Shown piece by piece: positions 1 to 64,000 of a stretch of 64,000 nt of DNA; within the stretch, counting starts at the first letter, position 1; each line of letters opens with the position of its first letter. A program made the position numbers and the translations under genes. The notes beneath the pieces were generated by a model. It saw nothing but the letters and a program-made list of their open reading frames with translations. It was not told the origin of the DNA and did no database searches. Origin of the DNA: Methyloversatilis sp. (GTDB lineage Bacteria; Pseudomonadota; Gammaproteobacteria; Burkholderiales; Rhodocyclaceae); the NCBI RefSeq assembly GCF_030698125.1, contig NZ_JAUYNV010000005.1, positions 1 through 64,000 of the forward strand, given 5' to 3'.

Positions 1-21
1 TGTCCTCATGACAGCGTTCTC

Positions 22-306
22 ATGAATTCGACTCACGATGAGCGGGAATCGCCTCGCGCCTTCTCCGGTGTCGACCGTCTGTACGGACGAGGGGCGCTGG
101 TTGCACTCGAGCGCGCAGCCATACTCGTCGTCGGCATCGGCATCGGCGGCGTCGGTTCGTGGGCAACTGAAGCGCTGGCACGAAACGGCGTCGGCCGCAT
201 CGCAGGACACCAACGGGGGGCTGTGCTATCCTCCAAGGCTATCCAAGGCTTCAATGCAGGTGCCTGTTTGCCTGTTTTTTTCAATCGATTCAAGGATATT
301 GGCTGA
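22..306 (+). pseudogene. tcdA: 5' remnant of tcdA (tRNA threonylcarbamoyladenosine dehydratase)
   Basis: Residues about 13-61 of this 94-aa reading frame match the N-terminus of the TcdA/CsdL family, which makes cyclic t6A in tRNA. The F-GV-RLYG start and the GGVGSW-EALARNGVGRI nucleotide-binding segment are visible. The usual GIGGVGSW motif reads GIGIGGVGSW, as if GGCATC had been duplicated. Similarity ends near base 205, where the family normally continues into its acidic strand after the Rossmann glycines, and the frame runs out at the tig start. The adenylation core and C-terminal half are absent, so this cannot be a working enzyme. I read it as a decayed or deletion-truncated gene; a start-only fragment outside the window is excluded because the 5' end is here. 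Confidence 0.65.
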
Positions 307-1607
307 TGGCTCAGAGCACCTCTACGACAAACTCCCTCGAGCGGACAATCAATATGTCCGTTGTTGCCGCCGACGTCGAAAAAGATGTTGCCGCCCGACT
401 CGTCAAGATGGCACGTACGATAAAGATGCCGGGTTTTCGTCCGGGAAAAGTTCCAATGAAGCTGGTGCAGCAACAATTTGCCGCCCAAGCACGCTCCGAC
501 GCCTTCACGGAAGCCGTTCAGATTCAGTTTGGTAATGTAGTACGCGAGCAAAAGCTTCGGGTGGCCGGTAATCCGAAGATCGAAGCTCTTGAGTCGGCCG
601 TGCCCGGGCAAATTGCGTTCAGTGCGACTTTTCAAGTGTATCCGGACATCGAACTCGCAGATTTATCCGATGCAACTCTTGAACGGGCGGTGCTTCCCGT
701 CGGTGATGGTGAAGTAGAGAAAACGATCGAGGTTCTCCGCAAGCAGCGCGTCACTTACTCCGCGGCCGCCAAGAAAGCAGCCAAGGAAGATCGTCTGACT
801 ATCGATTTTCGTGGGACCCAGGAAGGGGTGCCATTTGACGGTGGCGTTGCGGAGGATTTTCCGTTGGTGCTCGGTGCCGGATCGCTGTTGCCGGAATTTG
901 AAGTGAGCCTAGAAGGCATGGCGCAAGGTGAATCCAAAACTTTCCCGCTTACATTTCCCGACGACTATCAGGTTAAAGATCTGGCTGGTAAGACCGTTCA
1001 GTTCGAAGTGACAATCAAAACCGTCGAAGCCCCGTTGCTGCCGGCAATAGACGAAGAATTTGCGAAATCGCTCGGTGTTCCCTCCGGGGATGTTTCGTTG
1101 CTCAAGGCTGATGTTCGCACAAATCTGGAGCGCGAAGTCAAGAAGCGCCTCCATGCCCGTGTCAAGAATGAGGTCATGAATCTGCTGCTCGAACAGCATA
1201 CCTTTGATGTTCCGACTTCACTCTGTGAGCAGGAATCGCATCGGCTTGCCGAGGAGGCGTTGTCAAATCTCGCCTCGCGGGGAATGAACGTAAAGGACAT
1301 TCCTGTCGAGCCGACATGGTTCCTTGCGCAAGCCGAACGGCGAGTACGCCTTGGTTTGCTTGTTGCGGAAGCGGTGAAGAAGCACGAACTCTACGCAAAA
1401 CCGGAGCAGATCCGAGCCGTAGTTGAAGAACAGGCGCAAAGTTACGAGGATCCGGCTGATGTCGTCCGCTGGTACTACAGCGATACGCAACGCCTCGCTC
1501 AGGTCGAAGCGATGGTAGTTGAGGATAACGTGGTCGACTGGGTACTCGCGAAAGTCAAGACAACGCCGAAAACGGTCGAGTTCGACGAGTTGATGGCGTC
1601 TAACTGA
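306..1607 (+). CDS. tig: Trigger factor, ribosome-associated chaperone and prolyl isomerase
   Basis: Trigger factor binds the ribosome near the exit tunnel and shields nascent chains. The 433-aa length is normal for the family. The N-terminal ribosome-binding domain carries the signature GFRPGKVP (about residues 44-51), followed by the FKBP-like PPIase domain (about 150-245) and the helical C-terminal chaperone arms. The ATG at 306 is preceded by AAGGA at 292-296. It is the first gene of the conserved tig-clpP-clpX-lon order, with 88-97 bp to clpP and no terminator visible in between, so co-transcription is possible. Identification is secure. Confidence 0.97.
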   Translation: MAQSTSTTNSLERTINMSVVAADVEKDVAARLVKMARTIKMPGFRPGKVPMKLVQQQFAAQARSDAFTEAVQIQFGNVVREQKLRVAGNPKIEALESAVPGQIAFSATFQVYPDIELADLSDATLERAVLPVGDGEVEKTIEVLRKQRVTYSAAAKKAAKEDRLTIDFRGTQEGVPFDGGVAEDFPLVLGAGSLLPEFEVSLEGMAQGESKTFPLTFPDDYQVKDLAGKTVQFEVTIKTVEAPLLPAIDEEFAKSLGVPSGDVSLLKADVRTNLEREVKKRLHARVKNEVMNLLLEQHTFDVPTSLCEQESHRLAEEALSNLASRGMNVKDIPVEPTWFLAQAERRVRLGLLVAEAVKKHELYAKPEQIRAVVEEQAQSYEDPADVVRWYYSDTQRLAQVEAMVVEDNVVDWVLAKVKTTPKTVEFDELMASN

Positions 1608-1704
1608 CCCGAATCGTTGAGCGATCTGTTGGCGATCCAGAGCACAGGCCGGTAACCAGATAAACTTGGAGTAGGCATACCTGCTTCAACAAGGAGTGAA
1701 ACGA

Positions 1705-2322
1705 ATGATGTCGGAAACCGTAGGCTTGGGCCTCGTGCCCATGGTCATCGAGCAAAGTGGGCGTGGCGAAAGGGCGTATGACATCTACTCGCGCCTGTTG
1801 CGCGAGCGAGTCATTTTTCTTGTCGGCCCGGTGAATGACTCGACTGCGAACGTGATTGTTGCGCAGTTGTTGTTTCTCGAATCTGAAAATCCCGACAAGG
1901 ACATTTTCTTCTACATCAATTCACCTGGAGGGTCGGTCACCGCAGGGCTTTCGATTTACGACACGATGCAGTTCATCAAGCCTGCGGTGTCGACGCTGTG
2001 CATAGGACAGGCCGCCAGCATGGGGGCGTTCCTGTTGTCAGCGGGTGAAAAGGGCAAGCGTTTCTGTTTGCCGAACTCGCGCGTGATGATCCACCAACCG
2101 ATGGGCGGCTTTCAGGGGCAGGCTTCGGACATCGAGATACATGCCCGTGAAATTTTGACCTTGCGATCCCGGCTGAACGCAATCATGGCGCATCACACCG
2201 GTCAGCCGATTGAAACCATTGAGCGGGACACCGATCGCGACAACTTCCTGTCAGCGGAACAGTCCCGTGATTACGGCATCATTGACAAGGTACTGACGAC
2301 CCGCGCCGAAGGCACGACCTGA
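1705..2322 (+). CDS. clpP: ATP-dependent Clp protease proteolytic subunit ClpP
   Basis: ClpP forms the tetradecameric serine protease barrel that degrades proteins unfolded by ClpX or ClpA in the cytoplasm. The catalytic triad is complete: Ser105 in ASMGAF, His130 in MIHQP and Asp179 in DRDNF, with the same spacing as in E. coli. I chose the ATG at 1705 because AAGGAG at 1691-1696 sits 8 bases before it; the in-frame GTG at 1696 overlaps that Shine-Dalgarno sequence and is unlikely to be used. This gives 205 aa. clpX follows after 42 bp, the usual partner arrangement. Confidence 0.97.
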
Positions 2323-2364
2323 TCCTTCACGCTATGCAGTGACTTTGAAGTCTGGAGTAGAGCC

Positions 2365-3630
<1,266 letters not shown>

Positions 3631-3676
3631 AGCCCGCGAGCCGGAGTCGTGTAGCGCGGGTGCGCCTTCCAGGTGG

Positions 3677-3704
3677 CTTGATTCGGGCATTGCCGCCCCA
3701 ATCT
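3677..3704 (+). promoter_or_regulatory. Sigma-32 (heat-shock) type promoter for lon
   Basis: CTTGATT at 3677-3683 and CCCCAATCT at 3696-3704 are separated by 12 bases. The known RpoH consensus is CTTGAAA, a spacer of roughly 11-16 bases, then CCCCATNT, so this is a close match. It sits about 30 bases before the lon ATG, and lon is a classic RpoH target. Assignment rests on motif match and position only. Confidence 0.65.
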
Positions 3705-3733
3705 GCCTGACACTGTCGCGTTAAGGAATATCA

Positions 3734-6148
3734 ATGTCCAGCCTCCAAACCGTCACGGAACAACTGGAGCTTCCACTCCTGCCGTTGAGGGATGTCGTCG
3801 TTTTCCCCCACATGGTCATCCCGCTTTTCGTGGGTCGTCCGAAGTCGATCAAGGCGCTGGAATCGGCGATGGAATCCGGCAAGAGCATCCTGCTTGTCGC
3901 CCAGAAGTCAGCCGCCAAGGACGATCCGAGTCCGGATGATCTTTACCGCATCGGCTGCGTCGCCAATATCCTGCAGATGTTGAAGCTGCCGGACGGCACC
4001 GTGAAGGTCCTTGTAGAAGGCACCCAGCGTGCGACCGTCGAAGACATTGTAGATATCAAGACGCTGTTCATGGCGAACATCACTACAGTTCCGGCCGTCG
4101 AGCAGACCTCGCACGAGATCGAGGCGATGCGCCGTGCGCTGATCGGCCAGTTCGACCAGTACGTCAAGTTGAACAAGAAGATCCCGCCGGAAATTCTGAC
4201 GTCGCTGTCGAGCATTGAAGAAGCGGGGCGTCTTGCAGACACCGTCGCAGCACACCTGCCGCTGAAGCTCGAGCAGAAGCAGGACATACTCGAACTGTTC
4301 GGCACCGGGGAGCGAATTGAGCGTCTGCTGTCGCAGCTGGAAACAGAACTCGACATCCTGCAGGTTGAAAAGCGCATCCGCGGTCGCGTGAAGCGGCAAA
4401 TGGAGAAGAGTCAGCGCGAGTACTACCTGAACGAGCAGGTGAAGGCTATCCAGAAGGAGTTGGGCGAGGGCGAGGACGGCGCAGATCTCGAAGAAATCGA
4501 GAAGAAAATCAAGGCCGCCGGCATGACAAAAGAAGCCATCGCCAAGGCGCAATCCGAACTGAAGAAGTTGAAGTTGATGTCGCCGATGTCGGCCGAAGCG
4601 ACCGTCGTGCGTAATTTCATCGAAACGCTGGTTGGCCTGCCCTGGCGCAAGAAGTCACGCATTTTCAAGGATCTTGCCGAGGCGGAGAAGGTGCTTGACC
4701 GCGACCATTACGGACTGGAAAAGGTTAAGGAGCGCATTCTCGAGTATCTGGCTGTGCAGCAGCGCGTAGACAAGCTTAAGGCGCCCATTTTGTGTCTGGT
4801 CGGCCCTCCGGGTGTAGGCAAGACTTCGCTCGGCCAGTCGATCGCCAAGGCGACGAACCGCAAGTTCGTGCGCATGGCGCTCGGTGGTGTGCGTGATGAG
4901 GCGGAAATTCGTGGGCACCGCCGGACTTACATCGGTTCGATGCCCGGCAAGATATTGCAGAATATGACCAAGGTGGCGGTAAAGAACCCTCTTTTCCTGC
5001 TTGATGAAGTCGACAAGATGGGGCAGGACTTCCGCGGTGACCCATCATCGGCCTTGCTGGAAGTCCTTGACCCCGAACAGAATTCAACCTTCGTCGATCA
5101 TTATGTCGAGGTCGAATACGACCTGTCGGACGTCATGTTCGTTGCGACGGCCAATACGCTGAACATTCCCGCACCTCTGCTCGATCGGATGGAAGTGATC
5201 CGCCTTTCGGGCTACACGGAGGATGAAAAGGTCAATATCAGCCAGCGCTATCTGGTTCCGAAACAGATCAAGAACAACGGTCTGAAGAAGGAAGAGATTT
5301 CGATCACTGAAGATGCCTTGCGCGACATCGTCCGCTACTACACACGGGAAGCCGGTGTGCGCGCACTTGAGCGCGAAGTGTCGAAGATCTGCCGCAAGGT
5401 CGTCAAAGGTCTGGTGCTCAAGAAGCGTTCGTCGAAGATCATCATCAATGCAAAGAACCTGGACAAGTTCCTCGGCGTCCGTCGCTATACCTTCGGCATA
5501 GCGGAAAAGGACAATCAGGTTGGTCAGGTGACGGGTCTGGCGTGGACGGAAGTTGGCGGCGAACTGCTGACGATCGAGGTCGCGACGATGCCGGGCAAGG
5601 GGGTCGTGCAGCGCACGGGTTCGCTTGGTGACGTGATGAAGGAATCGGTGGAGACTGCGCGCTCCGTCGTCCGCTCTCGCGCTCGTCGTTTGGGTATCAA
5701 GGACGAAGTATTCGAAAAGGTCGATCTTCACGTGCATTTCCCCGAAGGTGCGACGCCCAAGGACGGACCGTCCGCAGGCATCGCCATCACGACTGCGCTG
5801 GTGTCTGCTCTCAGCGGGATTCCCGTGCGGGCCGATGTAGCCATGACGGGTGAAATCACGCTGCGTGGTGAGGTACTGGGCATTGGCGGGCTGAAGGAAA
5901 AGCTGCTTGCTGCTGTCCGCGGTGGTATCCGTACAGCATTGATTCCGCACGAAAATGTGAAGGATCTTGCGGACATGCCCGATACGCTGAAAAACTCGAT
6001 CGAAATCGTTTCGGTCAGGTGGATCGACGAGGTGCTCGAACGTGCGCTGGAGCGCAAGCCCGACGCGCTGCCGGACGCCGATCCCGCGGCACCGATTGCC
6101 AAAGTCGAGGACGCCGCGGTTGCCGCCGCTACGGTCATCACTCACTGA
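3734..6148 (+). CDS. lon: ATP-dependent protease Lon
   Basis: Lon is a homohexameric AAA+ serine protease that removes misfolded and regulatory proteins in the cytoplasm. This 804-aa protein has the N-terminal LON substrate domain (about 1-210), a coiled linker, the ATPase module with Walker A GPPGVGKT at about residue 357, and the C-terminal peptidase domain. The Ser-Lys dyad is intact: Ser680 in PKDGPSAG and Lys723 in GGLKEK, the same 43-residue spacing as in E. coli. A sigma-32-like promoter precedes it and a strong terminator follows. The C-terminal tail is Ala/Pro rich and not conserved. Confidence 0.97.
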   Translation: MSSLQTVTEQLELPLLPLRDVVVFPHMVIPLFVGRPKSIKALESAMESGKSILLVAQKSAAKDDPSPDDLYRIGCVANILQMLKLPDGTVKVLVEGTQRATVEDIVDIKTLFMANITTVPAVEQTSHEIEAMRRALIGQFDQYVKLNKKIPPEILTSLSSIEEAGRLADTVAAHLPLKLEQKQDILELFGTGERIERLLSQLETELDILQVEKRIRGRVKRQMEKSQREYYLNEQVKAIQKELGEGEDGADLEEIEKKIKAAGMTKEAIAKAQSELKKLKLMSPMSAEATVVRNFIETLVGLPWRKKSRIFKDLAEAEKVLDRDHYGLEKVKERILEYLAVQQRVDKLKAPILCLVGPPGVGKTSLGQSIAKATNRKFVRMALGGVRDEAEIRGHRRTYIGSMPGKILQNMTKVAVKNPLFLLDEVDKMGQDFRGDPSSALLEVLDPEQNSTFVDHYVEVEYDLSDVMFVATANTLNIPAPLLDRMEVIRLSGYTEDEKVNISQRYLVPKQIKNNGLKKEEISITEDALRDIVRYYTREAGVRALEREVSKICRKVVKGLVLKKRSSKIIINAKNLDKFLGVRRYTFGIAEKDNQVGQVTGLAWTEVGGELLTIEVATMPGKGVVQRTGSLGDVMKESVETARSVVRSRARRLGIKDEVFEKVDLHVHFPEGATPKDGPSAGIAITTALVSALSGIPVRADVAMTGEITLRGEVLGIGGLKEKLLAAVRGGIRTALIPHENVKDLADMPDTLKNSIEIVSVRWIDEVLERALERKPDALPDADPAAPIAKVEDAAVAAATVITH

Positions 6149-6164
6149 CAGTCCGCACCACTAC

Positions 6165-6207
6165 AGCCCGCGACACCTCTTGTGAGGTATCATCGCGGGC
6201 TGTTTTT
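6165..6207 (+). terminator. Rho-independent terminator after lon
   Basis: A long inverted repeat starts with AGCCCGCGA and closes with TCGCGGGCT. It encloses a second complementary pair, ACCTC/GAGGT, and is followed by five T residues. It begins 16 bases after the lon stop codon and separates lon from the tRNA pair. Confidence 0.85.
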
Positions 6208-6238
6208 CGCAGTGCCCGAAGCTCGCGCAGGAATCGGC

Positions 6239-6314
6239 GGGTGCTTAGCTCAGTTGGTAGAGCGTCGCCCTTACAAGGCGAATGTCGGCGGTTCGAGCCC
6301 GTCAGCACCCACCA
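6239..6314 (+). tRNA. tRNA-Val (anticodon TAC)
   Basis: The acceptor arms GGGTGCT and AGCACCC pair perfectly. The D arm, the anticodon loop CTTACAA (anticodon TAC) and the T arm GGTTCGAGCC are all present, and the 3' CCA is encoded. Length with CCA is 76 nt. Confidence 0.95.
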
Positions 6315-6318
6315 GAAC

Positions 6319-6395
6319 GGAGTGGTAGTTCAGTTGGTTAGAATACCGGCCTGTCACGCCGGGGGTCGCGGGTTCGAGTCCCGTCCACTCCGCCA
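6319..6395 (+). tRNA. tRNA-Asp (anticodon GTC)
   Basis: The acceptor arms GGAGTGG and CCACTCC pair. The anticodon loop CTGTCAC gives GTC, the T arm contains GGTTCGAGTCC, and CCA is encoded. It follows tRNA-Val by four bases, so the two are very probably processed from one precursor. Length is 77 nt. Confidence 0.95.
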
Positions 6396-6407
6396 AAACT
6401 GACAGCG

Positions 6408-6430
6408 GGCGAACCTGGGTTCGCCTTTTT
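6408..6430 (+). terminator. Rho-independent terminator after the tRNA pair
   Basis: GGCGAACC and GGTTCGCC form an 8-bp perfect inverted repeat followed by TTTTT. It lies 13 bases after tRNA-Asp and 44 bases before ppiD. Confidence 0.75.
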
Positions 6431-6473
6431 CATTTTTCGCGCCTGCTGTACGCAGGCCCCGCGAAAGGTCTTT

Positions 6474-8378
6474 ATGTTTGATGCGGTTCGCAACAACAAG
6501 CGCGTCGTCCAGGGTGTCCTGTTGCTGATGATCCTGCCGTTCGCGTTCTTCGGCGTCGAATCCTATGTAAACAGCGACGTGCAGCGTGAAGATGCCGCGG
6601 TTGTCGGCGGTGCGAAGATTGCGCAGGAGGAATTCACGGCGGCCTTGCGCGACCAGCAGGACAGGTTGCGCGAAATGATGGGCGAGGAATTTGACCCGAA
6701 GATCATGGAACGTGCAGAGGTGCGCCGCCAGGCGCTTGATGGTCTGGTGAGCCAGCGCTTGCTGATCCAGGAAGCACAGCGCACAAACCTGACCGTACCC
6801 GATGCACGCATGAGCCAGATCATCGCCGCGATTCCCGGTTTTCAGGTTGATGGCAAATTTTCCGAGGCGCGTTTTGACCAGGTTGCGCAGTCGCAGGGGT
6901 ACAGCCGCGACGGGCTGCTGGCTCGCATCCGTCAGGATCTTTTGATTCGCCAGCTTTATGCCGGGATTGCCGGAAGTTCGTTCGTTCCCGCATCGCTCGC
7001 GAAGCGCTGGGCGCAAATGCAGCAGGAACAGCGCGAAGTCAGCGAGGCGGTGATCACGCCGTTCGAGTTCATCGAGCAGATCGCGATCACACCTGAGCAG
7101 GTGCGCGAGTATTACGACGAGAACCTGAAGCAGTTCGAGGTCCCCGAACAGGTCAAGGTGGAATATCTGACGCTGAGCGAAGCCGCGCTCGCCGCAACGA
7201 TGGACGTGAGCGAAGAAGACATCCGGAAAACCTACGAAGCGGATCAGTCGCGCTACATGCAGGGCGAAGAACGCAAGGCCAGTCACATCCTGTTGACGAT
7301 CGACGCATCGGCCAGCCCGGAGGAGCGCGCCGCGGTTCGCACCAAGGCCGAGGCGCTGCTCAAGACGCTGCGCGCCGATCCGTCAAAGTTCGCCGAATTG
7401 GCAAAGGAGAACTCGCAGGATCCCGGCTCGAAGGACGCGGGTGGCGATCTGGGCTATTTCGGACGTGGAACGATGGTGAAGCCATTCGAAGATGCCGTGT
7501 TCGCGCTCAAGCCGGGCCAGATCAGCGGTGTCATCGATTCGGATTTCGGCGTGCACATCATTCAGCTCACCGAAGTCCGTGGCGGGCAGGGTAAGACGCT
7601 GGACGAGGCGCGGGCGGAAATTGCCGACGAACTGAAGAAGCAGTCGGCGCGCCGTAAATTTGCCGAACTGGCCGAAGTATTCAGCAACACGGTGTATGAG
7701 CAGGCTGATTCACTGGCACCGGCCGCTGAAAAGCTCGGCCTCCAGGTGAAAACCAGCCCGTTGATTCCCAAAGGCTTCCTGATGCCCGCACCGTTCGACA
7801 ATGAAAAATTGCGTGACGCAATTTTCTCGGAAGACGCAGTAAAGAACCGCCGAAACACACAGGCGATCGAAACGGCTTCCAATACGCTGGTATCCGCGCG
7901 TGTCATCGAGCAACTGCCGGCTTCAGTCAAACCGTTCGAAGACGTGCAGGCGGAAATTGAAAAGCAGCTTGGTCTTGCGGCCGGAGAAAAGATGGCGCGC
8001 GAGCGTGGCGAGGCCGCCATCGCCAAATTGAAGGCGGGAGAAAATGCGCCGTTGAACTGGTCGCCGCCGCAGGATGTGTCGCGCGCACAGGCGCAGGGAC
8101 CGGCTGCGGAGATGGTGCGTGCCATCTTCAATGCGCCTGCCGACGCGCTGCCGGCCTATCTTGGATTCCCGATGGGTAACGGAGGCTATGCGGTGTTCCG
8201 CATAAGCGCAGTGAAGCAGCCGAAGGAAGCGCTGGACCCGCAGCGCATCGAGGCGATCAAGGCCCAACTCGACCAGACCGTTTCGCAGGATGACTTTGCC
8301 GCCTATCTGGGCTCGCTGCGCCAGCGTTATCCGGTCACCATCAACAGCAAGGTGATCGAAGCGGTGAAGCAGCAGTAG
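6474..8378 (+). CDS. ppiD: Peptidyl-prolyl cis-trans isomerase PpiD, membrane-anchored periplasmic chaperone
   Basis: PpiD is tethered at the Sec translocon and assists folding of exported proteins. The 634-aa protein begins with a short cytoplasmic stretch and one membrane helix (about residues 10-31). A SurA-type N-terminal chaperone region follows, then one parvulin domain (about 265-365) containing KASHILL and [13 protein letters not shown]. The family length of about 620-640 aa is matched. It lies downstream of lon as in many proteobacteria, but hupB, which usually sits between lon and ppiD, is not here. A bidirectional terminator follows. Confidence 0.93.
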
Positions 8379-8400
8379 CCATGGTGCACACGCACAAAAA

Positions 8401-8426
8401 AGGCCGCCTTGAAGGCGGCCTTTTTT
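8401..8426. terminator. Bidirectional terminator between ppiD and the convergent tetR gene
   Basis: AGGCCGCC and GGCGGCCT form an 8-bp stem with a 5-base loop. It is followed by TTTTT on the plus strand and preceded by an A run, which gives U residues for the minus-strand transcript. It can serve both convergent genes. Confidence 0.85.
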
Positions 8427-8438
8427 GTGCGTGCATCG

Positions 8439-9074
8439 TCAGCCTGCCGGATCCGGCACCGGTGCGTTGCGCAGGCCAACCAAAAAGGTATCTACCAGCC
8501 ATGGCGCGGACTTCTGCAGGTCGAAGTCGCGCCGTTCGATCCAGCTGCGCATCAGCCCGCCAATGAAAGCGTGCATCGCCTCCGCAGTTTCCCGTGGTGG
8601 AAGGTGCAGGGGCAATTGCCCGATGCGCACCGCCGCGCCGAAGACAACTTCGAGCATATCGATGCAGCGGCTGTGGGTTTCGAGTTCGCGGCTGCGCAGG
8701 CGGTCAAAATCCGGCCCGCCATCCAGCTTGCAGAACTTGATTTCAAAAACTGCCTGAACGCGTTCGCAGTCAGTCAGCATGCGCAGCACGCGGATCGCGT
8801 CATTGCGCAAAAAGCCGAGCGGATCAGTGCCTGGATCGGCTGCGAGGTCGCCGAGCATGGCCTGCATCGGCGTTGTGACGCGCTCGCACACCGCCTCGAA
8901 AATGTCCGCCTTGTTTTCGAAGTGCCAGTACACCGCACCACGCGTATGCCCTGCGTTTTTTGCGATGTCGTCCAACGTGGTGCCCGCAACCCCCTTTTCA
9001 CGAAAGCAGCGTTCTGCGGCATCAAGAAGCTGCAACCTCGTTGCTTCAGCTTCTTCTTTGGTGCGTCGGACCAT
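8439..9074 (-). CDS. TetR/AcrR family transcriptional regulator
   Basis: This is a 211-aa repressor-type protein. The N-terminal helix-turn-helix domain (about residues 1-60) reads VAGTTLDDIAKNAG then TRGAVYWHF, which is typical of the AcrR/TtgR/MexR-like TetR branch that senses hydrophobic compounds and represses RND efflux pumps. The C-terminal ligand domain is of the AcrR_C type. The start chosen is the ATG at 9074; the TTG nine bases upstream would add three residues. No efflux genes are adjacent, so the target is unknown. The gap to the divergent kbp gene probably holds its operator. Confidence 0.85.
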   Translation of the reverse strand: MVRRTKEEAEATRLQLLDAAERCFREKGVAGTTLDDIAKNAGHTRGAVYWHFENKADIFEAVCERVTTPMQAMLGDLAADPGTDPLGFLRNDAIRVLRMLTDCERVQAVFEIKFCKLDGGPDFDRLRSRELETHSRCIDMLEVVFGAAVRIGQLPLHLPPRETAEAMHAFIGGLMRSWIERRDFDLQKSAPWLVDTFLVGLRNAPVPDPAG

Positions 9075-9247
9075 ATGAGGCAATCTTTTTTACAAACAAG
9101 CTTGAATGTATATAAGTACGCGCGACGCGTCAAACGCGCCTGTGGCGACCGTGCATCTATCCTACGCCAGAGGTTTCCATGGCCTGCTTTGTGGCTCGGC
9201 TATCATGAAGCCGCCACAACATCGTCACTACACCACAGGAGCACGAC

Positions 9248-9751
9248 ATGGGATTGCTGAATTTTCTTAAAGATGCGGGCGAAAAGCTCTTCGGTTCCGG
9301 TGAGGCCAAAGCTGCAACCGAACAGGTCAAGGCGGCTCCAACACCGGAAAACCGCGCGAAACTCGACCGCGCCGCCGGTGACGCCATCAAGACGTATATC
9401 GAAAAGCTGGGCTTGTCGGCCACAGCGCTCGACGTGTCCTTTGACGGCAGTACCTCAACGTGCACGGTCTCGGGAACCTGCGCCGATCAGGCGACGCGCG
9501 AGCGCATCGTGCTGTCGGCCGGCAATGTAGCCGGCGTGTCCTCGGTGCAGGATCAGCTCAATGTGCTCAACCTCGAACCGGAAGCGCAATATCACGACGT
9601 GAAGTCAGGCGACAACCTGTCGAAGATCGCCAAGACCTATTACGGCGACGCCAACAAGTACCCGCTGATCTTCGAAGCCAACCGACCGATGTTGTCGCAT
9701 CCGGACAAGATCTATCCCGGGCAGAAGCTGCGTATTCCGCCCAAGCCCTGA
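9248..9751 (+). CDS. kbp: Potassium-binding protein Kbp (BON and LysM domains)
   Basis: The 167-aa sequence follows E. coli Kbp (YgaU) from end to end. It starts MGLLNFLKDAGEKL, has a BON domain (about residues 45-105) and a C-terminal LysM domain (about 115-165) ending DKIYPGQKLRIP. Kbp is a cytoplasmic sensor-like protein that binds K+ and helps cells grow under high potassium. It has no signal peptide here, in agreement with the family. A good ribosome site, ACAGGAG, precedes the ATG. The alanine/glutamate-rich linker after residue 17 is longer than in E. coli. Confidence 0.88.
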   Translation: MGLLNFLKDAGEKLFGSGEAKAATEQVKAAPTPENRAKLDRAAGDAIKTYIEKLGLSATALDVSFDGSTSTCTVSGTCADQATRERIVLSAGNVAGVSSVQDQLNVLNLEPEAQYHDVKSGDNLSKIAKTYYGDANKYPLIFEANRPMLSHPDKIYPGQKLRIPPKP

Positions 9752-9771
9752 TCATCCTCACACCCGCAAGG

Positions 9772-9803
9772 CAAAAAAAAGCCCGAACCTTGGTTCGGGC
9801 TTT
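9772..9803. terminator. Terminator shared by kbp and the reverse-strand tRNA-Val
   Basis: GCCCGAACC and GGTTCGGGC form a 9-bp perfect stem. The A run at 9773-9780 gives a long U tract for the minus-strand transcript, so it best serves the tRNA. On the plus strand only TTT follows. Confidence 0.75.
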
Positions 9804-9809
9804 CAAGAT

Positions 9810-9884
9810 TGGTGGGCAGTACTGGGATCGAACCAGTGACCCCCGCCGTGTGAAGGCGGTGCTCTACCGCTGAGCTAACTGCCC
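9810..9884 (-). tRNA. tRNA-Val (anticodon CAC)
   Basis: Read on the minus strand, the acceptor arms GGGCAGT and ACTGCCC pair. The anticodon stem CCGCC/GGCGG encloses TTCACAC, giving anticodon CAC, and the T arm contains GGTTCGATCCC. CCA is encoded at 9812-9810. Length is 75 nt. This is the second valine isoacceptor in the window and reads GUG codons, which are frequent in this high-GC genome. Confidence 0.93.
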
Positions 9885-9987
9885 TGCATTCGTGACAGGG
9901 CGCGAATACTAGCGGTTAAGCGAAGTGCCGTCAAATGGCCGCTGCGCTGGCGGTACAATCGCGCGCTCCTCTTTCGCAGGCATTGCC

Positions 9988-11385
9988 ATGACTCAAGTTG
10001 TCCGTACGCGATTTGCGCCGAGTCCGACCGGTTACCTCCACATCGGCGGCGCGCGCACGGCGCTGTTTTCCTGGGCGTACGCCCGTCATCACGGCGGACA
10101 GTTCGTGCTGCGAATCGAAGATACCGATGTGGCGCGTTCCACACCAGAGGCGGTGCAGGCGATCATCGACGGCATGAACTGGCTAGACCTCGGGCATGAC
10201 GAGGGGCCGTTCTTCCAGATGCAGCGAATGGACCGCTACAAGCAGGTCATTGCGCAACTGCTGGAGCAGGGCCATGCCTACCGCTGCTACACCACGCAGG
10301 AAGAACTCGACGCGCTGCGCGAACAGCAGCGAGCCAGCAACGAAAAGCCTCGCTACGACGGCCGCTGGCGTCCGGGGCCCGGCCGCACGCTGCCGGAGCC
10401 GCCAGTGGGGGTCGAGCCGGTTATCCGCTTCTGCAATCCCGTCACCGGTGTGGTGGCATGGGACGACCAGGTCAAGGGTCGTATTGCGATCGCCAATGAT
10501 GAGCTGGACGACCTCATCATCGCGCGCGCCGACGGTACGCCGACCTACAACTTCTGTGTCTGCGTGGACGACTGGGACATGGGAATTACCCATGTCATCC
10601 GGGGCGACGATCATGTCAATAACACGCCGCGCCAGATCAACATCCTGCGCGCGCTGGGCGCTGCCGTGCCGCAGTACGCCCACCTGTCGATGATCCTCGG
10701 CGACGATGGCCAGAAGCTGTCGAAACGGCACGGTGCGGTCAGCGTGATGCAGTACGACGAAGACGGCTATCTGCCCGAAGCGGTCATCAACTACCTTGCG
10801 CGGCTGGGTTGGAGCCATGGCGATGACGAAATCTTTTCGCGCGAACAGTTTGTCGGGTGGTTCGACCTCGACCACATCACTCCGTCGGCAGCACAGTTCA
10901 ACACCGACAAACTGCGCTGGCTGAATGCGCACTATCTGAAGCTGGCGGACAACAGTCGGCTCGCCGCCGATGTGGCGAGCCGACTGGCGCGTCGCGGTGT
11001 CGATCCGGAAGCCGGTCCGCAGCTCGAACCACTGATCGCGCTGTACAAGGACCGCGCAGCCACCCTGGTCGAGCTGACCGACGCGCTCGAAGCCTTCTAC
11101 ATCGACCTTCACGTGTCGCCCGACATGCTGGCGCAGCACGTGACCGATCCGGCGCGCGACGCGTTGCGCAGGCTGGCGGCACGTCTGGAAAGTGTGCCGT
11201 GGGACAAGGCGGCACTGTCGGCAGCGATCAAGGAAACGTGCACCGAGAGCGGCATGAAGATGCCGCAGGTGGCGATCCCGCTGCGCGTGGCGCTGATCGG
11301 CCAGCCGCAGACGCCGTCGATCGATGCCGTGCTGGAGGCGTTTGGCCGCGAGCGGGTTCTGGCCCGGCTCGCGCGTGTCTGCTGA
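9988..11385 (+). CDS. gltX: Glutamyl-tRNA synthetase
   Basis: GltX charges tRNA-Glu with glutamate. The 465-aa protein shows the class I signatures: [17 protein letters not shown] at the N-terminus, carrying the HIGH-type motif as HIGG, and the KMSKS-type motif as KLSKRHG. I use the ATG at 9988, which places RFAPSPTG eight residues from the start as in the family; the longer frame from 9925 adds unrelated residues. The gene is monocistronic by position, diverging from tRNA-Val. Confidence 0.96.
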
Positions 11386-11656
11386 CCCGGAGCGACCCGA
11401 ACCTGTCAGGTCCACCCCTGCGGTCGTGTTCGGTTCGGTGACGGCACAAGGTTGACCGGCCGGGTCTGTCCGTCGACACAGCCGGCCCAGATTCCGTCGT
11501 ACGCCTTGGCGGTGTCGTGCGCGTGAAGACGCAGCCTGCATTCGTGATCCGACGGCAGGCGAACACCGGCCTGATGGCTGACTGTTGCAGGTGTTGTTCC
11601 GGGCATACACTCGTTGTTGTGTCAGATCTCCGCCGTGGCGGCGCCCGGCTCCCCGT

Positions 11657-12652
11657 ATGAACCGGATATTCATCAGCTACCGCAGTGCCGACGGCACCAA
11701 GGACGCGAGCCGTCTTGCTGACGACCTGGGCGACGTTTTCGGCGCCGAGCAGGTCTTTCTCGACCGGCATGACCTGCGTGGCGGAGGTAGCTGGCGTGAA
11801 GCGATCGACAGCGCCATCGGCGACCGGCCCATCGTGCTGCTGTTGATCACGCCTGCCTTCTTTGGCGCACGTCATGATGGCGGACGGCTGAGAATCGATG
11901 ACGCGGACGATCCGGTGCGCGGCGAGATACAGTCGGCGATCGCTGTCGGCGCGACCCTGATGCCGCTGCGCGTCGATGGCACGCCGATGCCTTCCGCCGA
12001 CAGCCTGCCCGGACCCTTGCACAGCGTCACCGAATGGCACGCGCTGCCGCTGCGCACCGATGACTGGTCGAGCGTCGATTTGCCGCGCATCGTCGCTGAC
12101 ATCGAACAACTCGGTGTGCCGCGTGCGGGAGCAAAGGCGGTCGCTGGAACAACAGAGAGGCGTCGCCTGGTCTTGAGTTCGTGTATCGCACTCGCAGCCG
12201 TTGTGGGAGCCGGCGTGCTGCTACGTTCCGGCTATCCACCTGCCGAGGCACCCGCGCCTGTGTCAGCCCCCGTGCCGAACACGCTGGACGGCGACTGGCT
12301 GCTGATTTCCGCCGACGGCCAGCGCACACCGGCGCATCTGCGCCAGCGCGGCGATGAAATCGAATTGCGATCCGAACCGGTGCGTATCGACAGTCGTCCG
12401 GAGTGGGCGACCTACATCGCATCGTTGGCAGCCGATGGCACGCAGCTCACCCATGTGCGCTACACCGCGCGCGGCGAGCTTTTTGGCGACGAGCTCGACA
12501 TGGCGCTGATGCTGATCAGTGGCGACGGCAGCTTCGAAGTGGCCGGTGGCAATCTGCATGTGCGAAAGTCAGCCGACGCGCGAATCCTGGATGGCAAGGT
12601 GTCGCTGAATACAGGTGATGAAGAAGTGGTGCGTCTTGAGCGCGTACGCTGA
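11657..12652 (+). CDS. Membrane-anchored TIR-domain protein
   Basis: The first 160 residues form a TIR domain of the bacterial TIR_2 type. It begins NRIFISYRS, continues with VFLDRHDLRGGGSWREAI, and includes the Glu48 expected of NAD-cleaving TIR domains, followed by VLLLITPAFF. A single hydrophobic helix lies at about 172-190. A C-terminal domain of about 130 residues is rich in short beta strands and probably sits outside the membrane. Total length is 331 aa from the ATG at 11657. Bacterial TIR domains can be NADases or assembly scaffolds; which applies here cannot be read from sequence. Neighbours are housekeeping genes, not a defence island. The 271 bp upstream hold no gene I can support. 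Confidence 0.8.
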   Translation: MNRIFISYRSADGTKDASRLADDLGDVFGAEQVFLDRHDLRGGGSWREAIDSAIGDRPIVLLLITPAFFGARHDGGRLRIDDADDPVRGEIQSAIAVGATLMPLRVDGTPMPSADSLPGPLHSVTEWHALPLRTDDWSSVDLPRIVADIEQLGVPRAGAKAVAGTTERRRLVLSSCIALAAVVGAGVLLRSGYPPAEAPAPVSAPVPNTLDGDWLLISADGQRTPAHLRQRGDEIELRSEPVRIDSRPEWATYIASLAADGTQLTHVRYTARGELFGDELDMALMLISGDGSFEVAGGNLHVRKSADARILDGKVSLNTGDEEVVRLERVR

Positions 12653-12685
12653 CGCCCGAAGAGCAACAAGAAAAATGAAAAAAAA

Positions 12686-12704
12686 GGGCACCCCTGAGGT
12701 GCCC
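12686..12704. terminator. Terminator between the convergent TIR and glycine-zipper genes
   Basis: GGGCACC and GGTGCCC form a 7-bp stem with a 5-base loop. The long A-rich tract at 12670-12685 makes a U run on the minus strand, so it mainly terminates the glycine-zipper transcript. Confidence 0.7.
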
Positions 12705-12754
12705 GGAAAAACATCCTCACGGAGAGAGAGGACGAGGAATCCTGAAATGACTCG

Positions 12755-13558
12755 CTAGTCGCCCCGGACAAGGTTCCCGTTCTGCAGCTTCACCTTGTCG
12801 CCGACATGCCAGCCCGGCGCGGCGTCCAGCGTGACCGTACGATAATCACCGTTGTTCATGCGCACCCCCACTTCGTGCCGGGTCGTCTTGCGCTGTGTCT
12901 TCTCGATCTGGTGCCCGGCGTAAGCGCCGCCGGCGATGCCGATGATCGTGGCCACCGTGCGGCCGCTGCCCTTGCCGACGTTGTTGCCGAGCAGGCCGCC
13001 CACCACGCCACCGGCCGCGGCGCCCAGACCGCTCGGATCGGCCGCCGCCTGTACTTCGCGAATTGACTCGACGATGCCGCAGTCTATACACAGTGGCGCC
13101 GGCGCTGACCGGTAATCGTTCTCAATACGGTACGAATCCGCGCGCGACGCGTCGATCGGTCGTTCGATGTCACGTGGCGGTGCCGCCGTGATGTCGATGC
13201 CCGGATCGTAGGTCCGGTCTGCCACGCGCACCGGGCGCGCGTCGGCATACTGCGTCGGCTCGGCCTTTTTCGGCGGTACCGCCTTCGCGACCGGCCTGTC
13301 AGCGGCCATCGCCTTGGGAGGTGCGTGCGTGACGACAGGTGCTTCTGCGATCGGTGAAACCGGTGTCACCGCCGTCGCAGCCAGTGAATCGATGCTGGCC
13401 GCGGCGACCACCTGAGCCGATGCCGGCGCGGGCGAGCGTTCGAGCATCCCGGTCATCGACGCGATGCCGACCGCACTGAAGGCGGTGATCGACAGCGCAG
13501 CCACCCACAGCGCCGGGTGCAGCGAACGGGTCGAAGTAGTGCGGACCAGTGTGTTCAT
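12755..13558 (-). CDS. Glycine-zipper 2TM-domain membrane protein
   Basis: This 267-aa protein has an N-terminal membrane helix (about residues 18-36), a proline/alanine-rich middle with a CIDCG cysteine pair, and a glycine-zipper segment with GAAAGGVVGGLLGNNVG and GIAGGAYAGHQIEK, typical of Rick_17kDa/SlyB-like outer-membrane-associated proteins. The C-terminus, about 40 residues, resembles an RNA/SH3-like beta end seen in many YMGG-type proteins. The start at 13558 has CACAGGAGA just upstream. The precise role is unknown; related proteins affect envelope stability. Confidence 0.8.
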   Translation of the reverse strand: MNTLVRTTSTRSLHPALWVAALSITAFSAVGIASMTGMLERSPAPASAQVVAAASIDSLAATAVTPVSPIAEAPVVTHAPPKAMAADRPVAKAVPPKKAEPTQYADARPVRVADRTYDPGIDITAAPPRDIERPIDASRADSYRIENDYRSAPAPLCIDCGIVESIREVQAAADPSGLGAAAGGVVGGLLGNNVGKGSGRTVATIIGIAGGAYAGHQIEKTQRKTTRHEVGVRMNNGDYRTVTLDAAPGWHVGDKVKLQNGNLVRGD

Positions 13559-13696
13559 CGTGTTCTCCTGTGGGTGCAGCGCGTGAACGCCAGTAACGCA
13601 TGCCCGAGTAAATGAAAGCGACCCCTGTTTGTAAGGATCCATTTCCGGAGCGAATCCGCCGCCCGCGCGCGCAAGCGCAGGGCTCCGGTCAGGACA

Positions 13697-13711
13697 TGGC
13701 GTTTCAGTCGC
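13697..13711 (+). promoter_or_regulatory. Weak sigma-54-like promoter candidate before flhA
   Basis: TGGCGTTTCAGTCGC keeps the GG and GC dinucleotides ten bases apart, as a -24/-12 promoter does, but departs from TGGCAC and TTGC at several bases. It lies about 70 bases before flhA. The 222-bp flhA upstream gap also holds an AACCCCG/CGGGGTT hairpin near 13730. Motif evidence alone. Confidence 0.25.
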
Positions 13712-13780
13712 GCCAATAGCCGGGGAAAACCCCGCTTCTTTCCGGGGTTCGAGAGGGGCCCGGTGCGTTGAAATACTGCC

Positions 13781-15892
13781 ATGGCTTCTTCCCTCTCGCT
13801 CCGGCAGGCAATCGGTACACCAAACATCCAGCAACTGGCTGCGCCGATACTGATCATCCTCATCCTGTCGATGATGGTGCTGCCGCTGCCCACCTTCCTG
13901 CTGGACGTGTTCTTCACCTTCAACATCGCGCTGTCCGTGATGGTGATGCTGGTGGCGCTCTACACCACGCGCGCACTCGATTTTTCGGTTTTCCCGACCG
14001 TCCTGCTTGTCACCACGCTGCTGCGGCTGTCGCTGAACGTCGCATCCACCCGCGTCGTGCTGCTGGAAGGCCACACCGGGCCGGATGCCGCAGGCAAGGT
14101 GATCGAAGCGTTCGGTCACTTCCTGGTCGGCGGCAACTACGCGGTCGGCATCATCGTGTTCATCATCCTGACCGTCATCAATTTCGTGGTTGTGACCAAA
14201 GGCGCCGGGCGCATCGCCGAAGTCGGCGCGCGCTTCACGCTGGACGCGATGCCCGGCAAGCAGATGGCGATCGACGCCGACCTCAACGCCGGCCTGATCG
14301 GCGAGGACGAAGCGCGCCGCCGGCGCAAGGAAATTGCCGACGAGGCCGATTTCTACGGCTCGATGGACGGCGCCTCGAAGTTCGTCCGCGGCGACGCGGT
14401 CGCCGGCATCATGATCCTGCTCATCAACGTGATCGGCGGCCTGCTGATCGGCGTCATGGACCACGACATGAGCGCCGGCGAAGCTGCCAAGGCCTACGTG
14501 CTGCTGACCATCGGCGACGGCCTGGTGGCACAGATTCCGGCGCTGATCATTTCAATCGCTGCAGGTCTGGTGGTGTCGCGCGTCGGCAGTGGCGAGGACG
14601 TCGGCGGTCAGGTCATCGGTCAGCTGTTCGGCGACCCGCGCGTACTGGCGATTTCGGCCGGCATCCTCGGTCTGATGGGCATGATCCCGGGCATGCCCAA
14701 CTTCGTTTTCCTGCTGCTCGCATCGGTGCTGGGCTATCTGGCGTGGCGTGGCGCGAATGCCCAGGCACAACCGAAGGCGAAGGAGGCCGCTGAGCAGGCG
14801 GCTGCGGCGCAGGCTGCCGAAGGCGCCAATGTGGTGATGCCCGAGTCGCAGGAAGCGGCGTGGAGCGACGTGGTGCCGGTCGATACGCTGGGTCTCGAAG
14901 TGGGTTACCGCCTGATTCCGCTGGTCGATCGCGGACAGGACGGCGAACTGCTGAAGCGCATCCGTGGCCTGCGCAAGAAATTCGCGGCCGAAATCGGTTT
15001 CCTGACCGCGCCGGTGCACATCCGCGACAACCTCGAACTCAAGCCCAACGGCTACCGCATTACGCTCAAAGGCGTCGATGTCGGCAGCGGCGATGCCTAC
15101 CCGGGCAGCCTGATGGCGATCAACCCTGGCCGGGTGGCCGGTGCGCTGCCCGGCCGCGAAGCGAAGGATCCGGCGTTCGGCCTGCCGGCGGTGTGGATCG
15201 AACAGGGCCTGCGCGAACAGGCGCACGCGCTGGGCTACACCGTCGTCGATGCCGCCACCGTCGTCGCCACCCACCTGAACCACCTCATTCTGAGCCATGC
15301 CGCCGAACTGCTTGGCCGGCAGGAAGTGCAGGCGCTGCTCGACCACGTCGGCAAGGATCAGCCGCGCCTGATCGAAGATCTGGTGCCCAAGGCGCTGCCG
15401 CTCGGCACCGTTCAGCGTGTGCTGCAGAGTCTGCTGGAAGAGGGCGTAGCCATTCGCGACATGCGTTCCATCATCGAAACGCTGGCCGACTACGCAGCGC
15501 GCACCCAGGACACGCTGGAACTGACATCCCGTGTCCGCGTGGCGCTGGGTCGCGCCATCGTGCAGCAGCTGTTCCCCGGCAACGCTGACGTACAGGTCAT
15601 GGTGCTCGATCCGGGCCTCGAACGCCTGCTCGGTCAGGCGCTGGGTGCCGGCGGTGACGGGTCTGTCATCGAACCGGGTCTGGCCGATACGCTGATGCAT
15701 GAAGTCGCACGCAGCGCACAGCAACAGGAAGAAATGGGTCTGCCGGCCGTACTGCTGGTGCCGGCGCCGCTGCGCTGGCTGCTGTCACGCTTCCTGCGCC
15801 GCGCGGTACCGAGTCTGAAAGTTGTTGCCAATTCCGAAGTTCCTGAAACACGCACCATCAAAGTGACCTCTGTCATCGGAGTCAAATCATGA
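13781..15892 (+). CDS. flhA: Flagellar export gate protein FlhA
   Basis: FlhA is the main ion-conducting gate of the flagellar type III export apparatus in the inner membrane. The 703-aa protein has about eight N-terminal membrane helices, the conserved cytoplasmic FHIPEP loop region with TRVVLLEGH and FVVVTKGAGRIAEVGARFTLD, and a large C-terminal cytoplasmic domain from about residue 350 that docks chaperone-substrate complexes. No flhB lies upstream in this window. flhF overlaps the stop codon by four bases, so translation is probably coupled. The ATG has no strong ribosome site. Confidence 0.97.
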   Translation: MASSLSLRQAIGTPNIQQLAAPILIILILSMMVLPLPTFLLDVFFTFNIALSVMVMLVALYTTRALDFSVFPTVLLVTTLLRLSLNVASTRVVLLEGHTGPDAAGKVIEAFGHFLVGGNYAVGIIVFIILTVINFVVVTKGAGRIAEVGARFTLDAMPGKQMAIDADLNAGLIGEDEARRRRKEIADEADFYGSMDGASKFVRGDAVAGIMILLINVIGGLLIGVMDHDMSAGEAAKAYVLLTIGDGLVAQIPALIISIAAGLVVSRVGSGEDVGGQVIGQLFGDPRVLAISAGILGLMGMIPGMPNFVFLLLASVLGYLAWRGANAQAQPKAKEAAEQAAAAQAAEGANVVMPESQEAAWSDVVPVDTLGLEVGYRLIPLVDRGQDGELLKRIRGLRKKFAAEIGFLTAPVHIRDNLELKPNGYRITLKGVDVGSGDAYPGSLMAINPGRVAGALPGREAKDPAFGLPAVWIEQGLREQAHALGYTVVDAATVVATHLNHLILSHAAELLGRQEVQALLDHVGKDQPRLIEDLVPKALPLGTVQRVLQSLLEEGVAIRDMRSIIETLADYAARTQDTLELTSRVRVALGRAIVQQLFPGNADVQVMVLDPGLERLLGQALGAGGDGSVIEPGLADTLMHEVARSAQQQEEMGLPAVLLVPAPLRWLLSRFLRRAVPSLKVVANSEVPETRTIKVTSVIGVKS

Positions 15893-17409
15893 CGCCTCGC
15901 AAATATCTCGCAGCCAGTGCGCGCGACGCACTTCGTCGCATCAAGGAAGAGCTCGGCCCGGACGCCATCGTTCTGTCCAACCGACCGGTCGAAGGCGGGG
16001 TGGAAATTCTTGCGCTGCCGGCCAACGCACTCGACGCGATGACGGCGGCGGCCAGAAAGCCGGCACCGAAGGCGAAACCGGTCGCCATGGCGCCGCAAGC
16101 CGATGACGAGGACTTCCAGCTCACGCTGTCGAGCAGTGTCGCCGCACGCAGCGCCGCGCCAAGCGCCGCCCGGGTGGCTGCAGCAAGTACCGAGGTGCGC
16201 GCACCGAAGCCCTGGCAGCCGTACAAACCCCGTCCGGCCACGCCGAGCGAGCTGCGCGACATGGCTTATGGCCGTGACATCCCGGCCGCCAACACCCGCA
16301 TGGAACAGGTGCGGCCCGACGCTGCGCCGGCCGATCCGGTGCAGCTCGGCGCCCACGCCGAAGTTGCCCAGCGTCGTTCGACCTCAGAAGCCGCTCCGGC
16401 GCCGCAACGCGCGACCGTGCCGGTGGCCGACCGGGCGCCCGAAATCGACGGTGCGCTGCGCGCCGAACTGGGCAGCATCCGCCGCATGCTCGAACAGCAG
16501 CTCGCCGGTTTCGCCTGGGGTGAAATGTCGCGCACATCGCCGCTCAACGCTACGCTCGCCGCCGAAATGCTGGAATCCGGCTTCAGCGCGACCACCACCT
16601 ACCGGCTGCTCGACCAGCTGGGCGCCTCCGACTCGCTGGCCGCCGCGCGCAACGAACTGCGCACGCTGATCGGCCGCGACCTGATCACGCTCAATTCCGA
16701 CGCCGACATCATCGACCGCGGCGGCGTGTATGCGCTGGTCGGCCCGACCGGTGTCGGCAAGACCACGACCACCGCCAAGCTGGCCGCGCGTTGCGTGGTG
16801 CGGCACGGTGCCGACAAGGTGGCGCTGCTGACCACCGACGGCTACCGGATCGGCGCCCACGAGCAACTGCGCATCTACGGTCGCATCCTCGGTGTGCCGG
16901 TGCATGCGGTGCGCGATGGCTCCGACCTGCGCCGCATGCTGGTCGAACTGCGCGACAAGCACATGGTGCTGATCGACACCGTCGGCATGAGCCAGCGCGA
17001 CCAGGCGGTGACCGAACAGATCGCCATGCTGTCGTCCAGCGGCGATGTGCGCCGCCTGCTGCTGCTCAATGCGGTGGCCCGTGCCGATGCGCTCGACGAT
17101 GTGGTGCGCGCCTATTCAGCGCCGAATGGCGGGGCCGACCTGGCGGGTGCCATCATCAGCAAGGTCGATGAGTCGGTCACGCTCGGGCCGGTGCTCGACG
17201 TGCTGATGCGCCACCAGCTGCCGCTGTTCTACGTTGCCAACGGTCAGCGCGTGCCGGAAGACCTGCACCTGCCCAATCGCGCCTACCTGCTGCATCGCGC
17301 ACTGCGTGCGGCCGGTGAGGATTCGCCGCAGCACCTGTCGACACAGGACGCCGGACTGGTCATGGCGTCATCGCGTCGCACCGCACGCAGCGAGGTGAGC
17401 CGTGGCTGA
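15889..17409 (+). CDS. flhF: Flagellar placement GTPase FlhF
   Basis: FlhF is an SRP-type GTPase that sets the polar site of flagellar assembly. The 506-aa protein has an N-terminal B region (MTPRKYLAASARDALRRIK), a long low-complexity Ala/Pro-rich linker, and the NG GTPase domain with G1 GPTGVGKTTTTAKLAAR from about residue 285, then TTDGYRIGAHEQL and LIDTVGM. It overlaps flhA by four bases and flhG by eight bases. Presence of FlhF with FlhG points to polar flagella. Confidence 0.95.
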   Translation: MTPRKYLAASARDALRRIKEELGPDAIVLSNRPVEGGVEILALPANALDAMTAAARKPAPKAKPVAMAPQADDEDFQLTLSSSVAARSAAPSAARVAAASTEVRAPKPWQPYKPRPATPSELRDMAYGRDIPAANTRMEQVRPDAAPADPVQLGAHAEVAQRRSTSEAAPAPQRATVPVADRAPEIDGALRAELGSIRRMLEQQLAGFAWGEMSRTSPLNATLAAEMLESGFSATTTYRLLDQLGASDSLAAARNELRTLIGRDLITLNSDADIIDRGGVYALVGPTGVGKTTTTAKLAARCVVRHGADKVALLTTDGYRIGAHEQLRIYGRILGVPVHAVRDGSDLRRMLVELRDKHMVLIDTVGMSQRDQAVTEQIAMLSSSGDVRRLLLLNAVARADALDDVVRAYSAPNGGADLAGAIISKVDESVTLGPVLDVLMRHQLPLFYVANGQRVPEDLHLPNRAYLLHRALRAAGEDSPQHLSTQDAGLVMASSRRTARSEVSRG

Positions 17410-18280
17410 TTCGATGAAGGACCAGGCCGCCGGGCTGCGCGCCATGTTCCGCCGCTACCCGTCCCAGCGCATCAGCGTTGCAGGCGCCATGGCCGGCGTC
17501 GGTGCGACCTCGGTGGTACTGGGCGCCGCCATCGAAGCGGCGCGCAGCGGCCTGCGCGTCACCGTCATCGACGAACATCAGGGGCTGGGTTCGGCGACCG
17601 CCCGGCTGGGGCTGACATCGCGGCTCGACCTGTTGCAGGCGATCAACCGCGATGCACCGCTGGCGTCCGTACCGCTGCTTTCGCAACACGGCGTATCGGT
17701 GGTGCCGGCGGCGCGGCTTGCGCAGAACTCGAGGCAGTTGAACCGGCTGCAACTCGAGGCGCTGGACGAAGCATTGATTGAACTGACCCGCGAAACCGAA
17801 CTGCTGATCGTCGATTGCTCGCTCGAGGAATCGCAACTGTCGGCACTGGCCCGGCGCGCCGACCGTCTGGCCGTCGTGACGGCCGCATCCGGTGTCAGCA
17901 TCACCGCTGCCTATGCACTGATCAAGCGTCATCTGACCGGCAATGCGCCGCTGTCGGCCGGGGCCGTGCGCCCGGTTCATGTCGGTGTCAGCCGCGCGCG
18001 TTCGGTGTCGGACGCCCGTCAGGCCTTCGCCAGCCTGAACGGCGTGGTGAGCGAACATCTGGGCAGCGCGCTGCATTGGCTGGGTTGCCTGCCTGCCGGC
18101 TATCAGCGGCCGAATTTTGTCGTGGCGGGTGACGATGCCCTCAAGATCGGACGTGATCTTGCCGAAAAGCTCTTCGTGACCCGCGAGACGGAAAAACCCG
18201 GTATGTTGCTGCCGCATAACGATACCCAGTCCGGCGATCCGGCCGGACTGCCAGACGGGCTGTCGGCCCGCGTAGCCTGA
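17402..18280 (+). CDS. flhG: FlhG/FleN-type MinD-like protein with degenerate P-loop
   Basis: Position after flhF and before fliA, 292-aa length, and an N-terminal DQAAGLR motif (which in FlhG stimulates the FlhF GTPase) identify it as the flagellar number regulator FlhG. The deviant Walker A motif of the family, GKGGVGKT, reads AMAGVGAT here, so both the signature lysine and the P-loop lysine are lost. The Walker A' region reads IDEHQG instead of the usual IDADLG type. ATP hydrolysis by the standard mechanism looks impossible. The DQAAGLR helix is kept, so FlhF stimulation may survive. Codon use is like its neighbours. Confidence 0.85.
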   Translation: MADSMKDQAAGLRAMFRRYPSQRISVAGAMAGVGATSVVLGAAIEAARSGLRVTVIDEHQGLGSATARLGLTSRLDLLQAINRDAPLASVPLLSQHGVSVVPAARLAQNSRQLNRLQLEALDEALIELTRETELLIVDCSLEESQLSALARRADRLAVVTAASGVSITAAYALIKRHLTGNAPLSAGAVRPVHVGVSRARSVSDARQAFASLNGVVSEHLGSALHWLGCLPAGYQRPNFVVAGDDALKIGRDLAEKLFVTRETEKPGMLLPHNDTQSGDPAGLPDGLSARVA

Positions 18281-18311
18281 TCGCGCAGCCGGCCGAAGCA
18301 GAGGAAGACCT

Positions 18312-19028
18312 ATGTATACCGCATCCGGAACACTGGACCGCGACCAGCTCGCCAAGCATTATGCGCCGCTGGTCAAGCGCATCGCCTACCACCTGATGGC
18401 CAAGTTGCCGGCCAGCGTGCAGGTCGAAGACATCATCCAGAACGGCATGCTCGGGCTGCTTGATGCGATGAACCGCTACGAAGAAGGCCTGGGCGCGCAA
18501 TTCGAAACCTATGCCGTGCAGCGCATCCGCGGTGCCATGCTCGACGGCCTGCGCGAAAACGACTGGCTGCCGCGCAGCCTGCGGCGCGACATGCGCCGCA
18601 TCGAAACCGCCATCACCACGCTGGAGCAGGCCAAGGGCCGTCAGCCGACCGAAGGCGAACTGGCCGAATCGCTCGGCATGCCGCTGGGCGAGTACCAGAA
18701 GATGCTGCAGGAGGCGCGTGGCTATCAGCTCGTCTATTTCGAGGATTTCACCAACGGTGACGACGATGACTATCTGGATCGTCACAGCGTCGGCACCGAA
18801 GATCTCGATCCGCTGGCCCGGTTGCTCGACAAGAACATGCGCGATGTACTGGTGCGCGCCATCGGCGACCTGCCGGATCGCGAAAAGACCGTCATGGGGT
18901 TGTACTACGAAGAAGACCTGAACCTGCGCGAGATCGGCGAAATCCTCGGGGTTTCGGAATCGCGCGTTTGCCAGTTGCACAGCCAGGCCATCGCGCGCCT
19001 GCGCAGTCGCATCTCGGCGCGCACCTGA
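18312..19028 (+). CDS. fliA: Flagellar RNA polymerase sigma-28 factor FliA
   Basis: FliA directs transcription of late flagellar and motility genes and is held inactive by FlgM until hook completion. The 238-aa protein shows region 2 (YAPLVKRIAYHL through QVEDIIQNGMLGLLDAM), region 3 and a region 4 helix-turn-helix with LREIGEILGVSESRVCQLHS. GAGGAAG precedes the ATG. Its antagonist flgM is 2.5 kb away on the opposite strand, with a matching sigma-28-like promoter. Confidence 0.97.
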   Translation: MYTASGTLDRDQLAKHYAPLVKRIAYHLMAKLPASVQVEDIIQNGMLGLLDAMNRYEEGLGAQFETYAVQRIRGAMLDGLRENDWLPRSLRRDMRRIETAITTLEQAKGRQPTEGELAESLGMPLGEYQKMLQEARGYQLVYFEDFTNGDDDDYLDRHSVGTEDLDPLARLLDKNMRDVLVRAIGDLPDREKTVMGLYYEEDLNLREIGEILGVSESRVCQLHSQAIARLRSRISART

Positions 19029-19050
19029 GCGCGCGCCGGCCCGATATCCC

Positions 19051-19809
19051 ATGCGTGTCGATCGTCTCAGCATCGTCGGTCTGGCTCTGGGCATCGCCGC
19101 CATCATGGCGGGCCAGGTGCTCGAAGGGGGCAGCCTGTCATCGCTGTTCCAGCCGGCCGCGCTGGTCATCGTTCTCGGGGGCACGCTGGGCGCGACCATG
19201 CTGCAGACCCGCTTTCCCATTTTCATGCGCGGCATGCGCATGGGTGGCTGGGCTTTTTCTGCGCCGGCAGCGCTACCCGACGACATGATCCGCAAACTGG
19301 TCGGCTGGGCCACGCTGTCGCGACGCGAAGGCATTCTGGTGCTGGAAAAGCACATCGGCAAAGAACCTGACCCGTTTTTCCGCAAGGGCATTCAGCTGCT
19401 GGTCGACGGCGCCGATTCGGAACGCCTGCGCGAAGTCATGGAGGTCGAGATCACCACCTACGAAACCACGTTGCGACAGGCGGCGCGTGTGTGGGACGCC
19501 GCGGCTGGCTACGCACCGACGATAGGCATTCTGGGCGCGGTGCTGGGTCTGATCCACGTGATGGAGAACCTGGGCGATCCGGCCCGGCTCGGTGCGGGCA
19601 TCGCCACCGCCTTCGTGGCGACGATCTACGGTGTCGGCAGCGCGAACCTGATCTTCCTGCCGATCGGGCGCAAGCTCCAGATGCATGTCACCCAGCTGAT
19701 CAGCCTGCGCGAAATGTTCGTCGACGGTCTGGCCGGCATCGCCAACGGCGACAACCCGCGCATCATCGAAAGCCGCTTGCTCGGCTACGTCGCGCCGGTA
19801 CCCGGTTGA
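19051..19809 (+). CDS. motC: Flagellar motor stator protein MotC (MotA family)
   Basis: MotC and MotD form a second stator type, best known from Pseudomonas, that uses ion flow to turn the flagellum. The 252-aa protein has four hydrophobic helices: two near the N-terminus, then GYAPTIGILGAVLGLIHVMENL and a fourth around residues 185-205. The conserved prolines of the MotA family are in the GYAPTIG and FLPIGRK segments. Short length and position between fliA and motD favour MotC over MotA. The stop codon abuts the motD start. Confidence 0.9.
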   Translation: MRVDRLSIVGLALGIAAIMAGQVLEGGSLSSLFQPAALVIVLGGTLGATMLQTRFPIFMRGMRMGGWAFSAPAALPDDMIRKLVGWATLSRREGILVLEKHIGKEPDPFFRKGIQLLVDGADSERLREVMEVEITTYETTLRQAARVWDAAAGYAPTIGILGAVLGLIHVMENLGDPARLGAGIATAFVATIYGVGSANLIFLPIGRKLQMHVTQLISLREMFVDGLAGIANGDNPRIIESRLLGYVAPVPG

Positions 19810-20649
19810 GTGCGCAGGCGAACCGTGAGGAAGCGTCGCTATGTGCCCGATTCCGACGAGAACCACGATCGGTGGCTTATTTCGTATGCCGATCTGGTGA
19901 CCCTGCTGTTTGCGTTCTTTGTCGTGATGTACGCGATCTCGCAGGTCAATGACGGCAAGTACCGCACGCTGAGCCAGTCTTTGAACAGCGCGTTCGCGGC
20001 GCGCGAGGGCGTGCGGCTGATCGAACTGCCGACAACCGATCAGAGTGCCCGCATGCAGATCGAGATCGATGAACTGCGTGCCCATCGCGCTGCGCAGAAA
20101 GCGCAGGAACAGCGCGAGCGTGCGGACAAGGCAGCGAAGGACATCCAGCAGGCGCTGTCGGCGCTCACCCGTGAAGGGCAGGCCAGCGTCACCCAGGGCG
20201 CGCTGGGCATCACGGTGGATCTCGACGCGAAATTCCTGTTCGGCCCGGGTGAAAGCGTGCTCGAGCCGGCAGCGCAGGACATCATCGGCGCGATCGCGCG
20301 CGTGTTGCTCTACACCGACTTCCCGCTGGTGATCGAAGGCCATACCGACAATGTCCCGGCCGGCGGCAGGCTGGGATCCAACTGGGAACTGTCAGCGCTT
20401 CGTGCAGGCGCTGTGACGCGGGTCTTCGCCGACGAAGGCATCCTGTCGACCCGACTGACCGCCGCCGGTCTGGCCGACCAGCGGCCCCTGGCCGACAATG
20501 CGACCGAAGACGGGCGGGCGAAGAACCGCCGGGTGTCGATCCGCATCGAAACCTACTCGACCGAGCGCGTCAGAGCGCCGGGTCAGACGCCATCCGGGCC
20601 GGCCGACGTACCCGAAGGCAGTCTGGGATCGAGTTTCCCGAAACTGTAG
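19810..20649 (+). CDS. motD: Flagellar motor stator protein MotD (MotB family)
   Basis: This 279-aa protein starts with GTG immediately after the motC stop. The basic N-terminus leads to WLISYADLVTLLFAFFVVMY, one membrane helix holding Asp28, the proton-binding residue of the family. A coiled, charged segment follows (about 80-115), and the OmpA-like peptidoglycan-binding domain covers about 140-255 with EGHTDN and the NRRVSI end. It anchors the MotC/MotD stator to the cell wall. The last 25 residues are proline-rich and not conserved. Confidence 0.92.
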   Translation: MRRRTVRKRRYVPDSDENHDRWLISYADLVTLLFAFFVVMYAISQVNDGKYRTLSQSLNSAFAAREGVRLIELPTTDQSARMQIEIDELRAHRAAQKAQEQRERADKAAKDIQQALSALTREGQASVTQGALGITVDLDAKFLFGPGESVLEPAAQDIIGAIARVLLYTDFPLVIEGHTDNVPAGGRLGSNWELSALRAGAVTRVFADEGILSTRLTAAGLADQRPLADNATEDGRAKNRRVSIRIETYSTERVRAPGQTPSGPADVPEGSLGSSFPKL

Positions 20650-20716
20650 CGCGTCGCGCAAGCGCCAGAAAGCCCGCTGGCAGAAGCCGCGGGCGCAGTC
20701 AGTACTCCAGGGAAGT

Positions 20717-21211
20717 TCAGGCGCTGCCGAGTGAGCGGCTGGTCGTTCGCGCCATCGACTGGCCGTCCGGCCCGTAGGTAGAAGCCTGTTCCGACGCCGA
20801 CATCAGCACCGCCAGCGCCTGCTGGCTGGACTTCATTTGCGCCCGGATGAGTACGCCGTTGGCCTGGTTCAGGTCGTGGGCTTCCCGGGCCAGCCCGATG
20901 AGTTCCTTGAAGGGCAGCCTGCACGCAGCCCAGTCGGGAGCGCTCTGGAACAGTGCTTCGATGTCGTCGCGCCCCGGTTTGCTGCCGGCGCGGGCCAGCA
21001 GCGCAGTGCGCGCGTCACCCAGTTGCGCCAGACGTCCGTACGCTTCGGATTTGCGCGCGGCCAGCACGGCGAGCGTATCGACTTCGCCCGCTTCGAGGGC
21101 GCGCCGTTCGGCATGCAAATAGCCGAGGGCGGTACGCAAGGTCACCGTTTCCTCGGTCATCAGTGCGGCCAACCTTGCTGCAGTCTGCGCAGCCGGCTCG
21201 GTTGCGGCCAT
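20717..21211 (-). CDS. flgN: Flagellar export chaperone FlgN
   Basis: FlgN binds the hook-filament junction proteins FlgK and FlgL and delivers them to the export gate. The 164-aa, mostly helical sequence has the FlgN pattern of an N-terminal long helix (EETVTLRTALGYLHAERRAL), KSEAYGRLAQLGDAR, then LIGLAREAHDLNQANGVLI. Its ATG shares one base with the flgM stop codon (TGATG), so the pair is translationally coupled. The client genes flgK and flgL are 9 kb away on the other strand. Confidence 0.85.
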   Translation of the reverse strand: MAATEPAAQTAARLAALMTEETVTLRTALGYLHAERRALEAGEVDTLAVLAARKSEAYGRLAQLGDARTALLARAGSKPGRDDIEALFQSAPDWAACRLPFKELIGLAREAHDLNQANGVLIRAQMKSSQQALAVLMSASEQASTYGPDGQSMARTTSRSLGSA

Positions 21212-21525
21212 CAGGCTGCCGGGCGCGTGTTCAGCATCTGACGCACGCTTTCGATCAGGCTGTCGGCCACGCGGTCGGCGTTGACCTTGAAGCGGCCGTC
21301 TGCGATGGCCTGCTTGATCTCGTCGACGCGTGCGCTGTCGACCACCGGCACATTGGCGACGGACGCTTCAAGTTCGCGCAGTCGCGAGGACGTGCCCGAA
21401 ATGTCGACCTGCGCGCCGGGTGCGGCGGCAGATGAAGTTGCAGTCGTCGGATTGTTCGCCGAGCTGCTCTTGGTAGCCGAAGTTGCCGTCGGTGCAAGCG
21501 GTTTTCCAGTTCCGTCGATTTTCAC
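21211..21525 (-). CDS. flgM: Anti-sigma-28 factor FlgM
   Basis: FlgM binds and inhibits FliA and is exported when the hook is complete. The N-terminus (VKIDGTGKPL) and the C-terminal helices (VDEIKQAIADGRFKVNADR, ADSLIE) match the family. I chose GTG at 21525 because AAAGGG lies six bases before it and the protein then begins at the family-typical KIDG; an ATG at 21540 would add MKGFI but has no ribosome site. This gives 104 aa. A sigma-28-like promoter precedes it, consistent with feedback through FliA. Confidence 0.88.
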   Translation of the reverse strand: MKIDGTGKPLAPTATSATKSSSANNPTTATSSAAAPGAQVDISGTSSRLRELEASVANVPVVDSARVDEIKQAIADGRFKVNADRVADSLIESVRQMLNTRPAA

Positions 21526-21556
21526 GATGAACCCTTTCATAAGACGTTCGACTCGT

Positions 21557-21584
21557 ATTACGACGGTCCCCGTACAAAACTTTA
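21557..21584 (-). promoter_or_regulatory. Sigma-28 promoter candidate for flgM-flgN
   Basis: Read on the minus strand, TAAAGTTT matches the sigma-28 -35 element exactly, followed after 12 bases by GTCGTAAT, compared with the -10 consensus GCCGATAA. The usual spacer is 11. It sits 32 bases before the flgM GTG. Confidence 0.6.
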
Positions 21585-21684
21585 GGACTTTTTGTAGGGA
21601 GCCGTCCTACACGGCGGCAGGCTCATGAATATACCAAGCAGCGGGGCCGGTGGCGACCGACCTGTTGATGTCAGGGGGCAGTAC

Positions 21685-22377
21685 TCAATAGACCACCTCC
21701 ACCCGACCGCCCGGGCGGGCGACGCCACTGACCACCTGGCCGCGCCCGGTGCGCACCTGCACCATCTGGCCCTGCTGTGCGTTGGCCAGTGCGCGTCCGT
21801 CGTGGCTGATCGAGAAGCCGTCGCCGCGCGCGAACAATTTCACCTGCTGGCCTTGTTGCACCGCGACCGGTGCGCGCAGCCAGTCGGCGCGCAGCGGCTG
21901 GCCTGCGCCGATGGCGGCATTGACCGTCTGGCCGATCGCCTGCTGCGGATCACTGACCATATTGGGTGGCAGTTCGGTCAGCTCGCCGCGCATGAAGCCG
22001 AAATCGCCGTCGGCGATGATCTGTCCGCGACCGAGCGAGCGCGCAGCGACCAGATAGTCGCCGCTGACCTTGACTCGCGCCGGTACGTAGATTGTCCAGC
22101 TGGCTCCCGCGATACAGCGCACGCCGACCTGCACGCGCCCCCAGGCGCGGCTGCCGGTCGGCAGGAATACCTCGTGAGCGGCACAGCTTTCGAGGGCCAG
22201 CCGAGCATCGACCTGGCCCACCTCGAAACTGGCCTGACCGGGCAACCCGGCCGTCTGCTGCTGAAGGAAATCGCTGACCGCGCGCTGCAACTGTTCGCTG
22301 CCCGGCGCCACCGGCAGCGCAGCCAGTGCAGTGCTGCACAGTGCAATACATGAGGGGATCAGCAGACGACGGATCAT
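21685..22377 (-). CDS. flgA: Flagellar P-ring assembly chaperone FlgA
   Basis: FlgA works in the periplasm to help FlgI assemble the P ring. The 230-aa protein has a signal peptide ending near ALA-ALPVAPG, and the C-terminal SAF/ChapFlgA domain (about 110-230) with SLGRGQIIADGDF, IGQTVNAAIGAGQPL and the ending RPGGRVEVVY. The start at 22377 is preceded by AAGGAG. It diverges from flgB, as is common in proteobacteria, and flgM follows after about 160 bp. Confidence 0.93.
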   Translation of the reverse strand: MIRRLLIPSCIALCSTALAALPVAPGSEQLQRAVSDFLQQQTAGLPGQASFEVGQVDARLALESCAAHEVFLPTGSRAWGRVQVGVRCIAGASWTIYVPARVKVSGDYLVAARSLGRGQIIADGDFGFMRGELTELPPNMVSDPQQAIGQTVNAAIGAGQPLRADWLRAPVAVQQGQQVKLFARGDGFSISHDGRALANAQQGQMVQVRTGRGQVVSGVARPGGRVEVVY

Positions 22378-22685
22378 GGCGGGCTCCTTGGCAAGGCTTT
22401 CATTGCACCACCGGAGCCTGCGTCGTGATGGCGCAAATAGGGCGGAAAGCACCGCCTTGTTCCGGTTTGAGAGCGACAGTTGCCGCAATCCGCACTTGCC
22501 GCCCCGCAAACCCTTTCGGGCATTGGGTTTGCGGTGAGTGACAGAGCCCGGAAGCGGCAAGGTTTGCCGCTTCCGGGCGGCAGATAGCCTTGAAAGGCGG
22601 GGCACCAACCGTCCTTTTTTGCCGATCCAGACCGGCAATCGGGTCATAGAGTGGCTGGCACGATAGCTGCAATGGGATACCCATC
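22378..22685. other. flgA-flgB divergent intergenic region with two perfect inverted repeats
   Basis: No gene is visible in these 308 bases. They contain a 10-bp perfect inverted repeat, CCGCAAACCC (22504-22513) with GGGTTTGCGG (22525-22534). A 14-bp perfect repeat follows, CCCGGAAGCGGCAA (22547-22560) with TTGCCGCTTCCGGG (22564-22577) and only three bases between. Neither is followed by a T run, so simple termination is unlikely. A sigma-54-like element lies near 22656. Confidence 0.8.
22656..22671 (+). promoter_or_regulatory. Sigma-54-like promoter before flgB
   Basis: TGGCACGATAGCTGCA closely matches the TGGCACG-N4-TTGCA consensus, with GG (22657-22658) and GC (22669-22670) exactly ten bases apart. 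RpoN control of rod and hook genes is known in polar flagellates. The predicted transcript start (about 22682) is only a few bases from the flgB ATG at 22686, which leaves no room for a ribosome site; see findings. Confidence 0.5.
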
Positions 22686-23093
22686 ATGCCGAACCCTCTC
22701 GACAAACTGCTCGACCTGCCGCAAGCCGCCCTCGGCGTGCGGGCATCCCGCCAGCAAACGCTGGCCGCCAACATCGCCAACGCCGATACACCGCACTACA
22801 AGGCGCGCGACGTTGATTTCCGCGGTGCGCTGGAAGCCGCGATGGGGGGACGTCTCGGTGGCCCGGTCGAACTGGCGCGCACGTCGGCGCGGCATATCGA
22901 AGCCAAGGGCGACGCGTCGATGGACGCTTCGCTGAAGTACCGCACCGAAACGCAGTCCAGCCTCGATGGCAATACGGTGGACATGGACGTCGAGCGTGCC
23001 GCCTTCGCCGAGAACACCGTGCAGTACGAGGCGCTGCTCACCTTCATCAACGGCCGTCTGCGCACCATGCAGAACGCCATTCAGGGCCAGTAA
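22686..23093 (+). CDS. flgB: Flagellar proximal rod protein FlgB
   Basis: FlgB is part of the periplasmic rod next to the MS ring. The 135-aa protein has the rod-family N-terminal motif [18 protein letters not shown] and the C-terminal helix ending [20 protein letters not shown]. It opens the flgBCDEFGHIJ series; short gaps of 9-20 bp to the following genes imply one operon. No ribosome site precedes the ATG, and no alternative in-frame start keeps the rod motif. Confidence 0.95.
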
Positions 23094-23104
23094 GGAGACA
23101 GATC

Positions 23105-23515
23105 ATGGGCAACATGTTCAACGTATTCGGCATCGCAGGTTCCGCACTCACCGCCCAGTCGGTGCGCCTGAACACGGTGTCCAGCAATCTGGCCAACGCG
23201 GATTCGGTGACCTCGTCCAATGGTCAGCCCTATCGCGCCAAGCAGGTGGTGTTCGAAGTGCGCCCGATCAGCGAAGGCGGCGACGCCAACGGCGTGCGCG
23301 TGACGCAGATCGTCGAAAGTGCAGCGCCGTTTCGCACCACCTACGACCCGAACAATCCGGCTGCAAACGCCGAAGGCTATGTGCAGATGCCCAACGTCAA
23401 TGTGGTGGAAGAGATGGTGAACATGATTTCCGCCTCCCGCTCGTATCAGACCAACGCGGAAATGATGAATACCGCGAAGCAGCTGATGCTCAAGACCCTC
23501 TCCATCGGACAGTAA
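23105..23515 (+). CDS. flgC: Flagellar proximal rod protein FlgC
   Basis: FlgC is a rod subunit. The 136-aa protein shows the N-terminal [12 protein letters not shown] rod motif and the C-terminal [23 protein letters not shown] helix shared by rod and hook proteins. AAGGAGA precedes the start. It lies between flgB and flgD as in the standard operon. Confidence 0.95.
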
Positions 23516-23525
23516 GGGAATCGTC

Positions 23526-24203
23526 ATGGCAGTCAATTCAACAGGCAATACTTCGGCGGCAGATATCTACAGCTCGCTGAACACCACGCAGACCAAGGCG
23601 ACTTCGGAAATCGACAAGGCGCAGAACCGCTTCCTGATGCTGCTGACGACGCAGCTCAAGATGCAGGACCCGCTCAATCCGATGGACAACGCACAGGTCA
23701 CCTCTCAACTGGCACAGATCAGTACGGTGGATGGCATCAGCAAACTCAACAGCACGCTGGAAAAGCTCACCAGCAGTTCCGCCGACTCGCAGCACTTGCA
23801 GGCCGCAGCGCTGGTCGGCCATGCGGTGCTGGTCGAAGGGTCGGCGCTGGAACTGGTGAATGGCAAATCGTTGGGCGGCATCGAGCTGACCTCGCCGGCG
23901 GATCGCGTCACGGTATCGATCAAGGGTGCCAATGGCGTATTGGTCAAAGAAATCAATCTGGATGCCCGCGATGCCGGTATCACCCAGTTCGTCTGGGATG
24001 GTACGGACATGGCTGGCACGGCAGTTGCTGAGGATGGCAAGTACTCCTTCACTGTGAGCGCCATCCAGGGCACGCAGAAGCTGGTCACCACGCCGCTCGA
24101 ACTTGCCGTGGTGCAAAGCGTGGAGCGCAGTGGCGGCCAGACCCGTCTGAATGTTGGCCAGCAGTCGCTGGTCTCGATGAACGACATCAAGCAAATTTAC
24201 TGA
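23526..24203 (+). CDS. flgD: Flagellar hook scaffolding protein FlgD
   Basis: FlgD caps the growing hook and lets FlgE subunits assemble; it is discarded afterwards. The 225-aa protein has the conserved N-terminal segment FLMLLTTQLKMQDPLNPMDN and QISTVDGISKLN, then a C-terminal Tudor/FnIII-like beta domain with FVWDGTDMAG. Length and place in the operon are typical. Confidence 0.95.
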   Translation: MAVNSTGNTSAADIYSSLNTTQTKATSEIDKAQNRFLMLLTTQLKMQDPLNPMDNAQVTSQLAQISTVDGISKLNSTLEKLTSSSADSQHLQAAALVGHAVLVEGSALELVNGKSLGGIELTSPADRVTVSIKGANGVLVKEINLDARDAGITQFVWDGTDMAGTAVAEDGKYSFTVSAIQGTQKLVTTPLELAVVQSVERSGGQTRLNVGQQSLVSMNDIKQIY

Positions 24204-24217
24204 TCGGGAGTTGAATC

Positions 24218-25435
24218 ATGGCCTTCCAGCAAGGACTTTCCGGACTGAACATCGCGTCCAAGGCACTCGATGCCATCAGCAACAACGTGGCGAATTCGAC
24301 CACCGTCGGTTTCAAGCAGTCGTCGGCCCAGTTTTCCGACCTGTACGCCTCGACACTGGGCGGAGGCGGCAAGGCGCAGATCGGTATCGGCGCCACAGTC
24401 ATCGGCGTGGCCCAGCAGTTCTCCCAGGGCAACATCACGGTCACCAGCAATCCGCTCGATCTGGCGATCAACGGTGAAGGCTTCTTCCGCGTGAGCGACA
24501 ACGGCTCGACGATCTACACGCGCAACGGCCAGTTCTCGGTGGACAAGAGCGGCTACATCGTGAATCCGTCCGGCTATCGCCTGACCGGCTACGGGGTGGA
24601 TGCCGACGACAACATCATCGTGACCGCGCCGATTGACCTGCGCATCGACACCGCACTGAGCGGCGGCGAGCCGCGTGCCACCGTGGGGGCCGATCTGGCG
24701 GTCAATCTCGATTCGCGTCTCGCCGCGCCGGCTAATCCGGTGTTCTCGCCGACCGACACCACCAGCTTCTCCTATTCGACTTCGCTGACGTCATATGACT
24801 CGCTGGGCAATTCGCACATCATGTCCCTGTACTTCGTCAAGACCGCGACGCCGAACCAGTGGAACGTGCACACCGCGCTCGACGGTGGCGCGGCGACCGC
24901 GGCCACGGCTGTCACTTTCAATTCAAATGGCGGTCTGGTCGGCCCGAACACGCTGCCCCAGTCGTTCGCCATCACCACCGGTGCAACCAGTCCGCTGGCG
25001 TTCGACCTCGACCTGACGGGTTCGACCCAGTTCGGCTCCGCCTTCAGCGTCAACGCAGTGGCCCAGGACGGCTTTGCCTCCGGCCGCCTGTCCGGCATCA
25101 GCGTGTCGCCGGAAGGCGTGCTGCAGGGGCGCTACACCAACGGCCAGTCACGCAACCTGGGTCAGGTCGTCATGGCGACCTTCCAGAATCCGGACGGCAT
25201 GACCCAACTGGGCAGCAATGGCTGGGCAGAAACGTCCTTCTCCGGCCCGCCTGCAATCGGCGCACCGGGCTCCGGCAACCGCGGCGGCCTGCAGCCGGCG
25301 GCGGTGGAAGATTCCAATGTCGACCTGACTGCCGAACTGGTGAACATGATCACGCAGCAGCGTGCCTACCAGGCCAACGCACAGTCGATCAAGACGCAGG
25401 ACCAGATCATGCAGACTCTGGTCAACCTGCGCTGA
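24218..25435 (+). CDS. flgE: Flagellar hook protein FlgE
   Basis: FlgE is the hook subunit, the universal joint between rod and filament. The 405-aa protein shows the N-terminal LSGLNIASKALDAISNNVAN motif, the FlgE/F/G core with INGEGFFRV, and the C-terminal DLTAELVNMITQQRAYQANAQ helix. The variable central domain (about 150-330) is of ordinary size for proteobacteria. Confidence 0.96.
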   Translation: MAFQQGLSGLNIASKALDAISNNVANSTTVGFKQSSAQFSDLYASTLGGGGKAQIGIGATVIGVAQQFSQGNITVTSNPLDLAINGEGFFRVSDNGSTIYTRNGQFSVDKSGYIVNPSGYRLTGYGVDADDNIIVTAPIDLRIDTALSGGEPRATVGADLAVNLDSRLAAPANPVFSPTDTTSFSYSTSLTSYDSLGNSHIMSLYFVKTATPNQWNVHTALDGGAATAATAVTFNSNGGLVGPNTLPQSFAITTGATSPLAFDLDLTGSTQFGSAFSVNAVAQDGFASGRLSGISVSPEGVLQGRYTNGQSRNLGQVVMATFQNPDGMTQLGSNGWAETSFSGPPAIGAPGSGNRGGLQPAAVEDSNVDLTAELVNMITQQRAYQANAQSIKTQDQIMQTLVNLR

Positions 25436-25454
25436 CCGCCGCTGAGGACCCACC

Positions 25455-26195
25455 ATGGACCGCCTGATCTATACCGCGATGAGCGGCGCCAAATGGACGC
25501 TGGAGCGCCAGGCGTCGGTCGCGCAGAATCTCGCGAACGCGTCGAGTACCGGCTATCGCGCCGAAGAGCACCGGCTGCGTGCCGTGCCCATGCAGACCGA
25601 AGCGTTCGCCTCGCGCGCCTTCGTGGTGGATGCCAGCGTCAAGAACGATTTCACACCCGGCCCGCTGCAGCAGACCGGCGGTGCCTACGACGTTGCCATC
25701 AAGGGCAGCGGCTGGTTCGCCTTGGCCATGCCCGATGGCACCGAGGCCTATACCCGCAACGGTCATCTGCAGATCAGCCCGACCGGCGTGCTGCAGAACC
25801 ACAACGGAATTCCGGTGCAGGGAGAAACGGGCCCGATCACCGTGCCGCCGGATACCGAGGTGACCATCGGCGCGGACGGGACCCTGTCCGCCGTGCAGCG
25901 CACCGGTGGCGTCAATCAGGTCAACCAGATCGGCCGGCTCAAGCTGGTCGACCCGCCCGAAGCCACACTCAAGCGTGGCGATGACGGCCTGTTCCGCGTC
26001 ACCACGCCGGGCGCGGTGCCGCAGGCACAGAACGTGCGGGTTGCCGGTGGTTTTCTCGAAGGCAGCAATGTGAATGTGGTGGATCAGGTGGTGGCGATGA
26101 TTTCGCTGTCGCGCCAGTTCGAAATGCAGACGCGCATGCTGACCACGGCAGAGCGCGATGACCAGGCGGCGACCCAGCTGCTGTCCAACCGATAA
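25455..26195 (+). CDS. flgF: Flagellar proximal rod protein FlgF
   Basis: FlgF is a rod subunit. It is 246 aa with the N-terminal MDRLIYTAMSGAKWTLERQA, the core IKGSGWFALAMPDG and the C-terminal NVVDQVVAMISLSRQFEMQ helix. It lies between flgE and flgG with gaps of 19 and 15 bp. Confidence 0.95.
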   Translation: MDRLIYTAMSGAKWTLERQASVAQNLANASSTGYRAEEHRLRAVPMQTEAFASRAFVVDASVKNDFTPGPLQQTGGAYDVAIKGSGWFALAMPDGTEAYTRNGHLQISPTGVLQNHNGIPVQGETGPITVPPDTEVTIGADGTLSAVQRTGGVNQVNQIGRLKLVDPPEATLKRGDDGLFRVTTPGAVPQAQNVRVAGGFLEGSNVNVVDQVVAMISLSRQFEMQTRMLTTAERDDQAATQLLSNR

Positions 26196-26210
26196 CCGGA
26201 GAATACGACC

Positions 26211-26993
26211 ATGATCCGCTCGCTGTGGATAGCCCGCACCGGCATGGATGCACATCAGACCCAGCTCGATGTCATCACCAACAACCTCGCCAATGTCAGC
26301 ACGAATGGTTTCAAGCGTGCACGCGCCGTGTTCGAGGATCTGCTGTACCAGACGATGCGCCAGCCCGGCGCCCTGAACACGCAGCAGAACACCATTCCTT
26401 CAGGCCTGCAGATCGGTACCGGCGTGCGCCCGGTGGCGACCCAGCGCATCCAGACCCAGGGCAATCTGCAGCAGACCAGCAATTCGCTCGATGTCGCCGT
26501 GCAGGGCGAGGGCTTCTTCCAGATCCAGATGCCCGACGGCACGCTGGCCTACACCCGTGACGGCTCCTTCCAGAAGGACGCGCAGGGCGTCATGGTCACG
26601 TCCAGCGGCTTTCCGGTGCAGCCGCAGGTCACCATTCCGCCCGACACGGTGTCGTTGACCATCGGTCGTGATGGCGTGGTCAGCGCCTTGCAGGCCGGGC
26701 AGGCTGCGCCGACCCAGATCGGTCAGTTGCAGCTGGCGACCTTCGTCAATACCGGCGGCCTGCAGAGCGTCGGTGAAAACATGTACGTCGAAACCGCGTC
26801 GAGCGGCACGCCGACGCCCAACACACCGGGTACCAACGGCGCCGGCCTGCTCAACCAGGGCTTCGTCGAAACGTCGAACGTCAATGTGGTCGAGGAACTG
26901 GTGCAGATGATCCAGACCCAGCGGGCATACGAAATCAATTCGCGCGCCATCCAGACTTCGGACGAAATGCTGGCCCGGCTCACCCAGCTCTGA
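26211..26993 (+). CDS. flgG: Flagellar distal rod protein FlgG
   Basis: FlgG forms the distal rod that crosses the peptidoglycan and outer membrane. The 260-aa sequence starts [20 protein letters not shown] and shows [20 protein letters not shown] and [14 protein letters not shown]. It ends with [21 protein letters not shown]. This is one of the most conserved flagellar proteins and the match is full length. Confidence 0.97.
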
Positions 26994-27026
26994 TCGGTCG
27001 CGCCAATGACCCGTGGAGAATCCGTC

Positions 27027-27725
27027 ATGAACAACGTACGCATCCAGCAGATCGCCCGCGCCGCCGGTTTCGTCACTGTGTTGCTGGTGGCGATCATGCT
27101 GGCCGGCTGCGTCAATACGCCGCCCACCGCGGTGCATCAGCCGATGACCGCGCGGCCGCCGCTGAAGACCGACTATGTGCTCAACAGTGGCGCCATCTTC
27201 CAGCCGTCCGGCGGCGCGCGTCCGTTGTTCGAGGATCGCCGGGCACGCTATGTCGGCGATACGCTGGTCATCAACATCAGCGAACGCACGCAGGCGGCGA
27301 AGAAGTCGGCCAGTACGGCAAACCGCACGCAGGATGTCGAAATGGGCGTGCCGACCATCGCGGGCCTGCCGGGCAAGAGCCTGCAGGGCGCCACGGTGGC
27401 CGCCAACAGCGCCAATGCCTTCTCCGGCAAGGGAGCGTCGTCGGCTGACAACAACTTCACCGGCACCATCACGGTCACGGTGATCGAAGTGCTGCCCAAT
27501 GGCAATCTGCTTGTGTCCGGCGAGAAGCAGGTTGCGATCAACCAGGGCAACGAGTTCATCCGCTTCTCGGGCATCGTCAATTCCACCCAGATTTCCGGCG
27601 CGAATACCGTGCAGTCAACCCAGGTTGCCGATGCGCGCATCGAGTACCGCGCCAATGGCTATATCGACGAAGCGCAAGTGATGGGCTGGCTGGCGCGCTT
27701 CTTCCTCACCTTCATGCCGCTCTGA
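27027..27725 (+). CDS. flgH: Flagellar L-ring lipoprotein FlgH
   Basis: FlgH forms the outer-membrane L ring. The 232-aa protein has a lipoprotein signal with lipobox LAGC (Cys about residue 30) and conserved DRRARYVGDTLVINISE, NFTGTITVTV and NGNLLVSGEKQVAIN. I chose ATG 27027, which follows GGAG at 27014-27017; an upstream ATG at 27006 would add seven residues before the signal peptide. Confidence 0.95.
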   Translation: MNNVRIQQIARAAGFVTVLLVAIMLAGCVNTPPTAVHQPMTARPPLKTDYVLNSGAIFQPSGGARPLFEDRRARYVGDTLVINISERTQAAKKSASTANRTQDVEMGVPTIAGLPGKSLQGATVAANSANAFSGKGASSADNNFTGTITVTVIEVLPNGNLLVSGEKQVAINQGNEFIRFSGIVNSTQISGANTVQSTQVADARIEYRANGYIDEAQVMGWLARFFLTFMPL

Positions 27726-27839
27726 AGCGACATGCCAGGCGCGGTTTTTGCCATCTTTTCCGGCCATCGAAAGCGGCCCGGGCAACGTATAAACACGATT
27801 GACGCTGCCTCAGATGCCACGCCCGGAGGGCGAACTGCC

Positions 27840-28937
27840 ATGAAACGGATAACGACTTTTCTCCTGCTTGCCTTGCTTTCCATGGCGCCCGCACACGCCG
27901 AGCGCATCAAGGACCTCGCGACGCTGGCCGGTGTTCGCAACAACCAGTTGATCGGCTACGGTCTGGTGGTCGGCCTCGACGGCTCGGGCGACCAGACCAC
28001 GCAAACGCCGTTTACCGTGCAGAGCGTGATCAACATGCTGGGCAATCTGGGCGTGACGCTGCCGCCCGGACAGAACCTGCAGCTGAAGAACGTGGCGGCC
28101 GTGATGGTCACCGCCAACCTGCCGCCCTTTGCGCGACAGGGGCAGGCGCTCGATATCACCGTGTCGTCGATGGGCAATGCAAAAAGCCTGCGTGGCGGTA
28201 CGCTGGTCATGACACCGCTGAAGGGTGCCGACGGCCAGGTGTACGGCATGGCCCAGGGCAATGTGGTGGTCGGCGGCGTGGGCGCTTCAGCGGGTGGCGC
28301 TTCGGTCACCGTCAATCATCTGTCGGTCGGCCGCATTGCCGGCGGGGCAACCGTCGAACGCGCGGTGCCGACCAGCGTCGGCGAGGGCGAGTTCGTGGAG
28401 CTTGAAACCAATACGACCGATTTCGGCACGGCCCAGCGCATGGTCGATGCCATCAACAAGGAAATGTTGCCGGGGACGGCGGTGGCTGCCGACGCAAGAC
28501 GGATCCGCGTGCGGGCACCGGTGGATCCCGGTGAGCGTGTCGCATTCATGAGCCGGCTGGAGAATATCGACGTGACGCCGGCGCAGCAGGCGGCCAAGGT
28601 GGTCGTCAATTCGCGCACGGGTTCGGTCGTGATGAACCAGGCAGTAACGCTGGATACCTGTGCCGTCGCGCATGGCAACCTCACGGTTACGGTGACCGCC
28701 GAGCCGGTGATCAGCCAGCCCGGCCCGCTGTCCGGTGGCCGGACCGTGGTCGCGGAACGCAACCAGATCGATATCCAGCAGGAAGGCAGTGCGCTGATCA
28801 ATGTGAAGAAGGGGGCCAACCTGTCCGAGGTGGTGCGTGCGCTGAATGCGCTGGGCGCCAATCCGCAGGACCTGATCATCATCCTGCAGGCGATGAAGGC
28901 CGCCGGTGCGCTGCGCGCCGAACTGGAAGTGATCTGA
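27840..28937 (+). CDS. flgI: Flagellar P-ring protein FlgI
   Basis: FlgI forms the periplasmic P ring around the rod, with FlgA as assembly chaperone. The 365-aa protein has a signal peptide cleaved after APAHA and the conserved [20 protein letters not shown] and [11 protein letters not shown]. The ATG at 27840 is preceded by GGAGG; the frame extends to 27732 but the extension lacks family similarity. flgJ starts at the last base of its stop codon. Confidence 0.96.
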
Positions 28938-29908
28938 TGGAAAACAGCGGCCTCACTTCGCTGGCGGCCGATGTACGCGGGCTGGACGTGCTGCGTCGCG
29001 CCTCGCGCGACAACTCGCCGGAGGCGTTGAAGGCGGCGGCCAAGCAGTTTGAGGCCATGTTCCTGCAGGTGGTGATCAAGTCGATGCGCGAGGCGTCGCC
29101 CGGCGACGAACTGTTCGGCGGGCAGGAAAGCAAGATGTATCAGGACATGCTCGACCAGCAGTGGGCCCAGGTGATGAGCGAAGGTGGGGGCACAGGGCTG
29201 GCGCAGGTGCTCGAGCGTCAGCTGTCCGCCAATGCCCGCAGCGCCGACACGTCGCTGCCGATCGATCTCAAGCCGCTGTCCGACGCGGCGCAGTTTTCCG
29301 GCATCGCGATGATGCCGGCGACGGCAATGTCTGCCGTGCGCAGGCAGACTTTGCAGGGCAGCGCGGCAACGCCGGCTGAATCGGTTCTGGCGGGTCTGGC
29401 CGCGGAACAGCCGCCGGTCAGCAGTCCGAACGTGCCGGCCCACGCGCGGGCCTTTGTAGAACGTGTGTGGCCGGCGGCGCTGTCGGCCAGTCGCGCAACC
29501 GGCATTCCGGCCCAGTTCCTGGTTGCCCAGGCTGCACTGGAAACCGGCTGGGGACGCGCCGAACTGTCGGCATCCGATGGCGCGGCCAGCCACAACCTGT
29601 TCAATATCAAGGCTGGCAGCAGCTGGCAGGGCCAGACCGTGAAGGTGTCGGCGAGTGAATTCGTGGATGGCCGCTGGACCCGCGAGGACAGCGCCTTCCG
29701 TCGCTACGGCTCCTACGAGGAAAGCTTTGCCGACTACGCAAAGCTGCTTCTCGAACAGCCGCGCTACGCGCGCGTGGTTGGCGCGCAGGACGCCGGCAGC
29801 TTCGCGCGCGGCCTGCAGCAGTCGGGCTATGCGACCGACCCCATGTACGGCGCCAAGCTGGAACGCATCATCAACGGTCCGCTGCTGCGTTCGGCGCTGG
29901 CCGAATGA
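28937..29908 (+). CDS. flgJ: Rod-capping protein and peptidoglycan hydrolase FlgJ
   Basis: FlgJ caps the growing rod and opens the cell wall. The 323-aa protein has the N-terminal rod-binding domain (about 25-110, with AAKQFEAMFLQVVIKSMREA) and the C-terminal glucosaminidase domain (about 165-320) with LVAQAALETGWG, whose Glu near residue 202 is the catalytic acid. Translation is coupled to flgI through TGATG. It closes the flgB-flgJ series. Confidence 0.95.
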   Translation: MENSGLTSLAADVRGLDVLRRASRDNSPEALKAAAKQFEAMFLQVVIKSMREASPGDELFGGQESKMYQDMLDQQWAQVMSEGGGTGLAQVLERQLSANARSADTSLPIDLKPLSDAAQFSGIAMMPATAMSAVRRQTLQGSAATPAESVLAGLAAEQPPVSSPNVPAHARAFVERVWPAALSASRATGIPAQFLVAQAALETGWGRAELSASDGAASHNLFNIKAGSSWQGQTVKVSASEFVDGRWTREDSAFRRYGSYEESFADYAKLLLEQPRYARVVGAQDAGSFARGLQQSGYATDPMYGAKLERIINGPLLRSALAE

Positions 29909-29943
29909 GTCATTGACTGAACCCGGCGATTCGGGGCGGCGCA

Positions 29944-30432
29944 TCAAGGAAGCAACTCAAGACAGCGTTTCCGGATGAGATCGGCCTGACCTTCGGCGCC
30001 CGCTTCGCGCAGGGCGCGTACGCACACATCGATTGCCTCGTGCAGTGCGGCTTCGTCGGTCACTGCACGCAACGCGGGCTTGATCCGTGCGGTGTCTCCG
30101 CGCAGGGCGCGCTCCATGGCTTCCATCAGATACAGGCGGGCAATGGCGAGTGAGCGCCGCGGTGGCGTACCGCCATTGGTGTCCCGACGTTCAAGCGTGA
30201 CCAATCCGAGTTCGAGCAGCGTTGCGGCGGCGGCAAGCAGACGCGGGCCCTCGGCAGCGGGGCGGCCGAGGGCGGCAAACAGGGCGGCAAAGTCCTGCCG
30301 CCCATCCACCACAATCAGCAGCACGCGGGTCAGCGGGTCGAGCCGGTCACTGCGCCGGACCATTTCCGCGCGCCCGGCCATTGTCTTGGAAGGCACGTCA
30401 GTGCTGCGTATGCGGTCGATTGTCCCGGTCAT
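29944..30432 (-). CDS. Uncharacterised winged-helix-like protein between flgJ and flgK
   Basis: This 162-aa minus-strand gene is not one I recognise. The first part (about 25-75) reads LDPLTRVLLIVVDGRQDFAALFAALG then LLELGLVTLERR, a pattern like the small winged-helix modules that begin with a 'hydrophobic-DGR' helix. The C-terminal 75 residues are helical. The start at 30432 is the first ATG that removes an AT-rich, unrelated N-terminus found in the longer frame. It converges on flgJ and diverges from flgK, so it may regulate flagellar genes; that is inference from location. Codon use resembles the neighbours. Confidence 0.6.
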   Translation of the reverse strand: MTGTIDRIRSTDVPSKTMAGRAEMVRRSDRLDPLTRVLLIVVDGRQDFAALFAALGRPAAEGPRLLAAAATLLELGLVTLERRDTNGGTPPRRSLAIARLYLMEAMERALRGDTARIKPALRAVTDEAALHEAIDVCVRALREAGAEGQADLIRKRCLELLP

Positions 30433-30475
30433 GAGCCGAATTGTTGCAGGCCCGTGTGACGGAAATAAAAAAAGC

Positions 30476-30490
30476 TGGCAAAGGTTTTGC
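30476..30490 (+). promoter_or_regulatory. Sigma-54 promoter for flgK-flgL
   Basis: TGGCAAAGGTTTTGC matches TGGCAC-N5-TTGC with one mismatch, with GG and GC ten bases apart. The predicted transcript start near 30502 lies about 28 bases before the flgK ATG. A poorer sigma-28-like pair overlaps it (AAAGGTTT and GTCGTAAG), so dual use is possible. Confidence 0.6.
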
Positions 30491-30529
30491 TTAGATGGGT
30501 CGTAAGCACTCTGAACGAGACGACACATC

Positions 30530-32473
30530 ATGGGAACGCAGCTCTACAACATCGGGATCACCGGACTGAACGCCGCACAGGCAGGGTTGATCACGACCGG
30601 TCACAACATTTCGAACGCGGCCACGCCCGGTTTCACCCGGCAGCAGGTCGTGCTCGGCACCAACGATCCGCAGCTGACCGGCAGCGGCTTCCTCGGACAG
30701 GGCGCACGGGTCGAGACGGTGCGGCGCATCTATAGCCAGTTCCTGACCGCCCAGGTGATGGAAGCCAAGACCCAGAGCGCGGAATACGGTGCCTACGCCG
30801 ACCAGATCGCCGCACTCGACAACCTTCTGGCCGATCCGCAAGCCGGCCTGTCGCCCGCGATGTCCAACTTCTTCGACGCCCTGCAGAGCGTATCGGCATC
30901 TCCCACCTCGCTGGCGTCGCGCCAGTCGGCGATTTCGGCCGCCCAATCAATGACCGCCCGCTTCAATGCGCTGGATGCGCGGCTTGAACAGATCCGCACC
31001 GGCCTGAACGGCGAAATCTCCGGTTCGGTCGAAGAAATCAACCAGCTCGCTTCGCAGATCGCCCGCTACAACGACCAGATCGCGGTCGCCGAATCGACCA
31101 CCGGGTCCAACCGGCTCGCCAACGACATGCTCGATGCGCGGGAGCGGCTGATCACCGAACTGAACGAACTGGTCCGCGTAACCCAGTTGCAGCAGAGTGA
31201 TGGCTCGATCAACCTGTTCATCGGCAACGGCCAGCCCGTCGTGGTGGGTGGCAGTGCCTTCAGGCTGAGTGCATCGCCTTCGGTGGAGGACGCCAGTCGC
31301 ACCGAAGTCACCTACACCGCGCCCGGCGGCGCCGTGCTGCGGCTGCAGGAAGACACCATCACCGGCGGCAAGCTCGGCGGCCTGCTCGCTTTCCGCCGCG
31401 AAACCCTCGACGAAGCGCAGAACGCACTCGGCCGGATTGCCATCGGCGTGGCCGAGCAGTTCAATTCGCAGCATGCGCTGGGTCAGGATCTCAACGGCGC
31501 GCTGGGCACCAACGTATTCAACGTGCTCGCGGGCAGTGCGCTGCCGGCGAACACCAACAGCACGGTGGCCGCTGCACTGGTGAATGTGACGATCAGCAAC
31601 TCGTCGGACCTCACCACGAGCGACTATCGGCTGAATTTCGACGGTGCGACGTACACACTCACCCGCCTGTCGGACAACCAGAGCTGGTCGGCCGCGACCC
31701 TGGGCGGCTTGCCCCCGGCCGGCAGCCCGCAAGGCTTTACACTCGATTCGGGGGCGACCACGCTGGCCGCCGGTGACAGCTTCCTGATCCAGCCGACCCG
31801 CAATGGCGGCTCGGATATCCGCACCGTCATCACCGATCCGCGCATGCTGGCTTTGGCGATGCCGATCAGTACCACGGCGGCTTTGGCCAATACCGGCAAC
31901 GGCAGCATCAGCGCGGGCGCCGTGAGCTCGACCACCGGCTTGCCGCTCGGCGGCCCGATCACGCTGACCTTCGACGCCACGGCAAACGTATTCAACGTCA
32001 CGGGCGGCCCCGGCGGCACGATTGCCTACAACCCGGCGACCGAGTCGGCCGGCAAGAGCTTCACCTTTGCCGGTCAGGGCGGCTTCACCTTCCAGTTGTC
32101 CGGTCTGCCGCGCAATGGCGACACCTTCACCATCGCGCCCAACAGCAGTGGCCAGGGCGACAACCGCAACCTGCTTGAACTGGCGGCGCTGCAGAACAGC
32201 AACACGCTGGCCGGTGGAACGACCGGATTCCAGGGTGCCTATGCCCAGATGGTGGCGTCCGTCGGCGCCCAGGCGCGTGAGGTGCAGGTGAACCAGACAG
32301 CCCAGAAGGTGCTGCTGTCGCGCGTCGAGGAGTCGCAGCAATCGTTGTCCGGCGTCAATCTCGATGAAGAAGCAGCCAACCTGCTGCGCTACCAGCAGGC
32401 CTATCAGGCCGCCGGAAAGATGATCGAACTGGCCAGTCGCCTGTTCGATACCTTGTTACAGATCGGTCGCTGA
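30530..32473 (+). CDS. flgK: Hook-filament junction protein FlgK (HAP1)
   Basis: FlgK joins hook to filament and is exported with FlgN. The 647-aa protein has the N-terminal YNIGITGLNAAQAGLITTG and HNISNAATPGFTRQQVVL, a large variable centre rich in Gly, Thr and Ser (about 330-540), and the C-terminal GVNLDEEAANLLRYQQAYQA. It is somewhat longer than the E. coli protein because of the centre. flgL follows after 11 bp. Confidence 0.96.
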   Translation: MGTQLYNIGITGLNAAQAGLITTGHNISNAATPGFTRQQVVLGTNDPQLTGSGFLGQGARVETVRRIYSQFLTAQVMEAKTQSAEYGAYADQIAALDNLLADPQAGLSPAMSNFFDALQSVSASPTSLASRQSAISAAQSMTARFNALDARLEQIRTGLNGEISGSVEEINQLASQIARYNDQIAVAESTTGSNRLANDMLDARERLITELNELVRVTQLQQSDGSINLFIGNGQPVVVGGSAFRLSASPSVEDASRTEVTYTAPGGAVLRLQEDTITGGKLGGLLAFRRETLDEAQNALGRIAIGVAEQFNSQHALGQDLNGALGTNVFNVLAGSALPANTNSTVAAALVNVTISNSSDLTTSDYRLNFDGATYTLTRLSDNQSWSAATLGGLPPAGSPQGFTLDSGATTLAAGDSFLIQPTRNGGSDIRTVITDPRMLALAMPISTTAALANTGNGSISAGAVSSTTGLPLGGPITLTFDATANVFNVTGGPGGTIAYNPATESAGKSFTFAGQGGFTFQLSGLPRNGDTFTIAPNSSGQGDNRNLLELAALQNSNTLAGGTTGFQGAYAQMVASVGAQAREVQVNQTAQKVLLSRVEESQQSLSGVNLDEEAANLLRYQQAYQAAGKMIELASRLFDTLLQIGR

Positions 32474-32484
32474 GGAGAATCCTG

Positions 32485-33768
32485 ATGCGCATATCCACCA
32501 ATACCGTCTATGAAGCGGGCACCTCGGGTCTGGTCCGTCAGAGCGCCGACCTGTTCCGTACCCAGCAACAGATGTCATCGGGCAAGCGGGTGCTTGCGCC
32601 GTCCGATGATCCGGTTGCCTCGGCGGCGGCGCTGGAGATCGACCAGATCAAGGCCATGAATGACCAGCACGCCGTGAACCGGCGCGATGCCAACAGCGCG
32701 CTCGGCTTTGCCGAGTCGCAGATTTCCACCGCCGGCGATCTGATCGCATCGATCCGCGAACGTCTGATCCAGGCCGGCAATGGAGCACTGAGCGACAGCG
32801 ACCTGAAATCGATCGCCACCGACATCCGGGGCAGCTTCGCCGGGCTGATGGGGGTTGCCAATTCGCGCGATGCCTTCGGCGACTTCCTGTTCTCGGGCTA
32901 TCGCAGTGATACCCAGCCGTTCGCCGGCAGCATCGAGGCGGGCGTGACCTACGCCGGCGACGATGGCCAGCGCGAGGCGCAGGTCGGCTCCGCCCGGCGC
33001 ATCGCAGTCAGTGATTCGGGCAGCATGGTGTTCATGCGCATGCGCACCGGCAATGGCGATTTCACGATGAGCCCCGGCGCGGGCAACACCGGCAGCGCAG
33101 TCAGTGATCTGGGCAGCGTGACCAGCGGCGTCGACTGGAACGCCACGACCAATGGCGGCAGCTTCAACATCGTGTTTGATGTGACCAACAACGTCACCAC
33201 CTACGACATCATCGACAACACCTCGGGCAATTCGATGCTGACCGGCGCCGCGCCGGGTGCCGCGCCGTACCCGCGGACCTATGTCGAGGGCGACACGATC
33301 ACGCTGGCATCGCAGGGCGCCGAGCCGGCCTTCGACCTCGGTGCGCGCTTCTCGATCACCGGTTCGCCGGCCACCGGCGACAGCTTTTCGCTCGACCGCA
33401 GCGCCACGCAGAGCGTATTCGAAACGATCTCCGACATGGTACTGGCGCTGGAAGCCGGCACCAACGGCAATCCGGTCGCCATTGCGAAACTCAACAACAC
33501 GCTGTCGGCCACGATAGGCAATATTGATCAGGCGCAGGAAGCCCTGCTCACCGTGCGCTCGCGCATTGGTGCGCGTACGGCCGAACTGGATGCGCTGAAT
33601 TCGCTGGGTGCCGATGTCGACCTGCAGTTCCAGTCGCAACTGGCCGACCTGCGCGACCTGAACTACACCGAGGCGATCAGCCGGCTGACGCAGCAACAGA
33701 CCTATCTGCAGGCGGCGCAGCAGTCCTTCCTGAAGGTGTCGGGGTTGTCGCTGTTCAACTACATCTGA
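32485..33768 (+). CDS. flgL: Hook-filament junction protein FlgL (HAP3)
   Basis: FlgL lies between FlgK and the flagellin filament. The 427-aa protein shows MRISTNTVYEAGTSGLVRQ at the N-terminus, LFRTQQQMSSGKRVLAPSDDPVAS, and a flagellin-type C-terminal helix with SRLTQQQTYLQAAQQSF. The central domain (about 150-310) makes it longer than the 317-aa enteric form, as in many betaproteobacteria. Confidence 0.95.
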   Translation: MRISTNTVYEAGTSGLVRQSADLFRTQQQMSSGKRVLAPSDDPVASAAALEIDQIKAMNDQHAVNRRDANSALGFAESQISTAGDLIASIRERLIQAGNGALSDSDLKSIATDIRGSFAGLMGVANSRDAFGDFLFSGYRSDTQPFAGSIEAGVTYAGDDGQREAQVGSARRIAVSDSGSMVFMRMRTGNGDFTMSPGAGNTGSAVSDLGSVTSGVDWNATTNGGSFNIVFDVTNNVTTYDIIDNTSGNSMLTGAAPGAAPYPRTYVEGDTITLASQGAEPAFDLGARFSITGSPATGDSFSLDRSATQSVFETISDMVLALEAGTNGNPVAIAKLNNTLSATIGNIDQAQEALLTVRSRIGARTAELDALNSLGADVDLQFQSQLADLRDLNYTEAISRLTQQQTYLQAAQQSFLKVSGLSLFNYI

Positions 33769-33776
33769 GGCGCGCC

Positions 33777-34226
33777 ATGAATTTCCGGTTGCTCGCATTG
33801 ATCGCCCCCTGCCTGCTGGCAGCCTGTACGTCGCTCGACCGTACGCTGCCGAATTCAGGGTCGGTCATTCCGAATACCAGACTGCAGCTGACGCCCGGTT
33901 ACGCCACCACGGCGGAAAAGCTGATCTATTTTGCCGGCGCCGCCTACGTGGCCTATCTGGTTCTCGACCCGATGGCGCCGAACTGGTCCATCGACGAGGC
34001 CAAACTGTCTGAAGACACCTACTACCTCGGCATGAAGAAGGTGCGCATACGCTCCGGCGGCGAGGGCGAGGCGCGCATGGTGTTCAACCGGCGCGCCGAA
34101 CAACTGGCCCGTGCCGGCGGCTATGCCGGTTACCAGATCGTCAGCTACAGCGAAGGCATCCAGTCCGACCTGATCGCGCAGCGGGTGGGTGAGGGCGTCA
34201 TCCAGCTCCAGCACGGCACGCGCTGA
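33777..34226 (+). CDS. Conserved outer-envelope lipoprotein of unknown role
   Basis: The 149-aa protein begins with a lipoprotein signal ending LLAAC (Cys17). The mature part has a hydrophobic stretch (about 42-62) and the segment YYLGMKKVRIRSGGEGEARMVF, then a charged helical end. I do not recognise a family. It starts eight bases after flgL and so probably shares its transcript. A flagellar or envelope function is inferred from that context only. Confidence 0.75.
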   Translation: MNFRLLALIAPCLLAACTSLDRTLPNSGSVIPNTRLQLTPGYATTAEKLIYFAGAAYVAYLVLDPMAPNWSIDEAKLSEDTYYLGMKKVRIRSGGEGEARMVFNRRAEQLARAGGYAGYQIVSYSEGIQSDLIAQRVGEGVIQLQHGTR

Positions 34227-34302
34227 CCGGCCCTGAACACCGGCGTCGGCGATCGTGTGGCCGGCCGGTCCGCCGCTGCGGCGCCTCGGGTAGACTTCGC
34301 CG

Positions 34303-35460
34303 ATGTCGCTCCCCTACTGGCGCCTGTCCGCCTACTACTTCTTCTATTTCGCCTTTGTAGGCGCCTTTTCGCCCTACTTCGGTCTCTACCTTTCTTCCAT
34401 CCATTTCTCCGCGGCCGACATCGCCATCGTCATGTCGCTGATGCAGGTCATGCGTATCCTCGCGCCCAGCCTGTGGGGCTGGCTGGCCGACCGCATCGGC
34501 GCCCGGGTGCCCATCGTGCGTGCGGCGGGCCTGGCCAGTCTGGCCGGCTTCCTGATCTTCTTCACCACCGACCAGTTCATCGGCGTCTTCGTCGCCATGG
34601 CGCTGATGTCCTTCTTCTGGAGCGCGTCGCTGCCATTGGTGGAAGCGCTGACGCTGGAACACCTGAAGTCCAGCGTGTCGCGCTACGGCGCCATACGGGT
34701 CTGGGGATCGGTCGGCTTTGTCGTCACGGTGCTGGTGCTGGGCGATGTGCTCGAGCGTACCGGCCTGGATGCCGTGCTGTGGGCCTGCAGCCTGTTGCTG
34801 GCCGGCATCTTCCTGTTCGCGATGTGCGTGCCGGAGGCGCCGGTGCACGCCGGCGCTGTGGCGGCCACGCAGTCGCTGCGTGCCATCCTGCGGAGCCGTC
34901 CGGTCGCAGGGCTGTTCGGTGCGGCCTTCTTCATGAGCTGTGCGCATGGCGCGCTGTATGTCTTCTATTCGATCCATCTCGACGAACACGGTTACAGCAA
35001 GCGGGTGATCGGCGGGCTGTGGACGCTGGGCGTGCTGGCCGAGATCGGCGTTTTCCTGTGCATGCCATGGCTGCTGCGCCGCTTCACGCTGCGCGCGTTG
35101 TTGCTGGTGGCGCTGATGGCGGCGGTGCTTCGCTTCGCGGTCATCGGCTGGGCGGTCACCGCACCTCTATGGCTGATCGGCGCGCAACTGCTGCATGGCC
35201 TGACCTTCGGCGCCTTTCATGCCGGCTCGGTGGCGGCGCTGAACCAGTGGTTCGACGCGCGCCAGCAGGCGCGGGCGCAGGCGTTGTATGGCAGCGTGTC
35301 ATTCGGCGCCGGCGGCATGGTGGGCGGTTTGCTGGCCGGCTGGATGTGGGCACCGCTGGGCGGCGCCTGGGCGTTCTCGGTCAGTGCGCTGTTCGCGGTT
35401 GCCGGCTACGCCTTGCTGCGCTGGATGTGGCGCCCGGAAAGCGCGCCCGGGCACGGCTGA
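34303..35460 (+). CDS. Major facilitator superfamily transporter (HcaT/LacY-like)
   Basis: This is a 385-aa inner-membrane protein with about twelve hydrophobic helices. The N-terminus SLPYWRLSAYYFFYFAFVG and the WGWLADRIGARV loop between helices 2 and 3 match the MFS_1-like branch of 3-phenylpropionate and nucleoside/H+ symporters. The substrate cannot be read from sequence. It is flanked by a flagellar lipoprotein gene upstream and the leucine genes downstream with a promoter before leuC, so it may be a single gene. Confidence 0.85.
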   Translation: MSLPYWRLSAYYFFYFAFVGAFSPYFGLYLSSIHFSAADIAIVMSLMQVMRILAPSLWGWLADRIGARVPIVRAAGLASLAGFLIFFTTDQFIGVFVAMALMSFFWSASLPLVEALTLEHLKSSVSRYGAIRVWGSVGFVVTVLVLGDVLERTGLDAVLWACSLLLAGIFLFAMCVPEAPVHAGAVAATQSLRAILRSRPVAGLFGAAFFMSCAHGALYVFYSIHLDEHGYSKRVIGGLWTLGVLAEIGVFLCMPWLLRRFTLRALLLVALMAAVLRFAVIGWAVTAPLWLIGAQLLHGLTFGAFHAGSVAALNQWFDARQQARAQALYGSVSFGAGGMVGGLLAGWMWAPLGGAWAFSVSALFAVAGYALLRWMWRPESAPGHG

Positions 35461-35476
35461 GCGCCCGCCGGCCGGT

Positions 35477-35482
35477 TATAAT
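35477..35482 (+). promoter_or_regulatory. -10 element of a probable leuC promoter
   Basis: TATAAT matches the sigma-70 -10 consensus exactly and lies 34 bases before the leuC ATG. No good -35 element stands 16-18 bases upstream, so strength or an activator requirement is uncertain. Confidence 0.45.
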
Positions 35483-35515
35483 CTCCGGTTTGGCTGATCA
35501 GCGGGAATCGTTTCA

Positions 35516-36922
35516 ATGGCGCAAACGCTTTACGACAAATTGTGGTCCGGCCATGTCGTGCATACCGAAGACGACGGCACGACGCTGCTCTACATCGACC
35601 GCCACCTGGTACACGAAGTCACCAGTCCGCAGGCCTACGAAGGCCTGCGTCTGGCCGGTCGCAAGCCCTGGCGCACGGGTTCCATCGTGGCGACCGCGGA
35701 TCACAACGTGCCGACCGACGGCTCGGATCTGTCGGTGGCCGACCCGACCTCGCGTGCCCAGGTCGAAACGCTGGACGACAACATCCGCACCTACGGCGCG
35801 CTGGCCTACTTTCCCTATCGCGACAAGCGGCAGGGCATCGTGCACGTGATCGGACCGGAAAACGGCGTGACGCTGCCCGGCATGACCGTGGTGTGCGGCG
35901 ACTCGCATACCTCGACGCACGGCGCGTTCGCCTGTCTGGCGCAGGGCATCGGCACGTCGGAAGTCGAGCATGTGCTGGCCACGCAGTGCCTGCTGCAGAA
36001 GAAATCGAAGTCGATGCTGGTCCGGGTCGAAGGCGAGCTGGGCCGCGGCGTCAGTGCCAAGGACATCGCGCTGTACGTGATCGGCCAGATCGGCACCGCC
36101 GGCGGCACCGGCTATGCGATCGAATTCGGCGGCTCGGCCATCCGCGCGCTGTCGATGGAAGGCCGGATGACCCTGTGCAACATGGCGATCGAGGCCGGTG
36201 CGCGGGCCGGTATGGTGGCCGTCGACCAGACCACGATCGACTACCTGCGCGGGCGGCCGTTTGCGCCGCGCGACGAGCAGTGGGACCGCGCGGTCGAGTA
36301 CTGGCGCACGCTCAAATCCGACGACGGCGCACAGCACGACCGCGTGGTCGACATCGATGCCCGCCGCATCACGCCCCAGGTCACCTGGGGCACGTCGCCC
36401 GAAATGGTGACCGACATCCGCGGCCAGGTGCCGGCGCCCGAGGATTTCGCCGATCCGGTGCAGCGCGAAGGCGTGGCGCGCGCGCTGCAGTACATGGGGC
36501 TGACCCCGCGCACGCCGATCGATCAGATCCGGATCGACAAGGTGTTCATCGGTTCCTGTACCAATTCGCGCATCGAAGACCTGCGCGCGGCCGCCAAGGT
36601 GGTGCAGGGCCGGCACATCGCCGACAACGTCAAGCTGGCGATGGTGGTGCCGGGCTCCGGTCTGGTCCGGGCGCAGGCGGAAGCCGAAGGGCTGGACAAG
36701 GTGTTCAAGGCGGCCGGCTTCGAGTGGCGCGAGCCGGGTTGTTCGATGTGTCTGGGCATGAATGCCGACCGGCTCGATCCGGGCGAGCGCTGCGCCTCGA
36801 CCTCGAACCGCAATTTCGAAGGTCGGCAGGGTGCCGGCGGCCGCACCCATCTGGTCAGTCCGCAGATGGCGGCGGCGGCGGCCATCGCCGGCCGTTTCGC
36901 CGATGTGCGCGATGTCGTTTGA
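35516..36922 (+). CDS. leuC: 3-isopropylmalate dehydratase large subunit LeuC
   Basis: LeuC with LeuD isomerises 2-isopropylmalate to 3-isopropylmalate in leucine synthesis. The 468-aa protein is of the aconitase superfamily with the [4Fe-4S] ligands in CTNSR and in CSMCLGMN, and [13 protein letters not shown] in the N-terminal domain. Length is typical. It is followed by a small entericidin gene, then leuD and leuB. Confidence 0.97.
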
Positions 36923-36940
36923 GAATCCGGGAGAGTGGGC

Positions 36941-37063
36941 ATGAAGCTGATCGTAGTGTGCATGAGCGCCATGGCGCTGCTGCTGGCGGGTTGCAACACA
37001 GTCGAAGGACTGGGCAAGGACATCAGGAAGGGTGGCGAAGCCATCGAGAAGTCGGCGAAATAG
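36941..37063 (+). CDS. Entericidin EcnA/EcnB family small lipoprotein
   Basis: This 40-aa gene has a signal peptide with lipobox LLAGC (Cys18), then [14 protein letters not shown] and EAIEKSAK, the full signature of the entericidin family. Family members are small outer-membrane lipoproteins; EcnA/EcnB were described as antidote and toxin lipoproteins in enterics, but most homologues have no shown role. GGGAGAG precedes the ATG. It sits inside the leu operon, 18 bp after leuC and 46 bp before leuD. Confidence 0.88.
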
Positions 37064-37109
37064 CAACTACCAGCGCAAAGTCAGCGAAAGAACCCAGGCA
37101 AATCACGCA

Positions 37110-37748
37110 ATGAATCCTTTCACCACACTTGACGGACTGGTCGCGCCGCTCGACCGCGCGAACGTCGATACCGACGCCATCATTCCGAAGCAGTACCTGA
37201 AGTCGATCAAGCGTTCGGGTTTTGGCCCGACGCTGTTCGACGAATGGCGCTATCTCGATGTCGGCCAGCCGGGGCAGGACCATTCGAAGCGGCCGCTGAA
37301 TCCGGACTTCGTGCTGAACCAGCCGCGTTTCCAGGGCGCCAGCATCCTGCTGGTGCGCGAAAACTTCGGTTGCGGCTCGTCGCGCGAACACGCGCCCTGG
37401 GCGATCGAGGATTTCGGCTTCCGCGCCATCCTCGGCACCACGTTCGCCGACATCTTTTTCAACAACTGCTTCAAGAACGGCCTGCTGCCGATCCGTCTGC
37501 CGCAGACCGAACTGGAACAATTGTTCCTGCAGTGCGCCGGCACACCGGGCTACCGGCTGCGCATCGATCTGGAAAGCCAGACGGTGATCCGGCCGGACGG
37601 CCACGTCATCCGCTTCGATGTCGAAGCTTTCCGCAAGTACTGCCTGCTGAACGGCTTCGACGACATCGGCCTGACCTTGCGTCAGGCGGACAAGATCCGC
37701 GATTTCGAAGCCCGTCGCCGCATCGAACAACCCTGGCTGTTTGCCTGA
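37110..37748 (+). CDS. leuD: 3-isopropylmalate dehydratase small subunit LeuD
   Basis: LeuD is the swivel-domain partner of LeuC. The 212-aa protein shows [19 protein letters not shown] at the N-terminus and [19 protein letters not shown], the substrate-binding loop. I chose ATG 37110, because the longer frame from 37032 overlaps the entericidin gene and adds unrelated residues. leuB follows after 15 bp. Confidence 0.96.
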
Positions 37749-37763
37749 ACTCTGGAGCGTCCA

Positions 37764-38837
37764 TTGAAAGTCTGCGTTATTCCCGGTGACGGCATCGGCG
37801 TCGAGATCACGGCCGAGGCGCTGCGCGTGCTCGAAGCGCTGCGCGGCGATGGTCTGAAGATCGAATTCGAACAGGCGCTGCTCGGCGGCTGCGCGGTGGA
37901 CGCCACCGGCAAGCCCTATCCGGAAGCGACGTCGAAGCTGGCGCGCGAAGCCGATGCCATCCTGCTCGGCGCGGTCGGCGGTCCGAAATGGGACACGCTG
38001 CCGCGCGAACAGCGCCCCGAGCGCGGTTTGCTCGGCATCCGCGCCGAACTGGGCGTGTTCGCCAACCTGCGGCCGGCCATCCTGTATCCGGAACTGGCGA
38101 ATGCCTCGTCGCTGAAACCCGAGGTGGTGTCCGGACTGGATATCCTGATCGTGCGCGAACTGACCGGCGACATCTACTTCGGCCAGCCGCGCGGCATCGA
38201 GGAGCGCGACACGCAATGGGGCCGTCAGCGTGTCGGCTGGAACACGATGATCTACGCTGAAGAGGAAATCCGCCGTATCGGGCGCGTCGCCTTCGAAGCG
38301 GCGCGCAAGCGCGGCGGCAAGCTCTGTTCGGTCGACAAGATGAACGTGCTCGAATGCACCCAGCTGTGGCGCGAGGTCATCACGGCCATGGCTGCTGACT
38401 ATCCGGACGTCGAGCTGTCGCACATGCTGGTCGACAACGCCGCGATGCAGCTGGTTAAGGCGCCGAAGCAGTTCGACGTGATCGTCACCGGCAACATGTT
38501 CGGCGACATCCTGTCGGACGAGGCGTCGATGCTGACCGGCTCGATCGGCATGCTGCCATCGGCTTCGCTGGACGCGAACAACAAGGGGCTGTACGAGCCC
38601 AGCCACGGTTCGGCGCCGGACATCGCAGGCAAGGGCGTGGCCAATCCGCTGGCGACCATCCTGTCGGCGGCGATGCTGCTGCGCTACAGCGGCGAGGACG
38701 AAGCGAACGCGGTGCGCATCGAAAATGCGGTGCGCAAGGTGCTGGCCCAGGGCTTGCGCACCGGTGACATCTACGAAGCCGGCACGCAGCGCGTGGGTAC
38801 GAAGGACATGGGCGACGCGGTCATCGCGGCGCTGTAA
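37764..38837 (+). CDS. leuB: 3-isopropylmalate dehydrogenase LeuB
   Basis: LeuB oxidises and decarboxylates 3-isopropylmalate using NAD+. The 357-aa protein shows [15 protein letters not shown], the [10 protein letters not shown] substrate loop, the [14 protein letters not shown] metal/NADP region and [10 protein letters not shown]. Translation starts with TTG at 37764, preceded by GGAG at 37753-37756. No ATG occurs near the required N-terminus, so TTG use is well supported. Confidence 0.96.
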
Positions 38838-38855
38838 CGCTCAGAGGGCAAGACA

Positions 38856-39971
38856 ATGTTGAAGCTGGGTATGGTGGGTTGGCGCGGCATGGTGGGTTCG
38901 GTACTCATGCAGCGCATGCGTGAAGAGGGCGATTTTTCGCTGGTCGAGCCGGTGTTCTTCACCACGTCCAGCGTCGGTGCGGCCGGACCGGACGTGGGGC
39001 AGGGCAGTGCGCCGCTGCTCGATGCGGCCGACGTCGGCCAGCTGGCGAAGATGGACATCATCATCACCTGCCAGGGCGGCGACTACACGAACGAGGTGTT
39101 TCCGAAGCTGCGTGCCGCCGGCTGGAAGGGCTACTGGATCGACGCCGCGTCGGCGCTGCGCATGAAGGACGACGCCATCATCATTCTCGACCCGGTCAAC
39201 ATGGACGTGATCAAGTCCGGTCTGGTCGGTGGCGTGAAGAACTACATCGGTGGCAACTGCACCGTCAGCCTGATGCTGATGGGCGTCGGCGCGCTGTTCA
39301 CGGCCGGTCTGGTCGAGTGGATGAGCGCCATGACCTACCAGGCGGCATCGGGTGCCGGCGCGCAGAACATGCGCGAACTGCTGGCGCAGATGGGCACCTT
39401 GCACGGCGTTGCCGCGCCGATGCTGAAGGACAGTTCGTCGGCCATCCTCGACATCGATCGTGCCGTCACCGACAGCCTGCGCAATGCCGACTTCCCGACG
39501 GCGAATTTCGGCGCGCCGCTGGCGGGCTCGTTGATCCCGTACATCGACAAGGAGCTGGACAGCGGCCAGAGCAAGGAAGAGTGGAAGGGACAGGCTGAAA
39601 CCAACAAGATCCTCGGTCGCACGGGATCTGCGATCACCCCGATCGACGGCATCTGCGTTCGCGTCGGCGCGATGCGCTGTCATTCGCAGGCGCTCACTAT
39701 CAAGTTGCGCCGCGATGTGCCGTTGGACGAGATCGAAAGCATGATCCGCGAAGCGAATGCCTGGGTGAAGTTTGTCCCCAACCATCGTGAGGACAGCATG
39801 CGCGACCTGACGCCGGCGGCGGTCAGCGGTTCGCTGACCATTCCGGTCGGTCGCGTACGCAAACTCAATATGGGGCCGGACTATCTCGGTGCATTCACGT
39901 GCGGCGACCAGTTGCTGTGGGGCGCCGCGGAACCGCTCCGGCGCATGTTGCGCATCCTGATCGAAGCCTGA
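38856..39971 (+). CDS. asd: Aspartate-semialdehyde dehydrogenase
   Basis: Asd makes aspartate semialdehyde for lysine, threonine, methionine and diaminopimelate. The 371-aa protein belongs to the Gram-negative form: [19 protein letters not shown], the catalytic cysteine in GGNCTVSLM, and HRED near the C-terminus. It lies 18 bp after leuB and may be in the leu transcript, an arrangement often seen in betaproteobacteria. Confidence 0.96.
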
Positions 39972-40109
39972 CCACGCATCGACCCATCGCGCTCAATGCG
40001 CGATGTGTCGTAGCAGACAGTATCGCAACATAAAGCGACTGTTTAGCTTGCAGTGCTAAGACCATGATGTTATTTTGAGATTTGGGTTTTAGCGCGCGAG
40101 GAAAACGCG

Positions 40110-42947
40110 GTGCGTCATAGCGATAAAAAACATTCGATCCGCCTGTTGACCGCGTTGCTGTCAGCGCTTCCGCTGACAGCCGGTGCAGCCGGTCTGGGCA
40201 AACTCACTGTTCAGTCCGCTATCGGACAGACCCTCCGAGCAGAAGTCGAGTTGTCCGCCAATGCGGATGAACTGGCTTCGATGACCGCCAGGCTCGCGCC
40301 GCCAAGCGCCTTCAAGCAGGCCGGCGTCGAGTACGCCACCAGTCTGAGCGGCGTCAAGGTCGCAGTTGAAAAACGCGGGTCGCGCCCGGTGCTGGTCGTG
40401 ACCAGCGAGCGGGTCGTCAACGAGCCTTATCTGGATGTCCTGATCGAGCTGAACTGGTCGTCCGGCAAGCTGGTCCGCGAATACACCTTCCTGCTCGATC
40501 CGGCCGACATGCCGCGACAGGCGCCGGTTGAGCCGGTCGTCGTCAAGAGTGCAGAGCCGCGTGCAGCGACCAGGGCGCCGGTCGCGCCGACGCGTGCACC
40601 TGCCGACAACATCTATGAAGTAAAGCGCGGCGATACGCTGAGCCGTATCGCCGGCGAGCATATTCCTGCCGGCGTGAGCCTCGACCAGATGCTCGTGGCG
40701 CTGGTTCAGGCCAACCCGGAAGCCTTTGACAACGGCAACATGAATCGCCTGCGTGCCGGGCGCATTCTCTCGATTCCCGATCAGACGGCCGCGCAGGCTG
40801 TGTCGCCGCAGGAAGCGCGCAAGATCGTGATGGCCCAGACCAGTGACTTCGCGGCCTACCGCGCCCGCCTGGCGGGCGCCGTGGCCGATGCTCCGTCTGC
40901 GGCAGACACGGCCAGCCGCGCCGCGTCCGGCAGGATCGAAGCGCGGGTCGACGATCGCGCACCGTCGGCAGCAGCTTCGTCGGATCAGGTCCGGGTGTCA
41001 AAATCCGCTGCCGAAAGCGACCGCAAGATCAGCGCGCTCGAAGAAGAGGTGGTCGCCAAGGACCGTGCTCTCAAGGATGCCAACAGCCGTCTGGCCGATC
41101 TCGAACGCAATGTGCGTGAGTTGCAGAAGCTGGTCGAACTGAAAAACACCCCGATGGCGCAGGCGCAGCAGCAGGCGGCAGCGCCGCCGACGCCCGTTCC
41201 CGTTCCCGCTCCGGCGCCCGTCGTCGTACCGACCGAAAAGCCGGTGCCGGATCTCGCTGCCGATGCGGCGAAGCCCGAAGACAAGGAAGTGCCGGATCTG
41301 GTGGCGCTGGCCGATGAGGAGCCGGCGGAAAAGCCGGCCGAGCCTCCGGTGGCTATCGAGCCGCCCAGGGCGGAACCCGTGCCGCCGGTCGCCGCGTCTG
41401 CTCCGGTGCCCGAACCCGCCCCCGAACCTGAACAGCCGGGGCTGTTCTCCGATCCCAAGACGCTGGGCGGACTGGGGGCCGTGTTGCTGCTCGTCCTGGG
41501 TTACCTCGGCTATCGCAAGTCAAAGGCCCGCCAGCCCCTGCCGGACGCAACGCCTTCGACCACAGCCGGTCTCGAGGCAATGCCTGCCGCATCGTCGGTG
41601 ATCGGTGCAACGGGTGGTGGCCAGAGCGTCGATACCAGCGCCAGTTCGATCCAGACCGATTTCAGCCAGTCTTCGCTGTCGTCGATCGATGCCGACGAAG
41701 GGGTTGATCCGGTCGCCGAAGCTGACGTTTACATGGCTTACGGGCGCGATGCGCAGGCGGAAGAAATCCTGCTCGAAGCGCTGAAGACCGAGCCGAGCCG
41801 TCACGCAATCCATCTGAAGCTGCTCGAAATCTACGCTCAGCGGAAATCGGTCAAGCCATTCGAAACGATGGCCACCGAACTCTATGCGCAGACCGGTGGT
41901 CGTGGCGCAGACTGGGAAAAGGCGGCCTTGCTGGGTCGCTCGGTTGACCCGACCAATCCGCTTTACGGCGGCGGCGACGAGGCGCCGGACGACGGTTTTG
42001 ACGAACAGGCGTCGATGGCGGCTACCGTCGTCGTGTCGGGCGCCGACAAGATGCGCGATACCTGGACGTTGCCGGGTGACATCGGTCAGCTCGCATCAGG
42101 CGGCGAACCCACGATTGCGCTGGATCTGAACAAGCTCGACCTCGGTGCCCCGGAAGTGCCGGCAGCGAAGGTCGATACGGATCTCGATTTCGATCTCGAC
42201 ATCCAGTCCGCGGAGCCGCTGGCGGAAGCGCCAGTGGTCGGCGTCGCCACGACAATGACCAAGCCGGGTGAAGAGTCGGACGCGGATTCTTCGCTTGATT
42301 TCGACCTTGGTCTCGACTTCACCTCGGACGATCCGAAGAAGGACGTCAGCACCGTCGTTCTTGAAAAGAATGTCGCAGACACGGCGGAAGCCCTTGCCCA
42401 GTCCTCGCAGGGATTCGATCTTGATCTGTCGTTGCCGGCGGCGGGCGACGATCCGGATGCCGCGGCCAGCGGTGCGGTGGTCGATCTGGAACGCACCGAC
42501 GTAGGGAATCTGATCGACTTCAACTTCGACGCATCGGACGCGCCGGCTCAGGCGACGGCTGAACCCGTGATCGATCTGTCAGACATCAATCTCGATCTGG
42601 GCGATCCGTCTACGCTTGAAACCGACATCGTCGGCGACCCTCTGCATGCGTTGGAAACAGATGTGGTCGGCGATGCGGTGCAGGCGTTCGACGAACCCGC
42701 GCCGCAGGCACTTCCGGACCTGAGCGAGTCCTCGGTATCCACGGTGATCAACCCGGAAGACATGCTCGCGACCGAAGAGCCGCCGCAGACGGCAGCCGAA
42801 GAGGCGGAGACCAAGCTGGAGCTGGCGCGCGCCTACGAAGAAATGGGCGACAAGGAAGGTGCGCGCGAGCTGCTGCAGGAAGTCGTGCGCGAAGGCACGA
42901 CGGACCAGCAGTCGCAGGCGAGCGAAATGCTCGCGAAACTTGCCTGA
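40110..42947 (+). CDS. fimV: FimV/HubP-type polar peptidoglycan-binding protein
   Basis: FimV organises the cell pole and supports type IV pili, cAMP signalling and flagellar/chemotaxis placement in related bacteria. The 945-aa protein has a signal peptide, a FimV N-terminal domain (about 25-140), a LysM domain at about 167-223, a coiled coil (about 307-350), a proline-rich linker and one membrane helix at about 451-470. A long acidic cytoplasmic region follows, ending in the conserved FimV C-terminal TPR-like motif with AYEEMGDKEGARELLQEV. It starts with GTG, preceded by GAGGA. The 138 bp upstream probably hold its promoter. Confidence 0.93.
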   Translation: MRHSDKKHSIRLLTALLSALPLTAGAAGLGKLTVQSAIGQTLRAEVELSANADELASMTARLAPPSAFKQAGVEYATSLSGVKVAVEKRGSRPVLVVTSERVVNEPYLDVLIELNWSSGKLVREYTFLLDPADMPRQAPVEPVVVKSAEPRAATRAPVAPTRAPADNIYEVKRGDTLSRIAGEHIPAGVSLDQMLVALVQANPEAFDNGNMNRLRAGRILSIPDQTAAQAVSPQEARKIVMAQTSDFAAYRARLAGAVADAPSAADTASRAASGRIEARVDDRAPSAAASSDQVRVSKSAAESDRKISALEEEVVAKDRALKDANSRLADLERNVRELQKLVELKNTPMAQAQQQAAAPPTPVPVPAPAPVVVPTEKPVPDLAADAAKPEDKEVPDLVALADEEPAEKPAEPPVAIEPPRAEPVPPVAASAPVPEPAPEPEQPGLFSDPKTLGGLGAVLLLVLGYLGYRKSKARQPLPDATPSTTAGLEAMPAASSVIGATGGGQSVDTSASSIQTDFSQSSLSSIDADEGVDPVAEADVYMAYGRDAQAEEILLEALKTEPSRHAIHLKLLEIYAQRKSVKPFETMATELYAQTGGRGADWEKAALLGRSVDPTNPLYGGGDEAPDDGFDEQASMAATVVVSGADKMRDTWTLPGDIGQLASGGEPTIALDLNKLDLGAPEVPAAKVDTDLDFDLDIQSAEPLAEAPVVGVATTMTKPGEESDADSSLDFDLGLDFTSDDPKKDVSTVVLEKNVADTAEALAQSSQGFDLDLSLPAAGDDPDAAASGAVVDLERTDVGNLIDFNFDASDAPAQATAEPVIDLSDINLDLGDPSTLETDIVGDPLHALETDVVGDAVQAFDEPAPQALPDLSESSVSTVINPEDMLATEEPPQTAAEEAETKLELARAYEEMGDKEGARELLQEVVREGTTDQQSQASEMLAKLA

Positions 42948-43098
42948 ACGGGACATTGCAGCAGATGGATCGGCCTGCGGGCCGATCCCGCCCGCGCAGC
43001 ACACATACCCGCGTCCCGGCTGAAAATTCGCTCGCCTGCCCTGTTCGCCCGGGCCCCGCCCGGCGCTATGCTTGACGCAATGTTCCTGCGTCGTCCCC

Positions 43099-43725
43099 AT
43101 GTACGCTACCGATACTGACCCTGCCGCGCCGCGACTGCATGCGGCTACGTTGCTCGCGCTCTGGCTGTTCTGGCTGCTTGCCGGGCAGGCGGCAGGCTCG
43201 CCCTGGCATGAGCTGTGGTCAGGCCTGTCGATCACCGGCGCCCTCCTGTTCGCCCCACGCCGCTTCCTCCGCCTGCTGCGCCGTCTGCGCTGGCTGTTGC
43301 TGGCCGTCCTGCTCACCTTTGCGTTCGCCACGCCCGGGCGTCTGCTGGTACCCGATTTCCCGGCGGGCCCGAGTGTCGAAGGCCTGCTGGCTAGCCTGTC
43401 TGCCATGAGCAAGCTGATCGGCATGGCCGCTGCCGTTGCCGTATTGCTCGAACGGCTGACGCCGGCACGGCTCACCGGGGCCATTCACCGACTGGTTCAT
43501 CCGATGTCGGCGGATCATCCGTCGCCCGGAAGCTTCGCCTTGCGCCTGCAACTCGTCCTGCACGAAATCGACCACCAGGTGCCCGGGCGCAACTGGCGTT
43601 CCTGGCTGGAAGACGGCGACAGCGGAACGCCTCTGACGGTCGAGGCGTGTGCACCGCTGGCCGCGACGGATCGTGTCGTGCTGCTCGCTGCCGCCGGCAT
43701 GCTCGTCGTCTGGCACTGGGCCTGA
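43099..43725 (+). CDS. CbiQ/EcfT-like membrane protein
   Basis: This 208-aa hydrophobic protein has about five predicted membrane segments. The middle reads LSAMSKLIGMAAAVAVLLE then RLTPARLTGAIHRLVHP, which resembles the coupling region of CbiQ/EcfT transmembrane subunits of energy-coupling ABC transporters. No ATPase or substrate-binding partner gene is nearby, so transport cannot be asserted. I use the ATG at 43099; the frame extends to 43072 with no family support. It sits between fimV and truA; the truA start follows directly. Confidence 0.6.
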   Translation: MYATDTDPAAPRLHAATLLALWLFWLLAGQAAGSPWHELWSGLSITGALLFAPRRFLRLLRRLRWLLLAVLLTFAFATPGRLLVPDFPAGPSVEGLLASLSAMSKLIGMAAAVAVLLERLTPARLTGAIHRLVHPMSADHPSPGSFALRLQLVLHEIDHQVPGRNWRSWLEDGDSGTPLTVEACAPLAATDRVVLLAAAGMLVVWHWA

Positions 43726-43726
43726 C

Positions 43727-44533
43727 GTGCGCATTGCGCTGGGTGTCGAATACGACGGATCGGCCTTTCGCGGCTGGCAATCGCAGGCGATCGGCCTGAC
43801 GGTGCAGGACACGCTGGAAGCCGCCTTGTCCGCCATCGCGGCGCATCCCCTTCGCGTGCAGGCCTCCGGTCGCACCGATACCGGTGTCCATGCGACCGCT
43901 CAGGTGGTGCATTTCGACACCTCAGCGATGCGTCCGGACACGGCTTGGGTGCGCGGCTGCAACGCGCTGCTGCCGCCGTCGGTTGCCGTGCGTTGGGCCA
44001 CACCGGTCGCCGACGACTTCAACGCACGTTTTTCGGCGCATTCGCGCAGCTACCGCTACTGCCTTTACAACCATCCGGTCCGTCCGGCGCTGTCGGCGAC
44101 TCTGGCCGGCTGGTTTCATCGACCGCTTGACGAGGTCCGTATGCAGGCCGCCGCGACCGCGCTGATCGGCACGCATGATTTTTCCGCCTTCCGGTCGTCG
44201 GAATGCCAGGCGCGCAGTCCGGTACGCACCTTGTCCGGGCTGACGCTGATGCGCCAGGGCGACTGGATAATGTTTGACCTGACGGCCAACGCCTTCCTGC
44301 ATCACATGGTGCGCAACATCATCGGCGCGCTGGTGGAGGTCGGGTGCAGCCGGCGCGATCCACCATGGGTCGGCGAACTGCTGGCAGGGCAGGACCGGCG
44401 ACTGGGAGCCCCCACTTTTTCCGCCAGTGGCCTTTATCTGGCCGGTGTGGGCTACGATGCGTGTTGGCATCTGCCGGCGAGTCAGCAAGGGTTGCGCCTT
44501 CCGGCAATCGGACCGGGCGTGGCACCGGGCTGA
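43727..44533 (+). CDS. truA: tRNA pseudouridine synthase A
   Basis: TruA makes pseudouridine at positions 38-40 of tRNA. The 268-aa protein shows RIALGVEYDGSAFRGWQ, the catalytic aspartate in GRTDTGVHA, and FLHHMVRNIIGAL near the end. The start is the GTG at 43727, one base after the upstream stop codon; a longer frame from 43649 lies over the preceding gene. truA next to trpF is common in beta- and gammaproteobacteria. Confidence 0.95.
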   Translation: MRIALGVEYDGSAFRGWQSQAIGLTVQDTLEAALSAIAAHPLRVQASGRTDTGVHATAQVVHFDTSAMRPDTAWVRGCNALLPPSVAVRWATPVADDFNARFSAHSRSYRYCLYNHPVRPALSATLAGWFHRPLDEVRMQAAATALIGTHDFSAFRSSECQARSPVRTLSGLTLMRQGDWIMFDLTANAFLHHMVRNIIGALVEVGCSRRDPPWVGELLAGQDRRLGAPTFSASGLYLAGVGYDACWHLPASQQGLRLPAIGPGVAPG

Positions 44534-44562
44534 AGTATCTTCACGATCATCTCCAGGGACGA

Positions 44563-45201
44563 ATGGTGCGCAAGACCCGTATCAAGGTGTGTGGCTTCAC
44601 CCGTGAAGCCGACCTCGAAGCCGCGCTGGGCCTGGGTGTCGACGCAGTCGGTTTCGTCCTTTATCCGCCCAGCCCGCGAGCGGTGACGGTCGAACGGACC
44701 GCAGTGCTGGCTTCGCGGGTACCGCCCTTCGTGACACGGGTCGGGCTGTTCGTCAATGAAGACGCCGGATTGATCGGCGAAGCCGCGCGCGAAGCGCGTC
44801 TCGATTGCCTGCAGTTTCATGGCGACGAGACACCGGACGACTGCGAACGTTTCGGCCTCCCCTACATCAAAGCAGTCCGGGTGAGGCCGGGGCTGGATTT
44901 GCTAGAATGCGCGACCAGGTTTCGCGCTGCTCGTGCGCTGCTGCTGGACGCTTACTCGGATGGCTGGGGGGGGTCCGGCAAAAGCTTCGACTGGTCGCTG
45001 ATCCCGCCCGACCTTCCACTGCCGGTCATCCTGTCCGGCGGGCTGGACCCGGAAACTGTGGCAGACGCGATCCGGCGCGTGGCGCCGGCTGCGGTCGATG
45101 TCAGTAGCGGCGTGGAATCCGCCAAAGGAATCAAGGATGTGGCCAGGGTGGCTGCGTTCATATCAGGAGTGGAAAATGGGGAAGCTCGACCTGCCGGCTG
45201 A
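44563..45201 (+). CDS. trpF: Phosphoribosylanthranilate isomerase TrpF
   Basis: TrpF carries out the third step of tryptophan synthesis. The 212-aa (beta/alpha)8 protein starts near [13 protein letters not shown], with the catalytic cysteine in KVCGFT, and shows LQFHGDE and AVDVSSGVE at the phosphate site. I use the ATG at 44563, with AGGGA upstream. Its end overlaps the start of trpB by 26 bases. Confidence 0.95.
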
Positions 45202-46408
45202 GGTATCTGCCTCCGCCTACAACCTGCCGGACACGACCGGGCATTTTGGTCCGTATGGCGGCACCTTCGTCGCCGAAACCCTGATTGCCGCGCTCGATGA
45301 GCTGCGGGATACCTACGAATCACTGAAGAACGAACCGGCGTTCCGTGCTGAGTTCGAATACGAGTTGAAGCATTACGTCGGCCGCCCGAGCCCGATCTTC
45401 CACGCCCGCCGCCTGTCCGAAGCGGCGGGTGGCGCGCAGATCTACCTCAAGCGCGAAGACCTGAACCACACCGGCGCACACAAGATCAACAACGTGATCG
45501 GCCAGGCCATGGTGGCCAAGCACATGGGCAAGCCGCGCGTGATCGCGGAAACCGGTGCCGGCCAGCACGGCGTTGCCACCGCGACGATCGCCGCCCGCCT
45601 CGGCATGGAATGCGTGGTCTACATGGGCAGTGAGGACGTGAAGCGTCAGGCGGCCAACGTCTATCGGATGAAGCTGCTCGGTGCCACGGTGGTGCCGGTC
45701 GAATGCGGCTCGAAAACGTTGAAGGACGCGCTGAACGAAGCCATGCGCGACTGGGTGACCAACGTCGCCAACACCTTCTACATCATCGGTACCGTGGCTG
45801 GCCCGCATCCCTACCCGATGATGGTGCGCGACTTCCAGTCGGTCATCGGCGAAGAGTGCAAGTGGCAGATGCCGGAAATGATCGGCCGCCAGCCGGACGC
45901 CGTGATCGCCTGTGTCGGTGGCGGCTCGAACGCGATGGGCATCTTCTATCCCTACATTCCCTATCCGGACGTGCGCCTGATCGGGGTCGAGGCAGCCGGG
46001 CACGGCATTTCGACCGGCATGCATTCGGCGTCGCTGTGTGCCGGGCGCCCGGGCGTGCTGCACGGCAATCGCACCTATCTGCTGCAGGACGAGAACGGCC
46101 AGATCATCGAAACGCATTCAGTGTCGGCCGGCCTCGACTACCCTGGCGTCGGCCCGGAACACGCCTGGCTGAAGGACTGTGGCCGCGCCGAGTACGTGGC
46201 GATCGACGACGAGGAAGCGCTCGCCGCCTTCCACAAGACCTGCCGCATGGAAGGCATCATTCCGGCGCTCGAATCGTCGCATGCGGTCGCCTACGCCATG
46301 AAGATGGCGGCCGGCATGTCGAAGGACGCGGTGCTGCTGGTCAACCTGTCCGGCCGTGGCGACAAGGACATGCATACCGTGGCCGAGAAGTCCGGCATCA
46401 AGTTCTGA
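45176..46408 (+). CDS. trpB: Tryptophan synthase beta subunit
   Basis: TrpB joins indole with serine using pyridoxal phosphate. The 410-aa protein has GGTFVAETL at the N-terminus, the PLP lysine in HTGAHKINN, and the glycine-rich [10 protein letters not shown] phosphate loop. The ATG at 45176 follows AGGAG at 45165-45169 and overlaps the trpF coding sequence. trpA follows after 64 bp. Confidence 0.97.
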
Positions 46409-46472
46409 CCTGCTTTCCCACCATCCTGTTGTCAGCCGGGTGGCGGAAGCCGCCCGGCGACGGTTTCCGAAA

Positions 46473-47285
46473 ATGTCCCGAATCACTCAAACACTGTCCG
46501 CGCTGGACGGCGCCGGTCGCAAGGCGCTGATTCCATTCGTCACCGCGGGCGACCCGGACCTGTCGGTCACGGTGCCGCTGATGCACACGCTGGTCGAAGC
46601 GGGCGCCGACATCATCGAACTCGGGGTACCTTTTTCCGACCCGATGGCCGATGGCCCGACGATACAGCGCGCGTCCGAGCGGGCGTTGCTCAAGAAGGTG
46701 TCCCTGCGCCAGGTCATCGCGGCGGTGGCCGAATTCCGCACCCGCAACACGACGACGCCGGTCGTGCTGATGGGCTATGCCAATCCGATCGAGGCCATGG
46801 GTGTCGACGCGTTCGCCGACGCGGCATCGGCGGCCGGTGCAGATGGCGTGCTGGTCGTGGATTACCCGCCGGAAGAGTCGCGTGAATTCGCGAAGGTGGT
46901 GCGCGCAGCCGGGCTGGACGTCATCTTCCTGCTGGCGCCGACCTCGACCGACGCACGCATCCGCGCCGTCGGCGAAATCGGTAGCGGCTATATCTATTAC
47001 GTGTCGCTGAAAGGCGTGACTGGCGCCGGCCACATCGATATCGATGCCGTATCGAAGCGCATTCCGCTGATCCGCGACATGGTCGGTCTGCCGGTCGGCG
47101 TCGGTTTCGGCGTACGTGACGGCGCCTCGGCGAAGGCGCTGGCTTCCGTGGCCGACGCGGTTGTCATCGGCAGCCGCATCATCGAGGAAATCGAGAACAG
47201 TCCGGCAGACGAAATACTGCCGCGCGTGAAGACACTGCTGAGCGGCATCCGCGCGGCGATGGACAGCGTCGAGGTGACGGCATGA
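46473..47285 (+). CDS. trpA: Tryptophan synthase alpha subunit
   Basis: TrpA cleaves indole-3-glycerol phosphate and channels indole to TrpB. The 270-aa protein shows [26 protein letters not shown] with the catalytic Asp/Glu region, and GVGFGVRDG. The ATG at 46473 is the family start; the longer frame is unrelated. accD overlaps its last four bases. Confidence 0.97.
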
Positions 47286-48151
47286 GCTGGCTGCAGAAAC
47301 TTCTGCCGCCGAAGATCAACCGCAGCGAGGCCGCCGGACGCAAGTCGGTTCCCGAAGGCCTGTGGTCGAAGTGCCCGGCCTGCGAAGCGGTGCTCTACAC
47401 CGCCGATCTGGCGGCCAACACCGGCGTCTGCCCGAAGTGCAATCACCACTCGCGTGTACGCGCCCGCGTGCGGCTGGATGCCCTGCTCGATCGTGAAGGC
47501 CGCTTCGAGATCGGTGCCGAGGTCATGCCGGTTGATCCGCTGAAGTTCCGTGACAGCAAGCGCTACGCCGACCGTCTGAACGCGGCCGCCGACGAAACCG
47601 GCGAGGGCGACGCACTGATCGTCATGCAGGGCGCGATCAGGACCGTGCCCGTGGTGGTCGCCTGTTTCGAGTTCGAATTTCTCGGTGGATCAATGGGCTC
47701 GGTCGTTGGCGAACGCTTCGTGCGCGGCGTGCGCGTCGCGGTTGAACAGCGCCTTCCCTTCGTCTGCATCGCAGCGAGCGGCGGCGCGCGCATGCAGGAG
47801 GGCCTTTTTTCGCTGATGCAGATGGCCAAGACCACCGCCGCACTCACCCAGCTGGCCCAGCACAAGCTGCCCTTCATTTCGGTGCTGACCGACCCGACCA
47901 TGGGCGGCGTGTCGGCCAGCTTCGCGTTCATGGGCGACATCGTCATCGCCGAGCCAGGTGCGCTGATCGGTTTCGCCGGCCCGCGCGTGATCGAGCAGAC
48001 TGTGCGCGAAAAGCTTCCTGAAGGCTTCCAGCGCGCCGAATTCCTGGTCGAGAAGGGTGCTGTCGACATGATCGTCGATCGCCGCGAAATGCCCGACCGC
48101 ATCGCCGGCCTGCTGTCCGCGCTGCAACGCATGCCGGCATTGACGTGCTGA
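47282..48151 (+). CDS. accD: Acetyl-CoA carboxylase carboxyltransferase subunit beta
   Basis: AccD with AccA transfers carboxyl groups to acetyl-CoA to make malonyl-CoA. The 289-aa protein has a zinc ribbon with Cys31, Cys34, Cys50 and Cys53, then the crotonase-type domain with [10 protein letters not shown] and [11 protein letters not shown]. The start overlaps trpA (ATGA). The order trpA-accD-folC-dedD-cvpA-purF is conserved in betaproteobacteria. Confidence 0.97.
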
Positions 48152-48209
48152 ACCGGACCGCGCCGCGACCGCTGCGTCGCATGACAACCGTGCCCGGCCC
48201 GTTGATCAC

Positions 48210-49502
48210 ATGCCGCTGACGCTGACCGAGTGGCTGCAGCACCTTGAAAGCCTGCATCCGAAGGTGATCCAGCTCGGGCTGGACCGCGTGCTCAGCGTGA
48301 AGGCGGCGCTCGGCATCACGCAGACCATCCCGCTGTTCATCGTCGGCGGCACCAACGGCAAGGGCTCGACCTGTGCGATGCTCGAACGCATCCTGCGCTG
48401 CGCCGGCTATCGTGTCGGCACCTACACGTCGCCGCATCTGCTGGCCTACAACGAACGCGTCCGGATCAACGGCGAACCGGCCAGCGATGACGCCCTGTGC
48501 GCAGGTTTTGCCGAGGTCGAACAGGCGCGCGGCGATACCGCGCTGACCTATTTCGAGTTCGGCACCCTGGGGGCGTGGCAGGTGTTCGAGCGCGCCGACC
48601 TCGATGTGATCGTGATGGAAGTGGGGCTGGGCGGCCGTCTTGACGCGGTGAACGCGTTCGACGCCGACTGCGCCATCGTCACCAGTGTCGATCTCGACCA
48701 CATGGAATATCTCGGTGATACGCGCGAGCTGATCGGTCGCGAAAAGGCCGGCATCTTCCGTGCGGGGCGTCCGGCCATCGTCGGTGATCCGATGCCGCCT
48801 GCCACGGTGATCGAGTACGCGCAGGCTATCGGCGCAGTGCTGAAGGTGTCCGGCCGCGATTTCGGCTTTGCCGGTGACCGGCAGCAGTGGGGCTACTGGC
48901 GGCGCGAGCCGGAACGACTGGTCAAGCGTGGCGGGCTGGGCTATCCGGCGCTGCGCGGTGCCAACCAGCTGCTCAATGCATCGGCGGTGATCACCGCGCT
49001 GGACGCCATGTCCGACCAGGTTCCGGTATCCGTCGGCGACATCCGGCTCGGGCTGGCGACGGTCGAACTGCCCGGCCGCTTCCAGGTGATGCCCGGCCGT
49101 CCGTCGGTCATTTTCGACGTCGCGCACAACCCGCATGCCGCCTCGGTGCTGAACGAAAACCTGTCGAGCATGGGTTTCTATCCGGAAACCTGGGCCGTGC
49201 TGGGCATGTTGCGCGACAAGGACATCGCGGGCGTGCTCGACCGTCTCAAGGGGCGCATCGACCACTGGATGCTGTGCGACCTCGGCGGCCCGCGCGGTAC
49301 GCTGGCCGGCGACATCGCCGAAATGATTGCCGGACAGGGTATTCCGGGCAGCGTGTCGACCTTTGCCAGCCCGGTCGACGCATGGCAGGCCACCCGGGAA
49401 CGGGTGGGTGCAGATGATAGAATCGTCGTGTTCGGATCCTTCCTCACCGTCGCCGAAGTCATGCGCGAATACGCGCGCTCGCCCCTGCCTTCAAAAGGCT
49501 GA
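48210..49502 (+). CDS. folC: Bifunctional dihydrofolate/folylpolyglutamate synthase FolC
   Basis: FolC makes dihydrofolate and adds glutamate tails to folates. The 430-aa Mur-ligase-type protein shows the ATP loop GGTNGKGST, TYTSPHL and the VFDVAHNPHA segment. Size and position after accD are standard. Confidence 0.95.
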   Translation: MPLTLTEWLQHLESLHPKVIQLGLDRVLSVKAALGITQTIPLFIVGGTNGKGSTCAMLERILRCAGYRVGTYTSPHLLAYNERVRINGEPASDDALCAGFAEVEQARGDTALTYFEFGTLGAWQVFERADLDVIVMEVGLGGRLDAVNAFDADCAIVTSVDLDHMEYLGDTRELIGREKAGIFRAGRPAIVGDPMPPATVIEYAQAIGAVLKVSGRDFGFAGDRQQWGYWRREPERLVKRGGLGYPALRGANQLLNASAVITALDAMSDQVPVSVGDIRLGLATVELPGRFQVMPGRPSVIFDVAHNPHAASVLNENLSSMGFYPETWAVLGMLRDKDIAGVLDRLKGRIDHWMLCDLGGPRGTLAGDIAEMIAGQGIPGSVSTFASPVDAWQATRERVGADDRIVVFGSFLTVAEVMREYARSPLPSKG

Positions 49503-49526
49503 ACCCACCCGCAGGATGCGCCCGAC

Positions 49527-50183
49527 GTGGCTTCTACCGCCCCCGATCTCCAGACTGAATTGCGCAAGCGCGCCCGCCGGCGCCTGCTCGGCGCCATTGC
49601 GCTCGCGCTGACCGCGGCCATCGTGCTGCCGGTCGTGATGGACCACGAGCCGCGCGCCCCGGCGCAGGACATTGCAGTGCGCATTCCGCCGCGTGACAGC
49701 CTGCCGGCGCTGGCCCAGCCGGTGCGCCCCGAGCCGGCAGATACCGACGTGATGATTCCGCCCGCGCCGCCGGATACCGAATCCACAGCACCGGCGACGA
49801 CCGCGTCAGCCCCCGTTGCACCGCCCGCACCACCTGCGCCACCCGCGCCCGTTCCCGCGCCACCGAAAGCCGAGCCACCCAAGCCGGCTGCTGCGCCCGC
49901 TGCGGCGAGCGAAGCGTCTCGCGTGGCGGCCCTGCTCGATGGCAAGTCGGGCGCCTTCGCATTGCAGCTGGGCGTGTTCAGCGACGCCGCGAATGTGGCC
50001 AAACTCCGGGCGCGTGCGAAGGAACTGGGCTTTCCCACCTTCACCGAACCGGTGAAACTGGAAAACGGGCAGTCCCGGACGCGCGTCAAGGTCGGCCCGT
50101 TCCCGACTCGCGCTGCAGCCGAAGCGGCGCAGCGCAAGCTTGAAGGCGCCGGCATGCGTTCGATGGTGGCGCCGGCTGCATGA
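49527..50183 (+). CDS. dedD: SPOR-domain membrane protein (DedD-like)
   Basis: DedD-like proteins bind denuded septal peptidoglycan during division. This 218-aa protein starts with GTG at 49527 and has one membrane helix (about 20-40), a Pro/Ala-rich periplasmic linker (about 60-130), and a C-terminal SPOR domain (about 145-215) with FALQLGVFSDAANVAKLRAR and RVKVGPFPTRAAAEAAQRKL. Its stop overlaps the cvpA start. Confidence 0.88.
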   Translation: MASTAPDLQTELRKRARRRLLGAIALALTAAIVLPVVMDHEPRAPAQDIAVRIPPRDSLPALAQPVRPEPADTDVMIPPAPPDTESTAPATTASAPVAPPAPPAPPAPVPAPPKAEPPKPAAAPAAASEASRVAALLDGKSGAFALQLGVFSDAANVAKLRARAKELGFPTFTEPVKLENGQSRTRVKVGPFPTRAAAEAAQRKLEGAGMRSMVAPAA

Positions 50184-50674
50184 CCGTACTGGACTACATC
50201 CTGATCGCCATCGTGGCGGTGTCCACGGCAATTGGGTTGATGCGCGGTCTGGTCAGCGAAGTGATTGCCCTGGCGGCGTGGGTGCTCGCCTTCATCGTCG
50301 CCCGGCAGTTCGGCGGCGACGTCGCCACGCTGCTGCCGGCCGGCCTGCAGGATCCGGGGTTGCGCATGGTCAGCGGTTTCGCGCTCGCCTTCGTTGCGGT
50401 GCTGCTGCTGTGCGGCGTACTGCGCTGGGTTTTGCGCTCGCTGATCAAGGCGACCGGACTCGATTTTCCCGATCGGGTGCTCGGGGGCTTGTTTGGGCTG
50501 GCTCGGGCCGCATTTATACTGCTTCTGATCGTGGTCGGTGCGGCCTTCACGCCCGCCCCCGAACAACCGTGGTGGCGCGCGGCGGCGCTGACGCCGCCGC
50601 TGGAAACCGCAGCAATCGCCCTGCGCCCGTGGCTGCCGGATGCAGTGGCAAAGAAGATTCGATTTAAGGCCTGA
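50180..50674 (+). CDS. cvpA: CvpA family membrane protein
   Basis: The 164-aa protein has four hydrophobic helices and begins [20 protein letters not shown], as CvpA does. CvpA was named for colicin V production and is linked to envelope stress tolerance; its molecular role is unsettled. It lies between dedD and purF, the conserved arrangement, five bases before purF. Confidence 0.92.
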
Positions 50675-50679
50675 CCATC

Positions 50680-52209
50680 ATGTGCGGAATACTCGGCGTC
50701 GTTGCCACCTCTCCCGTCAATCAGCTCCTGTACGACGGACTGCTCGTGCTGCAGCACCGTGGCCAGGACGCGGCCGGCATCGCCACCGCGCAGGGCCAGA
50801 AATTCCACATGCACAAGAGTTCCGGGCTGGTACGCGACGTGTTCCGCACGCGCAACATGCGCACCCTGCTCGGTGACTGGGGCATCGCGCACGTGCGCTA
50901 CCCGACCGCCGGATCGGCCTACAACGCCGCCGAGGCGCAACCCTTCTACGTCAATTCGCCCTTTGGCATCGTGCTGGCGCACAACGGCAACCTGACGAAT
51001 TCGGAAGAGCTGAAGGACGACATGTTCCGCACCGACCTGCGGCACATCAACACCACATCCGATTCCGAAGTGCTGCTGAACGTACTGGCGCACGAAATGA
51101 TGCAGTCGCTGCGCGAGCGGCCGACCTTCGACGAGCAGACGGTGTTCCGCGCCGTGGCCGGTGTACATCGCCGCTGTCGCGGGGCCTACGCCGTGGTCGC
51201 GATGATCGCCGGCTTCGGACTGCTGGCGTTCCGCGATCCGTACGGGATCCGCCCGTTGGTCATCGGTACGCACGAGACCGAACAAGGCACCGAATGGCTG
51301 GTCGCCTCGGAAAGCGTTGCGCTCGATACGCTGGGCTTCACGCTGCTGCGCGACATCGCGCCGGGTGAAGCCGTGCTGATTTCGCCGGAAGGCACGATGC
51401 AATCGCTGCAATGCGCCGCGCACCCGACGCAGGCGCCCTGTCTGTTCGAATACGTCTACCTGGCGCGCCCGGATTCGCTGATGGACGGCGTATCGGTGTA
51501 CGAGTCGCGAGTGAAGATGGGCGAATTTCTTGCCCAGAAGATCCAGCGCGACCACGCCGGCCTGCAGATCGACGCGGTCATCCCGATTCCCGATTCCAGC
51601 CGTCCGTCGGCGATGGAACTGGCCCGCGTGCTCGATGTGCCGTATCGCGAAGGCTTCGTGAAGAACCGCTACATCGGCCGCACCTTCATCATGCCGGGGC
51701 AGGCAGTGCGCCGGAAGTCGGTGCGCCAGAAGCTCAATGCGATCACGCAGGAGTTCCGCGGCAAGAACGTGCTGCTGGTCGACGACTCGATCGTACGCGG
51801 CACGACCAGCCAGGAAATCGTCGCGATGGCGCGCGAAGCCGGCGCACAGAAGGTGTACTTCGCCTCGGCTGCGCCGCCGGTGCGGTTCGCCAATGTGTAC
51901 GGGATCGACATGCCGACGCGCGACGAACTGATCGCGGCCAACCGCTCGGACGAGGAAATCCGCGTCGCCATCGGTGCCGACGAGTTGATCTACCAGACAC
52001 TGGACATGCTCAAGGCCTCGATCACCGCCTGCAACCCGTCGATCGAACAGTTCGAAACGTCGTGCTTCGACGGCTGCTACGTCACGGGTGATGTAACCGC
52101 CGCCTACCTCGATGGCGTCGAGAACCAGCGCAAGGGCGCGCCAAGGCAGACCGACGACGACAGCGGTCAGCTTGATCTGAATCTGGTCACCTCGGAAGAA
52201 AATGCCTGA
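50680..52209 (+). CDS. purF: Amidophosphoribosyltransferase PurF
   Basis: PurF makes phosphoribosylamine, the first step of purine synthesis. The 509-aa protein has the glutamine amidotransferase N-terminus MCGILGVV with Cys2 as the nucleophile once Met is removed, and the PRTase loop [13 protein letters not shown]. Length is typical. Confidence 0.97.
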
Positions 52210-52239
52210 AAAGATTCATGAGCTTTCCCGGAATCCGGC

Positions 52240-52267
52240 TTGACCTGCCTGGCGGACCGGCAGTAAT
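52240..52267 (+). promoter_or_regulatory. Promoter for the metZ riboswitch transcript
   Basis: TTGACC (52240-52245) and AGTAAT (52262-52267) are 16 bases apart and resemble sigma-70 elements. The predicted start near 52274 would place the riboswitch P1 stem at the very 5' end of the RNA. Confidence 0.5.
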
Positions 52268-52276
52268 GTCCGGATA

Positions 52277-52358
52277 CGCGCCGATTTGAATCCAGCTTGC
52301 GGGCGCGCGGGTCGAGGTCTCGACGAGACATTGACCCGGATAAATACGGCTAAAGCGG
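52277..52358 (+). promoter_or_regulatory. SAM-II (SAM-alpha) riboswitch aptamer with an inserted hairpin
   Basis: P1 is CGCGCC (52277-52282) with GGCGCG (52302-52307). Its loop begins GATTTGAA and contains CCAGCTTGC, as in SAM-II. The 3' pseudoknot strand GATAAATACGGCTAAAG (52339-52355) matches the conserved GAUAAAU---GCUAAA element. In the known metX structure only about one base separates P1 from that strand. Here a 31-nt hairpin is inserted (52308-52338): CGGGTC/GACCCG and GTCTC/GAGAC with a GAC loop. The aptamer lies upstream of metZ, a classic SAM-II target in methionine synthesis. Confidence 0.85.
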
Positions 52359-52377
52359 CGAAACGAATGCATTCTCG

Positions 52378-52412
52378 AACCCGTTTTGCCCCATCGGCAA
52401 AACGGGTTTTTT
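52378..52412 (+). terminator. Riboswitch-controlled terminator before metZ
   Basis: AACCCGTTTTGCC and GGCAAAACGGGTT form a 13-bp perfect stem with a 5-base loop and a run of six T residues. GGCGAAACG at 52357-52365, just 3' of the aptamer, can pair with CGTTTTGCC (52382-52390), the 5' arm of the terminator, with one G-U pair. That would be an antiterminator when SAM is absent. The pairing switch is inferred. Confidence 0.8.
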
Positions 52413-52494
52413 GTTTGGGGCCCATGTTTTCGCTTGTCCGTTTTCTGCTTTTCCGACACCTGGTTGCCGGCACTCGCGCCGGTTGGAGCACAGC

Positions 52495-53709
52495 ATGAGC
52501 AGTCCTGAACTTACGCCGCCCGGTCGGGCGGCATTCGATCCGGATCAGTACGATCCGGAAACACTGGCTGTACGCGCCGGCATCGAGCGCAGCCAGTTCG
52601 GCGAACACAGCGAAGCGCTGTACCTGACGTCGAGCTTTGTGTTCAACAATGCCGCCGAGGCGGCGGCGCGCTTTTCCGGGGCCACGCCCGGCAATGTGTA
52701 TGCGCGCTTCACCAATCCCACCGTCACGATGATGCAGGACCGCCTCGCCGCGCTGGAAGGTGCGGAGGCGTGCGTGGCCACCAGTTCCGGCATGTCGGCC
52801 ATCCTGTCGATGGTGATGGCGCTGCTCAAGGGGGGCGACCACATCATCGCCTCGCGCAGCATTTTCGGCTCGACCCAGCAGCTGTTCGCCAATTACTTCG
52901 AAAAGTTCGGCATTTCGACCACGCTGGTGGATGCGACGGACATCGCTGCCTACCGTGCGGCTGTGCGTCCGCAGACCCGACTGTTCTTCATCGAAACGCC
53001 ATCGAATCCGCTGACCGAGGTGATCGATATCCAGGCGGTCGCCGACGTGGCGCACGAAGCTGGCGCACTGCTGGCGGTCGACAACTGTTTCTGCTCGCCT
53101 GCGCTGCAGAAGCCGCTCGAACTGGGTGCCGACATCATCATCCACTCGGCCACCAAGTATCTGGACGGGCAGGGCCGCGTACTGGGCGGCGCGGTGTGCG
53201 GCCGCAAGGCAGAGATGGACGAGGTGCTGCGCTTCCTGCGCACCGCCGGTCCCACGCTGTCGCCGTTCAACGCATGGATCATCCTGAAGGGGCTGGAAAC
53301 GCTGTCCATCCGCATGGAGGCGCAGTCGGCCCGGGCGCTCGAGCTGGCGCGCTGGCTAGAAAAGCAGGCCTGGGTCGAGCGGGTGTTCTATCCGGGCCTT
53401 GAATCGCATCCGCAGCACGCCATTGCGATGCGTCAGCAGAGCTCCGGTGCCGCCGTGGTGGCGTTCGAGGTGAAGGGCGGGCGCGACGAGGCGTGGAAGC
53501 TGATCGACTCGACCCGCATGCTGTCGATCACCGCCAACCTGGGTGACACCAAAACGACGATCACGCATCCGGCAACGACGACGCACGGGCGCATTTCGCA
53601 GGAGGCGCGCGACGCATCGGGCATCCGCGACAGCCTGATCCGCCTCGCGATCGGGCTCGAATCGGTCGCCGACATGCAGCGTGACCTGTCGCGCTGGCTG
53701 GCGGTGTAG
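52495..53709 (+). CDS. metZ: O-succinylhomoserine sulfhydrylase MetZ
   Basis: MetZ makes homocysteine directly from O-succinylhomoserine and sulfide. The 404-aa PLP enzyme of the Cys/Met metabolism family shows [23 protein letters not shown], and the PLP lysine in [12 protein letters not shown]. MetZ versus MetB cannot be settled by these motifs alone; the N-terminal [16 protein letters not shown] and family order favour MetZ. The ATG at 52495 follows GGAG. A SAM-II riboswitch and terminator precede it. Confidence 0.92.
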
Positions 53710-53717
53710 GGTTGTCT

Positions 53718-54413
53718 GTGCCGCGCCATATCGCACTCGTTCCCGCCGCCGGCAGCGGCAGCCGTTTCGGTGCGCACCTGCCGAAGCAGTATCTGCCGCT
53801 GGCCGGCAAACCGCTGATCCATCATGCGCTGGCCACGCTGTGCGCGCATCCGCGCATCGACCGGGTGGTCGTCGTGTTGTCACCGGACGACCTGTACTGG
53901 CGCGACCACGACTGGTCGGCGCTCGGGTCGAAACTGATGCCGGTGCATTGCGGCGGTGCCAGCCGGGCGGTGTCGGTGCGCAATGGTCTGTTCGAACTGA
54001 CCGGATGGGCGCGGCCGGACGACTGGGTGCTGGTGCATGACGCTGCGCGGCCCTGCCTGAGCGGTGCACTGCTGGACACGCTGATCACCGGACTGGCCGA
54101 TGATGCCGTCGGCGGTCTGCTCGCCGTGCCGGTCGCCGACACGCTCAAGCGCGCCGATCACCATGGCCGGGTGGCATGCACCGTGCCGCGCGCAGCCATG
54201 TGGCAGGCGCAGACCCCGCAGATGTTCCGGCTTGCGCTGCTGCACGACGCGCTTGATCGCGGCACCGATGTCACCGACGAAGCTTCGGCGATCGAGGCAG
54301 CGGGCCTAGCGCCAAAACTGGTAGCGTCGAGCGCCGGCAACCTCAAGGTGACCTGGCCGGAAGACATGAAACTGGCCGAACTGATCCTGCGTACCCGGGA
54401 GGACTTGCAATGA
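53718..54413 (+). CDS. ispD: 2-C-methyl-D-erythritol 4-phosphate cytidylyltransferase IspD
   Basis: IspD makes CDP-methylerythritol in the MEP isoprenoid pathway. The 231-aa protein shows the CTP-binding [13 protein letters not shown] and PKQYLPL, and [12 protein letters not shown] chose GTG 53718, with AGGG six bases upstream; TTG at 53712 would overlap that site. It overlaps ispF by four bases (ATGA). Confidence 0.94.
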
Positions 54414-54934
54414 GCAGCCTGATGCACGCCGCGCCGCTTCCATTCCGCATCGGTCAGGGCTTCGACGTCCATCGACTGGTCGACGGCCGGAAATGCATCA
54501 TCGGCGGCGTCGACATTCCGCATGACAAGGGCCTGCTCGGCCATTCCGACGCCGATGTGTTGCTGCATGCGATCACCGATGCCCTGCTCGGTGCGGCCGG
54601 CCTGGGCGACATCGGCCGGCTGTTCCCGGACACCGATGCGGCCTACGCCGGCGCCGACAGCCGGGTGCTGCTGCGCGAGGCGGTCAGGCGGGTGCGCCTG
54701 ACTGGCTGGGTGATCGGCAACATCGACGCGACGGTGATCTGCGAACAGCCGAAGATCACGCCGCATGCGGCACAGATGGCCGCCCACATCGCGGCTGACT
54801 GCGGCATCGCGCCGAACGCTGTGAACGTGAAGGGCAAGACGTCCGAGAAGCTGGGCTTTACCGGTCGTGGTGAGGGCATTGCGGCGCAGGCGGTCGCCCT
54901 GCTCGTCGCACCACCACCACCCTCCATGGGTTGA
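54410..54934 (+). CDS. ispF: 2-C-methyl-D-erythritol 2,4-cyclodiphosphate synthase IspF
   Basis: IspF forms the cyclodiphosphate of the MEP pathway as a zinc-containing trimer. The 174-aa protein shows [11 protein letters not shown] with the metal-binding Asp and His, [13 protein letters not shown], and the C-terminal [20 protein letters not shown]. It directly follows ispD. The last residues are a short proline run. A strong inverted repeat follows. Confidence 0.95.
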
Positions 54935-54958
54935 ACGGCAACGGGCTGAAATGAAAAA

Positions 54959-54987
54959 CGCCGCCGGCGTGGAATACGCCGGCGGCG
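54959..54987. terminator. Inverted repeat between ispF and the small minus-strand genes
   Basis: CGCCGCCGGCGT (54959-54970) and ACGCCGGCGGCG (54976-54987) form a 12-bp perfect stem with loop GGAAT. The AAAAA at 54954-54958 gives a U run on the minus strand, so this best terminates the minus-strand small genes, which end at 55006. On the plus strand no T run follows. Confidence 0.7.
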
Positions 54988-55005
54988 AATGAAGCAGATA
55001 ACCTG

Positions 55006-55167
55006 TCAGCCTGTCTTGTCGAGCAGCGGTCGCAACCACTTTGCGACGCCGCGTCGCCTGAGTACCTCGCGTTGTTCCGGTGTGAGCCGGATAGTGACAG
55101 GTACCGTCGGATCAACGGGTTTACGGCCGGCACCGACACGGGTACCGCCGTGCGGTGACCGCGACAT
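55006..55167 (-). CDS. Small basic GAGRKP protein (possible DNA-binding ribbon-helix-helix type)
   Basis: This 53-aa gene reads MSRSPHGGTRVGAGRKPVDP followed by TVPVTIRLTPEQREVLR and a C-terminal basic helix ending WLRPLLDKTG. The GAGRKP start and a single beta strand followed by a helix are common in small ribbon-helix-helix-like proteins, so DNA binding is possible, but I do not recognise a named family. Its ATG shares one base with the preceding stop codon (TGATG), so it is translationally coupled to the 68-aa gene. It is too short for most gene-size cut-offs. Confidence 0.55.
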   Translation of the reverse strand: MSRSPHGGTRVGAGRKPVDPTVPVTIRLTPEQREVLRRRGVAKWLRPLLDKTG

Positions 55168-55373
55168 CACGCCCGATCGAAGGTCGGAGACTTTTCCGGA
55201 ACCACGTGGGTGAGATCGCCTTCGCCGATCAGGTAGTGATCGGTGCGTTTTGCCGAACGATTGTCGACCACCCCGAATGTCTTGTTGCTGTGGTGGTTGT
55301 ACATCGTCGACATCTGCGCCGCCTTGCCGCTGTTGAAAAGTGCCTTTGCCTGATCCAGTGTGAGCATTGTCAT
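55167..55373 (-). CDS. Small protein of unknown function, coupled to the GAGRKP gene
   Basis: This 68-aa protein starts MTMLTLDQAKALFNSGKAAQ and contains a His/Asn-rich middle (MYNHHSNKTFGVVDNR) and an acidic end. I do not recognise its family. A strong ribosome site, GGAGG, lies six bases before the ATG at 55373, which argues that it is real. It is the first gene of a two-gene unit ending at the inverted repeat near 54970. A toxin-antitoxin or regulatory pair is a guess from size and coupling only. Confidence 0.55.
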   Translation of the reverse strand: MTMLTLDQAKALFNSGKAAQMSTMYNHHSNKTFGVVDNRSAKRTDHYLIGEGDLTHVVPEKSPTFDRA

Positions 55374-55910
55374 AACCAACCTCCGTTGAGATGTCTGAGA
55401 CGTGAGCCTTGAATAGAAACCGAGTGCAACCTTTGACGAACTGGTACTTCCGGTTACGCCGTCAGCGCTTTTATCGCGCGCGGCTTTTTTTGTATCCCTT
55501 GGGCCCCGCTACCTGCTCTCCTTGGGTTGATCCAGCCTGCGACATGCCGGCTGCCAGCTTCAAAGTAAGACATCAATCAAGACGTTTCAAGTAGTTTTTG
55601 AAACTGTTTTATCGCTTGAAAACAAAGCGTTGAAGAATTTCTTTTCTGCGGCGCAGCATCTGCTGCAATCACCTCGAATACATTGAAGCGGACTCTGACC
55701 GCAAAGGCGCTCCGGCATTGCATGTCAGTGGATTTTTCGTTGCCAGCAAAAGATTAGCGCGATAAGTTGTCGTGAGCGCCTTGATCGGCGCGGCTCTGTG
55801 CCATCTGTACCGGACAAGCGGGAGGCTGTTGCGTCGCGTCATCACGGCGCTGTTCCGTGACCGGTCGCGGGGCGCTTTTTCGACGGGTCGGTCTGTCGGA
55901 CGGAGCCGGT
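55374..55910. other. AT-rich intergenic region
   Basis: About 530 bases with no gene I can support. The stretch 55560-55760 is clearly richer in A and T than its surroundings. It contains a perfect 7-bp inverted repeat, GTTTCAA (55584-55590) and TTGAAAC (55598-55604), with seven bases between. The minus-strand reading frame across 55669-55977 has no recognisable similarity or ribosome site. Confidence 0.7.
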
Positions 55911-56657
55911 TCAGCGCCCGCCGCTGACGTCCAGCAGTGCGCCGGTGGTGTAGGAAGCGTCGTCCGACAGCAACCACAGGATGGCGCGCGCCACTTCTTC
56001 CGGCTCGCCGCCGCGCTGCAGCGGCACAGAAGATTTCACCCGGTTCACCCGATCCGGTTCGCCGCCGGCGGCGTGGATGTCCGTGCGGATGACGCCGGGC
56101 CGGACGGCATTCACGCGGATGCCATCGGCCGCCACCTCCCTGGCCAGCCCGATCGTGAAGGTGTCGATGGCGCCCTTCGATGCGGCGTAGTCGACGTACT
56201 CGTCAGGCGAGCCAAGCCGTGACGCTGCCGACGACAGATTCACGATCGCGCCACCTGTGCCGCCATGCCGGCGCGACATGCGGCGCACGGCTTCGCGGGC
56301 GCACAGCATGCTGCCGATCACATTGGTTGCGAACACGCGACCGAGCCGCGCCGCGCTCATGTCTTCGACCCGGCTCTGCGATTCGAGGATGCCGGCGTTG
56401 TTCACCAGCGCCGACAGGCGGCCGAAGGCGTTATCGACGTCGCGGAACAGCCGCTCGACGTCCGCCTCGATGCTCACGTCGGCCGCCAGTGCGAGCGCCG
56501 TGCCGCCAGCCCTGGTGATGTCGCGGACCAGTACTTCGGCTGCGTCGCGCTGCCGCAGGTAGCTGACCACCACGGCATCGCCCTGCGCTGCGGCCAGACG
56601 CGCAGTCGCCGCGCCGATGCCGCGACTGCCGCCGGTGATGACGATGATTCGGTTCAT
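55911..56657 (-). CDS. Short-chain dehydrogenase/reductase (SDR)
   Basis: The 248-aa protein has a full Rossmann fold: IVITGGSRGIGAATA for cofactor binding, LVNNAGI, the catalytic YVDYAASKGA (Tyr and Lys), and the C-terminal TGALLDVSGG. It is closest in style to YgfF/glucose-1-dehydrogenase-like SDRs. The substrate is unknown. It is the last of the minus-strand genes in this region, 123 bp after the LpxH-like gene. Confidence 0.88.
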   Translation of the reverse strand: MNRIIVITGGSRGIGAATARLAAAQGDAVVVSYLRQRDAAEVLVRDITRAGGTALALAADVSIEADVERLFRDVDNAFGRLSALVNNAGILESQSRVEDMSAARLGRVFATNVIGSMLCAREAVRRMSRRHGGTGGAIVNLSSAASRLGSPDEYVDYAASKGAIDTFTIGLAREVAADGIRVNAVRPGVIRTDIHAAGGEPDRVNRVKSSVPLQRGGEPEEVARAILWLLSDDASYTTGALLDVSGGR

Positions 56658-56780
56658 GTTGAAGAAGCGCGAAGGTGATGCTGGAGATCCGGAAGGATAA
56701 GCCGGATCGAAACCTTGGCGCGATTGCCGCCATGCAGCCAGCTGGCATGCAGCGGTCGGCGGTCGGCGAAAACGCCGCGA

Positions 56781-57611
56781 TCAGTGACTCATCACTTCCT
56801 CGGCGACCGGCAGCGTCATGCGGGCGCCGGGCGTGCGCAGGAACTGGCCCCAGTCGATGATGGCGAACCGGCCGTCGGCGTGTTCGACGATGGCGGTGCA
56901 ACTGTCCACCCAGTCGCCGCAGTTCATGTAGACGACCCCGTCGATGGTGCGCTGGGCGACCGCATGGATGTGGCCGCAGATGACGCCATCAACGCCGCGG
57001 CTGCGCGCCTCGTGCATGACCGAATCCTCGAAATCGTAGATGAAGCTGACCGCGCTCTTCACCTTGCGCTTGGCATATCCGGCCAGTGACCAGTAGCCGG
57101 CGATGCCGAGCCGGCGGCGCACGCGCGACATCCATGCATTGATCCGTACCAGCGCGTTGTAGGCTACGTCGCCGAGCAGCGCGACCCAGCGGTGGTGGCG
57201 CGTCACCTGGTCGAAATCGTCGCCATGCACCAGCCAGTAGCGCTTGCCGTCCGCGGCGACGTGGATGTGATCGAGGTGGACCGCGATGTCGCCGAATACG
57301 GTGCCGGCATATTCGCGCAACGCCTCGTCGTGATTGCCCGGGACGAAGACGACCTGCGTGCCCTTGCGCGCACGCCGCAACACTTTCTGCACCACGGTGT
57401 TCTGTGCCGGCGTCCAGTGGATCGAGCGGCTCATCGACCAGAAGTCGATGATGTCGCCGATCAGATAGAGGTAGTCGGATTCGTAATGGCGCAGGAAGTC
57501 GAGCAGTGCGTCGGCCTGACAGCCGCGCGTACCCAGATGGATGTCGGACAGGAACAGTGCGCGTACGCGCTGGGGCGCGAATTCGTCGGCGGGGAGATCG
57601 GAAACATTCAC
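56781..57611 (-). CDS. UDP-2,3-diacylglucosamine diphosphatase-like metallophosphatase
   Basis: This is a 276-aa calcineurin-like phosphatase. All metal motifs are visible: FLSDIHLGT, GDIIDFW, VPGNHDE, VHGDDFD and CGHIHA. LpxH in lipid A synthesis is usually about 240 aa and cytoplasmic, and this longer form with YNALVRINAWMSRVRR belongs to the related LpxH-like branch found in many betaproteobacteria, whose substrate is less certain. I do not assign lpxH for that reason. Confidence 0.82.
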   Translation of the reverse strand: MNVSDLPADEFAPQRVRALFLSDIHLGTRGCQADALLDFLRHYESDYLYLIGDIIDFWSMSRSIHWTPAQNTVVQKVLRRARKGTQVVFVPGNHDEALREYAGTVFGDIAVHLDHIHVAADGKRYWLVHGDDFDQVTRHHRWVALLGDVAYNALVRINAWMSRVRRRLGIAGYWSLAGYAKRKVKSAVSFIYDFEDSVMHEARSRGVDGVICGHIHAVAQRTIDGVVYMNCGDWVDSCTAIVEHADGRFAIIDWGQFLRTPGARMTLPVAEEVMSH

Positions 57612-57701
57612 CGCCCGGATTCAAGCCTGCCCGTGTGACAGCGCAGTGACGCGCGCGCGAAGAATTGGCGGCACGGCAGGCGGCGCGCCGTCGACGCGGG
57701 T

Positions 57702-58835
57702 TCAATACATCAGCTGCAGCCCGAGGATGAAGCGGTTGCGCGAGCGTGCGCCGTCGCTGCCCATCTCTGAGTAAAAGGCACTCAGCCGCGCGTTATGACC
57801 CGAAATGATGTAATTCACGCCGACGTCCCACTGGTCGTTGCGGGCGCCTGTGTCGGGCCGGAATTCCTGATAACGGATATTCGGCTCGAAACGGCCGATA
57901 CCGATCTTCGTCGGGAACATGTAGGCGGCCGTCACGAACCAGGCGTCGCCCTGGATGGCGCCACCGCAGTTCGTGACACGGCTGCAGCCCGGATCGGCCG
58001 GTGATAGGTCGGCGACGCCGTCGGTGTCGTAGTCGTACCAGGCGCCTTCGAGCGTCACGACGGCGCCCGTGGACAGGCGGGTCTGCATCAGTGCGTCGAG
58101 GCTCCAGGCGGTGTAGTCGCCGCGGGTCAGTGCAGTGCCGACACCGTCCTTCTGCGTCCGCCAGGCGGCGCCGATGGTCAGTATTTCCTTTTCACCGAAG
58201 TAGTGGTTGCTGTTGAAGTACTCCGATTCCCGGTCGCGGAAGCTCCACGCGAAGCGTGTCGCGTACAGCAGCTGGTGCGACTCGTTCGACATATCCTCGC
58301 CGCGGTTTTTCCCCTGGAACGCGCCGACCATGTACTGCAACCGCTGGTCGAACACGCTGCCCCAGAGCGTTGCGCCATCATCGCGGCCGGTGTAAGCGTT
58401 GGGGTTGCGCGACACCATCGGGTATTCCCACACATTGGCGAAGTAGGGCCCCGCCATCTGCTGACGGTCACCCGGCACCACGTGGCGGCCGACCCACAGG
58501 TTGATGTTGTCGGTGAGGGTGAACTGGCCGACCAGATCGAGCAGGCGCATCGACTCACCCGACAGGCGCGCGAAATTGGTCATCAGTCCGATCTGTTTCG
58601 TGAACTTCGCGACCGTGATGATGCGGAAGGAATCGAGCCGCAGGTCGCTGTCGTGCGACCCGTCGGCCTGTTCGGCGCTCGTGTACGCGGCGCTTGACCA
58701 GACGCCGAGCGTCAGCGAACTGTCGCCCGGGCCGGTGAAGGTCGGGCCGGCGAAGGCATTGCCCGCGGCGGCGACACCGGCGGCGAGCGTGAAGGCGAGC
58801 GGCCCGCATCGCAGGCGGGAAGTCCTCTTCGTCAT
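57702..58835 (-). CDS. Outer-membrane porin
   Basis: The 377-aa protein has a signal peptide (about 1-28, ending GNAFAG) and a series of amphipathic beta strands ending with an aromatic residue (LGLQLMY), as porins do. The pattern fits a 16-stranded, phosphate/substrate-selective type porin. The start is the ATG at 58835, where AAGGA lies about ten bases upstream. The upstream gap carries a perfect NtrC-type site. It lies downstream of the AmiC/AmiR-like pair, so a role in uptake of amides or other nitrogen compounds is plausible; this is inference. Confidence 0.8.
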   Translation of the reverse strand: MTKRTSRLRCGPLAFTLAAGVAAAGNAFAGPTFTGPGDSSLTLGVWSSAAYTSAEQADGSHDSDLRLDSFRIITVAKFTKQIGLMTNFARLSGESMRLLDLVGQFTLTDNINLWVGRHVVPGDRQQMAGPYFANVWEYPMVSRNPNAYTGRDDGATLWGSVFDQRLQYMVGAFQGKNRGEDMSNESHQLLYATRFAWSFRDRESEYFNSNHYFGEKEILTIGAAWRTQKDGVGTALTRGDYTAWSLDALMQTRLSTGAVVTLEGAWYDYDTDGVADLSPADPGCSRVTNCGGAIQGDAWFVTAAYMFPTKIGIGRFEPNIRYQEFRPDTGARNDQWDVGVNYIISGHNARLSAFYSEMGSDGARSRNRFILGLQLMY

Positions 58836-58964
58836 GGGGTGAGTGTCCTTTGGTGTGCAGTGGCTCGGTACGGGCCCCGGTCTTTGCCGGGTGTCCGCTT
58901 GATGCAACCGGCCATGCCCCATCCTGGGGCGGACAGGGGCAGCCGGGTCATGCGCGGCGCATTG

Positions 58965-58981
58965 TGCACCAAATTGGTGCA
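58965..58981. promoter_or_regulatory. NtrC-type binding site upstream of the porin
   Basis: TGCACCAAATTGGTGCA is a perfect dyad that matches the NtrC consensus (TGCACC-N5-GGTGCA). It lies 130 bases before the porin ATG, the usual distance for a sigma-54 enhancer. Only an imperfect sigma-54 promoter (spacing one base long) is visible between them. Confidence 0.6.
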
Positions 58982-59034
58982 ATGAGGTCGGTTGGCGCCA
59001 GGGGATATCCCGCGCTACCGCGCGAGCGGAAACG

Positions 59035-59065
59035 AAAAAGGCGTGCTCGCGCACGCCTTTCGGTT
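59035..59065 (-). terminator. Terminator after the amiR-like gene
   Basis: GGCGTGC and GCACGCC form a stem with a three-base loop (TCG). The adjacent AAAAA gives a U run on the minus strand. It starts about 27 bases after the end of the AmiR-like gene and separates it from the porin. Confidence 0.7.
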
Positions 59066-59091
59066 CCGGGGATGCGCCCGCTGGCGCCTGG

Positions 59092-59727
59092 CTACCCCGC
59101 CGGTCCCGACAGGATGGAATTGGCGTGGATGATGGCGCGTGCGATTTCCTCGGTCGGCACGCGGCGGCTCATCGCCTGCTCGCGGATGATGCGGTAGGCC
59201 TCGCTGTCGCCGACATTGCGCGTGCGCATCAGGATGGACTTCGCTTCGTTGATCTGATTGATGCCCAGCAGCTTCTGCTCAAGCCTGAGCACGCGCTTCT
59301 CGGCCTTGCGCATGGCTTCGTTCAGACCCACCGTCAGCACCAGCGTCGACAGGATGCCGGTCGAGCGGATCGGCGCCGTGAGCACACCCGTCGCACCCAG
59401 CTTGATCATGGCATCGAAGATGGTCGGGTTTTCGTAGCTGATGATGGCAATCACCGCGGGCGGCTGTTCCTGACGGACCCAGTTGAACGACATGCCCATG
59501 ACGTCCTGGTCGACGGCACAGAACACCAGGTCGACGTTGTCCGGCAGATCGGGCACCGGCGGCCAGAAGGTCTGCACCTGGCAGCCGATGCGCTGCAACT
59601 GCTGGGTCAGGGTTTCGCCGTCCTCGTCCTTCGGGTGCAGCACGGCGACGCGCAGGCTGCGCAACTGCCTGAGGAATTCCGGTGTGAGCCGCGCACCGCG
59701 GCTGGAGGGGCGGGCCGGGCTACTCAC
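59092..59727 (-). CDS. AmiR/NasR-type ANTAR antitermination regulator
   Basis: The 211-aa protein has a receiver-like domain (about 18-135) and a coiled coil (about 140-165). Its C-terminal ANTAR domain holds LGINQINEAKSILMRTRNVGDSEAYRIIREQAM. ANTAR proteins bind paired RNA hairpins and stop intrinsic termination, as AmiR does for the Pseudomonas amidase operon. It starts with GTG at 59727, overlapping the amiC-like stop by eight bases, so the two are translationally coupled. The receiver domain lacks a phospho-acceptor pattern like that of response regulators, as in AmiR. Confidence 0.9.
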   Translation of the reverse strand: MSSPARPSSRGARLTPEFLRQLRSLRVAVLHPKDEDGETLTQQLQRIGCQVQTFWPPVPDLPDNVDLVFCAVDQDVMGMSFNWVRQEQPPAVIAIISYENPTIFDAMIKLGATGVLTAPIRSTGILSTLVLTVGLNEAMRKAEKRVLRLEQKLLGINQINEAKSILMRTRNVGDSEAYRIIREQAMSRRVPTEEIARAIIHANSILSGPAG

Positions 59728-60892
59728 GGCGGGTCTGCTCGTCGGCAGGCACGCGCAGGCGATTGCTCCAGTCGTCGAACGAATGACTGACCAGATAGGG
59801 ATCGGGTTCGACACCCGACAGGGTTTCCGCAAGTATCGTGAATTGCCCGCTGTCGTTGACGCGGCCGATGCGCGGAAAAAGCCGCGTGTGGTGATTGTTC
59901 GGATTGACGCGGATGCGGCCCTGCGGCGCATCGAATTCCATGCCCAGCAGGTGCGGCAGCAGCACATCGCGTTCATCGCTGTTGGCAGCAGCGAAGGCGC
60001 CGGCAAACAGGTGCACCTGGTTGTAAGAGGATTCCCAGCTCATGTTGGGCTCGACCTGGGAACCGAAGAGCTTGCGGAAGTGCGCCACACAGTTGTGGTT
60101 GCGTTCGGTGTCGATCGACTGGAAATAGGGGCCCGCCGTGTAGTGACCTTCGGCGATGCGCTTGCCCATTTCGGCAATTTCTTCTTCGCTGGTACACAGG
60201 CTGGCGATCGGCATGCGCGCCGGATCGAGCCCAGCATCGGCAAAGGCCTGATAGAACATTCGCGTAGTCCGACCGACTACGGTCGAGAAGATGAAATCGG
60301 GCTGCTTGGCCTGAATGTCCTTGATGATGGGCGCAAAGGCGCTTTCCTGGGCGTCCAGCCGGACGTAGCGCTCGCCCAGTTTCGCGCCGCCCTGCCGCTG
60401 GTGTACGAAGTCGCTCATGATGCGGTTCGACTCGTACGGAAAGATGTAGTCGCTGCCCACCATGTAGACCCGCGCGCCGAAGCGGCTCGCCATGTAGTCG
60501 GCCAGCAGCGCGCTGTTCTGGTTCGGTGCGCCGCCGGTGTAGATGACGTTTTCCGAAAACTCGAAACCTTCGTACATCGTCGGGCAGAACAGCAGGCGGT
60601 TCCACTTCTCGACCACCGGAAGTATCGCCTTGCGCGTGCTCGACATGTAGCAGCCGAAGATGACATTCACCTTGTCTTCAAGCACCAGACGCGTGGCGAG
60701 CGACTTGAACATCTGCGGGCTGGAGTGCGGGTCGTAATAGACCGGCACGAGTTCGCGGCCATTCAGGCCGCCGGCATCGTTGATTTCACGTATTGCGAAG
60801 AGCGTGCCGAGCAGCATCGAATTTTCGATGCGCGAGGTCACACCCTCGCGCGAAAACAGGACGCCGACCTTGACCGGATCGGAGTTGGACAC
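59720..60892 (-). CDS. AmiC-type amide sensor (periplasmic-binding-protein fold, cytoplasmic)
   Basis: The 390-aa protein aligns over its length with AmiC, the amide-binding negative regulator that holds AmiR inactive. It has no signal peptide, as AmiC does not. Conserved segments include VGVLFSREGVTSRIE, YEGFEFSENVIYTGGAPNQN and GSDYIFPYESNRIM, the last around the ligand tyrosine. Translation starts with GTG at 60892 and no Shine-Dalgarno sequence is visible there. The pair is divergent from the DMFase genes, with a 269-bp gap. Confidence 0.9.
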   Translation of the reverse strand: MSNSDPVKVGVLFSREGVTSRIENSMLLGTLFAIREINDAGGLNGRELVPVYYDPHSSPQMFKSLATRLVLEDKVNVIFGCYMSSTRKAILPVVEKWNRLLFCPTMYEGFEFSENVIYTGGAPNQNSALLADYMASRFGARVYMVGSDYIFPYESNRIMSDFVHQRQGGAKLGERYVRLDAQESAFAPIIKDIQAKQPDFIFSTVVGRTTRMFYQAFADAGLDPARMPIASLCTSEEEIAEMGKRIAEGHYTAGPYFQSIDTERNHNCVAHFRKLFGSQVEPNMSWESSYNQVHLFAGAFAAANSDERDVLLPHLLGMEFDAPQGRIRVNPNNHHTRLFPRIGRVNDSGQFTILAETLSGVEPDPYLVSHSFDDWSNRLRVPADEQTRRE

Positions 60893-60940
60893 AGGACAGT
60901 GAAAGCGGAGAACGAAAAACGAATTTGATACTAACAGAGC

Positions 60941-60970
60941 TTGACGCAGTGCAGCGGGCGTGACTAGTAT
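60941..60970 (+). promoter_or_regulatory. Promoter for the dmfA leader
   Basis: TTGACG (60941-60946) and TAGTAT (60965-60970) are 18 bases apart and resemble sigma-70 elements. The predicted start near 60977 lies seven bases before the first leader hairpin, so the hairpins would be at the 5' end of the RNA. Confidence 0.55.
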
Positions 60971-60983
60971 TGAGCCATCTCTT

Positions 60984-61028
60984 CACATCGCCAGCACTGC
61001 CGATGTGAGGCAAGGCAAAAGGGCCTGC
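60984..61028 (+). promoter_or_regulatory. Tandem ANTAR-target hairpins in the dmfA leader
   Basis: The first hairpin is CACATCG (60984-60990) with CGATGTG (61001-61007), which can end in a C-G pair closing the hexaloop AGCACT. Two bases later comes GC-A-AGGC (61010-61016), hexaloop AAAAGG, and GCCTGC (61023-61028). ANTAR targets are known to be two adjacent hairpins with six-base loops starting with A; G at loop position 4, also conserved, is A in both of these. The second hairpin uses the 5' arm of the following terminator, so the two cannot form together. Confidence 0.7.
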
Positions 61029-61061
61029 TCGAATCTCCGGATTCGGCAGGCCCTTTTTTTT
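61021..61061 (+). terminator. Intrinsic terminator in the dmfA leader
   Basis: GGGCCTGC and GCAGGCCC enclose a second perfect stem, CGAATC/GATTCG, with loop TCCG and one bulged T. A run of eight T residues follows. It ends 100 bases before dmfA1 and overlaps hairpin 2 of the ANTAR target over 61021-61028. Confidence 0.9.
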
Positions 61062-61161
61062 GCGTCTTTTGTCTTGCCGCGCTGCAACAGGCTGGCTGCA
61101 GCGTCGAGGGATTGATGATCGGCTTTCCATCCAATTTCCGTGTTCTGAAGGAGTCTGACCG

Positions 61162-61602
61162 ATGATTTCGATACCGAAGAAAGGCACGCCGGAGCGCGAT
61201 CGCCTGATCCGGGAGCATCTCGAGTGCGTGCAGTCGATGGCCGGCGTCGCGGGTTTTTCGGTGCTCAAGTGCGCCACGCCGGGCGACACCACCGTCATCA
61301 GCGGTGGCGTGCATGAAGACCCGCTGCTCAAGCGCGTGCTGCTGCGCATGCGGGGTACCTCGACGAAAGGCAAACTGGTCGTGATCTGTACCCGCCTCGA
61401 TGCCGAATGGCGCATCGGGCGCTTGTCCGGTATCCGTGGTGTGCCGCCGGTATTTGCGACTGACGATGTCTACACCAGCGAGCAGGACATCCAGCACGCC
61501 ATCTTCCTGATGCGCCTCGATGAAATGCCCGAATCCGACGGATTCCCGGAGCATTACCACGAAGGCTACAAGCGCCGCGACGACAACTGGCCGGTCACCT
61601 GA
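61162..61602 (+). CDS. dmfA1: N,N-dimethylformamidase small (alpha) subunit
   Basis: DMFase hydrolyses dimethylformamide to dimethylamine and formate. The 146-aa protein matches the small subunit by size and context: it is rich in charge, with DRLIREHLECVQSMAGVAGF and the C-terminal FPEHYHEGYKRRDDNWPV. AAGGAG at 61148-61153 precedes the ATG by eight bases. The larger subunit follows after 134 bp. Identification rests on the pairing with dmfA2 and on recall of the family. Confidence 0.8.
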   Translation: MISIPKKGTPERDRLIREHLECVQSMAGVAGFSVLKCATPGDTTVISGGVHEDPLLKRVLLRMRGTSTKGKLVVICTRLDAEWRIGRLSGIRGVPPVFATDDVYTSEQDIQHAIFLMRLDEMPESDGFPEHYHEGYKRRDDNWPVT

Positions 61603-61736
61603 TACCGCGTCGGTCGCGTCGACAGCCATTCAGCCAGCGGCCCCGGCACTGACGCCCGGGCACGCACTTCCCGCAAATTTCAAGCAACGCATCCGGACCC
61701 CCGGAGGGCGGCGCTCGACCAGGAGAGACGAACACC

Positions 61737-64000
61737 ATGTGTGCAATGCGACTGACCGGATACGCCGACAAGTTCGGCGTCCATCCGGGCGACACGATCA
61801 GGTTCTACGTCAATTGCGATGGTCCCGCGAAGTACCGGGCGTCCGTCGTGCAGATGATCAACGGCGATACCAACCCGCGCGGTCCAGGTTTCATCGAGAA
61901 GGCGGTGGAGGCGGACTGCGAAGGCGTGTATGACGGCATCAAGCAGGTCGTCTACGGCGGTTCGTACGGCTTCGTGCCTGACGCACCGCAACTCAAGCCG
62001 GACAGTTTCACGCTGCAGTGCTGGATCTGGCCGACCACGCCCAAGACCGACAAGCGCTACTGGAAGCACGGTGCACAGGGGCTGGTGACCAAGTGGTCCG
62101 GCGGCAAGGGCTACGGACTGTTCATCAACACCGACGGCTGCGTCGAACTGCGCATCAATGGCGAAACGTACTCGAACGGTGCGCCGCTGCGCGACCACGC
62201 CTGGCACTTCATCGCCGCCAGTTTCGACGCGCTGACCGGCGAAGTGGTGCTGCATCACGAGCCGCAGGTGGTCTATGCGCTGGACCCGGAGATTCCGCCG
62301 GTCAAGGCGACCTTCAAGGGCAAGGTGGAACACACCGACCAGCCGCTGGTGATCGCCGGCTACGTCGATCATGTCGAACCGGGCCCGCTGGGGCTGCCGT
62401 CACTGCCTCAGGGCGTCATCGTCGGCGGTCACTACAACGGCAAGATCGACAGCCCGCGTCTGTGCAACCGCGCCCTGTCGCGCTTCGAGATCGAAATGAT
62501 GAAGGGCGGCGCGCAGCCGGGCCTGACCGAACGCCGCAACGCCGGTCCGACCGGCGCGCTGTCTGAAGCCATCGTGGCCGCCTGGGATTTTTCCGATGGC
62601 ATCGACACACTGATGGCGAAGGACGCCGGCCCGTACCGCTTCAACGCCACGCTCGTGAATTGCCCGACGCGCGCGCTGACCGGCTACAACTGGGCCGGCC
62701 AGACCTTCGACTGGAAGGTGTCGCCGAAGGAATACGGGGCCATCCACTTCCACGACGACGATCTCGACAACGCACGCTGGGAGGTGAGTTTCGAGTGGAC
62801 GGTGCCGACCGGCATCAAGAGCCGCTTCTACGCCGCCAAGCTGACCACGCCCGAGGGCGACGAGGACTACATCCCGTTCTGGATCGTGCCGAAGATCGGC
62901 CAGGAACAGTCGAAGATCGCGGTCATGGTGCCCACGATCAGCTACATGGCCTACGCGAACGAACACGTGGCGTGCAACGCCGGTGGCGCGGAACTGTTCA
63001 TCTATCGCGTACCCATCATGCAGCAGCAGAACATGTTCCTCGCCGAGCACCGCGAGTACGGCGGTTCGATCTACGACACCCACACCGACGGCAGCGGCAT
63101 CTGCCTGTCGTCACGGCTGCGCCCCATCCTGAGCATCCGTCCAAAGTACGATCACTTTCTGGCCCAGGCGCCGTGGCAGTACCCGGCCGACCTGCACCTG
63201 ATCTGCTGGCTGGAACAGATGGGCTATGAGTACGACGTGTTCACCGACGAGGACGCGACCTACGACGGTCTGGCACGACTGGAGAACTACAACGTCATCA
63301 TCACCGGCTCGCACCCGGAGCACAACTCGGGTACCCAGCTCGACGCCCTGCACAATTACACGCAGCGCGGCGGTCGCCTGATGTACATGGGCGCCGACGC
63401 CTGGTACTGGGTGCATTCGTTCCACCCGGCCTACGACGGTCTGGGCCGCGGCGTGGTGACCGAAATGCGCCGCTGCGAATCCGGCATCCGCACCTGGCGC
63501 GCCGATCCGGGGGAGTACTACCACCAGGGCACCGGTGAGCTTGGCGGGATGTGGCGTTATCGCGGCCGCTATCTCCATTCGGTGGCCGGGACCGGCATGT
63601 CGTCCGAAGGTTTCGACATTTCGTCCTACTTCACGCGGACGCCGGAAAGTCTGGATCCGCGCGTGAGCTGGGCGTTCGACGGCATCACCTACGAAGAGAA
63701 CCTGGGCAACTTCGGTCTGGTCGGCGGTGGCGCGGCCGGTCTGGAACTGGACATCGTCGACACCATGCTGGGTTCGCCGCCGCACATCCTCACCGTCGCC
63801 ACGTCGGCCGGCCGTCATACCGAGGCCTACCTGCTGGTGATGGAGGATTTCGGCTTCAACCAGCAAGGTCTGGACGGCACCGTGCATCCGCGGGTGCGTG
63901 CCGACGTGACCTTCCACGAGACGCCGAACGGCGGCGGCTGCTTCGCGTTCAGCTCGATCGCCTACTGCGGTTCGCTGCCGTGGAACAACTGCGACAACAA
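61737..64000 (+). CDS. dmfA2: N,N-dimethylformamidase large (beta) subunit, incomplete at window end
   Basis: 754 residues are visible and the frame is open at the last base; the known enzyme is about 760 aa, so only a few residues are missing. A LamG/concanavalin-like beta domain (about 90-250) is followed by the DMFase C-terminal domain with PTISYMAYANEH, the EYGGSIYDTHTDG segment and TGSHPEH. The crystal structure of the Paracoccus enzyme has a mononuclear iron held by two tyrosines and one glutamate. Candidate ligands here are Tyr403 or Tyr406, Tyr441 or Tyr446, and Glu528. AGGAGA lies ten bases before the ATG at 61737. Confidence 0.88.
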   Translation, partial: MCAMRLTGYADKFGVHPGDTIRFYVNCDGPAKYRASVVQMINGDTNPRGPGFIEKAVEADCEGVYDGIKQVVYGGSYGFVPDAPQLKPDSFTLQCWIWPTTPKTDKRYWKHGAQGLVTKWSGGKGYGLFINTDGCVELRINGETYSNGAPLRDHAWHFIAASFDALTGEVVLHHEPQVVYALDPEIPPVKATFKGKVEHTDQPLVIAGYVDHVEPGPLGLPSLPQGVIVGGHYNGKIDSPRLCNRALSRFEIEMMKGGAQPGLTERRNAGPTGALSEAIVAAWDFSDGIDTLMAKDAGPYRFNATLVNCPTRALTGYNWAGQTFDWKVSPKEYGAIHFHDDDLDNARWEVSFEWTVPTGIKSRFYAAKLTTPEGDEDYIPFWIVPKIGQEQSKIAVMVPTISYMAYANEHVACNAGGAELFIYRVPIMQQQNMFLAEHREYGGSIYDTHTDGSGICLSSRLRPILSIRPKYDHFLAQAPWQYPADLHLICWLEQMGYEYDVFTDEDATYDGLARLENYNVIITGSHPEHNSGTQLDALHNYTQRGGRLMYMGADAWYWVHSFHPAYDGLGRGVVTEMRRCESGIRTWRADPGEYYHQGTGELGGMWRYRGRYLHSVAGTGMSSEGFDISSYFTRTPESLDPRVSWAFDGITYEENLGNFGLVGGGAAGLELDIVDTMLGSPPHILTVATSAGRHTEAYLLVMEDFGFNQQGLDGTVHPRVRADVTFHETPNGGGCFAFSSIAYCGSLPWNNCDN

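Follow-up and report, generated by a model that had tools for sequence, protein, structure and literature searches.

The window analysed here is a stretch of 64,000 nucleotides from Methyloversatilis sp., near the end of which an AmiC/AmiR-type regulator pair stands divergent from dmfA1-dmfA2, as the initial annotation had proposed; all four genes are present on the evidence of Pfam and solved-chain matches, that for DmfA1 being weak. On the reverse strand, amiC (59720-60892) encodes a 390-aa amide sensor of the UrtA/AmiC type, with a Peripla_BP_5 domain (Pfam, E 9e-132) and with Pseudomonas aeruginosa AmiC (1pea, E 1.3e-84) as its nearest solved chain. Also on the reverse strand, amiR (59092-59727) encodes a 211-aa RNA-binding antiterminator with AmiR_N (5.7e-36) and ANTAR (6.6e-13) domains in Pfam, its nearest solved chain being 1qo0_D (E 9.3e-26). 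AmiR probably starts at the GTG at 59727, overlapping the amiC stop, rather than at 60006, where the longer open reading frame begins. Judged by eye from the translations, the nearby UrtA carries a signal peptide and AmiC has none, as expected because the sensor would be cytoplasmic; the locus therefore holds an AmiR_N and ANTAR protein adjoining a periplasmic-binding-fold sensor that lacks an export signal. On the forward strand, dmfA1 (61162-61602) encodes a 146-aa small subunit of the dimethylformamidase (DMFase) type and dmfA2 (61737-64133, running past the window end at 64000) a 798-aa large subunit of the DMFase family, with a DMFA2_C domain (Pfam, E 4.8e-90) and the Paracoccus DMFase large subunit 6lvb (E 6.9e-156) as nearest solved chain. 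DmfA1 alone gave no match as a query in searches including Pfam; its assignment comes from profile comparison, in which the best PDB match of a 26-sequence profile was the DMFase small subunit 6lvb_B, weakly (E 0.011).

The forward-strand leader of dmfA1, which the initial annotation did not mention, is organised like an ANTAR antitermination site, with two small hairpins preceding a terminator. Pattern search and leader alignment place a sigma70-like promoter (TTGACG-18-TAGTAT) at 60941-60970; its -35 element and the block 5′ of it are conserved across the seven leaders aligned, apart from one base in L011, and the pattern itself occurs once against a mean of 1.3 in shuffled sequences. Downstream lie P1 (60981-61010, hexaloop AGCACT at 60993-60998), supported by folding and covariation, P2 (AGGC-AAAAGG-GCCT, 61013-61026), likewise with a six-base loop, and an intrinsic terminator (61017-61061; stem 61017-61057, T tract 61054-61061; -31.8 kcal/mol, z -6.57), whose 5′ arm overlaps P2. 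Leader RNA ended after the P2 arm folds as P1 and P2, and the piece 61014-61062 folds as the terminator; the fold of the whole leader reaches -51.2 kcal/mol, with 0/200 shuffles equally stable. Terminators were sought by folding scans, and a perfect-stem scan missed most leaders through bulges and mismatches. Four Rfam matches in 55000-64000 all fell under the gathering score and were set aside as chance; the palindrome of the terminator accounted for two.

Across seven genomes, 6 of the 11 P1 pairs show two-sided changes. In an alignment of 14 leaders (11 distinct), 98.4% of cells are paired and 26 cells carry two-sided changes, neither value being matched in 500 shuffles; less striking measures were the number of pairs with two-sided changes (3/500 shuffles) and of further pair types (145/500). 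P2 is invariant in the leader alignment and so has no covariation support. Both loops have A at position 1, but carry A at position 4 where ANTAR dual-hexaloop RNAs have G, a base that is important for EutV according to the available text of PMC3369931 and PMC8934654. The P1-P2 linker is 2-3 nt when P1 is fully paired, and a linker of 3 nt strongly lowered eutP induction in the portion of PMC3369931 available to us.

A covariance model built from these leaders (R1) was used to search the genome, with 150 of 5535 candidates scored. Two sites are strong, the dmfA1 leader (104.9 bits) and a second leader of the same kind at contig C39 66299-66383 on the forward strand, beyond the window (97.8 bits); the next scores, 39.9 and 28.3, are antisense matches at the same two sites, followed by 21.3 elsewhere. 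The second leader heads an operon 5 kb downstream of the dmfA operon, comprising a urtA-type gene, ureF, ureAB, ureC, ureG and ureD (contig C39 66488-73006, forward strand). Among the 150 of 5535 candidates scored, neither strong site lies at the genome's own amiE and no site was found at the fmdA operon, whose formamidase gene lies ~10 kb downstream.

The leader, the sensor and the enzyme gene travel together across the genus. In 11 of 13 genomes an AmiC of at least 80% identity occurs with a DMFA2 gene ~3 kb away and with two R1 sites scoring over 90 bits; the other two lack a close AmiC and any R1 site, and their only DMFA2 gene is a 36% paralog in one of them (G455). Among 78 scorable dmfA loci, dmfA1 is preceded by a terminator in all 12 at which an AmiC-AmiR pair adjoins it, which fall in two clades and are therefore not independent, and in one of the remaining 66, weakly (-20.0 kcal/mol).

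R1 also matches leaders 5′ of urt or AmiE genes adjoining other AmiC-AmiR pairs, including all four loci picked by AmiC likeness (30.6-40.4 bits). Its matches to Burkholderiaceae dmf and urtA leaders are weak (24.5-32.3 bits in L013, L014, L083 and L084; 13.2 for dmfA1 of L083), with no match on the correct strand in L015 and L016. In these Burkholderiaceae leaders of dmfA1 and urtA the P1 loop reads AAAG[AG][CT], with both A1 and G4, and P2 reads GGC-C[AG][AT]AAA-GCC, with no A1 in its loop; the L119 leader has A1 and G4 in both. A P. bohemica leader (L122, from the same genome as L065) was missed by R1 and by the folding scan and located by eye (-44.6 kcal/mol, 0/200 shuffles). One further R1 match (G409:C23, 34.3 bits) was rejected, as its contig has no ANTAR gene and it looks like a chance terminator.

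We consider it very likely, with a probability of about 0.86, that AmiC and AmiR together act as an amide-sensing switch that controls the dmfA1-dmfA2 and urtA-urease operons by antitermination. The genes, the hairpins, the terminator and its overlap with P2, the covariation of P1, the two-site regulon and the co-distribution support this at the sequence level, bearing out the initial annotation's choice of this pair as the dmfA regulator; the A4 of both hexaloops, the short linker and the invariant P2 count against it. Without ligand, AmiR would be held by AmiC, and transcripts begun near 60977 would end at the terminator. Binding of a small, amide- or urea-like ligand by AmiC would free AmiR to bind P1 and P2; as P2 takes in part of the terminator's 5′ arm, the terminator could not then form and dmfA1-dmfA2 would be transcribed. 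The binding and release of AmiR by AmiC, its binding to RNA and induction itself are inferred from the AmiC/AmiR, EutV and NasR systems. One Tyr and one Met of the solved ANTAR chain 6wsh, which we take to be EutV with its numbering shifted by two, align to a Tyr and a Met in AmiR, and on that assumption would be EutV Tyr164 and Met172. These two EutV residues hold the hexaloop, as the available part of PMC8934654 describes.

The second target points to a role of the urea type or in nitrogen supply, and there is some chance, though a limited one, that AmiC senses urea and that dmfA belongs to a urea or general nitrogen-scavenging regulon. Besides the leader at the head of the urtA-urease operon, this would fit the match of AmiC to the UrtA profile (below the profile cut-off), the urease gene found in 26 of 80 dmfA2 loci within flanks of up to 8 kb, and the sigma54-like sites 5′ of both the dmf and the urtA leaders of Burkholderiaceae (6/6 each). 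AmiC nevertheless groups with other AmiC proteins, including amidase-linked ones, apart from UrtA-type sequences (support 100/100), and several of its aligned pocket residues are not those of the urtA product. Positions of AmiC between 83 and 233 have a role in the acetamide pocket; among the solved chains, 1qnl shows a change at one of them, 106. The Methyloversatilis AmiC has Cys in place of Tyr104 and of Thr233. Four pocket positions had been taken as genus-specific, but Phe152 also occurs in L117 and position 107 is variable, leaving Cys104 and Cys233.

The circuit had initially been read as DMF- or formamide-responsive and as serving an iron-dependent DMFase, and this part is doubtful. 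DmfA2 keeps the iron ligands Y399, Y440 and E521 as well as H519, E657 and F693, so that the DMFA2_C domain occurs here with two Tyr and one Glu ligands and a small subunit of weak resemblance; together with the nearby formamidase gene and a methylotrophic host genus, this is what speaks for a DMFase induced by DMF or formamide. However, the catalytic Asn547 is replaced, by Asp554 in DmfA2: Asp occupies this position in all 87 members of its clade, ~39% identical to known DMFases, and Asn in all 21 other DMFA2 proteins examined. The Asn547Ala mutant of the Paracoccus enzyme was inactive (PMC7686228, in its available text). A clade member on pAMI5 of Paracoccus aminophilus, 70.7% identical, is reported not to be linked to DMF use in the part of PMC4543880 available, where the host could not use DMF after loss of pAMI2, though this member may have been unexpressed. 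The fmdA operon, too, had no R1 site among the 150 of 5535 candidates scored. A DMFase induced by DMF or formamide is thus unlikely. DMF is doubtful as inducer or substrate, being one candidate ligand of AmiC and not the favoured one, and this large clade, "DMFase-like" in public annotation, probably acts on something else.

More speculatively, and with a slightly smaller chance still, the switch might control a new iron amidohydrolase, the Asp554 clade cleaving a urea-like nitrogen compound that the Cys104/Cys233 AmiC senses. A methylated guanidine or urea, for example, might yield methylamine and urea, which would account for the many methylotrophs among the hosts and for the co-regulation of the urtA-urease operon; Methyloversatilis and many of the host genera are methylotrophic, to go by genus names. 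All 80 loci with an Asp554-clade dmfA2 also have a Rieske-like gene beside it (here contig C39 64167-65153, forward strand, beyond the window), in whose product the cluster ligands are replaced and four invariant cysteines are found instead.

That the leader is a plain attenuator untouched by AmiR, which would act elsewhere, for instance on amiE, is very improbable: an amiE-type gene does occur elsewhere in all 13 genus genomes and neither hexaloop follows the published consensus at position 4, but neither of the two strong R1 sites (150 of 5535 candidates scored) lies at amiE, genomes of the genus have either all or none of the leader, a close AmiC and a DMFA2 gene near it, and the same leader class heads amidase operons adjoining AmiC-AmiR pairs elsewhere.

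Antitermination of dmfA by AmiC/AmiR, very likely in view of the leader, the R1 sites and the terminator co-distribution, would tie a classic RNA switch to an iron-type amidohydrolase family, in a two-operon regulon that is testable through base-level RNA predictions. A literature search, mostly outside subscription journals and covering the available text of its sources, found no paper linking AmiC or AmiR with DMFase, the only regulator of the family encountered there being of the LuxR type. In P. aminophilus pAMI2 (dmfR-dmfA1-dmfA2), which shares the two-subunit DMFase family, the LuxR-family DmfR lies upstream of dmfA1 according to the available part of PMC4543880, and no AmiC/AmiR was found among the annotated features around its dmfA; its large subunit is ~39% identical and has Asn547. 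A LuxR-family gene also directly precedes the small-subunit gene in Methylobacterium DM1, whereas here amiC adjoins dmfA1, in keeping with the contrast first suggested.

The P. aeruginosa AmiC/AmiR-amiE system shares both protein families (1pea, 1qo0) and the leader-terminator logic, its amiE leader having two hairpins (Ramesh et al., PMC3369931, in its available text). Here, by comparison, the targets are the DMFase-family pair and the urtA-urease operon; the regulator genes point away from dmfA1, both loops carry A4, and R1 (150 of 5535 candidates scored) has no site at the genome's amiE, which lies elsewhere. The EutV dual-hexaloop of the eut operon likewise combines P1 with a P2 that overlaps the terminator (available text of PMC3369931 and PMC8934654), though here the sensor is AmiC-type instead of a kinase and both loops have A4 instead of G4. 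Other genomes have AmiC-AmiR pairs accompanied by urt genes, AmiE genes or both (L117, L118, L120, L154, L155/L160, L156-L159). These loci share the R1-class leader, and their AmiC proteins are 58-63% identical; their enzyme is an aliphatic amidase (seen in all but L158; NCBIfam NF009802 in L118) instead of DmfA1A2, and the eight AmiC proteins compared keep the Tyr104 and Thr233 that are Cys in Methyloversatilis. One kind of regulator pair with one leader class is found with different amide enzymes, AmiE and DmfA, across bacteria.

The initial annotation placed an AmiC/AmiR-type pair divergent from dimethylformamidase genes, and this arrangement is borne out. On contig C39 (140,247 bases, the first 64,000 of them forming the window) of the 4.2 Mb genome, amiC (59720-60892) and amiR (59092-59727, probably starting at a GTG that overlaps the amiC stop) lie on the minus strand, as does a porin-like gene (57702-59054) scoring below its family's cut-off, while dmfA1 (61162-61602) and dmfA2 (61737-64133 of contig C39) lie on the plus strand. 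The plus strand continues with a Rieske-like gene (contig 64167-65153; L004:6168-7154 in the numbering of this locus), a Sel1-repeat gene next to it (L004:7138-7845), a urtA-type gene (66488-67666) matching the UrtA profile above cut-off, and then ureF, ureAB, ureC, ureG and ureD.

The enzyme assignment survives at the level of the family only. Of the residues that PMC7686228 assigns to iron binding and catalysis in the Paracoccus enzyme, DmfA2 retains the iron ligands and most of the catalytic ones. At the position of Paracoccus Asn547, however, all 87 clade members (the window's DmfA2 counted in, near-copies retained) have Asp, against Asn in 21/21 other DMFA2 proteins; the N-acetyl-beta-phenylalanine acylase 8huy has Asn there as well. 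The Asp clade includes the P. aminophilus pAMI5 gene (70.7% identity), and loss of pAMI2 from that host meant loss of DMF use, according to PMC4543880. Given the substitution and the pAMI5 evidence, we therefore keep 'DMFase family' and drop 'DMFase'. AmiS/UreI-type transporter genes were seen 3′ of DMFA2-family genes on two plasmids, pAMI5 (a short way beyond dmfA2) and one from Rhodococcus sp. USK13 (L111, L126).

The 269-base gap between amiC and dmfA1 holds, on the plus strand, a sigma70-like promoter (60941-60970) and a predicted leader transcript. The promoter scan gave one site in the scanned stretch versus 1.3 in shuffles; an alignment of seven leaders shows conservation of the –35 region and of the block preceding it. 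The predicted transcript would form two hairpins, P1 (60981-61010) and P2 (61013-61026), as well as an intrinsic terminator at 61017-61057 with a T tract reaching 61061; the terminator's 5′ arm overlaps P2. For the 101-base leader the predicted folding energy is –51.2 kcal/mol (shuffle mean –28.8; 0/200 shuffles as stable). Ended directly 3′ of P2, it is predicted to fold into P1 and P2, with 4/200 shuffles equally stable, and the piece 61014-61062 adopts the terminator fold at –31.8 kcal/mol.

In each of seven genomes urtA is preceded by the same leader as dmfA1, giving a covariation alignment of 14 leaders. RNAalifold, unaided, recovers P1 and the terminator, with two-sided changes preserving 9 of 29 pairs; in the named structure 98.4% of cells are paired and 8/28 pairs show two-sided changes. 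The observed percentage paired, covariation score and two-sided cells were reached by 0/500 shuffles, the number of pairs with two-sided changes by 3/500 and the number of further pair types by 145/500. Two-sided changes fall mostly in P1 (6/11 pairs versus 2/17 in the terminator), and covariation is uninformative on P2 because P2 is invariant. The loops read A[AG]CA[CT]T in P1 and AAAA[AG]G in P2.

A covariance model, R1, was trained on the dmfA1 and urtA leaders of the Methyloversatilis group and nothing else. Its two strong matches in the host genome are those before dmfA1 (104.9 bits) and urtA (97.8 bits), followed by antisense matches at the same two sites (39.9 and 28.3) and then 21.3 elsewhere. 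No R1 site was found at about 73083-77581 of the contig (L004:15084-19582), where a porin-like gene, the formamidase gene FmdA (NF045496) and urt-type ABC ATPase genes lie in convergent orientation. Across the genus, 11/13 genomes carry an AmiC of at least 80% identity, two R1 sites each above 90 bits and, at a distance of some 3 kb from the close AmiC, a DMFA2 gene. The other two, G455 and G456, have neither a close AmiC nor an R1 site at E 1e-4; G456 (93% complete) lacks a DMFA2 match, and that of G455 is a 36% paralog. An aliphatic amidase above cut-off occurs in 13/13 genus genomes, the host's copy being on another contig.

Outside the genus, a search of 14 genomes gave six R1 sites of at least 34 bits, five on contigs that also carry an ANTAR gene no more than about 11 kb away and one (G409:C23) on a contig without such a gene. 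Among 300 genomes of the order (the host included), strict filters left R1 sites at E 1e-4 in two others, both adjoining AmiC-AmiR and AmiE. As the loci from both searches were picked by R1 itself, L156-L159, the best four outside the genus by AmiC likeness, form a fairer test set: all four have an R1 site before AmiE or a urtA-type gene, at 30.6-40.4 bits, a strength that might escape a whole-genome search. L159 combines urt genes and amiE with urease genes at one locus. In L156, AmiR-AmiC-AmiE lies near another DMFA2-family gene (37% identical) with ABC-transporter and porin-like genes.

We kept 80 of 111 confirmed DmfA2-relative loci (68-99% identity, best segment). Draft or metagenome assemblies make up many of the genomes compared. 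The nearest loci (L007-L012, 93-99% identical) are five from Methyloversatilis and one from a Gammaproteobacteria metagenome bin. The Rieske-like gene is present in 80/80 loci and the Sel1-repeat gene in 77/80; the former's product, a Rieske-oxygenase-like partner, has a weak GbcA match and no Pfam match, and in 43/43 aligned members four invariant Cys take the place of its cluster motif. AmiR-like genes occur in 15/80 loci: L007-L012, Burkholderiaceae (L013-L016, L083, L084), P. bohemica (L065) and marine alphaproteobacterial L075 and L076. In the last two the gene (L075:12760-13368; L076:4904-5521) sits between the Sel1 and urease genes, and the tblastn map placed no AmiC-type match next to it. 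With the unscorable L062 and L076 left out, a terminator at least as stable as –20 kcal/mol within 450 bases 5′ of dmfA1 was found in 12/12 loci whose AmiC-AmiR pair adjoins dmfA1, which represent two clades and thus not independent events, versus 1/66 others (L018, –20.0 kcal/mol). P. bohemica is placed among the 66 because its pair faces urtA; applied 5′ of upstream urtA-type genes in the other loci, the scan found 2/46 and missed the P. bohemica leader.

In Burkholderiaceae, amiC-amiR lies between divergent urtA and dmfA1. The leaders of both genes share the core GACAAAG[AG][CT]GT in 12/12, with a subsequent C in 11/12, and two-sided changes in 11/26 predicted pairs; R1 detects them weakly or not at all. 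Sigma54-like GG-N10-GC sites 5′ of both leaders (6/6 each) suggest additional nitrogen control.

In neither the AmiC tree (28 rows) nor the AmiR tree (22 rows) do the dmf-linked proteins from Methyloversatilis and from Burkholderiaceae fall into a single group. Branches with good support require two changes in the AmiR tree but only one in the AmiC tree, and several rows are long-branched, so that repeated recruitment is likely but not proven. Positions 104, 107, 152 and 233 of P. aeruginosa AmiC we take to be ligand-pocket positions. Seven AmiC of the Methyloversatilis group have Cys at both 104 and 233; eight from amidase or urt loci (L117, L118, L120, L154, L156-L159) have Tyr and Thr, and that of L119 Tyr and Asn. 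Phe152 is common to the Methyloversatilis-group AmiC and L117, and position 107 varies. Burkholderiaceae dmf-linked AmiC retain Tyr104, Tyr152 and Thr233, so an altered pocket is no rule for dmf-linked AmiC. As for the P1-P2 region, proposed as an ANTAR antitermination site, the dmfA1 leader differs from the EutV findings in hexaloop position 4 and in linker length.
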